DNA of 64,000 nucleotides from contig NZ_VDMJ01000009.1 in the NCBI RefSeq assembly GCF_006335115.1, forward strand, positions 84,832 through 148,831, given 5' to 3'. The stretch's first letter is position 1. Every line of letters begins with the position of its first letter. Of this stretch, positions 1 through 64,000 are shown piece by piece. The stretch comes from Streptomyces sp. NP160 (GTDB lineage Bacteria > Actinomycetota > Actinomycetes > Actinomycetales > Quadrisphaeraceae). A model generated the notes under the pieces. The model searched no databases and was not told the DNA's origin. It saw nothing but the letters and a program-made list of their open reading frames with translations. A program made the translations under genes and the position numbers.

Positions 1-113
1 GACCCCGGACTCCGCACTCGTGGAGGTGCTGGGCTCAGCCGGGGATGCCGCCGGTCAGGAGCCGGCGGAGCCCGCCGTGGCCACCGCGCGCTGCGGGAGC
101 CGGAGCAGGGCCC
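1..113. other. Window edge with no supported gene
   Basis: This short left-edge stretch lies downstream of the P-loop kinase gene. The only long reading frame crossing it is an antisense shadow. I see no strong hairpin and no recognisable gene end. Confidence 0.5.
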
Positions 114-797
114 TCAGCCCTGCCGACGTGGTCGTCCTGACCGGACGGCAGACCCGCCTGTCCCCGCGATCCAGAGCGCCGCGCCCACGCGGCCGGCCAG
201 GGCCTCCACCGACAGCGAGCCGCTCACCTCCAGCACCGGGAGGCGCAGGTCAGCGCACTGGCCGCGCAGCCGGTCGGTGAAGAGGGCGTCGCGCGCGAGC
301 AGGTTCGCCAGCGCCCGCGGCGGATCGCTGGTGCGCCACGCGACGTCGTCCAGCGAGCCCCGCTCGGCGAACGCGCGCCGGCGGAACGCCGGGGTGGGGA
401 GCAGCCACAGCGCGTGGGACGGCTCGGCGAGCAGCGGTGCGACCAGCGGCGGCAGCAGGCGGAAGCCCTCCACGAGCACCGGACGGTCGCCGGGCAGCGC
501 GGCGACGTCGTCGAGGAGCAGGTCGAACGCCTCCCCGCGGTACCAGTGGAAGCTCTCGAGCATCTGCTCCGGCGTCCTGCCGAGCCACCGCGCGTCCAGC
601 GTCGCGGCGGCGAAGCGCGCCAGCTCGGGGCTGCCGGCGGGGTCGGCACGCCGGGCGTGGTCGGCCATGAGGGCGTCGCTGTCGACGACGACGAGCGACG
701 GGTCCCTCGCCGCGAGCGCCCGGGCCACCGTCGACTTCCCGGCGCCGCTGCCCCCGCCCAGCCAGCGCACGTGCCCGAGGGCGGCCGGCACGCTCAC
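114..797 (-). CDS. P-loop nucleotide/nucleoside kinase-like protein
   Basis: A 227-residue cytoplasmic protein starting VSVPAALGHVRW, with a Walker A loop GGGSGAGKST near residues 13-22 and a following VVVDSDAL strand, as in small kinases of the uridine kinase/NadR/shikimate kinase superfamily. A central LVEGFRLLPPL segment also fits this fold. No substrate can be assigned. The GTG start overlaps the permease stop as GTGA, so it is the third gene of the ABC transporter operon and probably translationally coupled. The role may be phosphorylation of the imported compound or may be unrelated; that link is inference. Fold call is confident, function is not. Confidence 0.7.
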   Translation of the reverse strand: MSVPAALGHVRWLGGGSGAGKSTVARALAARDPSLVVVDSDALMADHARRADPAGSPELARFAAATLDARWLGRTPEQMLESFHWYRGEAFDLLLDDVAALPGDRPVLVEGFRLLPPLVAPLLAEPSHALWLLPTPAFRRRAFAERGSLDDVAWRTSDPPRALANLLARDALFTDRLRGQCADLRLPVLEVSGSLSVEALAGRVGAALWIAGTGGSAVRSGRPRRQG

Positions 798-1573
798 CGG
801 CGGCCGGGGGCGTAGCGCGCGAGGACGCGGCGCTCGACGAGCACCACGGCGCCCAGCAGCAGCACGCCCATGACCGCCAGCACGATGATCGCCGCGTACA
901 CGGGCGCCAGCTGGTAGCTCGCCGCCGAGGTGGTGATGAGCGTGCCGAGCCCCGAGGACGAGCCCGCCGCCACGAACTCGGCCACCACCGCGCCCACCAC
1001 CGACAGCGGCAGCACCACGCGCAGCGCCGTGAACAGGGCCGGCAGCGCGGAGGGCAGCCGCAGCCGCAGGAGCACCTCGCTGCGGGAGGCGCGCAGCGAC
1101 CGCAGCACCATGAGCGCGTCCGGCGGTGCCGCCCGCAGGCCCTGCAGCAGCGTGACGAGCACGGGGAAGAACACGACGACGGCGGTGACCAGCACCTTCG
1201 GCGTCCGGCCGAAGCCGAACGCCACCACGAGAGCTGGGGCGAAGGCCACCACGGGGGTGGTGTTGAGGACCACCGCCAGTGGCAGCACGGCCCGCGCCAG
1301 CAGCGGCACCTCGCTGAGCACCACCGCCAGCGCCGCGGCCAGCACGCCGCCGAGCAGCACGCCCAGCAGCGCCGTCGACAGCGTGGTCCAGGCGTCGGCC
1401 AGGTAGGTGCCGGGAGCTCCGGCCAGCTCGGAGAGCACGTCGGCGGGCAGCGGCAGCAGGTAGGTCTGGCCCTGCGCCACCAGGTGGGCGGCCAGCAGCT
1501 GCCAGACCGCCGCGAGCACCACGAGCGCCACCACCGCGGGTGCCCAGGCGGACGGGCGCCACCAGCTCCTCAC
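794..1573 (-). CDS. NitT/TauT-type ABC transporter permease
   Basis: A 259-residue inner-membrane permease with about six hydrophobic segments. The first covers residues 10-30, and a BPD_transp_1 core carries an EAA-like loop (RASRSEVLLRLRLPSALPAL) that docks on the ATPase. It resembles SsuC/TauC/ThiX-type permeases for sulfonates, nitrate, taurine or pyrimidines. The GTG at 1573 was chosen because it forms a 4-base GTGA overlap with the ATPase stop and sits just before the first membrane helix; the longer frame upstream is arginine-rich shadow. No periplasmic binding protein lies beside it, so the substrate is unknown. Confidence 0.9.
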   Translation of the reverse strand: MRSWWRPSAWAPAVVALVVLAAVWQLLAAHLVAQGQTYLLPLPADVLSELAGAPGTYLADAWTTLSTALLGVLLGGVLAAALAVVLSEVPLLARAVLPLAVVLNTTPVVAFAPALVVAFGFGRTPKVLVTAVVVFFPVLVTLLQGLRAAPPDALMVLRSLRASRSEVLLRLRLPSALPALFTALRVVLPLSVVGAVVAEFVAAGSSSGLGTLITTSAASYQLAPVYAAIIVLAVMGVLLLGAVVLVERRVLARYAPGRR

Positions 1574-2385
1574 GAGGCCTCCGACGGGCGGCCCGCCGAC
1601 CAGGCGGCGGCCAGCTCGCGGCGCAGGCGGTCCTCGACCGCGTGCATCGCCGGGCCACCCAGGTCCCCGCCGGCGCGCGGGCGCGGCAGCCCCACCTCCA
1701 CGACGTCGACCACGCGCCCCGGGGGCCCCGCCATCACCACCACGGTGTCCGACAGCACCACGGCCTCGCGCACGGAGTGCGTCACGAAGAGCACGGTGGT
1801 GGGCACGTGCTCCCACAGGGCCAGCAGCTGGCGCCGCAGCGCCTCGCGGGTGATCTCGTCGACGGCGCTGAACGGCTCGTCGAGCAGCAGCACCCGGGGC
1901 CGCATCGCCACCGCTCGCGCGAGGGCCACGCGCTGCTGCATGCCGCCGGACAGCTCGTGCGGGTACGCCTCGAGCACACCGCCCAGGCCCACCTCGCGCA
2001 GCACCTCGACGGCGTCACCGCGCTCGGCGCTCCCACCGCCGCGGCGCAGGCGCCGGTCGGCGGCGCGGTTGACGCGCCGCGGCAGCTCGACGTTGCCGCG
2101 GACGGTCAGCCACGGCAGCAGCGCGGGGGTCTGCGGCACCAGGCCGATCTGCTTGTCGGCGGCGGCGGCCCCGGGCGGGCGCCCGCAGACCAGCACCTCG
2201 CCGTCGTCGGGGTCCTCCAGGCCGGCGACGGCGCGCAGCAGCGTGGACTTCCCGCAGCCGCTCGGCCCGATGAGGCTGGTGAAGCTGCGCTCGGGCACGT
2301 GCAGGTCGAGGCCCGCCACCGCCTCGACGGACCCGCGGCCCGCGGCACCCGGGTAGGAGCGCCGCAGGCCGCGGACGTCGATCAC
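1570..2385 (-). CDS. NitT/TauT-type ABC transporter ATP-binding protein
   Basis: A 271-residue ABC ATPase. Walker A GPSGCGKST is at residues 40-48, the signature LSGGMQQR at 145-152, Walker B VLLLDE at 165-170 and the H-loop histidine near 203. The DKQIGLVPQTPALLPWLTV region is typical of the SsuB/TauB/ThiZ branch that energises uptake of sulfonates, nitrate or thiamine precursors. A short arginine/glycine-rich insertion near residues 110-124 is unusual. It is first in a three-gene operon (ATPase, permease, kinase). It begins 18 bp after the end of glgP on the same strand, so read-through from glgP is possible. Confidence 0.92.
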   Translation of the reverse strand: MIDVRGLRRSYPGAAGRGSVEAVAGLDLHVPERSFTSLIGPSGCGKSTLLRAVAGLEDPDDGEVLVCGRPPGAAAADKQIGLVPQTPALLPWLTVRGNVELPRRVNRAADRRLRRGGGSAERGDAVEVLREVGLGGVLEAYPHELSGGMQQRVALARAVAMRPRVLLLDEPFSAVDEITREALRRQLLALWEHVPTTVLFVTHSVREAVVLSDTVVVMAGPPGRVVDVVEVGLPRPRAGGDLGGPAMHAVEDRLRRELAAAWSAGRPSEAS

Positions 2386-2403
2386 CGCTCGGTCAGCCGT
2401 CGG

Positions 2404-4968
2404 TCAGGCGCTGGTGACGAGCGCGGTCTCGGCCGGGCTCGCCTGCGCGCCGTGGCGCGGCAGCACGCGCACGGTGTACCCGAACGCGCCGGAGCGCCGC
2501 AGCACCACGGTGCCGCTGAACAGGTGGCGGCCCTCCTCGTAGCTCTCCTCGAGCGCCAGGGCCGCGGTGGAGGTCTCGACCAGCTCGTCGTCGACGTCGA
2601 CGCGCCCGTGCACCACCTGCACCTCGACGTCGGACGGCGAGAGCTGCCCGAGGGAGACGTACGCGGCCACGCGCACCTCGTCGCCCACCTCCGGGGAGTC
2701 GCTGACCCCGCCGGACTCGACGTGGTCGACGCGCACGCCGCCCCAGGTCGCGCGGACGCGGCCCTTCCACGCCGCAAGGTCGCGGGCCCCGGCGAAGTCG
2801 CCGGCGGCGAGCGCGGACCCCGAGGTGGCCGCAGGCACGTAGAGGGTGTTCACGTAGTCCTGCACCATGCGCGTGGCCTGGACCTTGGGCGCCAGCGTGC
2901 CGAGGGTGTGCTTGACCATCTCCAGCCAGCGGCCGGGCAGGCCGTCGGCGTCGCGGTCGTAGAAGCGCGGCGCCACCTGCGTCTCGATGAGGTCGTACAG
3001 CGCGGCGGCCTCGAGGTCGTCGCGGCGGTCGGGGTCCTCGACGCCGTCGGCGGTGGGGATCGCCCAGCCGTTCTCGCCGTCGAACCACTCGTCCCACCAG
3101 CCGTCGAGGATCGACAGGTTGAGGCCGCCGTTGAGGGCGGCCTTCATGCCGGAGGTGCCGCACGCCTCGAGGGGGCGCAGCGGGTTGTTGAGCCACACGT
3201 CGACGCCCGGGTACATGGTCTGCGCCATCCGGATGTCGTAGTTGGGCAGGACGACGATGCGGTGCCGCACGCCGGCCTCGTCGGCGAACTGCACCATGCG
3301 CTGCAGCAGCCGCTTGCCGGAGTCGTCGGCGGGGTGGCTCTTGCCGGCGATGACCAGCTGGACCGGGCGCTCCGGGTGGGTGAGCAGCGCCCTGAGCCGG
3401 TCGGGGTCGCGCAGCATGAGCGTCAGTCGCTTGTAGGTGGGCACCCGGCGGGCGAACCCGATGGTCAGCACCTCGGGGTCGAGCGCGCCGTCCACCCAGG
3501 CCAGCTCCGCCGGGGAGGCCCCGCGGCGCAGCCAGGAGGAGCGCACGCGGCGGCGGGCGTCGGCCACCAGCTGGGCCCGCAGCTCCCCGCGCAGGGCCCA
3601 CAGGGCCGCGCCGTCGAGGGAGGCCGCGCCGCCGGACTGGTTCGAGGCGTCCTCGCCGCCGCCGGAGGCGGCCAGCAGCTCCACGACCTTGCGGTCCACC
3701 CAGGTGGGCGCGTGCACGCCGTTGGTGATGGAGGTGATGGGCGTCTCGGCAGCCTCGAAGCCCGGCCACAGGCCGGCGAACATGCCGCGGGAGACCTCGC
3801 CGTGCAGGGCGGACACGCCGTTGGCGCGCTGCGCCAGCCGGAAGCCCATGACGGCCATGTTGAACACCGACGGGTCGCCGCCGGCGTAGTCCTCCGCTCC
3901 GAGCGCCAGCACCCGGTCGAGCGGGACGTCGCCGAGGAAGCCGGAGCCGCCCAGGTGCTCGGACACGGCGTCGCGGCCGAACCTGTCGATGCCCGCCGGC
4001 ACGGGGGTGTGGGTGGTGAAGACGGTGGCGGCGCGGACGGCCTCCACCGCCTCGTCGAAGGTGAGGCCCTCCGCCGTCAGCTCGCGGATGCGCTCCACGC
4101 CGAGGAACCCGGCGTGGCCCTCGTTGGTGTGGTACACCGCCGGCTCGGGGGCGCCGGACAGGCGCGACCACAGGCGCAGCGCGCGCACGCCGCCGGCGCC
4201 GAGCAGCAGCTCCTGCTGGAGGCGGTGGTCGCCGCCGCCGCCGTAGAGGCGGTCGGTGACGTTCGCGGCGGCCTCGTCGTTGCCGGTGACGTCGGAGTCG
4301 AGCAGCAGCAGCGGGACGCGGCCGACGTCGGCCTTCCACACGTGGGCCAGCAGCGTGCGGCCGTGCGGGAGCGGCAGCGAGATGACGGCCGGAGTGCCGT
4401 CCTGCTCGCGCAGCTGCGTCAGCGGCAGCCCGTCGGGGTCGGAGACCGGGTAGGTCTCGGTCTGCCAGCCGTCGCGGGTGAACGCCTGCTTGAAGTAGCC
4501 GGCCTTGTAGAGCAGACCGACCCCGACGATCGGCACGCCGAGGTCGGAGGCGGCCTTGAGGTGGTCGCCGGCGAGGATGCCCAGGCCGCCGGAGTACTGG
4601 GGCAGCACCGAGGTGATGCCGAACTCCGGGGAGAAGTAGGCGATGGCGGCCGGACCGCCGGAGGAGGCGACCTCCTGCTGGTACCAGCGGTCGCCGGTGA
4701 GGTAGGCCCGCAGGTCCTGCTCGGCCGCGCGCACGGCCGCGACCACGGAGCGGTCGGCCGCGAGCTCGGCGAGGCGCTCGGGCGACAGCGAGCCGAGCAG
4801 CGCGACCGGGTCGTGGCGCAGGGCCCGCCACTTCTCCGGGTCGAGGCTCGCGAAGAGGTCCTGCGTCGGGGCGTGCCAGGACCACCGGAGGTTGGTGGCC
4901 AGCTCGCCGAGGGGCGCCAGCGCCTCCGGCAGGGCGGTGCGGACGGTGAACCGTCGGATCGCTCTCAC
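2404..4968 (-). CDS. glgP: Alpha-glucan (glycogen) phosphorylase
   Basis: An 854-residue phosphorylase of the short-N-terminus bacterial/archaeal type (GT35), which releases glucose-1-phosphate from alpha-1,4-glucan. The N-terminal DUF3417 region contains NLRWSW. The middle carries AYFSPEFGI and YSGGLGILAGDHLKAASDLG, and the PLP site EACGTSGMKAALNGGLNLS has its lysine at about residue 609. The GTG at 4968 is chosen because a TAGGTT -10 box lies 8 nt upstream with no Shine-Dalgarno, so the mRNA is probably leaderless. It is divergent from glgE across 164 bp and shares an inverted ATAGGTTCG box with it, which suggests coordinated control of synthesis and breakdown. Confidence 0.95.
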   Translation of the reverse strand: MRAIRRFTVRTALPEALAPLGELATNLRWSWHAPTQDLFASLDPEKWRALRHDPVALLGSLSPERLAELAADRSVVAAVRAAEQDLRAYLTGDRWYQQEVASSGGPAAIAYFSPEFGITSVLPQYSGGLGILAGDHLKAASDLGVPIVGVGLLYKAGYFKQAFTRDGWQTETYPVSDPDGLPLTQLREQDGTPAVISLPLPHGRTLLAHVWKADVGRVPLLLLDSDVTGNDEAAANVTDRLYGGGGDHRLQQELLLGAGGVRALRLWSRLSGAPEPAVYHTNEGHAGFLGVERIRELTAEGLTFDEAVEAVRAATVFTTHTPVPAGIDRFGRDAVSEHLGGSGFLGDVPLDRVLALGAEDYAGGDPSVFNMAVMGFRLAQRANGVSALHGEVSRGMFAGLWPGFEAAETPITSITNGVHAPTWVDRKVVELLAASGGGEDASNQSGGAASLDGAALWALRGELRAQLVADARRRVRSSWLRRGASPAELAWVDGALDPEVLTIGFARRVPTYKRLTLMLRDPDRLRALLTHPERPVQLVIAGKSHPADDSGKRLLQRMVQFADEAGVRHRIVVLPNYDIRMAQTMYPGVDVWLNNPLRPLEACGTSGMKAALNGGLNLSILDGWWDEWFDGENGWAIPTADGVEDPDRRDDLEAAALYDLIETQVAPRFYDRDADGLPGRWLEMVKHTLGTLAPKVQATRMVQDYVNTLYVPAATSGSALAAGDFAGARDLAAWKGRVRATWGGVRVDHVESGGVSDSPEVGDEVRVAAYVSLGQLSPSDVEVQVVHGRVDVDDELVETSTAALALEESYEEGRHLFSGTVVLRRSGAFGYTVRVLPRHGAQASPAETALVTSA

Positions 4969-4974
4969 AGCCGC

Positions 4975-4983
4975 CGAACCTAT
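4975..4983 (-). promoter_or_regulatory. glgP -10 region in shared ATAGGTTCG box
   Basis: Read on the minus strand this is ATAGGTTCG. It contains TAGGTT (TANNNT -10) ending 8 nt before the glgP GTG, as expected for a leaderless transcript. The same 9-mer occurs in inverted orientation before glgE. Confidence 0.65.
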
Positions 4984-5118
4984 GCCAGCGCGTGCCGGGA
5001 CGGCGAGGGGTGATCAGGCCGGGGTGCGGTCCGGGGCCCCCGCGGGGGAGGTGCGCGGGCGCGCCGCCGGGACCCGTGCCGCCCCGGGATCTCGGCTGTC
5101 GTCCGCACCAGCGCCTCG

Positions 5119-5127
5119 ATAGGTTCG
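5119..5127 (+). promoter_or_regulatory. glgE -10 region in shared ATAGGTTCG box
   Basis: ATAGGTTCG with TAGGTT at 5120-5125 lies 7 nt before the glgE GTG. A weak -35 candidate CTGTCG is at 5096-5101 (18-bp spacing). There is no Shine-Dalgarno sequence, so a leaderless mRNA starting at or next to the GTG is likely. Confidence 0.65.
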
Positions 5128-5132
5128 CCGTC

Positions 5133-7288
5133 GTGACCGCTGAGTCCCCCGCCGACACCAGGGCCGACACCGCGGCGCGCCCGCAGCAGCCCCCGCAGCA
5201 GCCCGCGCAGCCGCTCATCGGCCCCTCCCCCAGCGGGCTGGGGCGCATCCCGGTGATCGACACCAGCCCCTCGGTGGACGGTGGCCGCTGGGCCGCCAAG
5301 GCCGTCGTCGGCGAGGCCGTGCCGGTCCGGGCCACCGTCTTCCGCGAGGGCCACGACGCCGTGAACGCCTCCGCCGTCCTGGCGCGCCCGGACGGCTCGG
5401 TGCGCACCCGCACCACCATGACCCCGCTCGGCCCCGGCACCGACCGCTGGGAGGCGTGGGTGGTCCCGGACGCCCCGGGCGACTGGACGTTCTGGGTGGA
5501 GGGCTGGAGCGACCCCTACGGCACGTGGGACCACGACGCCACCATCAAGGTGCGCGCCGGGGTGGACGTGGAGCTCATGCTCGTCGAGGGGGCGATCCTC
5601 CTGGAGCGCGCCGCCGCCCGCGACGACCTGCCCGAGCATGTGGTGCAGACCCTGCACGGCGCCGCGTGGGCCCTGCGCGACACCGGCCGCCCGGCCGAGG
5701 TGCGCCTGGCCGCGGGCACGGCCGAGGAGGTCAAGGCGGTCCTCGCCGACCACCCCCTGCGCGACATGGTCTCGCCCGGCCCGCGGATGCAGCTGCGCGT
5801 CGAGCGCGAGCGCGCCCTGGTCGGCGCCTGGTACGAGATCTTCCCGCGCTCGGAGGGCGCCTGGCGCGACGAGTCCGGCGCCTGGCACAGCGGCACCCTG
5901 CGGACCGCGACCGCGGCGGTCGACAGGGCCAAGTCGATGGGCTTCGACGTCATCTACCTCACGCCCATCCACCCGATCGGCACCACCAACCGCAAGGGCC
6001 GCAACAACACCCTGACCACCGAGCCGGGAGACCCGGGCTCGCCCTACGGCATCGGCTCCGAGGCCGGTGGCCACGACGCGATCCACCCCGACCTGGGCAC
6101 CTTCGACGACTTCGACCACTTCGTGCGGTACGCGAACGACCGCGGCCTGGAGGTGGCGCTCGACATCGCGCTGCAGGCCTCACCGGACCACCCGTGGGTG
6201 CGCGAGCACCCGGAGTGGTTCACGCGCCGCTCCGACGGCTCCATCGCCTACGCGGAGAACCCGCCCAAGAAGTACCAGGACATCTACCCGGTCAACTTCG
6301 ACGACGACCCCGAGGGCATCTACGCCGAGGTGCTGCGCGTCGTGCTCCTGTGGGTGGAGCACGGGGTCAAGCTGTTCCGCGTCGACAACCCCCACACCAA
6401 GTCCGTGGTGTTCTGGGAGTGGCTCATCGCGAGGGTCCGCGAGGTCGACCCGGACGTGCTCTTCCTGTCCGAGGCCTTCACCAAGCCGTCGATGATGCGG
6501 GCGCTGGCCAAGGTGGGCTTCGCGCAGAGCTACACCTACTACGCCTGGCGCAACACCCGCGAGCAGCTCACCGACTACCTGCTCGAGCTGACCACCGGGG
6601 GCGACGAGCCGGGCGAGGGCGACGCCGCGCACGGCGGCACCGCCGACTACCTGCGGCCCAGCTTCTGGCCCACCACCCACGACATCCTCACGCCGTACAT
6701 GCAGTACGGAGGGCCCGCCGCGCACGCGCTGCGCGCCGTCATCGCCGCCACCGCCGTGCCCACCTACGGGATCTACTCCGGCTACGAGCTGGTGGAGAGC
6801 GTGGCGCGCCCGGGCGCGGAGGAGCACGTCGACAACGAGAAGTACGAGTACAAGCAGCGCGACTGGGACGGCGCGGCCGCGTCCGGCCGCTCGCTGGCGC
6901 CGCTGCTGGCCAAGCTGAACTACGCCCGCCACCACCACCCCGCCCTGCAGCGGCTGCGCGGCCTGTCCTTCCACACCGCCGACGACGACGACGTGCTCGT
7001 CTACTCGCGCCGCGTGCCGGCGGAGCAGTCGCCCACCGGCGCGGAGGACGTGGTCCTCGTCGTCGTCAACCTCGACCCGCACTCGACGCGCGAGACCACG
7101 GTGCACCTCGACATGGCCGCCCTCGGCCTGGCCCCGTGGGACCCGTTCACGGCGCGCGACCTGGTCAGCGGCGACACCTGGACCTGGTGGGAGAACACCT
7201 ACGTCAAGCTCGGGCCGGACACCACCCCGTTCCACGTCGTGTCGGTGACCCGCGTCGCGCCGGGTGACGGGGGCGAGGGAACCGCCGC

Positions 7289-7292
<4 letters not shown>
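5133..7292 (+). CDS. glgE: Alpha-1,4-glucan:maltose-1-phosphate maltosyltransferase
   Basis: A 719-residue GH13_3 enzyme that transfers maltosyl units from alpha-maltose-1-phosphate to the non-reducing end of alpha-1,4-glucan. An N-terminal DUF3416 domain ([20 protein letters not shown]) precedes the barrel. Probable catalytic residues are D418 (RVDNPHTKS), E447 (FLSEAFTK) and D517 (THDILT). The 29-residue spacing of the first two matches the family as I recall it. A Gly/Glu/Asp-rich insertion ([14 protein letters not shown]) sits before D517. The first 25 residues are Ala/Pro/Gln-rich. The GTG at 5133 is supported by the TAGGTT box 7 nt upstream. It is first of the glgE-treS-mak operon. Confidence 0.96.
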
Positions 7293-10509
<3,217 letters not shown>

Positions 10510-10572
10510 CCTCCGGCGGCGCACCCCGGCGCCGCCCAGTCCCCCGCGGGTGGCCCTCCGAACCCCCTCCGA

Positions 10573-10590
10573 GAGCGGCGCACGCCGCTC
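10573..10590 (+). terminator. Small hairpin between mak and the DUF4383 gene
   Basis: GAGCGGC (10573-10579) and GCCGCTC (10584-10590) form a perfect 7-bp stem with a 4-nt loop, without a T tract. It could be a weak terminator or part of the leader of the downstream gene. Confidence 0.35.
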
Positions 10591-10614
10591 GCACCCTTGT
10601 GGAGGGAGACTCCC

Positions 10615-11049
10615 GTGTCCCAGAGCACCACCACCGGCGGCCGCGGCACGAACCGCCTGGTCGCCCTCGTCTTCGGAGCGGTCTACCTGCTCGTGGGCCT
10701 GGTCGGCTTCGCCCTGACGGGCCTCAGCGGCTTCGCCGACCCCGCGGGCGGGCGGACCCTCGTGGTCTTCGAGGTGAACCCGCTGCACAACGTGGTCCAC
10801 GTGGCCATCGGCGCCGCCCTGCTGCTGGCCTCGCGCCGGCTGTCGGCGGCCCGCGCGACCAACGGCACGATCGGCGCCGTGTACCTGCTGGTCGGCGTGC
10901 TGGGGCTCTTCATCGCCTCCCCGACGAGCCACCTCAACCTGCTGGCGCTCAACCACGCCGACAACGTGCTGCACCTGGCCAGCGCGGTGCTGCTGCTGGG
11001 CGTCGCGGTCGGCGCGGACCGGCGCGCGCGGGTCACGGCCGCCGCGTGA
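10615..11049 (+). CDS. DUF4383 family membrane protein
   Basis: A 144-residue integral membrane protein with four predicted helices: AVYLLVGLVGFAL, VVHVAIGAALLLAS, GAVYLLVGVLGLF and NVLHLASAVLLLG. It matches the actinobacterial DUF4383 family, whose function is not established. GTG at 10615 is chosen over the upstream ATG at 10597 because GGAGGGAG (10601-10608) is a well-placed ribosome binding site for it. It sits between mak and glgB, so it is embedded in the glucan block but probably has its own leader. A long hairpin follows its stop codon. Confidence 0.8.
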   Translation: MSQSTTTGGRGTNRLVALVFGAVYLLVGLVGFALTGLSGFADPAGGRTLVVFEVNPLHNVVHVAIGAALLLASRRLSAARATNGTIGAVYLLVGVLGLFIASPTSHLNLLALNHADNVLHLASAVLLLGVAVGADRRARVTAAA

Positions 11050-11055
11050 GGCCCA

Positions 11056-11088
11056 CCGCGGCGACCGCCTTCCCGGCGGTCGCCGCGG
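11056..11088 (+). terminator. Strong hairpin after the DUF4383 gene
   Basis: A 14-bp perfect stem (CCGCGGCGACCGCC and its complement) with loop TTCCC starts 7 nt after the stop. It has no T run, as is common in actinobacteria. It separates the DUF4383 gene from glgB. Confidence 0.75.
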
Positions 11089-11162
11089 CCGCGGCCCGAG
11101 GTCGGCGCCGGCGGCGGACCACGGCGTAGCAGCGACGCTGACCTCGTGCCAGGGTGAGGGTC

Positions 11163-13526
<2,364 letters not shown>

Positions 13527-13545
13527 CCTCCCCGCCCTCCCGAAC

Positions 13546-13587
13546 GACGAGGCGGCCGCACCCCCCCGGGGGTGCGGCCGCCTCGTC
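13546..13587. terminator. Bidirectional terminator between glgB and the thioredoxin gene
   Basis: A perfect 20-bp stem (13546-13565 with 13568-13587) and a 2-nt loop lie between two convergent genes. Perfect symmetry allows function in both directions. Confidence 0.85.
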
Positions 13588-13616
13588 CGTCGTGCTGGGG
13601 TCGGGCCCGGCCGGGC

Positions 13617-14630
13617 TCAGTAGAGCGCGGCCGCCAGGCTGCGGCGGGCCGCGGCGACGCGGGGGTCCTCGGCCCCCACCACCTCGAACAGCTCCACCAG
13701 GCGAGCCCGCACGGCGTCCCGGTCGTCGCCGTGGGAGGTGCGCACGAGCGCGACCAGCCGGCGGAAGGCCCCCTCGGCGTCCCCGGCCAGCACCTGGTGG
13801 TCCGCGGCGAGCAGGCCCGCCTCGAGGTCCGCGGGGGCGGCGTCGGCGGCGGTGAGGGCCTGCGCGGCCTGGGTCCCGCGGGTGCGGCGGCGCAGCTCGA
13901 TGCTGGCCAGGCCGACGGCGGCCTCCGCGTCCGCGGGCGCCTCGGCGAGCGCCCGGCGGTAGGCGTCGGCGGCGGCGTCGAGGTCGCCGCGGGTGATGGC
14001 CTCGCGCGCCTCGGCGTGCAGCGGCGGCACGGGCGGCTCCGCGGGGAGGCCGGCACCGTCGGCGCCGTCGGCGCCACCACCGCCGGCACCGGGCACGCGG
14101 CCGGTGACGCCGTTGGCAGCGGCCACCTTGAGCAGCTCGTCGAGGACCTGGCGCACCTGCGGCTCGGGGTAGGCGCCCTGGAACAGCGGCACGGGCTGGC
14201 CGGCGAGCACGGCGACCACGGTGGGGATCGACTGCACCTGGAACGCCGCGGCGATCTGCGGGTTGGCGTCGACGTCGACCTTGGCCAGCAGGAACGCCCC
14301 CGCGTACTCCTCGGCGAGGCGCTCCAGCACCGGCGAGAGCTGCTTGCACGGCCCGCACCAGGTGGCCCACAGGTCCACCACCACGGGCACCTGCGCCGAC
14401 AGCTGGACGAGCGAGGCGAACTCGGCGTCGGTGACGTCGAGGACCACGCTCGCAGCCCCTGCCGGGACCTGGCCCTCCGGGGGCGCCGCGCCGTCCGCGG
14501 GCGCGGCCGTCGGGGCGGCCGCGGAGGCTGCCGGTGCGGCCGGGCGCTGGGGGCGGTTGGCCAGGCCAGAGAGGTCGACGGCGCCGCGCAGGTTCAGGCG
14601 CGGGCCGGGGCGGCTCGCCGGGGTGCTCAT
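13617..14630 (-). CDS. Thioredoxin-domain, TPR-containing protein (CnoX/YbbN-like)
   Basis: A 337-residue cytoplasmic protein. A Pro/Ala-rich N-terminus (residues 1-60) precedes a thioredoxin domain with an intact WCGPC redox site (W91-C95). A C-terminal TPR-like half of alpha-helical repeats (EAREAITRGDLDAAADAYRR) follows. This is the CnoX/YbbN arrangement, a redox-linked holdase working with chaperonins in other bacteria; actinobacterial homologues are usually annotated as co-chaperone YbbN. The catalytic cysteines are present, unlike E. coli CnoX, which has SXXC, so reductase activity is plausible. ATG at 14630 has GGGGGAGG upstream. Confidence 0.85.
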   Translation of the reverse strand: MSTPASRPGPRLNLRGAVDLSGLANRPQRPAAPAASAAAPTAAPADGAAPPEGQVPAGAASVVLDVTDAEFASLVQLSAQVPVVVDLWATWCGPCKQLSPVLERLAEEYAGAFLLAKVDVDANPQIAAAFQVQSIPTVVAVLAGQPVPLFQGAYPEPQVRQVLDELLKVAAANGVTGRVPGAGGGGADGADGAGLPAEPPVPPLHAEAREAITRGDLDAAADAYRRALAEAPADAEAAVGLASIELRRRTRGTQAAQALTAADAAPADLEAGLLAADHQVLAGDAEGAFRRLVALVRTSHGDDRDAVRARLVELFEVVGAEDPRVAAARRSLAAALY

Positions 14631-14653
14631 GCCCCCATCCTCCCCCAGGCGCC

Positions 14654-15622
14654 TCAGCGCACGACCACCCCGGTGGTGCCCCGCTGGCCCGCCACCAGGG
14701 CCGCCTGGCCCGAGGTGGGGACCCGCAGGACGACGACCTCGGACGTGCTCACCTCCAGGCCCTGCGGGGCCGTGTCGCGTCCCGCCAGCGCGGCGAGGTC
14801 CGGCGGCAGCGTCTGGCTCACGCCGGCCGCCCGCGGGGTGAAGCTGCGCCTGCCGGACAGCACGCCCACCACGAGAGCGCCGCCGTCGGTGGTCCGCAGC
14901 GACCACAGGGCGCCCTCGCGCGGGGTGTGCGACGCGGCGTAGTCGACGTAGGCGGACACGCCGTCCCGCTCGGCCTGCTGCTCGCTGAGCACCTGCGCGC
15001 GCAGGGGGTCGTCGGCGAGCGACGCGGCAGCGGGCGCCTCGGCGCCGCGCGTCAGGACGTCCGCGTAGCCCTCGAGGGCCTGCGCGGGCGTGAGGGCCAG
15101 CCCCGCGGCGTCGGCGGCCAGCGGCACGGCGGCGCCGCCGGTGGTCGCGGGCTGCGGCAGGGAGGCCCCCGGCAGGACGGCCGCGGACGCCACCACGCGG
15201 TACGGGTCGCGCGGGCCGTCCTGCACGAGCACCACCACCTGCGGGACGGCACCGCCGCCCGGCTGCAGGGCGGTCAGGAACCAGCGCGGCCACTCCCCCG
15301 GCGGCGGGACCGCCGTGAGGAGCCGGTCGCCCGCCAGCGGCGCCGGCTCGGGGCTGGTGGGCACCTGCGCGCGCACGGTCAGCGCGGCCCGGCGCACCTC
15401 GAGCTCCGCGCCGGCGAAGCGGGCGTCCAGGCCGTCGGGGCGCACCTGCGCCACCGCGCCGAGGATGCGCGCCAGCTGCGGCGCGGCCACGGCGGCCGAC
15501 GGTGCCCCGGTCCCGTCGGAGGTGCCTCGCCCGGCCTCGTGACCGCTCGTGCAGCCGACCGCCACCAGGAGCAGCGCCACGGCCGCGCTGAGACCGGCGA
15601 CGACGACGCGGGCGCGCCTCAC
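14654..15622 (-). CDS. Putative lipoprotein (DUF8094-like)
   Basis: A 322-residue secreted lipoprotein with a hydrophobic signal region and a lipobox ending LLVAVGC (Cys near residue 24), followed by a Gly/Ser/Thr linker. The rest shows alternating beta segments (EWPRWFLTALQPGG, VVVLVQDGPRDPYRVV) seen in uncharacterised actinobacterial lipoproteins; the DUF8094 label is from memory. The GTG at 15622 overlaps the upstream stop as GTGA, so it is co-translated with the membrane protein gene before it. Function unknown. Confidence 0.7.
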   Translation of the reverse strand: MRRARVVVAGLSAAVALLLVAVGCTSGHEAGRGTSDGTGAPSAAVAAPQLARILGAVAQVRPDGLDARFAGAELEVRRAALTVRAQVPTSPEPAPLAGDRLLTAVPPPGEWPRWFLTALQPGGGAVPQVVVLVQDGPRDPYRVVASAAVLPGASLPQPATTGGAAVPLAADAAGLALTPAQALEGYADVLTRGAEAPAAASLADDPLRAQVLSEQQAERDGVSAYVDYAASHTPREGALWSLRTTDGGALVVGVLSGRRSFTPRAAGVSQTLPPDLAALAGRDTAPQGLEVSTSEVVVLRVPTSGQAALVAGQRGTTGVVVR

Positions 15623-16344
15623 GCGGGGGTCCCTGCGCCGCGGCGCGCGCCGACCGCGGCGACGGCGGCGCAGGCCGCACCGGCACCGAGGACCACCCAG
15701 GCGGGCGGCGGCACCGGCCGGCTGCTCCAGGTGACCTCCACGCGGGCCGGGGCGGGCGAGGCCCCGTCGGAGGCCACCAGCACCGCCTGCGCGCCGGCGC
15801 CCAGCGCGCTGGAGGGCCCGAGGCGAAGCTGCGCCCGTCCCTCCCCGCGCTGCTGGGCGGTCCAGAGGTCGCTGCCGGCGGGGTCGGGCGCGGACGCGGC
15901 GCCGTCGGCGCGCTCCACGCGGACGCCGCCGTCGTCGTCGAGCCCCGTCGCCGAGGAGCTGGTGGTGCCCCGGGCCCAGGCCGCCACGTCACCGGCTCCG
16001 CCCCGGGCCAGGAGCACGGGACCGTCCCCGCGGGCGGTGACCACCACCTGCCCGTCGCGGGAGGCCAGCAGCTGCGGCGACAGGACGACGAGCGGTGTCG
16101 CGGGTGCGAGCGGGAGAGCGGCGCTGACGCTCTCCACCGGGCGGGCCACCGTGGCCAGCAGACCGCCGGCGCCCAGGAGCAGCACCGCCAGCAGCGCCAG
16201 CAGCGCCGTCCGCCGGCGCCCGGGGCCGCCGGGTGCCGCACGAGACGCCCGGAGCTCGCGGCGGGTGCCGTGCCCGGCCACCGGCGCCTCCCCCGAGACC
16301 CCCGCCACCTCCGACACCCCTGCCACCGGCACCGCACCGGTCAC
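15619..16344 (-). CDS. Hypothetical two-helix membrane protein
   Basis: A 241-residue protein with a basic, disordered N-terminus, one helix at about 45-66 (TALLALLAVLLLGAGGLL), an extracytoplasmic region of about 130 residues and a C-terminal helix (AWVVLGAGAACAAVAAVG). I do not recognise a family with certainty. It is the first gene of a coupled pair with the lipoprotein, which suggests both act at the cell surface. GTG start at 16344; it lies 12 bp after the end of the thiamine-binding-type gene on the same strand, so the four genes may form one unit. Confidence 0.6.
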   Translation of the reverse strand: MTGAVPVAGVSEVAGVSGEAPVAGHGTRRELRASRAAPGGPGRRRTALLALLAVLLLGAGGLLATVARPVESVSAALPLAPATPLVVLSPQLLASRDGQVVVTARGDGPVLLARGGAGDVAAWARGTTSSSATGLDDDGGVRVERADGAASAPDPAGSDLWTAQQRGEGRAQLRLGPSSALGAGAQAVLVASDGASPAPARVEVTWSSRPVPPPAWVVLGAGAACAAVAAVGARRGAGTPA

Positions 16345-16356
16345 CGGGTCACCGCG

Positions 16357-16686
16357 TCACTGGCCGCGGCCGGGCTCGCCCTCGGCGCGCTCGACGGCGG
16401 CCTCGAGCCTGTCCAGCTTGCCCTGCAGCTCGCCCGTCCGTCCGGGGCGGATGTCGGCCTTGAGGACGAGGGACACGCGGGGGCTGCTGGCGGCGACGGC
16501 CTCGCAGGCGCGGCGCACGACGTCCATGCACTCGTCCCACTCGCCCTCGAGCGTGGTGAACATCGCGTCGGTGCGGTGCGGCAGCCCGCTGGAGCGGACC
16601 ACCCGCACCGCCGCGGCGACCGCCTGGGTCACCGAGCCGTCAGAGTCGCTGGCGGCGGTGGGCGCGACGGAGAAGGCGACGAGCAT
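16357..16686 (-). CDS. MTH1187-family thiamine-binding protein (DUF77)
   Basis: A 109-residue ferredoxin-like-fold protein of the Thiamine_BP/MTH1187 family, starting MLVAFSVAPT and carrying HRTDAMFTTLEGEWDECMDVV. Family members bind thiamine-like ligands in the cytoplasm; a physiological role is not settled. The ATG at 16686 is supported by TACCGT ending 7 nt upstream (leaderless pattern); a GTG at 16695 would lie inside that interval and is less likely. Confidence 0.85.
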   Translation of the reverse strand: MLVAFSVAPTAASDSDGSVTQAVAAAVRVVRSSGLPHRTDAMFTTLEGEWDECMDVVRRACEAVAASSPRVSLVLKADIRPGRTGELQGKLDRLEAAVERAEGEPGRGQ

Positions 16687-16693
16687 GCGGCCC

Positions 16694-16699
16694 ACGGTA
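16694..16699 (-). promoter_or_regulatory. -10 box of the thiamine-binding-type gene
   Basis: TACCGT on the minus strand, 7 nt before the ATG, with no ribosome binding site between. Confidence 0.55.
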
Positions 16700-16751
16700 A
16701 CCACGCGACGCCGCCCGCGCGGGTGGATCGGCGACCGGGTCAGCGACCGGG

Positions 16752-17087
16752 TCAGCCGGGCCGGCGGTGCGCCCGGGACCGCCAGCAGGACCGGTGCCAG
16801 TGCCGGCGCTCGGACGGCCCGACGCCGGGAGGCGCGTCGGCGGGCCAGGCCACCACGTGCGCCGTGCCGGGCGGGATCAGCTGGTCGCACCCGGGGCAGC
16901 GGTACGGCTTGAGCGCGGCGGCGCCGGGCACCGCCCGCACCAGCCAGTCGCCGTCCGGGGCGCTCTCCCCCGTGGCCCACCCGACCGGGCGGGTGGGCTC
17001 GGGCGCACCCACCTGGCGCGCCTGCGACCGCGCGCCGCGCCGGCCGGCGGAGCGCTGGACGGGCTGAGGACGACGGCGCGGCACCAC
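16752..17087 (-). CDS. Small Cys/His (zinc-ribbon-like) conserved protein
   Basis: A 111-residue basic protein. The N-terminal 40 residues are Arg/Pro-rich. The conserved half holds [20 protein letters not shown] and RRHWHRSCW, a CxxC...HxxC pattern consistent with one zinc site. Similar proteins are common next to nucS in actinobacteria and are often mislabelled ATP/GTP-binding protein (from memory). Function unknown. It is divergent from nucS with a 32-bp gap. Start is the first of two tandem GTG codons. Confidence 0.7.
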
Positions 17088-17105
17088 CCCATCTTCGAGG
17101 CTGGG

Positions 17106-17111
17106 TAACCT
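17106..17111 (+). promoter_or_regulatory. nucS -10 box
   Basis: TAACCT ends 8 nt before the nucS GTG with no Shine-Dalgarno, a leaderless promoter pattern. Confidence 0.6.
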
Positions 17112-17119
17112 GCGCGCTC

Positions 17120-17815
17120 GTGCGCCTCGTCATCGCCCGCTGCTCGGTCGACTACGAGGGGCGGCTCAACGCCCACCTGCCCCTCGCCACCCGCCTGCTG
17201 CTCGTCAAGGCCGACGGCAGCGTGCTCGTGCACGCCGACGGCGGATCGTACAAGCCCCTGAACTGGATGAGCCCGCCGTGCTCGCTCGCGGTGGGACCCG
17301 CCACGGGCCCCCACGCCGAGGCGGGCGCCCAGGAGGTCTGGACGGTCAGCGCGTCGAAGACGGAGGACCGGCTCGTGGTGGCCGTGCACGAGGTCCTGCA
17401 CGACTCCACCCACGAGCTCGGCACCGACCCCGGCCTGGTCAAGGACGGCGTGGAGGCGCAGCTGCAGAAGCTGCTGGCCGAGCAGGTCGAGCTGCTCGGG
17501 GAGGGCCACCAGCTGGTGCGCCGCGAGTACCCCACGGCCATCGGCCCGGTCGACCTGCTGGTGCGCTCCCCCCACGGCGGCACGGTGGCGGTCGAGGTCA
17601 AGCGCCGCGCGGAGATCGACGGCGTCGAGCAGCTCACCCGCTACCTGCAGCTGCTCAACCGCGACCCGCTGCTGGCGCCCGTCGAGGGCGTGCTCGCCGC
17701 CCAGGAGATCCGGCCGCAGGCCCGGGTCCTGGCCACCGACCGGGGCATCCGCTGCCTCGTGCTCGACTACGACGCGCTGCGCGGCGTGGACGACGTCGAG
17801 TCCCGCCTCTTCTGA
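17120..17815 (+). CDS. nucS: Mismatch endonuclease NucS/EndoMS
   Basis: A 231-residue endonuclease that cuts mismatched DNA in the non-canonical actinobacterial mismatch repair pathway, recruited by the sliding clamp. The N-terminal dimerisation domain starts [16 protein letters not shown]. The C-terminal PD-(D/E)XK nuclease has GPVDLLVRS and [12 protein letters not shown]. The extreme C-terminus ([13 protein letters not shown]) resembles the beta-clamp binding tail of the family. Length matches known NucS proteins. The gene is followed by an array of palindromes. Confidence 0.95.
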
Positions 17816-17829
17816 CCCCCGCCCTCTTC

Positions 17830-17933
17830 GCACTTTCCGCGGAAAGTGCGCCACACACCCCCGCCCGTCGCGCACTTTCCGCGGAAAGTGCGCTACAGAC
17901 CCCCGCCGATCCCGCACTTTCCGCGGGAAGTGC
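17830..17933. repeat. Array of three 20-bp palindromes at 42-bp period
   Basis: GCACTTTCCGCGGAAAGTGC occurs at 17830-17849 and 17872-17891, and once with a single change at 17914-17933. Start-to-start distance is exactly 42 bp both times. The two 22-bp intervals (17850-17871, 17892-17913) are similar to each other (both contain acccccgcc), so this is a degenerate 42-bp tandem repeat with a palindromic core. It lies 15 bp after the nucS stop and before a same-strand membrane gene. Confidence 0.93.
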
Positions 17934-18011
17934 AAGAAGACCCGGGGCAGCGGCGCCACCGGCGCGGGGGTCCCCCTGGTGCGCCGTGTGCGGCTGTCGC
18001 ACCATGGGCGG

Positions 18012-18344
18012 ATGGGTGTGAGCGCGAGCGGCACGGCGCTCGGGGCGTGGACGACGTTCGGCCTGTCCCTGGTGATGCTGGGCGTCCTGGTGCTCGCCCT
18101 GCGCTGGACCTTCTCCCGCGGCCACTCCCTCGTGGCGCGCCAGCCCCGCGCGGGCAAGGCCAGCGAGTACGGGCTGCTCGTCGTGGTGAGCGAACCGGGC
18201 ACGTTCGTGGAGGCCGAGGTGGACCGCCAGCGGCTGGTCTCGGCGGGGCTGCGCGCGACGCTCGCCCCCACCACCGACGGGCCGCGGGTGCTCGTCTTCC
18301 CGGAGGACGCCAGCATCGCCAGGGCGCTGCTCGAGGCGGCCTGA
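18012..18344 (+). CDS. Small single-helix membrane protein
   Basis: A 110-residue protein with one N-terminal helix (GLSLVMLGVLVLALRWTF) and a cytoplasmic domain of about 70 residues containing YGLLVVVSEPGTFVEAE and RVLVFPEDASIARALL. Similar small proteins occur in other actinobacteria; no function is established. ATG at 18012 is chosen because it starts shortly before the helix; an in-frame GTG at 17979 is possible. It ends convergent with the DUF2550 gene. Confidence 0.65.
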   Translation: MGVSASGTALGAWTTFGLSLVMLGVLVLALRWTFSRGHSLVARQPRAGKASEYGLLVVVSEPGTFVEAEVDRQRLVSAGLRATLAPTTDGPRVLVFPEDASIARALLEAA

Positions 18345-18376
18345 GGGCCGCCTCGGAGCGCCAGGACTCCGCGCGC

Positions 18377-18820
18377 TCAGAGCGCCGGGTGCCCGGGCGC
18401 CCCCGGTGGCGCCGCCTCCAGCCAGGACGTGAAGCCCGTCGCCGCGTCGGGGCTCATGCCCAGCTCGAGGCAGGCGCCGCGGTGGGTGCACCGCACCACG
18501 ACGTCGCCCGGCTGCAGCGCGAGGCCCTCCTCCGCGCCGGGTGAGCGGCGCCCGACCACCTCGAGGTCGGTGCGCGCCCAGGTCGAGCGCGGTCCCGGCC
18601 GCAGCGACAGCACGCTCCACCACTGCACGTGGTGGCTCCCGAACCTGCCGATGCCCACCGTCCACGCCCGCCCGCGCCGGCGCACCGCGCACTCGAAGCT
18701 GCCGGGCACCTTGACCAGCGCCCGGCGCCGCAGCGCCACCCCCACGAGCAGGAGGGCGAGCAGCACCAGGGCCGACGCCGCGGCGACCGCGACGTCCAGG
18801 AGGAGGGTCTCGAGGGGCAA
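18377..18820 (-). CDS. DUF2550 family membrane-anchored protein
   Basis: A 147-residue protein with one N-terminal helix (ASALVLLALLLVGVALRRR) and a domain containing GSFECAVRRRGRAWTVGIGRFG and VQWWSVLSLRPGPR. These are hallmarks of the actinobacterial DUF2550 family that follows atpC in many genomes. The only start in good position is TTG at 18820, 15 bp after the atpC stop, so the gene is probably the last member of the ATP synthase operon. Function is not established. Confidence 0.85.
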   Translation of the reverse strand: MPLETLLLDVAVAAASALVLLALLLVGVALRRRALVKVPGSFECAVRRRGRAWTVGIGRFGSHHVQWWSVLSLRPGPRSTWARTDLEVVGRRSPGAEEGLALQPGDVVVRCTHRGACLELGMSPDAATGFTSWLEAAPPGAPGHPAL

Positions 18821-18821
18821 C

Positions 18822-18835
18822 CTGTCAGCTGGCTG

Positions 18836-18843
<8 letters not shown>
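18822..18843. repeat. Tandem 11-bp duplication at the atpC end
   Basis: CTGTCAGCTGG occurs twice head to tail (18822-18832, 18833-18843). It covers the atpC stop codon and the start region of the DUF2550 gene. Confidence 0.8.
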
Positions 18844-20586
<1,743 letters not shown>

Positions 20587-20609
20587 TCAGCGGACGATCT
20601 AGGCGGTGG

Positions 20610-21509
20610 TCAGCGGGCCGAGGTCATGGCGTCAGCGCCGCTGACGATCTCGGAGATCTCCTGCGTGATCTCCGCCTGGCGGGCCTGGTTCGCCAGCCGG
20701 GTGAAGTCCTTGATGATGTCGTCGGCGTTGTCGCCGGCGGCCTTCATCGCGCGCTGGCGAGCGGCGTGCTCGCTGGCGGACGCCTGCAGGAGCAGGTTGT
20801 AGATGCGAGCGCTGATGTAGCGCGGGAGCAGCGCGTCGAGCACGGTCTCGGGGTCCGGCTCGAAGCTGTACAGGGGCAGCACCTCGTTGCTCGGGGGCGC
20901 CTCGACGCCCTCGACCACCTCGAGGGGCAGCAGGCGCAGGGCCTGCGGCTCCTGGGTCACCATCGACAGGAAGCGCGTGGAGACCACGTGGATCTCGTCC
21001 ACGCCGCCGTCCGCACCCGTCTTCTGGAAGGCCGCCACCAGGGCTTCGCCGACCTCGTCGGCCAGCTCGTAGGTGGGCGACTCCGAGGACCCGGTCCACT
21101 CGGCCTCGATGGTCCGCCGGCGGAAGCGGAAGTACGTCACGCCCTTGCGGCCCAGCACGTACAGCACCGGCTCCACGCCGCGCTCGCGCAGCGTCGCGAC
21201 CAGGCGCTCAGCCTCGCGGAGCGTGTTGGAGGAGTAGGCGCCCGCCATGCCGCGGTCGCTCGTGACGACGAGCACCGCGGCGCGCTTCGGGTCCTCCCGC
21301 TCGGTGAGCAGGGGGTGCTCGGCGTCGGTGTAGGTGGCCACCGCCGAGACCGCCCGCGTCAGCGCCCGGGCGTACGGGCTGGAGGCGGCCACCGCCTGGC
21401 GCGCCTTGGCGATGCGCGACGTCGCGATGAGCTCCATCGCGCGGAAGATCTTCTGGATCGACTGGGTCGACTTGATGCGACCCCGGTACTCACGCAGCTG
21501 CCCGGCCAC
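20610..21509 (-). CDS. atpG: F1Fo ATP synthase gamma subunit
   Basis: A 299-residue rotor shaft. The N-terminal coiled coil begins [21 protein letters not shown] and the C-terminal one contains [21 protein letters not shown]. The middle domain has [18 protein letters not shown] at 21509 has a GAGGAGG site about 6 nt upstream. Spacing to atpD is 38 bp. Confidence 0.97.
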
Positions 21510-21553
21510 CGGAGCCTCCTCTCGTCGTCGTCGTCATCGTCAGCGCGGTCACG

Positions 21554-23182
21554 TCAGGACTTCTGCCGGACGATCTGCTCGTTCTGGACGTCGTCCAGAG
21601 CCTCCTCGGACGAGGACTCCTCGGAGCCGCCGCCCTGCTCGGAGGTGCGGAAGCCGGCGTTGAACTCGTCCACGGCCTTGGTGAGCGCGGCGACGGTGTC
21701 GTCACCCAGCTGCCCGGTCTCGCGGATGGTGCTCAGCGCGACGTCGTTGCGGCGCAGGTGCTCCAGCAGCTCGGTCTCCCAGCGGCGGACGTCCTCGACC
21801 GGGATCTTGTCCATCTTGCCGTTGGTGCCGGCCCAGACGGAGACGACCTGCTCCTCCACCGGGAACGGGGAGTACTGCGGCTGCTTGAGCAGCTCGGTCA
21901 GGCGCTCACCGCGGGCCAGCTGGTTGCGGCTGGCGGCGTCGAGGTCGGAGGCGAACAGCGCGAACGCCTGCAGCGACCGGTACTGCGCCAGCTCCAGCTT
22001 CAGCGTGCCGGAGACCTTCTTCATCGCCTTGATCTGCGCGTCGCCACCCACGCGGGACACCGAGATGCCCACGTCGACGGCGGGGCGCTGGTTGGCGTTG
22101 AAGAGGTCGGACTGCAGGAAGATCTGCCCGTCCGTGATGGAGATGACGTTGGTCGGGATGTACGCCGACACGTCGTTCGCCTTGGTCTCGATCAGCGGCA
22201 GGCCCGTCATGGAGCCGGCGCCCAGCTCGTCCGACAGCTTCGCGCAGCGCTCCAGCAGCCGGGAGTGCAGGTAGAAGACGTCGCCCGGGTAGGCCTCGCG
22301 GCCCGGCGGGCGGCGCAGCAGCAGCGACACGGCGCGGTAGGCCTCGGCCTGCTTGGACAGGTCGTCGAAGATGATCAGGACGTGCTTGCCGCCGTACATC
22401 CAGTGCTGGCCGATGGCCGAGCCGGTGTAGGGGGCGAGGTACTTGAAGCCGGCCGGGTCGGACGCCGGGGAGGCCACGATGGTCGTGTACTCCATGGCGC
22501 CGGCGTCCTCGAGGGCGCCGCGCACGGAGGCGATCGTGGAGCCCTTCTGGCCGATGCCCACGTAGATGCAGCGGACCTGCTTCTTCGGGTCGCCGGACTC
22601 CCAGTTGGCCTTCTGGTTGATGATCGTGTCGAGCGCGATCGCCGTCTTGCCGGTCTGGCGGTCGCCGATGATGAGCTCGCGCTGGCCGCGGCCGATCGGG
22701 ATCATCGCGTCGATGGCCTTGATGCCGGTCTGCAGCGGCTCGTGCACCGACTTGCGCTGCACCACCGACGGGGCCTGGAGCTCCAGGGCGCGGGTGGTCT
22801 CGGCCTTGATCTCGCCGAGGCCGTCGATCGGGTTGCCGAGGGGGTCGACCACGCGGCCGAGGAAGGCGTCGCCCACGGGGGCGGACAGCACCTCACCGGT
22901 GCGGTGCACGGCCTGGCCGGCCTCGATGCCGGCGAACTCGCCGAGCACGATGGCGCCGATCTCGCGCTCCTCGAGGTTCAGCGCGAGGCCGAGGGTGCCG
23001 TCCTCGAAGCGGAGCAGCTCGTTGGCCATGGCCCCGGGCAGGCCCTCGATGCGCGCGATGCCGTCGCCGGCCTCGCTGACCGTGCCGATCTCCTCGCGGG
23101 AACTGCCGCTGGGCGAGAAGGAGGAGACGAAGTCCTCCAGCGCACCGCGGATCTCCTCAGGCCGGATGGTGAGCTCCGCCAT
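21554..23182 (-). CDS. atpA: F1Fo ATP synthase alpha subunit
   Basis: A 542-residue non-catalytic nucleotide-binding subunit. It shows [15 protein letters not shown] (P-loop), [15 protein letters not shown] and [26 protein letters not shown]. The C-terminal 35 residues are acidic and Ser/Glu-rich ([17 protein letters not shown]), resembling the C-terminal extension of mycobacterial alpha, which is reported to suppress ATP hydrolysis. Whether this tail acts the same way is inference. ATG start. Confidence 0.97.
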
Positions 23183-23248
23183 CGTCTGTCCCTGCTCCCT
23201 GTTCGTGGGTGGTTCGTCAGTGTGTCTAGTGTCCCCGCCGCAGCGGGG

Positions 23249-24057
23249 TCAGCCGACCACGCGGCGGCGGGCGGCGGCCAGGCGGCTGGCGGTGGTGGCG
23301 TCGAGGACCTCGCCGCCGACCTGCACGCGCAGGCCGCCGAGCACCTCGGGGTCGACCTCGACCTGGACCTGCACCCGCTTGCCGTACACGCGGGCGAGCC
23401 CGGCGGCGAGGCGGTCCTGCTGCACCGCGGTGAGCGGCACGGCGGCGGTCACGACGGCCAGCAGGCGCGCGCGCCGGGCGGCGGCGGCCTCGAGGAGGTC
23501 GTCCAGGGCGCCGGAGACCCGGCGGCCCCGCGGGGCGGTGACCACCTGGCGCACGAGCGCCGCGGTGGTGGGGTCGGCGCGGCGGGCCAGCAGGTCGTCG
23601 ACCAGGGCTCCGCGCTGCGCCGGGGTGGCCCGCCCGTCGTCCAGGGCCGCGGTGAGGGCGCGGTCCCCGGCCACGAGGCGGGAGAAGCGGAACAGCTCGT
23701 CCTCGACGGTGTCCAAGACCCCGTCGGACTCGGCCCCGGCCAGCATCGCCTGGGTGCCGAGGGCCTCCAGGGCGTCACCGAGGTCGCGCTGCTCGGACCA
23801 GCGGGCCCGCACCAGACCGGACACCACGTCGAGCGTGGGACCGGAGACCTGGGAGGCGAGCAGGCGCTGGGCCAGGGCCGCGCGGTCGGCCTCGGCGCGG
23901 GAGCTGTCCGTCAGCGCCCGGCGCAGCCCGACCGAGGAGTCGAGGAGGCCGGCCACCGCGTACAGCTCCTGGCCGAGCGCAGAAGCGCCACCCCGAGCCA
24001 GGAGCGGCTCGAGCCGCTCCTGGGCCGCGGCGAGGGAGTCTCGCGAGGCGCCGCGCA

Positions 24058-24058
<1 letters not shown>
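23249..24058 (-). CDS. atpH: F1Fo ATP synthase delta subunit (extended N-terminus)
   Basis: A 269-residue peripheral-stalk subunit. It is about 90 residues longer than the E. coli protein, as in Streptomyces, with the extra part at the N-terminus. The conserved C-terminal segment TAVQQDRLAAGLARVYGKRV and VDPEVLGGLRVQVGGEVLD is present. It is separate from subunit b, unlike the mycobacterial b-delta fusion. Its ATG overlaps the atpF stop by one base (TGATG). Confidence 0.94.
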
Positions 24059-24720
<662 letters not shown>

Positions 24721-24734
24721 CTACGGGCCCGGCG

Positions 24735-24941
24735 TCAGCCGAAGACGAACGCGAGCGCGATGCCGAAGATGGCGAACTGCTCGCAGAGCACGAAGCCGAG
24801 GATGGCGATCGTCTGGAGCATGCCGCGCGCCTCCGGCTGGCGGGCGACGCCGCTGACGTACGCGGCGAAGATCAGGCCGACGCCGACGCCCGGCCCGATG
24901 GCGGACAGGCCGTAGCCGACGATCCCGAGACTGCCTTCCAT
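24735..24941 (-). CDS. atpE: F1Fo ATP synthase c subunit
   Basis: A 68-residue hairpin of two helices forming the rotor ring. The glycine-rich first helix has GPGVGVG. The polar loop is ARQPEA. The proton-binding carboxylate is E54 in [13 protein letters not shown] cysteine (C53) next to E54 is uncommon. No Na+-type glutamine/serine ligand set is obvious, so proton coupling is likely. Confidence 0.97.
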
Positions 24942-24967
24942 AGATCCGTTCCTCTCGTTCTACCGCG

Positions 24968-24981
24968 CGGTCGATCGACCG
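24968..24981. repeat. 14-bp palindrome between atpB and atpE
   Basis: CGGTCGATCGACCG is a perfect palindrome in the 79-bp gap between atpB and atpE. It could form a small hairpin tuning the high atpE expression; this is inference. Confidence 0.4.
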
Positions 24982-25020
24982 AGCGGTCGTGGTGGGTGGT
25001 GGGGGGTCCTGTGGTGTCTC

Positions 25021-25800
25021 TCAGTGGTCGTCCGCGTAGGCCTCAGCGATGTACAGCGAGGTCAGCAGGACGAAGACGTAGGCCTGCAGGAACGAGACGA
25101 GGATCTCGAAGGCCGTGATGAACAGGAAGATGGCGAAGGTCGGGATGGAGACGACCTTCAGGAACGCGCCGCCGTGCAGGAGCATGTACTCCCCGCCCAG
25201 GGCGAAGAGCAGCAGCAGCGTGTGGCCGGCGAACATGTTGCCGAACAGACGCAGGGCCAGCGTGACCGGGCGGATGACCAGGAAGGTCAGCAGCTCCAGC
25301 ACGAAGACCACGGGCACGGCGGCGATGGGCAGCCCCGCCGGCACGAGGTGCCGCAGGGTGCCGCCCACGCCGTTGCGGCGCAGCTGCGCACCGATGTAGA
25401 CGAACCAGACGCCGATGGCCAGGACCAGCGGGAAGCCGATCCGGCTGAAGGTCGGGTACTGGACGAACGGCGTGATGCCCATCAGGTTGTTGACGAGCAC
25501 CAGCGTGAAGATGGCGAGCAGCAGCCCGAGGTACGGGCGCACGTGGGCGGCGCCGATGACGTCGCGCCCGACGGAGTTGCGCACGAAGCCGTACACGCCC
25601 TCGAGCGCCCACTGGCCGCGGCCCGGGACCAGCGACAGGCGGCGGGTCCCCAGCACGAGCACCAGGCAGATGGCCGCGGTGGTCAGCACGATGAGGAACA
25701 TCGGACGGGTGATGGCGAACGCGCCGTCACCGATCAGCGGCTGCCAGAAGTCGGCGGGACTCGGGGGCACGAAGCCCGCTGAAGCCGGCACACCGATCAT
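25021..25800 (-). CDS. atpB: F1Fo ATP synthase a subunit
   Basis: A 259-residue membrane subunit forming the proton half-channels. About five helices are visible. The essential arginine lies in TLALRLFGNMFAGH, and NNLMGITPF marks the first conserved loop. The C-terminal helix LVSFLQAYVFVLLTSLYIAEAY is typical. ATG start at 25800. Confidence 0.97.
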   Translation of the reverse strand: MIGVPASAGFVPPSPADFWQPLIGDGAFAITRPMFLIVLTTAAICLVLVLGTRRLSLVPGRGQWALEGVYGFVRNSVGRDVIGAAHVRPYLGLLLAIFTLVLVNNLMGITPFVQYPTFSRIGFPLVLAIGVWFVYIGAQLRRNGVGGTLRHLVPAGLPIAAVPVVFVLELLTFLVIRPVTLALRLFGNMFAGHTLLLLFALGGEYMLLHGGAFLKVVSIPTFAIFLFITAFEILVSFLQAYVFVLLTSLYIAEAYADDH

Positions 25801-25942
25801 CCGTGGGCATCCTCTCGGTCGAAGTGCGGCCGGGTGGGTGCGATCTCGAGCGGGCTACGTCGTCCGCATCCCTGAGCACCACCTGCGTGAGCGGGAACAC
25901 CGTATCGGACGGCGGAGGTGCTCCTGACCGTCCGGGTGCCCG

Positions 25943-26392
25943 TCACCGGGAGGACGAGCGGTCGGCGGCGCCGGAGCTGTCGGCCGGCTGGTCGAACAGC
26001 AGGGTGCGGACGCGCGTGAAGGCCCAGACCTGCCCGACCGTCCACGCCAGCGACACCGCGCACGCCGAGACGGCGAACGCGACGGGCGACAGCCAGGTCG
26101 CGTCCTTGAAGAGGACGAGGAAGAGCCCCAGCAGGAGCACGACGGTCATGTAGCCGACCATCGCGATGCCCAGCACGATGACGGGCTCCAGGTGGCGCAC
26201 CTTCTGCAGCACCAGCGTGCTGGCCGCGAACGTCACCCCCACCAGCAGGGCTGCGGTGACGGCGCCGGCGGCCCCGAGCCCGCCCGCCACGACCGAGAAG
26301 ACCACCACCGCCACGACGGCGACGGCGGCGGCGGGCAGCGAGCCGCCGAGGAGCATGGCGCGGTAGGGGTCCTGCGGGCGCGAGGCCTGCAC
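25943..26392 (-). CDS. atpI: AtpI-like membrane protein
   Basis: A 149-residue protein with four helices, in the position before atpB where AtpI sits in many bacteria. Helices include AVVAVVVFSVVAGGLGAAG, LLVGVTFAASTLVL, GIAMVGYMTVVLLLGLFLVLF and PVAFAVSACAVSLAWTVG. AtpI aids c-ring assembly or Mg2+ supply in other species; sequence identity here is low, so the name rests mainly on position and topology. GTG start; the gap to atpB is 142 bp. Confidence 0.7.
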   Translation of the reverse strand: MQASRPQDPYRAMLLGGSLPAAAVAVVAVVVFSVVAGGLGAAGAVTAALLVGVTFAASTLVLQKVRHLEPVIVLGIAMVGYMTVVLLLGLFLVLFKDATWLSPVAFAVSACAVSLAWTVGQVWAFTRVRTLLFDQPADSSGAADRSSSR

Positions 26393-26434
26393 GGGCGTCT
26401 CCAGACGTCAGAAGGCGGTGGGGCGCACCCGATC

Positions 26435-27727
26435 CTAGACGCGGGGAGGCGGTCCCCCGGTCGGCGCGGAGCGCCCCTGGGGCTGCGCCCCGGTGCTGCG
26501 CTGCGGCTCCGCGGGGGGCCGCGGACGTGACGGACGCCTCACCCGATCGGACGCCGCCTCCGTCCCGGGAGCGGTCTCCGGGGGCGCCCCGCCACCGCGC
26601 TGCCTCAGGAGCACCGGGCCGTGCGTGCGCGCCCGCCGCCGCGCGGGACCGAGCGTCACCAGCCCCGCGATGACCAGCGCCGCGCCCCAGCCGGGCAGCG
26701 CCAGCTCGAGCGGGACGAAGGCCAGGGAGATGGCGCCGAAGGCGACCACCGCGGTCCACAGCCACAGGACGAGCACCGCCCGCCCGTGGGTGTGGCCGAG
26801 GGAGAGCAGGCGGTGGTGCAGGTGCAGCTTGTCGGCGGCGAACGGCGACTGCCCCGCCAGCACGCGGCGCACGACCGCCCAGACGAGGTCGGTGAGCGGG
26901 AGCAGCAGCACGGCGATGGGCAGGAGCACCGGGAGGAAGACCGGCGCCACCTGGGCGCCGCTGATCTGGCCGATGACGGCCGGGTCGACCTGGCCCGTGA
27001 CGGAGACCGCTGACGCGGCGAGGAGCAGGCCGATGAGCATCGAGCCCGAGTCGCCCATGAAGATCCGCGCCGGGTGGGCGTTGTGGGGCAGGAAGCCCAG
27101 GCAGACGCCGACGAGCACCGCGACCGTCAGCGAGCCGAGGTTCGCGTAGTTCTCCTCGTTGACCGTGCGGGTGAACAGGTAGGAGTAGATGAAGAAGGCG
27201 GCACCGCCGATGCCCACCACCCCCGCCGCGAGCCCGTCGAGCCCGTCGACGAAGTTCACGGCGTTGATGCCCACGACCACGGCGAGCACCGTGACCGCCA
27301 GGAAGAGCCCCGCGGACCCGACGATGAGCCCGCCGCCCCAGGGCAGGCTGTACAGCTGCACCCCCTGCCAGGCCATGAGTCCGGCGGCCAGCACCTGACC
27401 GGCCAGCTTGGTCAGCGGGTCCAGGCCCCAGACGTCGTCGGCGACGCCCAGCAGGCTGACGATGGCCGCCGCCCCGAGCACGGCCCAGGGCGCGCGGTTG
27501 TCGAGGAAGAGGTTGTCGAGGAAGGGCATCCCGCTGGCGGCCGCGAAGGCCACCACCACCCCGGCGAGCATCGCCAGCCCGCCCAGCCGCGGCGTCGGCA
27601 CCGAGTGGACGTCGCGGTCGCGCACCGCCGTCATCGCCCCCGCCCGCTCGGCGACGCGCCGGGCGATCGGGGTGGCGAGGTAGGTGGTGCCCGCTGCCAG
27701 GAGCAGCAGGAGGAGGTAGGCCCTCAC
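26435..27727 (-). CDS. wecA: Polyprenyl-phosphate GlcNAc-1-phosphate transferase
   Basis: A 430-residue membrane enzyme of the WecA/TagO/MraY family that starts cell-wall polymer synthesis by moving GlcNAc-1-P to decaprenyl phosphate. About eleven helices. Conserved motifs: SVPTPRLGGLAM, GVADDVWGLDP (Asp pair), NFVDGLDGLAAG, RIFMGDSGSM and the HLHHRLLSLGH histidines. A 75-residue Pro/Arg-rich disordered tail is extra. GTG overlaps the sua5 stop as GTGA. In mycobacteria the orthologue builds the arabinogalactan linker; here the acceptor polymer is not known. Confidence 0.93.
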   Translation of the reverse strand: MRAYLLLLLLAAGTTYLATPIARRVAERAGAMTAVRDRDVHSVPTPRLGGLAMLAGVVVAFAAASGMPFLDNLFLDNRAPWAVLGAAAIVSLLGVADDVWGLDPLTKLAGQVLAAGLMAWQGVQLYSLPWGGGLIVGSAGLFLAVTVLAVVVGINAVNFVDGLDGLAAGVVGIGGAAFFIYSYLFTRTVNEENYANLGSLTVAVLVGVCLGFLPHNAHPARIFMGDSGSMLIGLLLAASAVSVTGQVDPAVIGQISGAQVAPVFLPVLLPIAVLLLPLTDLVWAVVRRVLAGQSPFAADKLHLHHRLLSLGHTHGRAVLVLWLWTAVVAFGAISLAFVPLELALPGWGAALVIAGLVTLGPARRRARTHGPVLLRQRGGGAPPETAPGTEAASDRVRRPSRPRPPAEPQRSTGAQPQGRSAPTGGPPPRV

Positions 27728-28386
27728 CCTGTCGGCTCGTCCTCGTCGTCGACGGGGACCACCATGCGCAGCGCCGTCGTGGGCACCGCGCCGCGCCGGA
27801 GCACGCGCAGGCGATCACCGGTCGCGTCCACGATGGTGGAGGGCGGGGCGTCGGTGCGGGCGGGCTGCCCGTCGTCGAGGTAGGCGGCCACGGAGTCGCC
27901 CAGCTGGGCCTCCGCCTCGGCGGCCGTCGTCGCCGCGGGTTGGCCCGTGCGGTTGGCGCTGCTCACCGCGAGCGGGCCGGTGGAGCGCAGCAGCTCCCTC
28001 GCCAGCTCGTGGTCGGGGACGCGGACGGCCACGGTGCCGCCGGTGTCCCCCAGGTCCCAGCGCAGCGACGGCTGGGCGCGGCACACGAGCGTGAGGCCGC
28101 CCGGCCAGAACGCCTCGGCCAGCGCCCGCGCCTCCGGCGGCACGCCCGTGGCGAGGCCGTCGAGGACGGCGACGTCGGAGACGAGCACCGGCGGGGGCAT
28201 GGCCCGCCCGCGGCCCTTGGCGGCCAGCAGGCGCGCCACGGCGTCGGCGTCGAAGGCGTCGGCGGCGATGCCGTGCACCGTGTCGGTCGGCAGCACCACC
28301 AGCTCGCCGCGGGCGAGGGCGTCGCGTGCGTGGCGCAGGCCCGCCTCGCGGGCGGAGGGCTCGGTGCAGTCGTAGCGGCTGCTCAC
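27724..28386 (-). CDS. Threonylcarbamoyl-AMP synthase (Sua5/YwlC)
   Basis: A 220-residue enzyme that makes threonylcarbamoyl-AMP for the tRNA t6A37 modification. YrdC-fold motifs are LVVLPTDTVHGIAADAFD, LAAKGRGRAMPPPVLV, FWPGGLTLV and LAVSSANRTGQPAATTA. It lacks a C-terminal Sua5 domain, so it is the short YrdC/TsaC type. GTG at 28386 has CACACT exactly 7 nt upstream, a possible leaderless -10. It sits downstream of prmC (13-bp gap), a usual actinobacterial neighbour. Confidence 0.93.
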   Translation of the reverse strand: MSSRYDCTEPSAREAGLRHARDALARGELVVLPTDTVHGIAADAFDADAVARLLAAKGRGRAMPPPVLVSDVAVLDGLATGVPPEARALAEAFWPGGLTLVCRAQPSLRWDLGDTGGTVAVRVPDHELARELLRSTGPLAVSSANRTGQPAATTAAEAEAQLGDSVAAYLDDGQPARTDAPPSTIVDATGDRLRVLRRGAVPTTALRMVVPVDDEDEPTG

Positions 28387-28399
28387 GCCGACCAGTGTG

Positions 28400-29353
28400 T
28401 CACTGCGACGCGCCGGAGCCTGGCGGCGCGCAGGCCGCGGCGGGCTGGGCGCGGTGGGCGCTCGTCGCCCGGGGCCTGCCCCCCGGGTCGTCGTGCGTCG
28501 CCGCGCCGTCCCACTGCGGTGGGGCCAGCAGCTGGCGCAGGGCCTCCCCCTGCACCTCGGCGTGCTCGACGACGACGAGCCCGCCGGGCCGCAGCAGCGC
28601 CGCCGCGCGCGCGACCACGCCGCGCGGGACCAGCAGGCCGTCCTCGCCGCCTCCCCACAGCGCGAGCGCCGGGTCGTGGTCGCGGACCTCCGGCTCGCGG
28701 GGCACGGCGCCGGGCGGCACGTACGGGGGGTTGGAGGCCACCACGTCCGCGGTCCCGTCGAGCTCGGCCAGCACCTCCGCCGAGGTCGCGTCACCCAGGA
28801 CCAGGCGCACCCGCTCCCCCGCCGGGTGCGCGTCCAGGTTGCGCCGGGCCCACGCGTGCGCGCCCGGGTCGAGCTCGACGGCGACCACGCGGGCGGCCGG
28901 CACCTCCGCGGCCACGGCCAGCGCCACGGCTCCCGAGCCGGTGCACAGGTCCACCACGAGCGGGGCCCGGCCGCTGGCCACCACCCGCTCCGCGGCCCGG
29001 ACGGCGAGACCGGCGGTGGTCTCCGTCTCCGGGCGGGGCACGAAGACGCCCGGGCCCACGAGCAGCTCCAGGCCGCGGAACGGCGCCCGTCCCAGCAGGT
29101 GCTGCAGGGGCTCGCGCGCCTCGCGGCGGGTCACCAGCGCGGCGAGCCGGCCCGCCTGGTCCGCGGTCAGCGCCGTCCCGCGCAGGGAGGCGGCGCGCAG
29201 CTCGCCCAGCCCCAGGCCCAGCACGCCGGCGGCGAGGAGGTCGGCGTCGACGGCCGGGGAGGGCACGCCCGCCGCCGCCAGGCGCGTCCGGGCGGCGCGC
29301 AGCACCGCGGACAGGTCCCCGCCGCGGCGCACGTCGTCGTCGGTGGTGGACAC
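28400..29353 (-). CDS. prmC: Peptide chain release factor glutamine N5-methyltransferase
   Basis: A 317-residue SAM-dependent enzyme that methylates the GGQ glutamine of release factors. Motifs: helical N-terminal domain, VFVPRPETE, VVDLCTGSGAVALAVA and the catalytic VVASNPPYVPP. After HDDPGGRPRAT there is a tail of about 20 residues. GTG start is 3 bp after the prfA stop, so it is coupled to its substrate gene. Confidence 0.95.
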   Translation of the reverse strand: MSTTDDDVRRGGDLSAVLRAARTRLAAAGVPSPAVDADLLAAGVLGLGLGELRAASLRGTALTADQAGRLAALVTRREAREPLQHLLGRAPFRGLELLVGPGVFVPRPETETTAGLAVRAAERVVASGRAPLVVDLCTGSGAVALAVAAEVPAARVVAVELDPGAHAWARRNLDAHPAGERVRLVLGDATSAEVLAELDGTADVVASNPPYVPPGAVPREPEVRDHDPALALWGGGEDGLLVPRGVVARAAALLRPGGLVVVEHAEVQGEALRQLLAPPQWDGAATHDDPGGRPRATSAHRAQPAAACAPPGSGASQ

Positions 29354-29356
29354 CGC

Positions 29357-30442
29357 TCAGGCGCCCGCGTCGGCGAGGCGCGCCGCGAGGTCGGCGTCGA
29401 CGCAGGACTGGACCACCGGGTCGAGGTCGCCGGCGAGCACCTGGTCGAGGTTGTGGGCCTTGTAGCCGGTGCGGTGGTCGCTGATGCGGTTCTCCGGGTA
29501 GTTGTACGTGCGGATCCGCTCGGACCTGTCCACCGTGCGCACCTGGGAGCGGCGGGCCGCGGACGCGGTCGCCTCGGCGGCCTCCTGCTGGGCCGCCCGC
29601 AGGCGCGCCCGCAGGATGCGCATCGCCTGCTCGCGGTTCTGCAGCTGGCTCTTCTCGTTCTGGCAGCTCACCACCGTGCCCGTGGGCAGGTGGGTGATGC
29701 GGACGGCGGAGTCGGTGGTGTTGACGCTCTGGCCGCCGGGACCGGAGGACCTGAAGACGTCGATGCGCAGGTCGTTCGGGGAGAGCTCCACCTCTCCGGC
29801 GTCCTCGACCTCGGGGACGACGAGGACGCCGACGGCGGAGGTGTGGATGCGCCCCTGGGACTCCGTCACCGGCACGCGCTGCACCCGGTGGACGCCGCCC
29901 TCGAACTTCAGGCGCGCCCAGGGGCCGTCCGGGCCGTCGTCGCCGCTGCGGCGCTTCACCGCCACCGAGACGTCCTTGTAGCCGCCCAGGTCGGAGTCGG
30001 TGGAGGAGAGCACCTCGGTGCGCCAGCCCGTGCGCTCCGCCCAGCGCAGGTACATCCGCAGCACGTCGCCGGCGAACAGCGCAGACTCCTCGCCGCCCTC
30101 GCCCGCCTTCACCTCGAGGATGACGTCGGAGCCGTCCTCCGGGTCCCGCGGGGCCAGCACCTCGCGCAGGCGCTCGGCGGTGGCGCGCTCGGCCTCCTCC
30201 AGCGCGGGGAGCTCCTCGGCGAAGGCGGCGTCCTCCGCCGCGAGCTGGCGGCCGGCGGCCAGGTCCGCGGCCGCCGCCTCCCGCGCCGCGGCCGCCGCGG
30301 CGACGCGTCCCAGCTCCGCGTAGCGCCGGCCCAGCGCGCGGGCGCGGGGGGCGTCGGCGTGCACCGCGGGGTCGGCGAGCTGGCGCTCGACGTCGGCGTG
30401 CTCGGCCAGCAGCGCGGAGAGGCGGTCGACGGGGGTGCTCAC
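29357..30442 (-). CDS. prfA: Peptide chain release factor 1
   Basis: A 361-residue factor that ends translation at UAA/UAG. Domain 3 has [17 protein letters not shown] with the catalytic GGQ. The PCRF domain shows [17 protein letters not shown]. The C-terminus has [17 protein letters not shown]. Start GTG at 30442. It is transcribed with rpmE upstream, but a strong hairpin lies between them. Confidence 0.97.
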
Positions 30443-30492
30443 GGGGTCTCCTGGGCGTGCGGGCGGGTGGTCGGCGGGCGGCCAGACGACGA

Positions 30493-30524
30493 ACGCCGGC
30501 CCACCCCGCGGGGTGGGCCGGCGT
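30493..30524 (-). terminator. Hairpin between rpmE and prfA
   Basis: A perfect 15-bp stem (30493-30507 with 30510-30524) with a 2-nt GC loop lies 15 nt after the rpmE stop. It probably terminates or attenuates rpmE transcription before prfA. Confidence 0.75.
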
Positions 30525-30539
30525 CCGAGGGAGCCGGTG

Positions 30540-30749
30540 TCAGCTCTTCTTGGCGTAGCGCTGGTTGAAGCGCGCGATGCGACCGCCGGTGTCGAGGATC
30601 TTCTGCTTGCCCGTGTAGAACGGGTGGCAGGCGCTGCACACGTCCGCGCGGATCTCGCTGCCGGGGGCGGCGCTGCGCGTGGTGAACGTGTTCCCGCACG
30701 TGCAGGTCACGGTGGTCTCGTGGTAGTCCGGGTGGATCTCGCTCTTCAC
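30540..30749 (-). CDS. rpmE: Ribosomal protein L31, zinc-binding form
   Basis: A 69-residue 50S protein starting [16 protein letters not shown]. It keeps four cysteines (CTCGN and [13 protein letters not shown]), the C+ zinc-binding type used in zinc-replete cells. GTG at 30749 follows GAGGAG with correct spacing; a longer frame to 30857 is not needed. Confidence 0.96.
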
Positions 30750-30859
30750 AGCATCTCCTCGGTGTCGGTGGCCGCCGGGTCGTGCTGCTCCCTCGGAGCG
30801 GAGCGCACGTGAGCCGGAGCCGGCGAGCAGTCTGCCAGCAGGACTGGCACTCCTCATAA

Positions 30860-30899
30860 CGCAGCGGACCCCGCGGGGCTTCCCGCGGGGTCCGCTGCG
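30860..30899 (-). terminator. rho terminator hairpin
   Basis: An 18-bp stem (30860-30877 with 30882-30899) and a 4-nt loop lie 28 nt after the rho stop, between rho and rpmE. Confidence 0.8.
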
Positions 30900-30927
30900 C
30901 CTGACGGCCGGTCCGTCCTGGCGGAGG

Positions 30928-33093
30928 TCAGTCCTTCGCCGGCGGGCGCGCTGCGCCCGCCGTCGGGGTCTGGGCCTTGACCTGCATGAGGAACTCGGTG
31001 TTGCTCTTGGTGTCGCGCAGCTTGCTCAGCAGCAGCTCCAGGGCCTGCTGGCTGTCCAGCGCGGTGAGCACGCGGCGCAGCTTCCACATGACCGCCAGCT
31101 CCTCGCGCCCGAGGAGGATCTCCTCGCGGCGCGTGCCGGACGGGTTCACGTCGACCGCGGGGAAGACCCGCTTGTCGGCGAGGCGCCGGTCGAGCCGCAG
31201 CTCCATGTTCCCGGTGCCCTTGAACTCCTCGAAGATGACCTCGTCGGCCTTGGAGCCCGTCTCGACCAGGGCCGAGGCGAGGATCGTCAGCGAGCCGCCG
31301 TTCTCGATGTTGCGGGCCGCACCGAAGAACTTCTTGGGGTGGTACAGCGCCGCCGCGTCGACACCGCCGGAGAGGATGCGCCCGCTCGCCGGCGCGGCGA
31401 GGTTGTAGGCGCGGCCCAGGCGGGTCAGCGAGTCGAGCAGCACGACGACGTCGTGGCCCAGCTCCACCAGGCGCTTGGCGCGCTCGATGGCGAGCTCCGC
31501 CGCGGCGGTGTGGTCGGAGGCGGGCCGGTCGAAGGTGGAGGCGATGACCTCGCCCTTCACGGTCCGCTGCATGTCCGTGACCTCCTCGGGGCGCTCGTCG
31601 ACGAGCACGACCATGAGGTGGACCTCGGGGTTGTTGATGCTGATCGCGTTGGCGATGGCCTGCATCATCAGCGTCTTGCCGGCCTTGGGCGGCGAGACGA
31701 TGAGCCCGCGCTGGCCCTTGCCGATGGGGGCGACCAGGTCGACGATGCGCGTCGCCAGGACGCCCGGCTCCGTCTCCAGGCGCAGGCGCTCGTTCGGGTA
31801 CAGCGGCGTCAGCTTGCCGAACTCCGGGCGGCGGCGCGCCTCGTCGGGCTGCATGCCGTTGACGGTGTCGAGGCGGACCAGCGCGTTGAACTTCTGGGCA
31901 CCGCGGCCGCCGCTGGTGTGCTGCTGCGCCTGCTCCCCGTCCCGGGGGGCCTTGACGGCCCCGGTGACGGCGTCGCCCGGGCGCAGACCGGACTTCTTCA
32001 CCTGGCCCAGCGGCACGTACACGTCGTTCGGGCCGGCCAGGTAGCCGGAGGTGCGGATGAACGCGTAGTTGTCGAGCACGTCGAGGATCCCGGCCACCGG
32101 GACGAGGACGTCGTCCGGAGAGACCTCGACCGGCGCCTCGGCCTCCAGGCCCGGCTCGGTGCGCCCGCGGCGTCCCTTGCGGTCGCGGTCGCGGTAGCGC
32201 CCGCGGCGGCCCCGGCGCCCGCGCAGGTCGTCGTCGTCCTCGTCCTCGCCGGGGACGGCCTGGTCGACGCGCTGCTGCGGCGGTGCCGCCGTGCGCTGGA
32301 CGGGCGCGGTGCGGTCGTCGGCGCGGACCTGCTCCCCGCGCTCGCGGCGGGCGCGGTCGTTGCGCTCGCTGCGCTCGGCCAGGGCGCGGTCGAGGTCGAG
32401 GCGGACCTCCTCGGCGCGGTCCCTGGCGTCGCGCTCGGACGTGCGCTCAGGACGCTCGGAGCGCTCGGCCCGCTCGGGGCGCTCAGCCCGCTCCGGGCGC
32501 TCAGCCCGCTCCGGGCGCTCAGCCCGCTCGGGGCGCTCGGTCCGATGGGTGCGCGCCTCAGCGAGGTCTGCGAGGTCGGGCAGGAGCGCCTGGACCTCCT
32601 GCGGCGGCTGCTCTGTGCGCTCGGAGCGCTCGGAGCGCTCTGAGCGCTCGCGGGGGGCCCGGGTGCGACGGGCAGGACGCTCGCCGCTGGCCTCGGCCAC
32701 CTCCGCCGCGGGCGCCACGGCCCGGGGAGCCTCGGTGGCGGGCGCCTCGACCTGGGGGGCTGCCTCGGCGGCGGGCGCCTCGGCGGCCGGTGCCGCGGCC
32801 GCTGCCTCGGTGGGCGCCTGCTCCGGGGAGCGGCGCTGCCGGCGGACGGCGGTGGTGCGGGCGGGCGCGGGCGCGGGCGCGGCCTCGTCACCGGCCCGGC
32901 CACCCGACTGGGCGGCCTTGATGACGTCGAGCAGCTCGCTCTTGCGCATCCGGGCCGTTCCGGAGACGCCCAGCTGCACCGCCAGGGCCTGCAGCTCCGG
33001 CAGGCGCAGACCGGTGAGCCCGGTGCGGCGCGCGCCCGAGTCGGTCGCTGCGCCGTTCTCAGCCGGCGCGGCGATCTCGGTGGTGTCGGTCAC
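30928..33093 (-). CDS. rho: Transcription termination factor Rho with large N-terminal insertion
   Basis: A 721-residue hexameric RNA helicase. The N-terminal Rho_N helix set ([17 protein letters not shown]) is followed by about 240 residues of low complexity: first Ala/Pro-rich, then a run of RPERAE-type repeats, then an Arg/Gly-rich [18 protein letters not shown] stretch. The RNA-binding core ([14 protein letters not shown]), P-loop SPPKAGKT and R-loop region ([13 protein letters not shown]) are intact. Such insertions are typical of high-GC actinobacteria and add RNA binding. The RPERAE run is strikingly regular here. GTG at 33093 has GGGGGAAGGA upstream. Confidence 0.97.
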
Positions 33094-33488
33094 GAAGGTC
33101 CTTCCCCCTCGTCAGCGCCTCGGTGGACACCGGAGGCGGGTCACCGGGCGTCCAGAGAGGAGCCGGTGCGGAGTGTCGCCGTGCGGGCCCCAGCTCGCAG
33201 ACCCAGCGCGGAGCTCAGGTCCAGCAGAGCGGTGAGGTCCCGTGGTTCTCCACGGCAGGTGATTCGACCCGTGGGGCCAGCAGGAGGCGGCGACATCGGC
33301 GCCGCGGCGCAGACCAGCAGGGCTGCCCTCACGATAGCACCCGGCCGGAGCAGCCGCCCTCGAGCTGGAGGGTGCCGTCCCGGTGCCGGCCGATGTCACC
33401 CGAACAGCCGCGAGGCCCCCGGTGTTCCGCCCTCCTCATCGGCGCTGCCGCGCGCACCCTGAGGGCTTCTGCGGGAACCGCGCGCCGG
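33094..33488. other. rho upstream region without gene
   Basis: This 395-bp gap between the thrB end and the rho start should hold the rho promoter and untranslated leader; rho genes often have long regulated leaders. I see no convincing ORF, palindrome or clear -10 box here. Confidence 0.5.
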
Positions 33489-34436
33489 TCAGCCGGCCAG
33501 GACCTCCACCAGCGCGCCGTCGCGTGCGACGCCCGGCTCCAGGGCCGACCACCCGGGGCGGGTCACCACCAGGGCGCGGGCGTCCTCGGCGGCGGCGGCG
33601 CCCGGGCACAGCACGAGCACCGAGGGCCCGGCGCCGGAGACGACGGCGGCGTGGCCGGAGGCGCGCAGGTCCGCCAGGAGCGAGGCGCTGGGCGGCATGG
33701 CGGCCGCGCGCTGCTCCTGGTGCAGCCGGTCCTCCGTGGCGGCGAGCAGCAGCTCGGGGCTGCGGGTCACGGCCTCCACCAGCAGCGCGGCGCGCCCGGC
33801 GGTGTGGGCGGCGTCGCCGTGGGGGACGTGCAGGGGCAGCATCGCGCGGGCCCTGGCCGTGGACAGCTCCGCGTCCGGCACGCACAGCAGCGGCACCACG
33901 TCGGCGTGGGGGTCGACGCGCACGGCGCGCCACGGGCCGTGCGCGCCGTCGCGCCAGCCCAGCGTCAGACCGCCCAGCAGCGAGGCCGCCGCGTTGTCGG
34001 GGTGGCCCTCGAGGCCGCAGACCAGGTCGAGGAGGGCCTCCGGCGGGAGGGGGACGTCGAGGAGGGCGGACCCGGCGGCAGCACCGGCGACGACCGCAGC
34101 GGCCGAGGAGCCGACACCGCGGCCGTGCGGCACGCCGTTGCGGCTGGTCACCCTCAGGTGGGGCTGGTCCGCGGCGGGCACGCCCGCGGCGTGCAGCGCG
34201 GCCCGCACCGAGCGGACGAGGAGGTTGCCCTCGCCGCCGCGGATCGCGTCCGCGCCCTCGCCGCTGACCCGCACCTCGGCGCCCGGGGGGCCGGTGGGGG
34301 TCTCGGCGGGCACCTCGACGACCACCTCGTCGCGCAGGCCGAGCGCCAGGCCGAGGGCGTCGAACCCGGGCCCCAGGTTGGCGCTGGAGCCGGGCACGAC
34401 CACGCGCACCCGGCGCCCGGGGGCCGGGGTGCTCAC
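33489..34436 (-). CDS. thrB: Homoserine kinase
   Basis: A 315-residue GHMP kinase that phosphorylates homoserine, the step before threonine synthase. The N-terminus has [21 protein letters not shown]. The ATP loop is [16 protein letters not shown], and a substrate loop is [15 protein letters not shown] at 34436 overlaps the thrC stop (GTGA). Last gene of hom-thrC-thrB. Confidence 0.95.
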
Positions 34437-35521
34437 GCCAGCGCCCGCGCCCGCTCCAGGCCGAGCGCACCCGCGGCGGAGTCGGCGTCGACGCCCACGC
34501 GGACGGGGCGGACCTCGCTGCCGTCGGCCTCGCGCAGGGCCCACTGGGGGTCCTTGAGGCCGTGGCCGGTCACCGTGACGACGATGGTGAGCCCGCTCTC
34601 CACCAGGCCCGCTGCGTGCCGCTTGAGCAGGCCGGCGACGCCTGCGGCGGAGGCGGGCTCCACGAAGACGCCGTCCCGGGAGGACAGCAGCCGGTGCGCC
34701 GCGAGGATCTCCTCGTCGGTGACGGCCTCCACCACGCCGCCGGACTCGTCGCGGGCGGCAACGGCCTGGTCCCACGAGGCGGGGTTGCCGATCCGGATGG
34801 CGGTCGCGATGGTGTCGGGCGACTCCACCGGACGGCCCTCGACGATCGGCGCCGCGCCAGCGGCCTGGAAGCCCCACATGCGAGGACGGCGCGTGGCCGG
34901 CCCGTCGGCGGAGTACTCGGTGTAGCCGCGCCAGTAGGCGGTGATGTTGCCGGCGTTGCCGACGGGCAGGCAGTGCACGTCGGGGGCGTCGCCGAGGGCG
35001 TCGACCACCTCGAACGCAGCCGTCTTCTGCCCCTCGATGCGCGCCGGGTTGACGGAGTTCACCAGCTCGACCGGGTAGTCCTCGGCGAGGTCGCGGGCCA
35101 GCCGGAGGCAGTCGTCGAAGTTGCCGTCCACCTGCAGCAGCGTCGCGCCGTGCGCCACGGCCTGGCTGAGCTTGCCCATGGCGATGCGGCCGTCCGGCAC
35201 GAGCACGCCGCAGGACAGGCCCGCCGCCGTGGCGTACGCGGCCGCCGACGCGGAGGTGTTGCCCGTGGAGGCGCAGATGACCGCGCGAGCGCCGTCGGCG
35301 GCGGCCCGGGTCATGGCCACGGTCATGCCGCGGTCCTTGAAGGAGCCGGTGGGGTTGCAGCCCTCGACCTTCAGCCGCACGTCGCACCCCGTCAGCTCCG
35401 ACAGGTGCCGGGCGCGCACGAGCGGCGTGCCCCCCTCGCCGAGCGTCACCGCGGGGGCCCCGGCCACGACGGGCAGACGCTCCCGGTACTCCTCGACCAC
35501 CCCGCGCCACTGGTGCGCCAT
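34433..35521 (-). CDS. thrC: Threonine synthase
   Basis: A 362-residue PLP enzyme converting O-phosphohomoserine to threonine. The PLP lysine is in [11 protein letters not shown], with the phosphate loop [13 protein letters not shown]. It is the short form. ATG overlaps the hom stop by one base (TGATG). Confidence 0.96.
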
Positions 35522-36891
35522 CAGCTGTCCCCTTCCACCCGCAGCACCGAGGCCACCGAGGCCACGGCGTCCAGCTCCGACAGGTCCGCCACGCACCCGG
35601 CCAGGGCGGCGTCGGCGGCGGTGTGCGTGACCACGACGAGCGAGGCCGAGCCGCCCTCGCCGGCCACCGCCCCGGCCGCGGGGCGCTGGCGCACGGTCTC
35701 GATGGAGACCCCGTGCGCGGCGAAGACCTGCGCGACGGCTGCGAGCACGCCCGGGCGGTCCGCCACGACGAGGCGCACCTGGTAGCGGGTGCGCACGGCG
35801 TCCGTGGGGAGCACCGGCAGGTCGGCGTGGCCCAGCACTCGCGGGCCCTGGCTCCCGTCCTGGCGGTGGCGCGCGAGCGTCACGAGGTCGCCCAGGACCG
35901 CGCTCGCCGTCGGGCGCCCGCCGGCGCCCTGGCCGTAGAACATGAGGTCGCCGGCCCCGGCTGCCTCGACGAAGACGGCGTTGTACGCGCCGCGGACGCT
36001 GGCCAGCGGGTGCTCGCGGCTCAGCAGCACCGGGTGCACCCGGGCCTGGACGCCCTCCACCTCGTTCCCGGCGTCGTCCACGCCGGTGGTGCGCTCGGCG
36101 ACGGCGAGCAGCTTCACCACCGCACCGGCCTCCCCGGCCGCGGCGACGTCCTCGGCGGACACCGAGCGGATGCCCTCGCGGTGGACGTCGTCGATGGTCA
36201 CGGCCGTGTGGAAGGCGAGCGTGGCCAGGATCGCCGCCTTGGCGGCGGCGTCCCAGCCGTCGACGTCGGCCGTGGGGTCGGCCTCGGCGAAGCCCAGCTC
36301 CTGCGCGCGCGCCACGGCGTCGTCGAAGGACTGCCCGTGGGTGTCCATCTGGTCGAGGACGTAGTTGGTGGTGCCGTTGACGATGCCGAGCACGCGCTCG
36401 ACGCGGTCGCCGGCGAGCGACTCCCGCAGCGGCCGGATGATCGGGATGGCCCCTGCCACGGCGGCCTCGAAGTACAGGTCGACCCCGGCGGCGTCGGCGG
36501 CGGCGTGCAGCTCGCCCCCGTGAGCGGCCAGCAGCGCCTTGTTGCCGGTCACGGCGCTGGCACCGTGCTCGAAGGCCCGCAGCAGCAGGCTGCGCGCCGG
36601 CTCGAGGCCGCCCACCAGCTCGACGACGACGTCGGCGCGGGCGACCAGCGCCTCGGCGTCGGTGGTGAGCAGCGCCCTGTCGACGACGCCGTCGACACCC
36701 GGCCGGGGCGCGTCGGCGTCGCGCACGGCGATGCCCACCAGGTCGATCGCCGCCCCTGCACGGGCCGACAGCTCGGCGACGCTCGCCGAGCCCGGCGCCA
36801 GCGCCACCGCCACCTGGCTGCCCACCGAGCCGCAGCCCAGCAGCGCCACCCGCACCCGCTCCACACCCGCTCCTGTCAGAGGCTCGATCAC
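35521..36891 (-). CDS. hom: Homoserine dehydrogenase
   Basis: A 456-residue oxidoreductase reducing aspartate semialdehyde to homoserine. The Rossmann motif is [14 protein letters not shown], then VTGNKALLA and [17 protein letters not shown]-terminal ACT domain ([21 protein letters not shown]) implies feedback inhibition by threonine, as in Corynebacterium. GTG at 36891. No leader peptide or attenuator is visible. Confidence 0.96.
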
Positions 36892-36949
36892 GGGTCGTGC
36901 CCGCGGCGCGCCAGTCTCCCAGACGGCCGGGGCCGCTGTGCGCCCCGCG

Positions 36950-36955
36950 TACCCT
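36950..36955 (+). promoter_or_regulatory. -10 box of the SdpI-like gene
   Basis: TACCCT ends 7 nt before the GTG at 36963 and supports a leaderless start there. Confidence 0.6.
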
Positions 36956-36962
36956 TCCGCGG

Positions 36963-37343
36963 GTGGAGGACTCGGTGCCGGTGTGGACGGTGGTGCTGGT
37001 GGGCGCCGTCCTGCTCGCGGCGGGCGGCCTCGTGCCGTACGTGGTGGCGCGGGCCGCGGCCGGCGGGCTGGGGCGCAACCGCTGGGTGGGCGTGCGCACG
37101 CCGGCCACGCTGTCCGGGGACGAGCCGTGGCGCGCGGGGCACGCGGCAGCGCGGCCCTGGGCGGCCGCTGCAGGGGGCCTGCTCGCGCTGGCCGGCCTCG
37201 GTGCGCTCCTGGTGGGTGCCACGACGGGCTCGGCCGGCGTGTTCGCGACCGTGGTGGTGGGCGGCGCAGCGCTCGCAGCGGTGGTGCTGGTGGCCGGGGC
37301 GGTGCGCGCCGACGCCGCCGCGCGCGGACCGGCGCACCGCTGA
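36963..37343 (+). CDS. SdpI family membrane protein
   Basis: A 126-residue protein with three helices and the family signature [22 protein letters not shown]. SdpI in Bacillus gives immunity to the SdpC toxin; actinobacterial members are mostly uncharacterised, so a role in toxin immunity is only possible. GTG at 36963 fits the upstream -10 box. Divergent from hom. Confidence 0.82.
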
Positions 37344-37358
37344 CCTGCGCGGAGGCGG

Positions 37359-37856
37359 TCAGGCCCCCAGCCTGCGGGCGATCTCCGCGTTCCGGTCGGC
37401 CAGGAGCCCGACCAGCGTCCGGCGCACGAGCACTGCGTCGGCGAGGCGCCCCAGCGGACCCAGCGGGCTGGTCCAGGTCATGCGGTCGGTGGACCGCGTG
37501 CGCGGCGAGCCGTCGGCCGCGGCGGGCAGCGGGGTGAAGAGGTGCTCGTGGCGGAAGCTGGAGAAGGCGCCCGAGACCATCGCGTCCACGAAGCTCGCAC
37601 CGCCGCTCGACGTCCGCTCGGTGACCTCGAGGATCTGGGTGGTGTGGCGCAGCGGCACCACGCCGTAGAGCCTCAGCGACCAGCGCACGCGCTCCCCCGC
37701 ACCGATGCGCCCGCTCGTGCGGCTCCCCGGGCCGGCAGGCACCGGGTGCACCCGGTGGCGGCGGCCGGCCGCGAGCTCGACGTCGAGGTCGAGCGAGACG
37801 TCGAGCACGGTGGCGACGTCGCCGGGCAGGTCGGTGGACGCCTCGATCGTCGGCAC
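37359..37856 (-). CDS. SRPBCC-like (polyketide cyclase) protein
   Basis: A 165-residue protein with the START/SRPBCC ligand-binding pattern: N-terminal [22 protein letters not shown], a middle [19 protein letters not shown], and a C-terminal long helix ([25 protein letters not shown]). Ligand unknown. GTG start at 37856. Its 3' end is 15 bp from the convergent SdpI-like gene. Confidence 0.72.
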
Positions 37857-37888
37857 CTGACCACTGTGGGCGCCGCGCGCGCCGGCGG

Positions 37889-38200
37889 CTAGCCGAGGCC
37901 GTGCCCGAGCAGCGCCCGGAGCGCCTCCAGGTGGGCCTGCAGCGCCGCGCGGCCCTCGCGGGTGAGGGCCAGCCAGGTGCGCGGCCGCCGCCCGACCCGG
38001 CCCTTGGTCACCTCGACGTACCCGGCGGCCTCCAGGGCCGCGACCTGCTTGGAGAGCACCGAGTCCGAGACCTCGACGGCGTCGCGGACCTCGCCGAACT
38101 CGGCCCTGTCGACCCCCGACAGCGCTGAGACCACGGAGAGGCGGACCGGGGAGTGGATGACGTCGTCGAGCTGGTGGCGGGGGTGGGAGGTGCTGGTCAC
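37889..38200 (-). CDS. Winged-helix transcriptional regulator (MarR/HTH_34-like)
   Basis: A 103-residue DNA-binding protein. It starts TSTSHPRHQLDDVIHSPVR and shows RLSVVSALSGVDRAEFGEV and SVLSKQVAALEAAGYVEV (recognition helix), then GRRPRTWLALTREG (wing). This small single-domain type usually represses its own operon and is often paired with a membrane protein, as here. GTG at 38200 overlaps the upstream stop (GTGA). The two 14-bp palindromes before the operon are the best candidate operators. Confidence 0.85.
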   Translation of the reverse strand: MTSTSHPRHQLDDVIHSPVRLSVVSALSGVDRAEFGEVRDAVEVSDSVLSKQVAALEAAGYVEVTKGRVGRRPRTWLALTREGRAALQAHLEALRALLGHGLG

Positions 38201-38628
38201 CTGCGCGACCACCGCAGGGCGACGAGCGCGGTCGCGAGCAGGGGCAGCGCGCTGACGAGCGCCGCGGGCAGCCAGTAGGCGGCCTCCCCGTGGCGGGAGC
38301 CCCCGATGACCAGCACCAGGCCGTAGACGACCCCCCAGCTGCCCCAGGCCAGGCCGTGCAGCCAGCCCTCGCGCCACAGCCGGACGGGGCGCGTGGCGGC
38401 CCACCCCACCCCGAGCGAGACCAGGAGCACCCAGCCGATCATCGCGGTGGTGGTGCCGGCGTCCCCGCCCAGCCCGATGAGGGTGACGACGGCAGCGCTG
38501 CCGACGGCGAAGGCTGCGAAGTAGGTGGCCAGCCACCGGCCCCGGGCCGCGAGGCCCCGGCGCGCGGCGTCGGCGCCCGCCAGCGCGCTGAGGGCCTGGT
38601 CGGCGGTGAGGTGCGCGTGCTCGCTCAT
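38197..38628 (-). CDS. Membrane protein paired with the winged-helix regulator
   Basis: A 143-residue protein with about four helices (ATYFAAFAVGSAAVVTLIGL, AMIGWVLLVSLGVGWA, GLAWGSWGVVYGLVLVIGG, LVSALPLLATALVAL). I recognise no characterised family. It is translationally coupled to the regulator. ATG at 38628 has no ribosome binding site; CACACT is exactly 7 nt upstream, so a leaderless transcript is likely. Confidence 0.7.
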   Translation of the reverse strand: MSEHAHLTADQALSALAGADAARRGLAARGRWLATYFAAFAVGSAAVVTLIGLGGDAGTTTAMIGWVLLVSLGVGWAATRPVRLWREGWLHGLAWGSWGVVYGLVLVIGGSRHGEAAYWLPAALVSALPLLATALVALRWSRR

Positions 38629-38640
38629 GTCGACGAGTGT

Positions 38641-38673
38641 GGCAAGTACTTTCCACTCTGGCAAGTACTTGCC
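38641..38673. promoter_or_regulatory. Two 14-bp operators before the membrane/HTH operon
   Basis: GGCAAGTACTTGCC at 38660-38673 is a perfect palindrome. GGCAAGTACTTTCC at 38641-38654 matches it with one change. Centres are 19 bp apart (about two helical turns), and the near copy begins 12 nt upstream of the ATG, touching the likely -10. Repression by the downstream winged-helix protein is inferred. Confidence 0.75.
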
Positions 38674-38685
38674 GGCACCGATGCC

Positions 38686-38789
38686 GCACTGGCGCACCCG
38701 AGTGCGCGATCGAGGGTCGCCGAAGCCGCACTCGGGTGCGCGAGTGCGCGATCAGGGGTGGCCCAAGCAGCACTCGGGTGCGCGAGTGC
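38686..38789. repeat. Second array of three 20-bp palindromic units at 42-bp period
   Basis: Units at 38686-38705, 38728-38747 and 38770-38789 all have the form GCACT-N10-AGTGC. The last two are identical (GCACTCGGGTGCGCGAGTGC) and the first is the inverted unit with one change. Start-to-start distance is exactly 42 bp both times. Intervals of 22 bp are similar to each other (gcgatc at the start of each). It lies between two same-strand genes, just 3' of the helicase. Confidence 0.93.
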
Positions 38790-38806
38790 GAGGAAGGGGG
38801 ACGGGG

Positions 38807-40690
38807 TCAGAGCTGGGCGAGCAGGAAGTCCCGGCGCTTCTCCAGCACCTCCACCGAGGCCGAGGCCGACGCCGGCCCCGGCACGGCCCTGCGCAGCGCC
38901 ACGTGCACCCGGGCGTGCGGCTCCCCGGAGCGCGAGGCCACGCGCGCGACCAGCTGGTTCACCTCGCGGCGCAGCTCCGCCGCGGCCCGCCAGCCGGCCT
39001 GGCCCTCGTCGGGCTCGAAGCGCCCCGCAGCCGAGTCGGAGCCCCCGGCGGCGCCGGCACCGCGGCCGCCCCCGCCGTCGTCGTCGCCGAGACCGCCGAA
39101 GAGGTCGTCCTGCACGGCGGCGGCCGCCGCTGCGCGGCGGTGCTCCTCGTCGCGCTGCGAGAGCAGGTGCGCGGTCTGCTCGGGGGTGAGCATCCCCGCG
39201 AGCAGACCCAGGTGCTCGCCGTCCTCCTCCGAGAGCTCCGCGGGGGCCGAGCCCGCGAGCACCGCGCGGCCGCCGTGCAGCACGTGGGCGAACTGCGCGT
39301 CGGCGTCCAGGGCCCGCCACTCCCGGGTCTCGCCCGCGGCGCGCTCTCGCGGCGGCAGCGGGTCGAGGTCCTCGCTGGCCTCCGCGGGCGGCGGGATGAC
39401 GTGGTTGCGCTCCTCCTCCATCGACGCCGCCAGCGTCAGCAGCGGGCGCACCGCCGGGAGGAAGACCGTCGCGGCCTCGTGCGGACCGCGGCTGCGGACC
39501 ACGCGCCCGACGGCCTGGGCGAAGAACAGCGGCGTGCGGTAGCTGGTCATCCACGCCAGCACGGCCGCCCGGGGCACGTCGACGCCCTCGGAGACCATGC
39601 GCACGCAGACGGCGATGCGGGTGGCCCCGGTGCCGAACTTCTCGATCTTCTTGGACGCCGTGGGGTCGTCGGACAGGATCAGCTCCGGCTTCTGGCCGGT
39701 GACCTTCTTGACGATGGCGGCGTAGGCGCGGGCGTCGTCCTGGTCGGAGGCCAGCACCAGCCCCGCGGCGTCGGGCATGCCGTGGGCGCGCAGGTGCGTG
39801 ATGCGCTCGTCGACGGCGGCGATGACGTGCGGCACCCACTGGCCCTTGGGGTCGAGCACGGTCTTCCAGGCGGTGGCCTCGACGCTCTTGGTGCTCGGCT
39901 CGCTGAGCGACGCGGCGATGACCTCCCCGGCGCTGTTCCGCCAGCGAGCGGTGCCCGTGTAGGCCGCGAAGACCACAGGCCGGACCACGCCGTCGCGCAG
40001 CGCCTCGCGGTAGCCGTAGGTGTAGTCCGCGGAGCTGCGCAGCTCCCCCGGCTCGCCGTCGGGCACCTCGGCGTACTTCACGAACGGGATGCGCTCCCCC
40101 GGCTTGGTGCGGAACGGCGTCCCGGTCAGGCACAGGCGGCGCGCGGCCCGGTCGAAGGCCTCCTCGGCCGCCTCGCCCCAGGAGAGCCCGTCACCGGCGT
40201 GGTGCACCTCGTCGAGGATGACCAGCGTCTTGGCGGCGGTGCAGCGGGCGGCGTGCAGCGCGGGCTTGCCCGCCACCTGCGCGTAGGTGGTGACGTAGCC
40301 CTTCGTGCCCGCCCGCACCGGCCCCACGGCGTTGGTGAGCGTGGGGTCCAGCACGATGCCGGCGGCGTCGGCGGCCTCCGCCCACTGCGTGCGCAGGTGG
40401 TCGGTGGGGGCGACGACGACGACGCGGGCCACCTCCCGGCGGGCCAGCAGCCGGGACGCCAGCGTCAGGGCGAACGTCGTCTTGCCGGCGCCCGGCGTCG
40501 CCGTGACGAGGTAGTCCGTGGGCCTCTCGGCCTCGTAGCGCCCGAGCGCCTCGGACTGCCACGCGCGCAGCGGCCGCCCGCCGTGGGACTCCACGGGGCC
40601 GACCACGGCTCCGGGGTCGCCGGGAGCCTCCGCGGGCAGCAGGTGCGCGGAGGCTGACAGGCGGGCTCGCTGGAGCGGGGAGGAACTCAC
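38807..40690 (-). CDS. DEAD/DEAH-box superfamily 2 helicase
   Basis: A 627-residue helicase. Motif I is TATPGAGKTTFAL, motif II LVILDEVHHAG (DEVH), motif III LTGTPFRT, and motif VI AQAVGRVVRSRG. An acidic/Gly linker (GGLGDDDGGGGRGAG) separates the helicase core from a C-terminal domain of about 90 residues. It resembles ResIII/RadD-like actinobacterial helicases; the substrate is unknown and no methylase or nuclease lies nearby, so a restriction role is not supported. GTG overlaps the MFS stop (GTGA). Confidence 0.88.
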   Translation of the reverse strand: MSSSPLQRARLSASAHLLPAEAPGDPGAVVGPVESHGGRPLRAWQSEALGRYEAERPTDYLVTATPGAGKTTFALTLASRLLARREVARVVVVAPTDHLRTQWAEAADAAGIVLDPTLTNAVGPVRAGTKGYVTTYAQVAGKPALHAARCTAAKTLVILDEVHHAGDGLSWGEAAEEAFDRAARRLCLTGTPFRTKPGERIPFVKYAEVPDGEPGELRSSADYTYGYREALRDGVVRPVVFAAYTGTARWRNSAGEVIAASLSEPSTKSVEATAWKTVLDPKGQWVPHVIAAVDERITHLRAHGMPDAAGLVLASDQDDARAYAAIVKKVTGQKPELILSDDPTASKKIEKFGTGATRIAVCVRMVSEGVDVPRAAVLAWMTSYRTPLFFAQAVGRVVRSRGPHEAATVFLPAVRPLLTLAASMEEERNHVIPPPAEASEDLDPLPPRERAAGETREWRALDADAQFAHVLHGGRAVLAGSAPAELSEEDGEHLGLLAGMLTPEQTAHLLSQRDEEHRRAAAAAAVQDDLFGGLGDDDGGGGRGAGAAGGSDSAAGRFEPDEGQAGWRAAAELRREVNQLVARVASRSGEPHARVHVALRRAVPGPASASASVEVLEKRRDFLLAQL

Positions 40691-42150
40691 GGCCCGGCCA
40701 CGCTAGCCGCTCGGTCGGCCGTCCCGGGCTCGTTCGGCCAGCCGCCGGCGGGCCGCACCCGCAGCGCCACGGCGGCCGCCATCAGCCCCACCAGCGACAG
40801 CCCGCCGAAGACCAGCGCGAACGTGGCTCCGCCGTCGGCGCTGGGGGCGCCGCCCGCTCCCGCGAGGTCCCCGTGCAGGTCCGGCGCGGCGCCCAGCCGC
40901 GCCGCGAACACCGCGCCGGCCACGCCGATGCCCACCACGGCGCCGAGCGCGTCGGACAGCTGCAGCGCCGCGCTGTGGCGCCCGCGCAGGTCCGCCGGGC
41001 TGAGGGACAGGGTCAGCACGCTGGTGCTGGACAGGGTCAGGCCCATGCCCAGGCCGCCGAGCGCCCAGACGCCCAGCACGGCCAGCCCCGGCAGCAGGTG
41101 CAGCGACGGCAGCACGAGCAGCCCCACGGCCCCGGCCACGAGCAGGCCCCCGAGCGCCATGAGGCGCGACCTGTCCACCCGCAGCCCGCGCCGCCCCTGC
41201 AGCGCCGAGCCGAGCGTCCAGCCCAGCGCGGCGCCCGTCAGCGCCAGCCCGGCCAGGGTCACGGGCAGCCCGCGCTCCAGCACGAGCATCAGCGGCACGT
41301 ACGCCTCGGCGCCCATGAACCCCGCCGTCATGAGGCCGCGCACGGCGATGACGCTGGGCAGGCCGCGCTCGGCCCGCAGGGTGCCGGCGGGCAGCAGCGC
41401 GGGGAGGGCGACGACGACGGCGAGCACGCCCACCACCACGGACACCACGGGCAGGAGGCGCAGCGGCACGAGCTCGGCGGCACCGGCCTGGGCGAGGCCC
41501 GCGCCGGCGGCCACGCCCAGGCCCCTCAGCGCGCGGGAGCGCTGGCTGAGCAGTCCCTGACGCGGGGCGGCCCCCGGGTCGGCGGCGGGCGCGCCGAGGT
41601 GCCACAGGCGCGGCAGCAGCACCGCGCCCACCACCACGGCCAGCGGGGCGACGAGCAGGAACACCGCGCGCCAGCTCCACGCCGTGGCGAGCCAGCCCGC
41701 CGCCAGGGGACCGACGACGGCGGGCACGACCCACGCGGAGCTGATCCAGGCGAACACGCGGGGGCGCACGGCCTCGTCGAAGACCGCGCCCACCACGGCG
41801 TACAGGGAGACCACGAGCAGCCCGCCGCCGAGCCCGGACACGGCGCGGCCGAGGAGCAGCAGCGTGAACGTGGGCGCGGTGCCGCACAGCACCAGCCCGC
41901 CGGCGAAGGCCAGCAGGCCGGCCACCACCGGGGTGCGCGGCCCGCGGGCGTCGGCCCAGCCTCCGGCCAGCACGGTGCCGAGCAGGCTGGCGGTGAGGAA
42001 GAGGGAGAAGGCGAGGCCGTAGCGCCTCAGGCCGCCCAGCTCGTCGGCGACCACGGGCATGGCCGTGCTGACCGCCATCGCCTCGAAGGCGACCAGCGTG
42101 ACCAGCGCGACGATGCCGGCGAGCGCGACCCGCAGCTCGCCGCGGATCAC
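40687..42150 (-). CDS. MFS transporter (drug:H+ antiporter-like)
   Basis: A 487-residue transporter with about 14 helices. Motif A-like GGWADARGPRTPVV follows helix 2, and LLGRAVSGLGGGLLVVSLYAVVG is helix 4-5. The N-terminus VALVTLVAFEAMAVSTAMPVVADELGG is typical of DHA2 family efflux pumps. Substrate unknown. GTG at 42150 overlaps the DUF3039 stop; a frame reaching further upstream is a shadow. Confidence 0.88.
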   Translation of the reverse strand: MIRGELRVALAGIVALVTLVAFEAMAVSTAMPVVADELGGLRRYGLAFSLFLTASLLGTVLAGGWADARGPRTPVVAGLLAFAGGLVLCGTAPTFTLLLLGRAVSGLGGGLLVVSLYAVVGAVFDEAVRPRVFAWISSAWVVPAVVGPLAAGWLATAWSWRAVFLLVAPLAVVVGAVLLPRLWHLGAPAADPGAAPRQGLLSQRSRALRGLGVAAGAGLAQAGAAELVPLRLLPVVSVVVGVLAVVVALPALLPAGTLRAERGLPSVIAVRGLMTAGFMGAEAYVPLMLVLERGLPVTLAGLALTGAALGWTLGSALQGRRGLRVDRSRLMALGGLLVAGAVGLLVLPSLHLLPGLAVLGVWALGGLGMGLTLSSTSVLTLSLSPADLRGRHSAALQLSDALGAVVGIGVAGAVFAARLGAAPDLHGDLAGAGGAPSADGGATFALVFGGLSLVGLMAAAVALRVRPAGGWPNEPGTADRAASVAGP

Positions 42151-42485
42151 TCCCCGGCGCCGGAGCCCTTGCCCGACCCCTTGCCGGAGCCGCCCTCGCG
42201 GGCGCGCATGCCCTCGATGACCTCCTTGCACATCGGGCAGACCGGGAACTTGTTCGGGTCGCGCCCGGGGACCCAGACCTTCCCGCACAGGGCGATCACG
42301 GGCTCACCGGTGAGGGCGGACTCGAGCACCTTCTCCTTGCGGACGTAGTGCGCGTAGCGCTCGTGGTCGCCCGGCTCGACGGGCTGCTCCACCAGCTCGC
42401 GGTCGAGCAGCGCGGTGCCCGAGGAGGAGGTCCGCGGGTCCGCCGTCGCGGGGCTGGCGCTGGGGTCCGACAGCGGCTCGCTCAT
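42147..42485 (-). CDS. DUF3039 family protein
   Basis: A 112-residue actinobacterial protein of unknown function. The conserved core is HERYAHYVRKEKVLESALTG and ALCGKVWVPGRDPNKFPVCPMCKEV, with three cysteines that could bind zinc. The tail is a GSGKGSGKGSG repeat. ATG start supported by TACGCT 7 nt upstream. It leads an operon with the MFS and helicase genes. Confidence 0.88.
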   Translation of the reverse strand: MSEPLSDPSASPATADPRTSSSGTALLDRELVEQPVEPGDHERYAHYVRKEKVLESALTGEPVIALCGKVWVPGRDPNKFPVCPMCKEVIEGMRAREGGSGKGSGKGSGAGE

Positions 42486-42492
42486 GCGCCAC

Positions 42493-42498
42493 AGCGTA
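42493..42498 (-). promoter_or_regulatory. DUF3039 gene -10 box
   Basis: TACGCT on the minus strand, 7 nt before the ATG, with no ribosome binding site. Confidence 0.6.
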
Positions 42499-42539
42499 CG
42501 TCCCGCAGCCGCAACGACACCGCGCGACGGCGCGCCCCG

Positions 42540-43142
42540 TCAGTTGAGCGAGGGGTCCGACGGGTAGGACGCCACCCAGGCCAGCCGGCCGCCCTGCCGG
42601 CGCAGCACGGCCGCCCACAGGTCCTGCGGGGCGGCGGTGAAGGCGTCACCGACCTCGCCGTCCACGACGTACCAGGAGCCCTCCTCGACCTCCTGCTCGA
42701 GCTGGCCCGCGCTCCAGCCCGCGTAGCCCGCGAAGATCCGCAGACCGGCCACGCCGGGCGCGACCACCTCGGGCGGCGCGTCCAGGTCCACGACCCCCAC
42801 CGAGCCGACGATGCGGCGCACGCCGAGCGGCTCGGCGTCGTCCCCGGGGGCCCGCACCAGCCCCAGGGCCGAGTCGAGGCCCACCGGGCCGCCGCGGAAC
42901 AGCCGGCCGGGGGCGGTGGTGTACGGCTGCCAGTCCGGCAGGACGGCGTCCACCGCCGTCGTCGTCGGGCGGTTCACCACCACGCCGAACGCGCCGCCGT
43001 CAGCGGTGTGGTCCAGCAGCAGGACGACGCTGCGGCGGAACTCCTCACCGGTCAGGGCGGGCGTGGCCACGAGGAGCCTGCCGGTCATCGACCACCCGTC
43101 GACCCCGGCTCCGGCCTTCTCCTCGCCCCTCCCGAGCGTCAC
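42540..43142 (-). CDS. YqgE/AlgH family protein (UPF0301)
   Basis: A 200-residue protein of the YqgE/AlgH family. Core motifs: MTGRLLVATPALTGEEFRRSVVLLLDH, GVVVNRPT, FRGGPVGLDSALGLV and IFAGYAGWSAGQLEQE. Molecular function is not settled. The GTG at 43142 forms a GTGA overlap with VanZ; an internal ATG at 43088, at the first conserved residue, is the alternative start (182 residues). Confidence 0.88.
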   Translation of the reverse strand: MTLGRGEEKAGAGVDGWSMTGRLLVATPALTGEEFRRSVVLLLDHTADGGAFGVVVNRPTTTAVDAVLPDWQPYTTAPGRLFRGGPVGLDSALGLVRAPGDDAEPLGVRRIVGSVGVVDLDAPPEVVAPGVAGLRIFAGYAGWSAGQLEQEVEEGSWYVVDGEVGDAFTAAPQDLWAAVLRRQGGRLAWVASYPSDPSLN

Positions 43143-43480
43143 GCGACCAGTCTGCCCCGTCTCACCGGGAGCAGCAGCCCCACCAGCACGCCGGCGGCGT
43201 CGGCGAGGGCGTCGAGGGGGTCCCCGCTGCGGTTCGGGAGCACCCAGTGCTGCAGCAGCTCCGAGACCACCGCGTGGGCGAGCAGGACGACGACGAGCAC
43301 GCGCACCGGCGCCCCGGCGCGGCGCCCGGTCCACGCGACCAGGGCGAAGACCGACAGGTGGACCAGCTTGTCGACCACCGGCCCCACCAGGGGCACCTGG
43401 TCGGTGGACGGCGCGCGCGGTGCGTAGAGCACCACCAGCTGCACCAGCACCGCCGCGGCGAAGAGCAGCCGGGCCCTCAC
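43139..43480 (-). CDS. VanZ family membrane protein
   Basis: A 113-residue protein with about four helices and the VanZ pattern VDKLVHLSVFALVAWTG and SELLQHWVLPNRSGDPLDALADAAGVLVG. VanZ lowers teicoplanin binding in enterococci; most members have other, unknown cell-envelope roles. Overlaps by GTGA on both sides, in a tight AlgH-VanZ-diguanylate cyclase operon. Confidence 0.85.
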   Translation of the reverse strand: MRARLLFAAAVLVQLVVLYAPRAPSTDQVPLVGPVVDKLVHLSVFALVAWTGRRAGAPVRVLVVVLLAHAVVSELLQHWVLPNRSGDPLDALADAAGVLVGLLLPVRRGRLVA

Positions 43481-45051
43481 CGCCCGGAGCGCTCTCCGGA
43501 GCGCGCGCGCTGGGCGCGGCGGCGGCGCTTGTCCTCGTACATGGCCGCGTCGGCGGCGGCCACCGCCTCGGCCACGGTCCGTCCCGGCTCGGCGCGGGCG
43601 GCCCCCACGGAGACGCGCAGCGGCAGGCCGTCCGCGGTGCGCGCGGCCTCCACCCCCGCGCGGAGGCGGGCCACCAGCGCGTCGACGTCTCCGACGCGGG
43701 GCACGAGCACGGCGAACTCGTCACCGCCCACGCGCGCCACCACGTCGGAGCTGTCGCGCAGGCACGCGCGCAGGGCGGCGCCGCAGGTGCGGAGCAGCTC
43801 GTCGCCGGCGGCGTGGCCGTGGGCGTCGTTGACGCGCTTGAGGTCGTCGAGGTCGAGCAGGGCCACCGCCACCGGCACCCCGGCGTCGACGAGGCCCTGC
43901 GCCGCGGCGAGCTCGGAGTCCCACCGGTGGCGGCTGCCGACGTCGGTGAGGGCGTCGCGCCCCAGCTGCAGCCGGGTGTCGGACAGCTGCTGCTCGACCT
44001 TCTGCCGGGCCAGCACCACCGCCAGCACGGTGCCGGCGGTGTGGACGAGCTGGGTGGCGATGCGGCGGCGCAGCGGGCTGAACGGCTGGGCACCGGTCCC
44101 GGCGCGCACCGCCAGCACCCCGCCCGTGGGGCCCGCGGGGTGGTCCGCTCCGCCCAGCGGCAGCACGAGGGCGGCCACCGCGCCGTCCTCGGGGCGCAGC
44201 GGCGCGCCACCCCCCGCGGCCTGCGCCGCCGCGAGCACGGCGGCGTCGTCGGCCTGCTCGAACGGGCTGCGCGCGTCGTGGCCCGCGGGCGGGCGCGCGC
44301 TGCGCACCACGGCGGCAGGTCCGCCGTCGAGCCACACCGCCGCCAGGCGGCAGCCGAGGGCGTCGAGCAGCACGTGCGCCACCCGCTCGACCGCCTCCGC
44401 GGGCGGGCGGCGCAGCGCCCCGGTGAGCTCCTGCACGGCGTGGAGCGCGCGCAGCTCGTCGACCACGGGCCCGTCCACGGCTCCCGTGGACACCGGCGCA
44501 CCGTCCTCGCGCAGCTCCGGCGGCCCGGGTGGCGCGGGGTGCTCCGCGAGGGCCATCACCAGGTGGCGGGCGGTGTCGCGGAGGGCCTCGTCGGAGCTGG
44601 CGAGCAAGCGCTCGCTGCGGGCGGCCGAGGCGAGGACCACGACGGCGTCGTCACCGCACGCCACCAGCGCCGCTGTGGCGGCGCGGTGGCCCGCGGCCAC
44701 GACGGCCGGCTCCACCGAGAGGACCCTGACCACCGCGCCGCTGCGGAGCGCCCGGGCCACGAGGTGGTCCTCGCCCCCGTCCGCGCCGGCGTCGCCGCCC
44801 CCGGCCCGCGCCCCGGCGCCGAGCCCGGCCTCGTGGCGCCAGCGGCCGTCGGGTCCGGGGCGCAGCAGGAGGACGTCGTCCGCGCCGACGGACGCGGCGA
44901 GCGCGCCGGCGGATGCGCTGCTCCCGTCCACTCCGGCCTCCTGCCAGCCCTCGACCACGGCAGGGCTGCGCGCCCCCCGGTCCGGGAGTATCTCGCAGGT
45001 CGCAGGCACCTCACGGCCGCCGGGCATCCCCCACGCACGCAGAGCAACCAC
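43477..45051 (-). CDS. GAF-like/GGDEF diguanylate cyclase
   Basis: A 524-residue signalling protein. Residues 1-200 are a poorly conserved Ala/Gly-rich part, residues 200-340 look like a GAF domain (LHAVQELTGALRR, LAAVWLDG), and a GGDEF domain follows with GGDEF at 442-446, the full catalytic motif. The RxxD inhibitory site is absent (DSSD at its position), so product inhibition may be lost. GTG at 45051 is supported by TATGGT 6 nt upstream. First gene of the VanZ-AlgH operon. Confidence 0.88.
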   Translation of the reverse strand: MVALRAWGMPGGREVPATCEILPDRGARSPAVVEGWQEAGVDGSSASAGALAASVGADDVLLLRPGPDGRWRHEAGLGAGARAGGGDAGADGGEDHLVARALRSGAVVRVLSVEPAVVAAGHRAATAALVACGDDAVVVLASAARSERLLASSDEALRDTARHLVMALAEHPAPPGPPELREDGAPVSTGAVDGPVVDELRALHAVQELTGALRRPPAEAVERVAHVLLDALGCRLAAVWLDGGPAAVVRSARPPAGHDARSPFEQADDAAVLAAAQAAGGGAPLRPEDGAVAALVLPLGGADHPAGPTGGVLAVRAGTGAQPFSPLRRRIATQLVHTAGTVLAVVLARQKVEQQLSDTRLQLGRDALTDVGSRHRWDSELAAAQGLVDAGVPVAVALLDLDDLKRVNDAHGHAAGDELLRTCGAALRACLRDSSDVVARVGGDEFAVLVPRVGDVDALVARLRAGVEAARTADGLPLRVSVGAARAEPGRTVAEAVAAADAAMYEDKRRRRAQRARSGERSGR

Positions 45052-45057
45052 CCGGTC

Positions 45058-45063
45058 ACCATA
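45058..45063 (-). promoter_or_regulatory. Diguanylate cyclase -10 box
   Basis: TATGGT on the minus strand, 6 nt before the GTG. It lies between the xfp stop and the cyclase start, so the operon has its own promoter. Confidence 0.55.
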
Positions 45064-45065
45064 GG

Positions 45066-47510
45066 TCAGAGAGACGGGTCCCAGCGGAACCCGCTGATCT
45101 CTTCCGGGTCCTCCCCGGTCTCGTACGCGTGCGCCCGGGCCGCCAGCCGCGCGTCGGCCATCTCCTGCCGCAGCCCGGCGTGCCGGACGCCGAGCCCCGG
45201 CACCCGGTCGATGACGTCCATGACGAGCCGGAACCGGTCCAGGTCGTTGCGGTGGACCATGTCGAACGGCGTGGTGGTGGTGCCCTCCTCGATGAAGCCC
45301 CGCACGTGCAGGTTGTGGTGGCCGGTGCGCCGGTAGGTGAGCCGGTGCACGAGCGTCGGGTAGCCGTGGAAGGCGAACAGCACCGGTCGGTCGGTGGTGA
45401 ACAGCGCGTCGAACTCGCGGTCGGGCATGCCGTGCGGGTGCTCCGAGGAGGGCTGCAGCCGCATGAGGTCCACCACGTTGACGAAGCGCACCTTCAGCTC
45501 CGGCAGCCGCTGCCGCAGGATCGCCGTCGCCGCGAGCGCCTCCTGGGTGGGGATGTCGCCGGCGCAGGCGATGACGACGTCGGGCTCGACGTCGTCGTCG
45601 TTCGACGCCCACGCCCACCGGCCGAGCCCGCGGGTGCAGTGGGCCACGGCCTCGTCGACGGTGAGGTAGTCGAGGGCCTGCTGCTTGCCGGCGACGACGA
45701 CGTTGACGTAGTGCTCGCTGCGCAGCACGTGGTCCATCGTCGAGAGCAGCGTGTTCGCGTCCGGAGGCAGGTAGACCCGCGTGATCTCGGCCTTCTTGGT
45801 GACCACGTGGTCGATGAAGCCCGGGTCCTGGTGGGAGAAGCCGTTGTGGTCCTGGCGCCAGACGTGGCTGCTCAGCAGGTAGTTCAGGGAGGCGAGCGGG
45901 CGCCGCCAGGGCAGCTGGCGCGTGGTCTTCAGCCACTTGGCGTGCTGGTTGACCATCGAGTCGACGATGTGGATGAACGCCTCGTAGCTGGTGAACAGGC
46001 CGTGGCGCCCGGTGAGCAGGTAGCCCTCGAGCCAGCCCTGGCACAGGTGCTCGGAGAGCACCTCCATGACCCGCCCGTTCCGCTGGACGTGGCTGTCGCC
46101 GTCCTGGGGGCCGTCGGCGAGCTGGCGGTCGGTGACGTCGAAGACGGCCTGCAGGCGGTTGCTGGCCACCTCGTCGGGGCCGAAGAGGCGGAAGGTCTCG
46201 GGGTTGGCGGCCATGACGTCGCGCAGCCAGTCGCCGAAGACGGAGGTGGGGCTGTGCATCTGCTCCCCCGGACGCGGCACGTCCACGCCGTAGGAGCGGA
46301 AGTCCGGCAGGCGCAGGGGCTTCTTGACCAGGCCGCCGTTGGTGCGCGGGTTGGCGCTCATGCGCCGCTCGTCGCGCGGGCGGTTGGCCAGCACCGCCTC
46401 GGTGGGGGCGCCGTCGTGGCCGAAGAGCTCCGAGGCCCGGTAGGACTCCAGCCAGGCGCGCAGCTGCTCGCGGTGCCCCTCGTCGGAGCGCACCTCGGAC
46501 AGCGGCACCTGGTGCGCGCGCCAGGTGCCGGCCACGGGCTGGCCGTCGACGTCGTGCGGGCCGGTCCAGCCCTTGGGGGTGCGCAGCACGAGCACGGGCC
46601 AGCGGGGCCGGTCGCCCGGGTCGCCGTCGTGCGCGGCGGCGTGCTCGCGGGCGGCTCGCTGGTTCTCGGCGATGGTGTCGAGGGCGGTGTCCAGGGCCCA
46701 CGCCATGCGCTGGTGGACGGCGGTGGCGTCCTCGCCGTCGCCGGGGCCCGAGACCCACAGCGGGTCCCAGCCGGTGCCCCGCAGGTACTGCTCGAGCTCG
46801 TCGTCGTCCATGCGGTCGAGCACCGTCGGGTTGGCGATCTTGTAGCCGTTGAGGTGCAGCACGGGCAGCACGGCGCCGTCACGAGCGGCGTCGAGGAACT
46901 TGTTGGCGTGCCACGAGGCCGCCAGCGGGCCGGTCTCGGCCTCGCCGTCGCCGATGACGCAGACCGCCACGAGGCCGGGGTCGTCGAAGACGGCTCCGGT
47001 GGCGTGCACGAGGGCGTACCCCAGCTCACCGCCCTCGTGGATGGACCCCGGAACGTCGGCCGCGGCGTGGCTGGGGATGCCGCCGGGGAAGGAGAACTGC
47101 TTGAACAGCCGGCGCATCCCCTCCTCGGTCTGGTCGACGTCGGGGTAGGCCTCCGTCCACGCCCCCTCCAGCCAGGCGTTGGCGACCACCGCCGGCCCGC
47201 CGTGACCGGGTCCGGCCACGAAGAGGGCCTCGGTGTCGCGGTCGCGGATGGCGCGGTTGACGTGGCTCCAGACGAAGTTCAGCCCCGGGGTGGTGCCCCA
47301 GTGCCCGAGCAGGCGCGCCTTGACGTGGTCGGAGCTGAGCGGCTCGCGCTGCAGCGGGTCGGCCTGCAGGTAGATCTGGCCGACCGACAGGTAGTTCGCC
47401 GCCCGCCACCAGTGGTCGACGGCGGCCAGCGCCGCCTCGTCCAGGACGTCGGGGACGAGGTCGCCCCCGGGGACGACGGGCACGGCGGGGCGCGTGGCGA
47501 GGTCGGTCAC
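45066..47510 (-). CDS. xfp: Phosphoketolase (xylulose-5-P/fructose-6-P)
   Basis: An 814-residue TPP enzyme that splits xylulose-5-P or fructose-6-P to acetyl phosphate. Motifs: [42 protein letters not shown] (TPP/Mg site), [15 protein letters not shown] and [13 protein letters not shown]. Full family length. GTG at 47510 follows GGGGGAG. No acetate kinase gene is adjacent in the window. Divergent from the nicotinamidase-like gene. Confidence 0.96.
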
Positions 47511-47564
47511 GCTCCCCCACCTACCCGCTGGCGGGGTCCTCACGCCGTGGGACAGGCTGGGTCC

Positions 47565-48176
47565 GTGACGGCTGCAGCGCAGGAGCGCTTCGCGTACGGA
47601 CCGGGCACCGCGCTGGTGGTGGTGGACGTCCAGGTCGACTTCGCCGACCCGGCCGGATCCCTGTACGTGCGGGGCGGTGAGGACGTCGTCCCGCTGGTGA
47701 ACGCCGAGGTGGAGTCCGCGGTCGCCGCTGGGTCACCTGTGGTGTTCACGCAGGACTGGCACCCCGAGCACACCCCCCACTTCGCCGCCGACGGCGGGAT
47801 CTGGCCGGTGCACTGCGTCGCCGGCACCCCGGGCGCGGAGCTCCACCCCGACCTGGTCGTGCCGGAGGCCGCACCGCGGGTGCGCAAGGGCACCGGCGCG
47901 GAGGACGGCTACTCCGGCTTCTCGGAGCTGGACCTCGCCTCCGGGCGCCGCGAGGCCACCGTGCTGGGAGACCTGCTCGACGCGCACGGGGTGGAGCGGA
48001 TCGTCGTCGTCGGGCTCGCCGGCGACTACTGCGTCAAGGCCACGGCCCTCGACGGCGCCGTCCGCGGGCTGGCGGTCCGGGTGCCGCTGGAGCTGACCCG
48101 CTTCGTGCAGCTCGCCGACGGCGACGACGAGCGCGCGGTCGCCGAGATGCGCTCCGCCGGCGTCGAGGTGCTCTGA
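47565..48176 (+). CDS. pncA: Nicotinamidase-like isochorismatase-family hydrolase
   Basis: A 203-residue cysteine hydrolase. The catalytic Asp is in VVVDVQVDF, Lys in [14 protein letters not shown], and Cys in [17 protein letters not shown]. The metal ligands typical of PncA are present in [13 protein letters not shown]. This set points to nicotinamide to nicotinate conversion in NAD salvage rather than a generic isochorismatase. GTG start at 47565. Confidence 0.92.
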
Positions 48177-48182
48177 GGGACC

Positions 48183-48908
48183 TCAGGCCTCCCGGCGGTC
48201 GCGCAGGAGCACCGGGGCGCATCCGACCAGCGCCGCGGCGGCGACCACCGCGAAGACCGCCTCCCAGGGGTTGGGCCAGCCGCTGGCCAGCCACGACCCC
48301 ACCGCGGCCGCGGTCCCGGTGGCAGGCACCCACAGCGGGACGACCCGGGCGCGCCACAGGCCCCACAGCAGCAGGGGCCTGCCGACGTACCAGCCGGCCA
48401 GCAGCAGCAGGAACCCGACCGCGACCCCCGGCGAGGACTCCACCGCCTCCGCAGCGGCGAGCGCGGCGCCGTCGGGCAGACCGGCTGAAGCCAGCGCCAC
48501 CAGGTCGAGCTCGCCCAGGCCGACGGCGACCATGCCCACCGTCCCAGCGCCGGTCATGACCGCACCGGTCACCGCCAGCCCGGCGCGCCGGCCTGACCTC
48601 GCGGCAGCCCCGCCGAGGGCCGCCACGGCGGGCAGGAGCACCAGCCCGGTCGCCGCGAGCGCGAGGCCCCACGCGGTCCAGCGCCCGGGCGCGGCCTGCG
48701 CGGCGGCCAGGGCGCCGGCCGCACCGTCGCCGGTGACCTCGGGGTCGAGGAGGCCCACCGCGACGAGCAGGGCCGCGCCGATGACGAGGGACGCGCCCGC
48801 CAGGCGGGTGCGCCGCAGCGGCCTCCCGGCGGCCGGACCGCCAGCCGGACCGCCAGCACTGCCTGCGGCGGTGGTGGAGCTCCTCGGGGACTGCTGGGTG
48901 CGGGTCAT
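48183..48908 (-). CDS. Hypothetical multi-helix membrane protein
   Basis: A 241-residue protein with about six helices ([67 protein letters not shown]). No family is recognised. GGGAGG precedes the ATG. It is divergent from the two-component system, whose kinase starts 128 bp away, so regulation by that system is possible but untested. Confidence 0.6.
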   Translation of the reverse strand: MTRTQQSPRSSTTAAGSAGGPAGGPAAGRPLRRTRLAGASLVIGAALLVAVGLLDPEVTGDGAAGALAAAQAAPGRWTAWGLALAATGLVLLPAVAALGGAAARSGRRAGLAVTGAVMTGAGTVGMVAVGLGELDLVALASAGLPDGAALAAAEAVESSPGVAVGFLLLLAGWYVGRPLLLWGLWRARVVPLWVPATGTAAAVGSWLASGWPNPWEAVFAVVAAAALVGCAPVLLRDRREA

Positions 48909-49024
48909 GCGGGCCTCCCTGTCGGTGGAGCCCGGACGCTAGGGACGGCGGGTGCCCCGCGGACCCGCCGCGCGCGGGAGGCGCCTCCTCCCTTCGACGG
49001 ATGACGCCGCAGCCCCCACGGGCC

Positions 49025-49030
49025 TACCGT
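49025..49030 (+). promoter_or_regulatory. Histidine kinase gene -10 box
   Basis: TACCGT ends 6 nt before GTG 49037 and favours that start over ATG 49001. Confidence 0.55.
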
Positions 49031-49036
49031 TCCGCG

Positions 49037-50239
49037 GTGCCCGGGGCGGCGGTGGTGCGGCGGTGGGAGGTCGCCCTGCCGCTCGCGCTGGCGGCGGCCG
49101 CCCAGGCGGAGCTGCACCTGCCCCACAGCGCCGACCCCGGCCCCCTGGAACCGGGCAACGCCGTCGTGGCCCTGCTGGCCACCGCTCCCCTGGCCCTGGC
49201 CCGCCGGGCACCGGTGGCCCCGGTGGTCGCCGCCGGCGCCTGGGCCGCCGAACCGCTGCTGCTGCCGGTCTCCAACACCTTCGCCCTGGCGCTGTCGGCG
49301 GTGGTGCTCGCGCCCCTGCTCGCTGTGCTGGTGGCCCGCAGCCCCGGCCGCGCCGCGCTCGCGGCGGGGTCCGTGGTGGCGCTCGTGGTGGCGCAGGGGT
49401 TCCTGGACGGCAGGTTCGGGCTGGGCGGCGCGGTGTCCAACGGCGTCTTCGCCGGCTCCGCCGCGACCCTCGGGGCGGTGCTGCGCCGCCACCGCACCTC
49501 GCGCGCCCGGGCCGAGGAGCGGGCCCGCGACGAGCGCCGGGCCCGGGAGAGGGCCGACGCGGCCCTGGCCGAGGAGCGGGCCCGGATGGCCCGGGAGCTG
49601 CACGACGTGGTCGGGCACGCCCTCAGCGTGGTGGTCCTGCAGGCCCGTGGCGCGCGGCGCGTGCTGCCCACGGACCCGGCCACCGCCGCGCAGGCCCTCG
49701 ACGAGGTCGAGCGCGCAGCCGGACGCGCCCTGGCGGAGATGCGGCTGCTCGTGGGGGTGCTGCGCCCCGGCGGAGGGGACGGCTCGGCTCCGCACCCAGG
49801 TCCCGGTGAGCTGCGGGCGCTGGTGGCCTCGGTGCGCGCCACCGGTGCCCGGGTGAGCGCCGACCTGCCCGACCCCGCGTCGCTGCCCGCCGGCGCCCTG
49901 GGCGTCACGGTGCACCGCATCGCGCAGGAGGGACTGACGAACGCCCTGCGGCACGCTCCCGGCCACGCCGTCCACCTGTCCGTGCGCGCGCAGCCGGACG
50001 TCGTCGTCGTCGAGGTGCTCGACGCCCCGCCGGGTGGGCCCGCGGGGACCGGCCCGACGCCTCTGGTCCCGGGAGTGCCGGGTGGTGCGGGCCTGCTCGG
50101 CGTGCGCGAGCGCGTGGAGCTCTTCGGCGGGGAGCTGGCAGCCGGCCCGACGTCCGAGGGCGGGTGGCGCCTGCGGGCAGCGCTCCCCACGGGCGCGCCC
50201 TCCGTGCTGCCCGGCGTCGACGGGGCGGTGGCCCGGTGA
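49037..50239 (+). CDS. NarL-type sensor histidine kinase
   Basis: A 400-residue kinase with an N-terminal membrane part of about five helices and almost no extracellular loops, so sensing is probably within the membrane. A coiled coil (about 155-190) leads to HisKA_3 with [20 protein letters not shown], and a HATPase with [17 protein letters not shown] and [14 protein letters not shown]. The stimulus is unknown. It overlaps its response regulator gene by GTGA. GTG 49037 preferred because of the -10 box; ATG 49001 would add 12 residues. Confidence 0.92.
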
Positions 50240-50904
50240 CGCTCCGGGTGCTCGTGGTGGACGACGAGCGGCTGGTGCGCGCGGGGTTCCGCATGGTGCT
50301 GTCCACCGAGCCGGGGGTGGAGGTGGTGGGCGAGGCCGCGGACGGGGCCGAGGCCGTGGCGGCGGCACGGGCGCTGCGGCCAGACGTCGTCCTCATGGAC
50401 GTCCGCATGCCGCGCGTCGACGGCGTGGAGGCGACGCGGAGGATCGTCAGGCTCGACCCGGCGCCAGCGGTGGTGGTGGTGACCACGTTCGACCTGGACG
50501 AGCACGCCTACGCGGCGCTGCGCGCCGGCGCGAGCGGGTTCCTGCTCAAGGACGCTCCCGAGCAGCAGCTGGTCGCGGCGCTGCGCACCGCGGCGGAGGG
50601 CGTCTGCCTGCTGGCGCCGTCGGTCACCCGCCGGCTGGTCGAGGCGCTGGCACCACCGCCACCGCGCCCCGGGGGCAGGGGCCCGGTGGAGCGGGCCGGG
50701 CTGACGCCGCGGGAGACGGAGGTGCTGCGCCTGGTGGCCACGGGCCGGTCGAACGCCGAGATCGCCGCGCACCTCGGCGTCGGGGAGGCGACGGTGAAGA
50801 GCCACGTCTCCAGCGTGCTGGCCAAGCTGGGCCTGGTGAGCCGCTCGCAGGCGGTGGTGGCCGCCTACGAGTCCGGGCTGGTGCGCCCCGGCGGGCCCAG
50901 CTAG
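50236..50904 (+). CDS. LuxR/NarL-family response regulator
   Basis: A 222-residue regulator. The receiver domain (1-120) has the phosphoacceptor D55 in [13 protein letters not shown], acidic pair DD at 9-10 and KD in [10 protein letters not shown]. The C-terminal HTH is [21 protein letters not shown] followed by [18 protein letters not shown]. Partner of the kinase immediately upstream. Confidence 0.95.
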
Positions 50905-50916
50905 GGCTGCCGGGCC

Positions 50917-51717
50917 TCAGGCGCGGGAGACGGTGAAGGCCAGGAGGAAGCCGAGCGCGGTGATGAGGCCCGTGAGCAGGTGCGTGCGCTCGAACGCCTC
51001 CGGGACCATGGTGTCGGCCACCATCGCGAGGATCGCACCGGCGGCGACGGCGGTGATGACCGCGACGAGCTGGGCCGGGGCGCCGTCCAGCAGCAGCGCC
51101 CCCAGCATCGCCGCCAGGCCGCTGGCCAGCGCGATGCCTCCCCACACGCCGAAGACGTAGCGGGCGCTGCGCCCGGCGCGGCGCATGCCCGCCGCGCTGG
51201 ACAGGCCCTCAGGGACGTTCGAGATGAACACCGCTGCGAGCACGCCCACGCCCACGCCACCACCGCTGAGCAGCGACAGGCCCAGCACCACCGACTCCGG
51301 GACGCCGTCCAGCAGGGCACCGACGGCGATGGCGGCACCGCTGCCGGAGTCCTCGTCCTCGCTCGGCTGCTCGTCACCCGAGCGCTTGCGGTGTCGGGCG
51401 CCCAGCCTGGCCAGCAGGGCGTTCGCGGCCACGTAGACGACCGCCCCGCCGAGGAACCCGCCCGCGGTGGCGGCCAGGCCTCCGGAGCGCTCGGCCTCGT
51501 CGACCAGCTCGAAGGCCAGCGCCGAGATGAGCACACCGGCACCGAAGGCCATCACCGACGCGACCACCCAGCGCGGCACCGGGACGAACCACGCCACCGC
51601 GGCCCCCAGCACCAGGGCCAGCCCTCCGACCAGCCCCCACGCCCCAGCTTCCAGCCACACCGGCACCGCACCGCTCCCGTCACCCGTCCCACGGCCCGGG
51701 GTCTCGAGCGACGACAC
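50917..51717 (-). CDS. ZIP family metal transporter
   Basis: A 266-residue transporter with about eight helices. The family metal-site helices read GALLDGVPESVVLGLSL and AVFISNVPEGLSSAAG. The usual histidine of HNxPEG is replaced by S/N, as in ZupT-like bacterial members that handle Zn or other divalent metals. The cytoplasmic loop is acidic (RKRSGDEQPSEDEDSGSG). Specificity unknown. GTG at 51717 is uncertain; a TAGCGT lies 5 nt upstream. Confidence 0.82.
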   Translation of the reverse strand: MSSLETPGRGTGDGSGAVPVWLEAGAWGLVGGLALVLGAAVAWFVPVPRWVVASVMAFGAGVLISALAFELVDEAERSGGLAATAGGFLGGAVVYVAANALLARLGARHRKRSGDEQPSEDEDSGSGAAIAVGALLDGVPESVVLGLSLLSGGGVGVGVLAAVFISNVPEGLSSAAGMRRAGRSARYVFGVWGGIALASGLAAMLGALLLDGAPAQLVAVITAVAAGAILAMVADTMVPEAFERTHLLTGLITALGFLLAFTVSRA

Positions 51718-51829
51718 CCGCGACGCTAGGCACGCCGCGCCCGGACCGCAGGTCGAGGTGGCGGTCACGATCGCGTCACGGCGTCCGCGGCGGTGCAACG
51801 GGCCGCTGCGCCAGCGGCGTCCTGCGGGC

Positions 51830-52783
51830 ATGACCAGGCGCAGCGCTCCCCTGTCCGGTGTGGTCGCGCTCGGCGCGGCCGCCGCCATCGCCCTGTCCGG
51901 CTGCACCGCGGGCGGCGGCTCGGCGGGCTCCGGCGCCGGGGGTGAGGCGGCCCCCGCCGCCGGCGCCGTCGGTGACGTCGGCACGTCCGGCGGGGGCGAC
52001 GCGGGCGGAGCCGCCGCGGCCGCCGCCGCCCCGGGCGCGGGGGCGGGCGGGGAGCTGGCTGCCGACGCCGCGCGGCAGGTCATCACCACCGCGTCGGCGA
52101 GCCTGGTCGCGGACGACGTCGCCGCCACCACCGGCCGCATCGCCGTGCTGGTGGAGGGTGCGGGCGGCCGCGTGGAGGAGCGCGCGGTGCAGACCCCCGA
52201 GGGCGGCCCGGCCTCCGCCAGCCTGGTGCTGCGGGTGCCCGCGGACCGGCTGAGCACCACCGTGGACGGGCTGGAGCGCTTCGGCGCGGTGAGCGACGTG
52301 ACGGTCAGCGCCACCGACGTCACCGCCCAGGCCACCGACCTCGACGCGCGGATCGCCGCCCTGCGCACCTCCACGGACCGGCTGACGCAGCTGCTCGCGG
52401 GAGCATCCAGCACCGACGCGCTGGTGGCCGCCGAGAGCGCCCTCACACAGCGCCAGGCCGAGCTCGACTCGCTGGTGCAGCAGCGCTCCCTGCTGGCCGG
52501 ACAGGTGCAGATGGCCACGCTCACGCTGTCCGTCCAGGGGCGCGCCGCAGCGCCGGAGGCGGGTCCGAGCGACTTCGCGGACGGGCTGGGGTCCGGGTGG
52601 CGGTCCCTGGTCTCGACGCTCGGCGCGGCCCTCGTGGTGGCGGGCGTGCTCCTGCCCTGGCTCGTGCTGGCGGCGCTGCTCGGCGCCGCGGTGCTGGGGG
52701 TGGGACGGCTCGCGCGGCGCCTGCAGCGCCGCGGTCAGGGGGCCGCGGTGCCCGCGGGGGCGGACGGCGACGAAGCACCCTGA
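51830..52783 (+). CDS. DUF4349 lipoprotein
   Basis: A 317-residue surface lipoprotein. Signal and lipobox end ALSGC (about residue 24), followed by a long Gly/Ala linker. The DUF4349 domain has ITTASASLVADDVAATTGRIA, VLRVPADRLSTTVDGLERFG and a long coiled coil (ARIAALRTSTDRLTQLL to ERAQ-like segment). A C-terminal helix (LGAALVVAGVLLPWLVLAALLG) spans the membrane. Its 3' end overlaps the convergent esterase gene by 49 bp. Function unknown. Confidence 0.88.
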   Translation: MTRRSAPLSGVVALGAAAAIALSGCTAGGGSAGSGAGGEAAPAAGAVGDVGTSGGGDAGGAAAAAAAPGAGAGGELAADAARQVITTASASLVADDVAATTGRIAVLVEGAGGRVEERAVQTPEGGPASASLVLRVPADRLSTTVDGLERFGAVSDVTVSATDVTAQATDLDARIAALRTSTDRLTQLLAGASSTDALVAAESALTQRQAELDSLVQQRSLLAGQVQMATLTLSVQGRAAAPEAGPSDFADGLGSGWRSLVSTLGAALVVAGVLLPWLVLAALLGAAVLGVGRLARRLQRRGQGAAVPAGADGDEAP

Positions 52784-53880
52784 CCCGCCTGGCCCCGCGC
52801 CGGCGCGAGGCCCAGCTGGTCGAACGTCCACACGAGGCCGTGGGCGATGCCGAGGGCCGCGAAGTCCCAGTCGTGCTGCTGCCCGGCCTCGACGTCGTGC
52901 TGGACCGGCAGGCCCTTCGCCTCCAGCTCGGCGACCAGCCGCGAGGTCTCGCGCGCCGAGACCGGGTCGCCGTCCTGCGCGGTGCCCAGGTACACCGGCG
53001 TCCTGCGGGTCATCGTCAGCTGCGGCAGGTAGCGGTCCGGGGAGACGGCCCGGTACTGCGCCTCGGAGGTGAGGGCTTCGCGCCCGCCCCGGCCCGGGTT
53101 GCCGAAGGCCTCCAGGCCGATGATCGCGCCGAAGACGTCCTGGTGGCGCAGGCCCAGGTCGACGGCGCAGTAGGCGCCCATGGACATGCCCGCGTCCACG
53201 CGGTGCTCCGGGTCGGCCCGGGTGGCGTAGTGGGCGTCGACGTAGGAGACGACGTCGAGGACGTGCGTCTCGACCTGCGGGCCGCCCGGCCGGGTGCTGT
53301 CGAGGCACTCGGTGTCGTCGGTGTCCGGCGCGGTGAGGTCGGGGGCCACGAGCACGACGGGCGGGATGAGCCCGTCGTGGATGAGCACGTCGGCGGTGTG
53401 GGCGACGTCCCCGGCGGTGAACCAGTCCGCGGAGGAGCCCGGCTCGCCGTGGAAGAGGTAGACCACGGGGTAGCGCGTGCCGCCCGACGCGCCGGCACCG
53501 CCGCCGTCGTACCCCGGTGGCGTGTACACCCACGTCTGGCTGGGCTCCAGCCCCGACCCGGCCCGCAGCGGCACCGAGACCTGCGTGACCGTGCCGTCGG
53601 TGTCGGGCACCCGGCCGCTGGCGAGCGCCTCCACCGCCTGCGCCGAGGGCAGGTAGCCGGTCCACGCGTTGACGCCGGCGGCCACCGCCGCGGCGAGGGC
53701 CACCGCGGCGGCCACGCCCGGCAGCCAGTGCCGGCGCCCCCGCGACCGCAGCCGGACGCCGAGCAGCACCAGGCCCAGCGCCAGCGCGGCGAGCACCGCC
53801 GCCGGCCACCAGGTGCCCAGGAGGCCCTCGCGGTGCTGCAGCTGCTGCAGCACCGCGTCCGGCAGCGCGTCCTGGACCAT
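52735..53880 (-). CDS. Membrane-anchored esterase (alpha/beta hydrolase, Esterase D/PF00756-like)
   Basis: A 381-residue protein with two N-terminal helices (PAAVLAALALGLVLLGVRL; LPGVAAAVALAAAVAAGV) then an outward alpha/beta hydrolase. The nucleophile elbow is GMSMGAYCA, and the oxyanion region YPVVYLFHGEPGSSADW. A histidine near QQHDWDFA completes a likely triad. It resembles mycolyltransferase/FrmB-type esterases; substrate unknown. Its C-terminal coding overlaps the DUF4349 gene tail to tail. Confidence 0.85.
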   Translation of the reverse strand: MVQDALPDAVLQQLQHREGLLGTWWPAAVLAALALGLVLLGVRLRSRGRRHWLPGVAAAVALAAAVAAGVNAWTGYLPSAQAVEALASGRVPDTDGTVTQVSVPLRAGSGLEPSQTWVYTPPGYDGGGAGASGGTRYPVVYLFHGEPGSSADWFTAGDVAHTADVLIHDGLIPPVVLVAPDLTAPDTDDTECLDSTRPGGPQVETHVLDVVSYVDAHYATRADPEHRVDAGMSMGAYCAVDLGLRHQDVFGAIIGLEAFGNPGRGGREALTSEAQYRAVSPDRYLPQLTMTRRTPVYLGTAQDGDPVSARETSRLVAELEAKGLPVQHDVEAGQQHDWDFAALGIAHGLVWTFDQLGLAPARGQAGQGASSPSAPAGTAAP

Positions 53881-54005
53881 CGCCGATCATCATGCGCTGC
53901 GCGCACCGGGTGCGCTCGGCAACCACCTGTACGACACCTGGGTGTTCTGGCGGCCGCCCTTCAGCCCCCCGTCACGGGTGTGGTTCAAGATTCCCTCTCG
54001 TGGAC

Positions 54006-55838
54006 ATGCTCGTGCGCCGAGACCGCCGACGCCGCGTCGCAGCGCTCCTGACCGCGGCGGTGGGAGCGCTGGCCCTGCTGTCGGCCGTCCTGCCGCCGCT
54101 GCGCGACCGCCTGGAGACGCTCATCGGGCTGACGCCGTTCCTCGTGCCCGCCACCGCGGCCGGGGTGACGGCCCTCGCCGGCTGCACCCTGCTCGTGGTG
54201 GCCCGCGGGCTGCGGCGCGGCAGCCGCCTGGCCTGGGTGGCGGCGCTGGCCCTGCTGGCAGTGCTGACGGTGCTGCACCTGGTCAAGGGCATCGACGTGG
54301 AGGAAGCCGTCATCACGGCAGCCGTCGGCGGCTACCTGGCGACCCAGCGGCGCGCCTTCCCCGTGCTGCCCAGCCGAGCCGTGGCCGTGAGGGCGGTGGG
54401 GCTGAGCATCGGCGGTGCCCTGGTGGCCGTCCTCGTGGCCGCCGCGATCGCGGTGAGCTTCGGCGGGCACCGCCACCACCACCAGTTCGGGGAGACGGCC
54501 CGCGAGGCCGCCGGTCGTCTCGTCGGCGTGGAGGAGGCGCGGCGAGTGGGTGTGCCCGCGGGCGTCGTCCCCGGGCTGGGTCCGGCCTCCAGCCGCGTGC
54601 TGCCCGTGGTGGGCGTGGGCCTGGTCTGCTCCGCGCTGTGGCTCCTGTTCGCGCCGCGCCGCGCCCCGCGGCTGTCCCGGCACGACCACGACCGCGAGCG
54701 CGAGCGCGCCCGCCACGTGGTCGCCCGCTGGGGCGGTGACACGCTGGCCTACTTCGCGCTCCGGGACGACAAGGACTGGTTCTTCTCCGGCTCCTCCGTG
54801 GTGGCGCACTCGGTGCGCGGCGACGTCTGTCTGGTCTCCCCCGACCCGGTGGGGCCTCCCGAGGAGCGGGAGGCCGTCTGGGCCGACTTCCGCGAGTACG
54901 CCGAGCGCAACGGCTGGACCGTGCTGGTGATCGGGGCCTCGGAGACCTGGCTGCCGGTCTACGAGCGCACCGGCATGCGCGGGGTGTACCTCGGCGACGA
55001 GGCCGTGCTCGACTGCCGCACCTTCACGCTGCAGGGCGGCCACATGAAGTCGCTGCGCCAGGCGTTCAACCGCGTCGGCCGCGCCGGCGTCACCTACGGC
55101 TTCCACTCCCCCGCCTCCCTCACCCCGGAGCTGCGCGCCGAGCTGGCGGCCCTGAGCGTGCAGAGCCGGCGCGGGGAGGCGGAGCGCGGCTTCTCCATGA
55201 CGCTGTCGCGGCTGGCCGAGCCCGTCGACCCGGACCTGCTGCTGACGCTGGCGCACCAGGCGCTCGAGGGCGGCGGCAGCCGCCTCGTCGGCTTCATCCA
55301 GTGGGTGCCCGCCGCCGACGTCGACGGCTGGTCCCTCGACGTCATGCGCCGCTCCACCGACGAGGACCTCCCCTCCGGCATCGTCGACGCGATGATCATC
55401 GCGACCGCCGAGCACGTCCGCGACGCCGGCCAGAAGGGCCTGGGGCTCAACTTCGCGGTGCTGCGCACGGTGGTCAGCGGCGAGCAGGAGGGGCGCGTGC
55501 CGGAGATCGCCCGCCAGGTGCTCACGCGCCTGGGCAGCCACTCCCAGATGGAGTCGCTGTGGCGCTTCAACGCCAAGTACGACCCGGCCTGGCGCGCCCG
55601 CTACGTGGTGGTCGACGACCTCGCCCAGCTGGCCACCGACGGCCTGGCGATGGCCCGCGCCGAGGGACTCACCGGCGAGCTGCCGCTGGTCTCGGCGATC
55701 CCCCGCCTCGGCGAGCAGCTGCAGGGCGTGGGCACCGCCCTGCTCGAGCGGCTGCCCGGTCGTTCGCGCGACGAGGACCCCGAGGACGAGGACGAGGACG
55801 ACGACGCCGCGCCCGGCGGCGGCGCTTCCCCGCGATGA
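54006..55838 (+). CDS. Aminoacyl-phosphatidylglycerol synthase-like protein (DUF2156)
   Basis: A 610-residue membrane protein with about six N-terminal helices (residues 12-220) and a C-terminal DUF2156 (LPG_synthase_C) domain of tandem GNAT fold: [35 protein letters not shown] and GRAGVTYGFHSP. MprF-type enzymes transfer lysine or alanine from tRNA to phosphatidylglycerol, which lowers envelope charge. No LysS domain is fused, unlike mycobacterial LysX. The amino acid is unknown. C-terminal tail is acidic (EDPEDEDEDDD). ATG 54006 or GTG 54000 start. Confidence 0.85.
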   Translation: MLVRRDRRRRVAALLTAAVGALALLSAVLPPLRDRLETLIGLTPFLVPATAAGVTALAGCTLLVVARGLRRGSRLAWVAALALLAVLTVLHLVKGIDVEEAVITAAVGGYLATQRRAFPVLPSRAVAVRAVGLSIGGALVAVLVAAAIAVSFGGHRHHHQFGETAREAAGRLVGVEEARRVGVPAGVVPGLGPASSRVLPVVGVGLVCSALWLLFAPRRAPRLSRHDHDRERERARHVVARWGGDTLAYFALRDDKDWFFSGSSVVAHSVRGDVCLVSPDPVGPPEEREAVWADFREYAERNGWTVLVIGASETWLPVYERTGMRGVYLGDEAVLDCRTFTLQGGHMKSLRQAFNRVGRAGVTYGFHSPASLTPELRAELAALSVQSRRGEAERGFSMTLSRLAEPVDPDLLLTLAHQALEGGGSRLVGFIQWVPAADVDGWSLDVMRRSTDEDLPSGIVDAMIIATAEHVRDAGQKGLGLNFAVLRTVVSGEQEGRVPEIARQVLTRLGSHSQMESLWRFNAKYDPAWRARYVVVDDLAQLATDGLAMARAEGLTGELPLVSAIPRLGEQLQGVGTALLERLPGRSRDEDPEDEDEDDDAAPGGGASPR

Positions 55839-56698
55839 GCGGCGCTGCGGCCCTGGGCCTGGCGGCGGCCCTCGTGGCCGCCGCGGGGTACGGGCTGGCG
55901 TCGGTGCTGCAGGCCGTCGGGGCGCGCCGCGCCGAGGCCGCCGCCGCGCCGGGGGCGGGTGCCGCGGCCGCTGGCCTGGCGCGCCAGCCCGCCTACCTCG
56001 TGGGCGTGGTGCTGGACGGCGCGGCGTGGCTGGTCTCGCTCGTGGCGCTGCGCGCGCTCCCGCTGTTCGCCGTCCAGGCCCTGCTCGCCGGCTCCCTGGC
56101 GGTCACGGCCGTGGTCGGCGCCCGGGTGCTGGGCGTGAGGCTGGGACGCAGCGGCGCGGTGGCCGTCGCCGTCGCCGTCGTCGGGCTGGCGCTGGTGGCC
56201 GGGGGCGCCCGGCCGGGCCGGCCCGAGCCGGCACCGCCCGGGACCGCGGGCTGGTGCCTGGCGGTGGCCGTGGTCCTCGCGCTGCTGGCGGCCGTGCCGG
56301 CCAGCTGGGGCGGGCGCTGGCTCACGGGCCGCACCGGAGCGCTGGTGCTGTCGACCGCGGCCGGCGTCGGGTACTCCGTGGCGGCGCTGTGCGCGCGGCT
56401 CGTGGAGCCCGCGACCCCTCTCGGGCTGCTGGCGGAACCGGCGACGTGGGCGGTCGTGGTGGCCGGGGTCGCCGGGACGCTGCTCTACGGCAGGTCGCTG
56501 GCCGGGGACGGCGTCGTGCTCGCCACGGCGGCGCTGTGGGTGGTCGAGGTGGTGGTCGGCGGGGCCGCGGGGCTCCTGCTGCTCGGTGACGGCGTCCGCG
56601 CCGGCTGGACGCTGCCCGTGGTGGTGGGCGTGGTGCTCGCCCTGGTGGCGTGCGTGCAGCTCGCCCGCCCCGCGGCGGCCGCGGGCCCGCCCGGCTGA
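55835..56698 (+). CDS. DMT/EamA-like membrane protein
   Basis: A 287-residue protein with about nine to ten helices and little soluble sequence. It resembles drug/metabolite exporter or Mg transporter-like NIPA families, e.g. GLAAALVAAAGYGLASVLQAVGA at the N-terminus. ATG overlaps the upstream stop as ATGA, so it is coupled to the DUF2156 gene. It could be a flippase for the modified lipid, which is speculation. Confidence 0.68.
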   Translation: MSGAAALGLAAALVAAAGYGLASVLQAVGARRAEAAAAPGAGAAAAGLARQPAYLVGVVLDGAAWLVSLVALRALPLFAVQALLAGSLAVTAVVGARVLGVRLGRSGAVAVAVAVVGLALVAGGARPGRPEPAPPGTAGWCLAVAVVLALLAAVPASWGGRWLTGRTGALVLSTAAGVGYSVAALCARLVEPATPLGLLAEPATWAVVVAGVAGTLLYGRSLAGDGVVLATAALWVVEVVVGGAAGLLLLGDGVRAGWTLPVVVGVVLALVACVQLARPAAAAGPPG

Positions 56699-56716
56699 GC
56701 CCGCGCCGGGGCGGCG

Positions 56717-57694
56717 TCAGCGCGGCAGCGCGAGGTCGGCCAGGACCGGGGAGTGGGTGCTCGGGCCCCGGCGGCCCTCCCAGGTCCTCAGCGGGACCAG
56801 GCCCGCCACCAGCACCACGTCGACCCGCGCGAGGCCGGGTCCCGGGCCGCGCGTCAGCTGGGGGCGGCGCCCGACCTCGGCCTGGACGTCCTCCAGGCCC
56901 TGCCCGGTGAGCACGCGCAGCGGCCGGTTCAGCTCGGAGGAGTTGATGTCGCCCGCCACCACCACCAGGTCGCCCTGCGCCTGGCGCTGCGCCGCGAGGT
57001 CGGCGTAGCGCTGCGCCTCCGCCACCCGCACCCGCGCCGACTGCGAGGTGCCGCCGGCGGGGTTGTAGCCGTCCGCGTCCCCGTCGCAGAGCAGGCACGG
57101 GCTGGCGAGGTGCACCGACAGCACCGACGTCGGCCGGCCCTCGACGTCCAACCGCACCAGGTCAGCCGGGCGCGCTCCGGCCGGCAGGCCCGTGACGGGC
57201 TCCACGGCGGTCACGGGGAAGCGCGAGAGCACGGCGTCGCCGTCGCGCTGCCGGTCGTCGAGCGGCCCGAAGGAGCGGTACGGGTAGGCGTCGGCCAGCT
57301 GCCGGTCGAGCGCGCCCACCTGCCGCGGCGTCAGCTCCTGCAGCAGCAGGACGTCGGGGTGGTGCTGGGCGGCCAGGGCGAGCACGCCGTCGGTGCCGGC
57401 GCCGTGGGTGGCGTTGTAAGTGGCCACGCGCAGGTCGGCCGGGCCGCCCGGGGGCACGGGCCAGAGCAGCGGCCCCCACGTGCTGGCCGCCACCACCGCC
57501 GGCGCCACGAGCGCGGCCGCGCCCCGCCACCACTGCCTCGCCAGCGCCACCGCCAGCAGCGGCACGGCGGGCAGGAGCCACCAGAACGCCACCAGCGCGA
57601 TCGCGTAGGTCTCGGCGGTGGAGTCGCCCAGGACGGCGACGGCGAGCAGCGCCAGGCTCGCCGCGGTCCCGTAGCGGCCCGCCCAGGCGCTCAG
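56717..57694 (-). CDS. Endonuclease/exonuclease/phosphatase family protein, CTG start likely
   Basis: A 325-residue protein with two to three N-terminal helices (SLALLAVAVLGDSTAETYAIAL; LLPAVPLLAVALA) and an outward EEP domain: LRVATYNATHGAG, VLLLQELTP (catalytic Glu), VVVAGDINSS and a STHSPVLADL histidine. The best-placed start is CTG at 57694, which gives a CTGA overlap with the YchJ stop, as for other gene pairs here. No ATG/GTG lies before the first helix in frame. A shorter GTG start would cut the helices. Confidence 0.78.
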   Translation of the reverse strand: MSAWAGRYGTAASLALLAVAVLGDSTAETYAIALVAFWWLLPAVPLLAVALARQWWRGAAALVAPAVVAASTWGPLLWPVPPGGPADLRVATYNATHGAGTDGVLALAAQHHPDVLLLQELTPRQVGALDRQLADAYPYRSFGPLDDRQRDGDAVLSRFPVTAVEPVTGLPAGARPADLVRLDVEGRPTSVLSVHLASPCLLCDGDADGYNPAGGTSQSARVRVAEAQRYADLAAQRQAQGDLVVVAGDINSSELNRPLRVLTGQGLEDVQAEVGRRPQLTRGPGPGLARVDVVLVAGLVPLRTWEGRRGPSTHSPVLADLALPR

Positions 57695-58101
57695 GCCAGC
57701 TCGCCGTCGAGGTAGGTCCACCGGCGCTGCTCGCGCACGAAGCGGCTGCGCTCCCGCAGCACGCCGCGTTCGGCGCCGCTGCGCCAGCGGGCCTCGAAGA
57801 GCACGGTGCCCTGGTCGTCGAAGGGACCGCCGCCGGCGGTCTCGACCACGTCGAGGCGCAGCCAGCGCTGCTGCTCGTCGAGGCGGAGCTCGTCGGGCCC
57901 GGGCCTGGTGGAGGCGTGCCAGGTGCGGGCCAGGTACGCCGTGTCCCGCAGCGCGAACGCGCTGTACCGCGAGCGCATGAGCGCCTCCGCGGTGGGGGCG
58001 TCCGCCGCGCCGCGGTGGAACCGGCCGCAGCACGCGTCGTAGCGGTCACCGGACCCGCACGGGCAGCGGGTGTCGGAGGTCGTCCCTACGGTGCCCGCCA
58101 T
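57691..58101 (-). CDS. YchJ family SEC-C motif protein
   Basis: A 136-residue protein with the N-terminal zinc SEC-C motif CPCGSGDRYDACCGRFH and the NTF2-like part LMRSRYSAFALRDTAYLARTWHAST. Function unknown. The ATG at 58101 has CACACT exactly 7 nt upstream and no ribosome binding site. Its start codon overlaps the start of the divergent gene within CATG. Confidence 0.9.
   Translation of the reverse strand: MAGTVGTTSDTRCPCGSGDRYDACCGRFHRGAADAPTAEALMRSRYSAFALRDTAYLARTWHASTRPGPDELRLDEQQRWLRLDVVETAGGGPFDDQGTVLFEARWRSGAERGVLRERSRFVREQRRWTYLDGELA
58087..58092 (+). promoter_or_regulatory. -10 box of the pyridoxamine-oxidase-like gene
   Basis: TACGGT ends 7 nt before ATG 58100. It lies inside the 5' end of the divergent ychJ-like gene. 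Confidence 0.6.
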
Positions 58102-58612
58102 GACGTCCAGTGTGGGGCCGCACGCGGAGCGGCCGACGATGCCCGAGGGCTACGGGCTGCCCGAGACCACCGACGGGGTGCTGGAGTGGGCCGCCGTCGA
58201 GGAGCGGCTCGTGGCCGCGCAGCACTACTGGCTGGCCACCGTGCGGCCCGACGGGCGCCCGCACGTCGTGCCCCGCTGGGGGGTGTGGGTGGACGGGCGG
58301 TTCTGGTACGACGGTGCGCCCACCACCGTCCACGCCCGCAACCTCGCCACCAACCCGGCGTGCACGCTCAACCTGGAGAGCGGCGCGCAGGCGGTGGTGG
58401 TCGAGGGTGAGTCGCGTTCCGCCCGCGCCGACGCCGACGGACTCGGCGCGCGGCTGGCGGGGGCCTTCGTGAAGTACCACGACGCCGGCTACTCCCCCGG
58501 CGCGGACGCGTGGGCGGGCGAGGACGGCGGGGGCCTGCGCGTGCTGGTGCCGCGGCGGGCGCTGGCGTGGTTCTCGTTCCCCACCGACTGCACGCGCTTC
58601 ACCTTCGGCTGA
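58100..58612 (+). CDS. Pyridoxamine 5'-phosphate oxidase-like flavin protein
   Basis: A 170-residue split-barrel protein of the PPOX/F420-or-FMN-binding type. The core is HYWLATVRPDGRPHVVPRWGVWVDGRFWYDG and NPACTLNLESG, with C-terminal AFVKYHDAGYSP and RALAWFSFPTDCTRFTF. Similar proteins in actinobacteria may use F420 or FMN; substrate unknown. ATG at 58100 fits the leaderless box. An ATG at 58139 is the alternative. Confidence 0.8.
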   Translation: MTSSVGPHAERPTMPEGYGLPETTDGVLEWAAVEERLVAAQHYWLATVRPDGRPHVVPRWGVWVDGRFWYDGAPTTVHARNLATNPACTLNLESGAQAVVVEGESRSARADADGLGARLAGAFVKYHDAGYSPGADAWAGEDGGGLRVLVPRRALAWFSFPTDCTRFTFG

Positions 58613-58627
58613 CGCAGGCGGTGACGT

Positions 58628-58661
58628 GTGAAGGGCCCGACCTGGTGGTCGGGCCCTTCAC
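58628..58661. terminator. Bidirectional terminator before ssrA
   Basis: A 15-bp stem with TGAAGGGCCCGACC as left arm core and a TGGT loop lies between the convergent PPOX-like gene and ssrA. It can serve both. Confidence 0.85.
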
Positions 58662-58703
58662 GGGGTGGGGTGCCGCTCTTCGGGACTTCTGGAGAGCGAC
58701 GAG

Positions 58704-59072
58704 TGGAGGTGGCGGGAATCGAACCCGCGTCCGCCGTCGTACCCCCAGGGCTTCTCCGGGTGCAGACCGTGAGTCGTTCTGCTCGGCCCCAGCGCTCACA
58801 CGGACGTTGCGCTGACGGGCCCAGTCACCTTGGTTTCCCACCGACCCCGGTGACACTGGTCGGTGGTGGAGCCCCCTAGCTGACGCCGGTACCCGGGCCG
58901 GGAGCACTCCCGGGCCGACGGACTTTCACCTCAGCTGATCAGGCAGCGAGAGCGAAGTCGGTGCTCTTGGAATCGGCACCTATGGGTTTGCAAGGAACGT
59001 TAACGAGATGACCTTGCCTTCTCGACCCGCTTCCCCTGGTTCGACGATGCGACGTCGAGACCTGGCACCCCC
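58704..59072 (-). ncRNA. ssrA: Transfer-messenger RNA (tmRNA)
   Basis: This 369-nt gene encodes tmRNA, which rescues stalled ribosomes with SmpB. The 5' end GGGGGTG (59066-59072) pairs with CACCTCC at 58705-58711, with a G3-U70 pair as expected for alanylation. The 3' side contains the T-arm GGTTCGATTCCC. The reading frame 58939-58977 encodes the tag ADSKSTDFALAA and TGA. The 3' CCA is not encoded (discriminator A is followed by CTC). smpB is 3 kb away on the same strand. Confidence 0.95.
58939..58977 (-). other. tmRNA tag reading frame
   Basis: GCC at 58977 to TGA at 58939 encodes ADSKSTDFALAA. The FALAA/YALAA end is the conserved degron recognised by ClpXP in other bacteria. Confidence 0.93.
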
Positions 59073-59174
59073 TGTGGAGTTGTGCAGAGCACTCTACGCG
59101 CTCCGTGGTGTGCAACGCCTCCGAGCACCTCGCCTGTTCCCGCACACGTCGGCGCGCAGCCCCAGACTGGTGGG

Positions 59175-59645
59175 GTGGACGACGACGAGGTCGGTCAGGT
59201 GGTGGCGGTCGAGCGGCAGCTGCAGCGCTCGCTCGGCGCGTGGGTCGGGGTGAGCGCGGTGGGCGGTGCGGCCGCGATCGCGGTGGGGCGGTCGCGCGAG
59301 GACCCGCTGCTGCGCGCCTTCGGCCTGCAGACGCTGCTGTGGGCGGCGGTGGACACCGGGGTGCTCGCGGCCAGCGCGCGCGGCGGGACCGCACCCGCGG
59401 GTCGGCTGCGGAGGCTGCTGCTGGCCAACACCGCCGCCGACGTCGGGTACGTGGGCGTCGGGGCGGCACTGGCGGTGCGCCCGGACCGCGTGCCGCAGCG
59501 CCTGCGCGCGCGGAGCGGGTCGGGCCGCCGACGCACCAGCGACGCCGCCCTGCGCGGCCACGGCCTGGCGGTGGTGGTCCAGGGCCTGGCGCTGCTGGTC
59601 ATCGACTCCGCGGCGGTCGCCCGCCTGCGCCCGTCCCGCTCCTGA
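59175..59645 (+). CDS. Small membrane protein (DUF6992-like)
   Basis: A 156-residue protein with three to four helices: WVGVSAVGGAAAIAV, GLQTLLWAAVDTGVLAAS, LLLANTAADVGYVGVGAALAV and LAVVVQGLALLVIDSAA. This matches small actinobacterial membrane proteins (DUF6992; name from memory). GTG at 59175 follows the ssrA promoter region, from which it diverges. A CAGACT is 6 nt upstream. Function unknown. Confidence 0.68.
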   Translation: MDDDEVGQVVAVERQLQRSLGAWVGVSAVGGAAAIAVGRSREDPLLRAFGLQTLLWAAVDTGVLAASARGGTAPAGRLRRLLLANTAADVGYVGVGAALAVRPDRVPQRLRARSGSGRRRTSDAALRGHGLAVVVQGLALLVIDSAAVARLRPSRS

Positions 59646-59704
59646 CCACTGCCCTGCACCGGGACGATCATGCAACTGCGCGCCACTCCCACGCGGTGAT
59701 CGTG

Positions 59705-59746
59705 GCGATCGGTCGGCCGCTGCCGGTCCAACGGCCGATCGATCGC
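59705..59746 (+). terminator. Hairpin after the DUF6992-like gene
   Basis: GCGATCGGTCGGCCG (59705-59719) pairs with CGGCCGATCGATCGC (59732-59746), with one G-U-type mismatch and a 12-nt loop. Confidence 0.65.
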
Positions 59747-59949
59747 CAAGGCCCGGACAGCGGAGCGCGATCGCACGCCCCCGGAGCCGGGGACTGGACA
59801 GGCTGAGGTCCGGCTACAGGCCCTGAGGCGGCGCTCGGCCTGCACACCGGGTCTCAGACTCCCCACCGAGCGCGGCGACCTGGCGCGCAGGCGCATGATC
59901 GACACCGTTTGCTGGCCGGGGGCGGGGCCAGCTCGGTGACGGGACCACG

Positions 59950-60046
59950 CAGATGGCCCCTTGGGCGCGCAGATGGCCCCTTGGGCGCGCAGATGGCCCC
60001 ATCGGTGGGATTGATGGGGCCATCTGCGCATCGATGGGGCCATCTG
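59950..60046. repeat. Cluster of five CAGATGGCCCC units at 20-bp period
   Basis: CAGATGGCCCC starts at 59950, 59970 and 59990 (20-bp period), then occurs inverted at 60016-60026 and 60036-60046 (again 20 bp apart). The middle copies form a hairpin with a perfect 16-bp stem (59987-60002 with 60014-60029). Confidence 0.93.
59987..60029. terminator. 16-bp hairpin within the repeat cluster
   Basis: A perfect 16-bp stem with an 11-nt loop, 35 nt from the stop of the SPFH gene and between convergent genes; it may terminate either. Confidence 0.6.
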
Positions 60047-60064
60047 GGCACCGCTGCGGGCGGG

Positions 60065-60742
60065 TCAGGAGGTGGTCGGGTCGCCGACGCGGACGACGAC
60101 CTTGGACCCCATCCCCTTCGCAGCCTCCTGGACCGTCCGCAGCTGCAGCAGCGCCGGGTTCTCGGCCAGCACCCGCGCCGCGTTGGCGAGCGCCCGCGTG
60201 GCCGCGACCTCACCGCGCGCCCGCTCGAGCGCGGCCTGGCCCTCCTGGACCGCGGTCGCCGTGGCGAGCAGGGCCCGGCGCAGCTCCCCCGGCACGCTGA
60301 CGTCCCGGACCGACGCCTCGGCGACGGTGACACCCAGCCGGGCGGCCTCCGCGGCGACGCGCGGCGTCAGGACCTGCGCCGCCGCCGGGCGCTCGGCGAG
60401 CAGCCCAGCCAGCGGAGCCGACGCCGCCCAGTCGCGCACGGCCAGCTGCAGCGCCATCCGCAGCTCGGCGACCGGGTCCGCGGACGCGTCGAGGAAGGCG
60501 ACCGGGTCGGTGACCGCCCACCGGGCGGACGCGCTGACGCGCACGCCCGGGACATCAGCCGCAGCGAGCTCCTGACCGGTGAGGACGAGCAGCTGGTCGC
60601 GGACGTCGACCACCTCGACCGTGCGCCGGTGCCACCGGCCGCGCAGCCGGTGCCGTCCGGCACCGAGGACGGCGACGACGCGGCCGTCGTAGCGGACCAC
60701 CGCCCTGCAGCCCTCCCGGACCACCTGGTGCTTGGTGAACAC
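60065..60742 (-). CDS. SPFH/Band 7 (slipin-like) protein without membrane helix
   Basis: A 225-residue protein with a Band 7 pattern: EGCRAVVRYDGRVVAVLGAGRHRL, VSASARWAVTDPVAFLDAS, LGVTVAEASVRDVSVPGELRRALL and an Ala-rich helix (AVQEGQAALERARGEVAATRALANA). No N-terminal helix and no NfeD partner gene is present, unlike usual stomatin operons, so it may bind membranes peripherally or lie free. GTG at 60742 follows GGAGGCGAG. Confidence 0.82.
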   Translation of the reverse strand: MFTKHQVVREGCRAVVRYDGRVVAVLGAGRHRLRGRWHRRTVEVVDVRDQLLVLTGQELAAADVPGVRVSASARWAVTDPVAFLDASADPVAELRMALQLAVRDWAASAPLAGLLAERPAAAQVLTPRVAAEAARLGVTVAEASVRDVSVPGELRRALLATATAVQEGQAALERARGEVAATRALANAARVLAENPALLQLRTVQEAAKGMGSKVVVRVGDPTTS

Positions 60743-61070
60743 GCTGCTCGCCTCCGTCCGTCGTCGTCGTGAGCAGCACGACGGCGACCGGGGCCTAGCG
60801 GCCCGGACGGGCGCCGACGGCGCACAGGTCCGAGCACAACTCGCCGCCCCCTCGCGGGCGCGGCAGGGCCACCGGTCGCCGTCCGGTGAGAGAGGTCCTG
60901 AGCCTCAGCGCGTGACGAGCGCCAGCATCCGTGTGCTGCGCTGCCCGCTGGTGCGGGACGCGACCGGTGATCCACCGGGGCGCCGCTGGTCGGGCAGCTC
61001 GACCATCATGACGACGACGGCGACCCGCCGGCCAGGGGTTTTCCGCGGCCGACGCGGACGCGGCGGAGGG
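60743..61070. other. SPFH upstream region, no gene
   Basis: No coding frame is supported. A 12-bp inverted repeat, GACGGCGACCGG (60780-60791) and CCGGTCGCCGTC (60872-60883), is separated by 80 nt and could close a long stem or be two operator half-sites. Confidence 0.5.
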
Positions 61071-61994
61071 TCAAGGGGTGAGCACGAGCTTGCCGCGCAC
61101 GTGGCCGTCCACCTGGGCCTTCCACGCGTCAGCGGCGCGCTCGAGCGGGAACGCCTCCTGCACCTCCACGCGCACCGCGCCCTCGGCCACGAGGGCCGCC
61201 AGCTGCGCCAGCTGCTCAGCGTGGGGGACGACGAAGCAGTAGACGCCGCCGGCCTCGGCCACGGCCTGCGGGTCGACGTTGGACGCCGTGCGCGCCGGGT
61301 CCTTCGCGAGCTCCGCGGACTGGCGGATCGCGTCACCGCCGATGTAGTCGACGGCGGCGTCGACGCCCTCGGGCGCCAGTGCGCGCACGGCGTCGACGAG
61401 CCCGTCGCCGTAGAGCACGGGCTCGGCGCCGAGGGAGCGGACGAAGTCGTGGTTGCCCTCGCTCGCCGTCCCGATGACCCGCGCGCCCCGGGCCTTGGCG
61501 ATCTGGACGGCGAGGTGCCCGACCCCGCCGGACGCGGCGTGCACGAGCACCGTGTCACCCGAGCCGGCCCGCACCGCCTCCAGCGACTGCAGAGCGGTGA
61601 GCCCGGCCAGCGGCAGCGCACCGGCGGCCTTCCAGCTCACCGACGGCGGCTTCAGCGCCCAGTGCCGCTGGTTGCCGGCCACGAGCTCGGCGTAGCAGCC
61701 GTCGCGGACGAAGTCCTTGCGGAGGTAGCCGAGCACCTCGTCACCGGGGGACAGGTCGTGCACCGCGGGGCCGACGGCCTCGACGACGCCGGCGGCGTCC
61801 CACCCGGGGATGGTCGGCAGGAACGACGGGAAGGCGCCCTGAAGGTACCCGGCGCCGATCTTGAAGTCGACGGGGTTGACCCCGGCGGACTCCACGCGGA
61901 CGAGCACGGAGTCGGGGCCGACCACGGGGTCGGGCTGCTCGCCGACCTCCAGCACCTCGGGACCGCCGTAGGACGAGTGGTAGACAGCGCGCAC
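61071..61994 (-). CDS. Zinc-independent medium-chain dehydrogenase (quinone oxidoreductase-like)
   Basis: A 307-residue NADP(H)-dependent oxidoreductase. N-terminal domain has MRAVYHSSYGGPEVLEVGEQP and GVNPVDFKIGAG. The Rossmann site is VLVHAASGGVGHLAVQIAKARG. No structural or catalytic zinc cysteines are present, so it is QOR-type rather than an alcohol dehydrogenase. Substrate unknown. GTG start, 58 bp after the smpB stop. Confidence 0.9.
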   Translation of the reverse strand: MRAVYHSSYGGPEVLEVGEQPDPVVGPDSVLVRVESAGVNPVDFKIGAGYLQGAFPSFLPTIPGWDAAGVVEAVGPAVHDLSPGDEVLGYLRKDFVRDGCYAELVAGNQRHWALKPPSVSWKAAGALPLAGLTALQSLEAVRAGSGDTVLVHAASGGVGHLAVQIAKARGARVIGTASEGNHDFVRSLGAEPVLYGDGLVDAVRALAPEGVDAAVDYIGGDAIRQSAELAKDPARTASNVDPQAVAEAGGVYCFVVPHAEQLAQLAALVAEGAVRVEVQEAFPLERAADAWKAQVDGHVRGKLVLTP

Positions 61995-62052
61995 GGCTCA
62001 CCACCCTGCGCCGCGCCCCGCTCCCCCGCGACTCGGAGGTGGACGAGGAGCG

Positions 62053-62595
62053 CTACTCGCCGATGCGGGTGCGGTTGCGCATGGCGCGCTGCGCCTCGCG
62101 CTCGTCGGTGGCGGTGCGCAGCGCCTGGCGCTTGTCGAAGGTCTTCTTGCCCTTCGCCACGCCGATCTCCACCTTGGCCCGCCCGCCGCGGAAGTACAGC
62201 TGCAGCGGCACGAGCGTGTAGCCGGACTGGCCGGCGGCCTGCGCCAGCTTGTCGATCTCCGCGGCGTGCAGCAGCAGCTTGCGACGGCGGCGCGGCTCGT
62301 GGTTGGTCCACGTGCCCTCGGTGTACTCGGGGATGTGCACGGCCTCCAGCCACGCCTCGCCCCGCTCGACCTCGGCGAACCCGTCCACCAGCGACGCACG
62401 GCCCTGGCGCAGGGACTTCACCTCGGTGCCGGTGAGCACGAGCCCCGCCTCGAAGACGTCCTCGATGGCGTAGTCGAAGCGCGCGCGGCGGTTCGAGGCC
62501 ACCACGGTGCGCGTGGTGGTGTCACGGCCGGTGGCGGCAGCGGGCTTGTTGGTCTGCGGCGCGTGCCACTCCCCGCGCCCACCTCGTCCGGCCAT
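62053..62595 (-). CDS. smpB: SsrA-binding protein
   Basis: A 180-residue tmRNA partner. Core motifs: [61 protein letters not shown] and the basic tail [19 protein letters not shown]. The N-terminus has a Gly/Thr-rich extension of about 30 residues. ATG is preceded at 6 nt by TAGACT with no ribosome binding site, so it is probably leaderless. ssrA lies downstream in the same window. Confidence 0.96.
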
Positions 62596-63043
62596 CCGTC
62601 CAGTCTACGGAAGCCCGCCACCGGGTTCTCGGCCGTCATCGGGCGACACCACGGCTGCCGATGGCGGTGGAGGGCCACGGCTGCGGTTCCAGGGCTGGTC
62701 CCAGGAGGTCCGACCACCAGACCGGGTCGTGGACGGACGAGGCCAGTCGCGCTGCGCACGGGCTGCGGGCCGCTCGGCGAGGCAGAGCCGTCGGAACCTG
62801 CAGCGGTCCACTCGCCCTCCGTCCGCCGGTCCTGTCCGAGACGGACCACCGAACGGGTCGAACACGACTCGCGCACCCCCCGTGACGACGACGGGGGCTC
62901 AGCGGCACGGGATCCGGTCGTTGAGCAGTGGCTGGCCGGCACGCGAGTGTGGTTCCAGGGCTGCGGCGCCCGTCCGCCAGTGGCGAGCTCTGGCCGACAG
63001 TCATCCGTCTCAAGGTGGCGTCGGCAGGTGCCGACGTGGAGGA
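62596..63043. other. 448-bp region without supported gene
   Basis: No frame shows a clear start with coding character. The word GGTTCCAGGGCTG occurs twice (near 62685 and 62951). It separates smpB and a GGDEF gene and may hold both promoters. A decayed gene is possible but not shown. Confidence 0.45.
62602..62607 (-). promoter_or_regulatory. smpB -10 box
   Basis: TAGACT on the minus strand, 6 nt before the ATG. Confidence 0.6.
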
Positions 63044-64000
63044 GTGGCCTGGTTCCAGCCCTACACGCCCACCACCGCCACGCGGTGGCTGCGGGCGACC
63101 CTGCTGGTCTTCGCCGCCATCCCCTTGCTGAGCGCCCCGTGGAACCATCCTTCGGCGGCGGTCCTGGCCGTCCCGGTGCTGATGAGCGTGGTGTGCGCCG
63201 CGGCAGCTGTGGCCACCTCGCGGGGATGGCGCCCAGGACGGTGGGCGTGGGCGGGATGCCTGCTGGCCAGCACCGTCCTCATCACCCTGTCCGACCTGGC
63301 GACAGAGGACGCTGCCGCGACCGGGCTGGTGGTCTTCCTGGTTCCGAGCGTCCTGGCAGCCGCACTGCTGGAACGACGTGGAGCGTGGACCACTTCCACG
63401 TGGTCAGCTGCCGGCGCCCTCATCGTCTGCGGGCGCCTGCTCCCGCCCCAGCAGGCGGTCACCACCTGGGCCACTCTCGCAGGAGTGCTGGCACTGCTCA
63501 CGGCTCTGCTGACGCGCGCAGCTCACCACAACCACCACCTCAACGCTGAGCTGCGCCGCCAGGCAGCAGTGGACTCACTGACCGGGCTGGTCACCCGGAG
63601 AGTCCTCGACGGGGCCCTGTCAGCGGCCCTGCACGGTGCAGCAGCAGCACGAGGCAACGGCCTGCTGGTCATCGACCTGGACCACTTCAAGGTCGTCAAC
63701 GACACCTACGGCCACCACGCCGGCGACGAGGCCCTCAGGCACTGCGGTGCCGTCCTCGCGGCAGCGGTCGGCCCCGCCGCCGTGGTCAGCCGCCTGGGTG
63801 GTGACGAGCTCGCAGCACTGGTGCCCGGTGCTACGTACGACCAGGTCGCCGCCCTGGCCACCGCGGTGGTGCAGAACGTGCGGGCTGCACCGCTTCGCGT
63901 GGTCGGACACGAACCGATCACGTTGACGGTCAGCGTCGGCGGTGCGCACAGCCCCACCAACGCCACCAGCAGCGAGGATCTGTACAGGGCAGCTGACCGG
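63044..64000 (+). CDS. Membrane diguanylate cyclase, truncated by window edge
   Basis: The frame runs open to the window end (319 codons, no stop). About five to six N-terminal helices (TRWLRATLLVFAAIPLLSAP, GWRPGRWAWAGCLLAS onward) lead to a GGDEF domain: DSLTGLVTRRVLDG, LLVIDLDHFKVVNDTYGHH and LGGDELAALV (residues 252-256, GGDEL variant). It makes or binds cyclic di-GMP. No RxxD site precedes GGDEL. The GTG at 63044 lies before helix 1; other GTGs upstream (62882) are possible. Confidence 0.85.
   Translation, partial: MAWFQPYTPTTATRWLRATLLVFAAIPLLSAPWNHPSAAVLAVPVLMSVVCAAAAVATSRGWRPGRWAWAGCLLASTVLITLSDLATEDAAATGLVVFLVPSVLAAALLERRGAWTTSTWSAAGALIVCGRLLPPQQAVTTWATLAGVLALLTALLTRAAHHNHHLNAELRRQAAVDSLTGLVTRRVLDGALSAALHGAAAARGNGLLVIDLDHFKVVNDTYGHHAGDEALRHCGAVLAAAVGPAAVVSRLGGDELAALVPGATYDQVAALATAVVQNVRAAPLRVVGHEPITLTVSVGGAHSPTNATSSEDLYRAADR

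Follow-up and report, generated by a model that had tools for sequence, protein, structure and literature searches.

Rows of 20-bp palindromes at a 42-bp period behind Quadrisphaera genes, very probably a REP/BIME-like dispersed repeat

Intrinsic terminators, whether tandem or bidirectional, are hairpins located soon after stop codons and often serve convergent genes, and the DNA uptake sequences of Neisseriaceae are short repeats spread genome-wide, with species dialects and with inverted pairs at terminators. REP and BIME elements are described, in excerpts of two publications (PMC3733652, PMC2817692), as extragenic imperfect palindromes forming species-specific families in E. coli, Pseudomonas and Stenotrophomonas, grouped in twos or in small clusters, chiefly where neighbouring genes converge or run in one direction, with several families per genome. 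According to one proposal RAYTs disseminate REPs and BIMEs, and gyrase is a protein bound by BIME-2 (PMC2817692, excerpt); REPs of E. coli may additionally stall ribosomes at the termination codon (PMC12306157, excerpt). REPINs are paired palindromes with a variable spacer, arranged as inverted pairs of which some can form one long hairpin, and in P. fluorescens spacings of 71 and 110 bp occur most often (PMC3116915, excerpt). REP-like repeats have been known for decades, with a selfish, terminator or DNA docking role still unsettled. Titles and the first parts of abstracts in the open-access literature yielded no description of the arrays reported here.

The window, the whole stretch of 64,000 nucleotides that was analysed, belongs to a genome of the genus Quadrisphaera (4.77 Mb, 186 contigs) and holds two arrays, listed below with their neighbouring genes.

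17120 to 17815, plus strand: NucS endonuclease gene (Pfam PF01939/PF21003), ending 14 bp before the first array
17830 to 17933, plus strand: first array of the window, class A core, three units at 42 bp, starting at 17830, 17872 and 17914
38197 to 38628, minus strand: next gene downstream of the helicase gene and on the same strand, its start 57 bp past the array
38686 to 38705, minus strand: unit 1, GCACTGGCGCACCCGAGTGC as the plus strand reads, an inverted copy with one change
38706 to 38727, no strand: linker 1, 22 bp, of the symmetric class B linker consensus
38728 to 38747, plus strand: unit 2, GCACTCGGGTGCGCGAGTGC
38748 to 38769, no strand: linker 2, 22 bp
38770 to 38789, plus strand: unit 3, GCACTCGGGTGCGCGAGTGC, identical to unit 2
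38807 to 40606, minus strand: DEAD/ResIII-type helicase gene by our own gene call (Pfam PF04851/PF00270)

The array at 38686-38789 consists of three 20-bp palindromic units with a period of 42 bp, located on the 3' side of the helicase gene, 17 bp from its stop codon. These coordinates agree with the first-pass annotation, which had described two identical units and an inverted one with a single change, sharing their ends with the first array and differing from it in the core. A promoter-like stretch lies between the array and the gene at 38197-38628 and is kept in three other genus members (G001, G003, G004). At 38634-38674, upstream of the same gene and kept in the same three genomes, a repeated AAGTACTTGCCA-like motif looks like a putative regulator site. 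Rfam 15 at gathering score returned two window matches, neither overlapping an array; both are ordinary, a tmRNA at 58701-59072 and an L31 ribosomal-protein leader at 30770-30823.

The unit pattern, termed F1, was defined as GCACT-N10-AGTGC, with the pattern read backwards as control. Exact units number 116 in the home genome (G000) against 1 for the control, and unit pairs spaced 40-42 bp number 56 against 0. The case for recurrence beyond chance is strong at the genome scale, both counts being set against a reversed-pattern control in place of a shuffled genome; the window-only count is weak evidence, with 6 matches at up to one mismatch against a shuffle mean of 2.99 and 8 of 100 shuffles reaching 6. 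When up to two end mismatches are permitted beside an exact unit, 127 units occupy 56 places, of which 37 carry two units, 14 three and 2 four (53 with two to four), with solitary units at only 3, one of them at a contig end. Intervals between exact units no more than 400 bp apart, counted with no preselected spacing (n = 57), are 42 bp in 49 cases, 41 bp in six, and 40 and 84 bp in one each. Two contigs start or stop beside or within an array (L018 at the start of C102, L042 at the end of C142), so arrays may fragment the assembly and be undercounted.

F1 itself is rare. In a phylum survey the pair pattern occurred in 1 of 396 genomes, the home genome, and among the GTDB matches listed outside the genus it is found in Amycolatopsis marina, Pseudokineococcus and an Intrasporangium MAG; other matches listed, from Tamlana, a Bacteroidetes MAG and Labilibaculum, resemble tandem repeats of other kinds. 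Within the genus, pair counts are 56, 39, 43, 0, 14 and 0 in G000 to G005, where G002 is Q. granulorum DSM 44889 and G001, G003, G004 and G005 are other members. Outside the home genome, G003, G004 and G005, the 40-42 bp spacing was preselected by the search pattern and carries no evidence on the period.

Home units fall into two core classes, class A (GCACTTTCCGCGGAAAGTGC) and class B (GCACTCGGGTGCGCGAGTGC). Class B linkers measure 22 bp in 43 of 44 intervals, with one period of 41 bp, and class A linkers measure 20-22 bp, giving periods of 42, 41 and once 40 bp. The linkers, a feature beyond the first-pass annotation, are non-random, the class B consensus being symmetric with no covariation between its two halves. 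The earlier claim that orientation can flip while phase is kept is supported: among class B arrays of two units, both of which could be classified, seven are '-+' and four are direct pairs (two '--', two '++'), confirming the flip. The seven '-+' against no '+-' indicate that orientation is not free, the same half tending outward, and phase is not absolute (42, 41, 40 bp). Pairing between units 1 and 2, considered as a selected feature, was rejected for want of an excess over permutation (class A z 0.5 and -0.3; class B a deficit, z -2.4). In class B, units 1 and 2 resemble each other in direct orientation more than permutation predicts (z 3.7), consistent with tandem duplication.

Genomic place was analysed with our own gene finder. 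Only 5 of 127 home units fall inside predicted ORFs. For the 91 F1 arrays outside ORFs (52 home, 35 Q. granulorum, 4 G001), 80 facing-stop distances of up to 60 bp were recorded, 42 of them at 12-19 bp and 2 below 12 bp, with 13-17 bp the commonest gap. No facing stop codon occurs within 60 bp at 30 of the 91 arrays, nor within 150 bp at 11 of 52 home arrays and 6 of 36 in Q. granulorum. Arrays are enriched between convergent genes: gene pairs that hold an array are convergent in 19 of 50 cases, and those lacking one in 30 of 229 (odds ratio 4.1, p = 1.2e-4). Between tandem genes the array is closer to the upstream stop than to the downstream start in 12 of 18 home cases (p = 0.016) and in 8 of 11 Q. 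granulorum cases (p = 0.18). By our estimate, which assumes about one gene per kb, an array is found at only 1-2 per cent of gene ends, so the array is not the general terminator. A functional theme of the neighbouring genes was also considered; the 20 flanking proteins scanned out of 44 listed share none and include no transposase family, one of them belonging to no family.

Mechanism aside, the array is very probably a REP/BIME-like dispersed repeat at gene ends. The leading reading of its role, which we put forward tentatively, is a repeat of this kind at transcription-unit ends acting as a two-way transcript-end hairpin. Rows of two to four palindromes, one every four turns (42 bp), follow a stop codon and would serve both sides between convergent genes, and RNA from either gene would fold into one or more hairpins that may contribute to halting RNA polymerase, insulating the gene that follows or protecting the transcript's 3' end. 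An array can expand by duplication of the 42-bp module; species gain and lose arrays, and at one site other palindrome families take their place or give way to them. The data show the family, its place and period, its predicted ability to fold, and gain or loss and exchange; termination or 3'-end protection, as well as the origin of new copies, we infer.

Counted in favour of the transcript-end reading are the place behind stop codons, the convergent enrichment, predicted folding, class A pairing, family exchange, tandem growth and the lack of a neighbour theme. Compared with dinucleotide-shuffled sequences, both window arrays are predicted to form more stable structures (z -4.9 and -6.8). In class A, pairing between the flanks and the linker ends exceeds the level expected from permutation (home genome, z 3.7 on either side; Q. 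granulorum, 1.9 and 1.8), and both arms have changed at the orthologous sites L048 and L049 between the home genome and G001. This flank-linker pairing is weak elsewhere, at z 0.8 and 2.4 for class B and z 1.0 and -0.6 for A. marina, and per-position pairing tests in class B range from z -2.6 to 2.3. Counted against the transcript-end reading are the arrays with no facing stop, sites with no hairpin, array-poor gene ends, and the imperfect palindrome of the unit consensus in class B and in Q. granulorum. None of 101 gene-sense readings has a U-tract (five T in eight nucleotides, at most 12 nt past the last unit). For tandem arrays the predicted folds favour neither strand, the sense strand being more stable in 20 of 35 F1 cases (p = 0.40), in 4 of 10 for a second palindrome family, F2 (CCGCAGCCGAGCGCCTGGTTGCGG and its reverse complement), and in 9 of 18 for F3, a hairpin TGATCATGG...CCATGATCA; this counts against the reading because selection at the RNA level would predict a bias. 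The fixed period, moreover, has no obvious reason in RNA. The missing U-tract, the missing strand bias and a spacing not required in RNA keep the transcript-end reading tentative and leave phased docking on DNA as a doubtful possibility and a selfish repeat as a less likely one still.

Docking at the DNA level is a serious rival, possible though we doubt it. Palindromes lying whole turns apart on one helix face would allow a dimeric DNA-binding protein, a topoisomerase or a nucleoid protein to assemble and to serve, where genes end, as a roadblock or as a sink for supercoils, by analogy with gyrase on BIME-2 of E. coli. The same absence of U-tract and strand bias speaks for it, as do the centre of class A, through which the unit is palindromic, and the outer half, which is alike at both array ends (14 inverted 'fr', 6 'ff', 6 'rr' and 0 'rf' among 26 classified Q. 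granulorum pairs). Its main argument is the period, F1 intervals of 42, 41, 40 and 84 bp lying near whole helical turns. The proposal of one architecture carried by sequence-distinct cores holds genome-wide and extends to F2, which lacks the GCACT and AGTGC ends. A census of this unrelated family in four genomes, with spacing not selected, gave 42 bp in 24 of 26 intervals, six of the 24 coming from a single tandem array, with one interval of 41 and one of 44 bp. F2 also lies behind stop codons, at 20 distances of 5-28 bp; 5 of 22 clusters outside ORFs have no stop within 60 bp, and seven more clusters are inside predicted ORFs.

With GCACT units masked, the commonest distance between intergenic 9-bp direct repeats of G003 is 42 bp (9 of 132 region-distance counts over 76 distances), six of the nine regions being F2 and three not. 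The same distance ranks first in G000 (11, partly F1 linkers) and G001 (3); in G002 the leading distance is 24, and in G004 it is again 24, with 4 counts, and 42 is tied at 3. F3 hairpins number 26, 21, 48, 26, 21 and 21 in G000 to G005 against 0 for the control, and some F3 arms repeat at 31 bp, again favouring docking; in general, however, the F3 arms occupy the same niche with no fixed distance, which tells against it. At L082 2986 in Q. granulorum, rows of TGATCATGG arms at 31 bp face inward from both sides.

Intervals other than 40-42 bp in A. marina and A. palatopharyngis are 33/34, 52/53 and 62-64 bp (13 intervals; R = 0.88 at 10.5 bp). This is a weak indication of spacing by whole turns, as the loci were chosen for a 40-42 pair, seven of the 13 intervals are 63 bp and possibly of common ancestry, and R takes values of 0.94 at 10.0 and 0.75 at 9.0. 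A. marina carries composite arrays A-42-A-63-A (L066 4156, L077 2885, L113 3335), in which the 42-bp linker keeps an alternating purine-pyrimidine core, e.g. TGCGCACGCA, and several 63-bp linkers have TTGCC close to a unit. The Intrasporangium MAG (L085, L112) holds palindromes with the same ends in head-to-tail rows at 21 bp, half of 42. Cores of A. marina and A. rifamycinica appear to resemble Noc and ParB sites. Weighing against docking, a single sequence-specific protein could hardly bind F1A, F1B and F2, and no candidate binder was identified. A broader form of the idea is equally doubtful, namely that the conserved character at some Quadrisphaera gene ends is geometry: rows of dyads four helical turns apart from any palindrome family (F1A, F1B, F2), where a host complex would read dyad spacing on one DNA face or a cruciform-like structure as families swap beneath.

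Comparison with sister species documents gain, loss and exchange of arrays, and bears on an unlikely third reading, a selfish or neutral repeat with no host role that would spread by unexplained means, grow by slippage and survive only where harmless, just behind genes. Presence and absence at both window sites favour it. The helicase gene has matches in all six genus genomes; the array is present in G000 and G004, absent from G001 and G003, which have the same next gene, and absent from G002 and G005, which have another. At the NucS site an array occurs in G000 only. Pair counts that differ sharply within the genus point the same way, and so do fresh tandem copies, found for F2 in L177 and at the helicase site of G004, where four exact units with one identical linker repeated three times are, judging from that linker, a case of tandem growth.

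Against the selfish reading, at least 16 of the 56 home arrays are matched by an array in Q. granulorum (both flanks align at 12 sites and one flank at 4; a lower bound, as the comparison covered fetched loci) even though the linkers are rewritten, and unit number is 3 and 3 at three matched sites and 3 and 2 at two. Quadrisphaera F1 linkers differ between copies, unlike those of copy-and-paste elements, and the six genus genomes contain no Y1 transposase match. Core class differs at five matched sites (L014/L102, L016/L096, L031/L106, L032/L132, L042/L083). Nine home arrays were tested against fetched stretches of four sisters, eight being comparable in some or all and one unmatched. At three of the eight (L006 3033, L048, L052), G003 carries F2; other orthologous sites hold F1, F3, ACGATCAAGG palindromes, plain hairpins or nothing, with neither array nor clear hairpin in G004 at L049 and L047. 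At one site, a sister species may carry the other core class, another palindrome family, or nothing. In Q. granulorum, L124 3597-5995 (two genes) and L088 2123-5630 (three) contain predicted genes missing at the matching home site; one flank of these genes carries a solitary unit and the opposite flank an array, as though the genes had landed within an array.

Four further readings were rejected: a translated repeat (42 bp being 14 codons), with units mostly outside ORFs and 28 of 37 Q. granulorum F1 intervals, within the preselected 40-42 bp, measuring 41 bp; a CRISPR-like array, the units lying at dozens of separate places with mostly two to four palindromes each; a fixed-spacer copy-and-paste element, excluded for Quadrisphaera F1 by its differing linkers, although A. 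marina does keep a linker core; and a RAYT-driven REP, no RAYT match being found.

Across sister species the sequence changes, and the place and often the 42-bp spacing stay; the precise sequence thus seems less important than spacing and place. Replacements of this kind, which have occurred naturally at a single site, disentangle sequence from place and from spacing, so experiments on linker length and family swaps could test why such repeats are retained, and could do so in a genus whose six genomes yielded no match to the usual REP transposase.

Among known systems, DNA uptake sequences resemble F1 as a short repeat spread over the genome, and differ in that solitary F1 units are rare and few units fall in ORFs. 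Intrinsic terminators share the predicted stable hairpin 3' of a stop codon, seen at both window arrays, with 30 of 91 arrays lacking a facing stop within 60 bp; unlike them, F1 arrays have no U-tract, repeat near-identical 20-bp sequences at dozens of sites and keep a fixed period. REPINs are likewise paired palindromes, and some F1 pairs are inverted; the F1 spacing is 42 bp in place of 71 or 110 bp, direct pairs occur too, and no RAYT is found. A search for RAYT (Y1 transposase, PF01797) matched none of the six draft genus genomes and was positive in 5 of 14 control genomes, and arrays read by eye revealed no constant GTAG or CGTC tag at unit ends. On these two grounds the family is not filed as a REP member, though it resembles REP in place and form. 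In common with REP/BIME, F1 arrays are short extragenic imperfect palindromes in many copies, lying in pairs or clusters, for the most part between genes that converge or run in one direction, and belonging to one of several species-specific families in a genome. Their copies are regularly spaced and of mixed orientation. Beyond the RAYT and the tag, they are set apart by a near-invariant 42-bp period common to a sequence-unrelated family and by the exchange of families at orthologous sites in Quadrisphaera.
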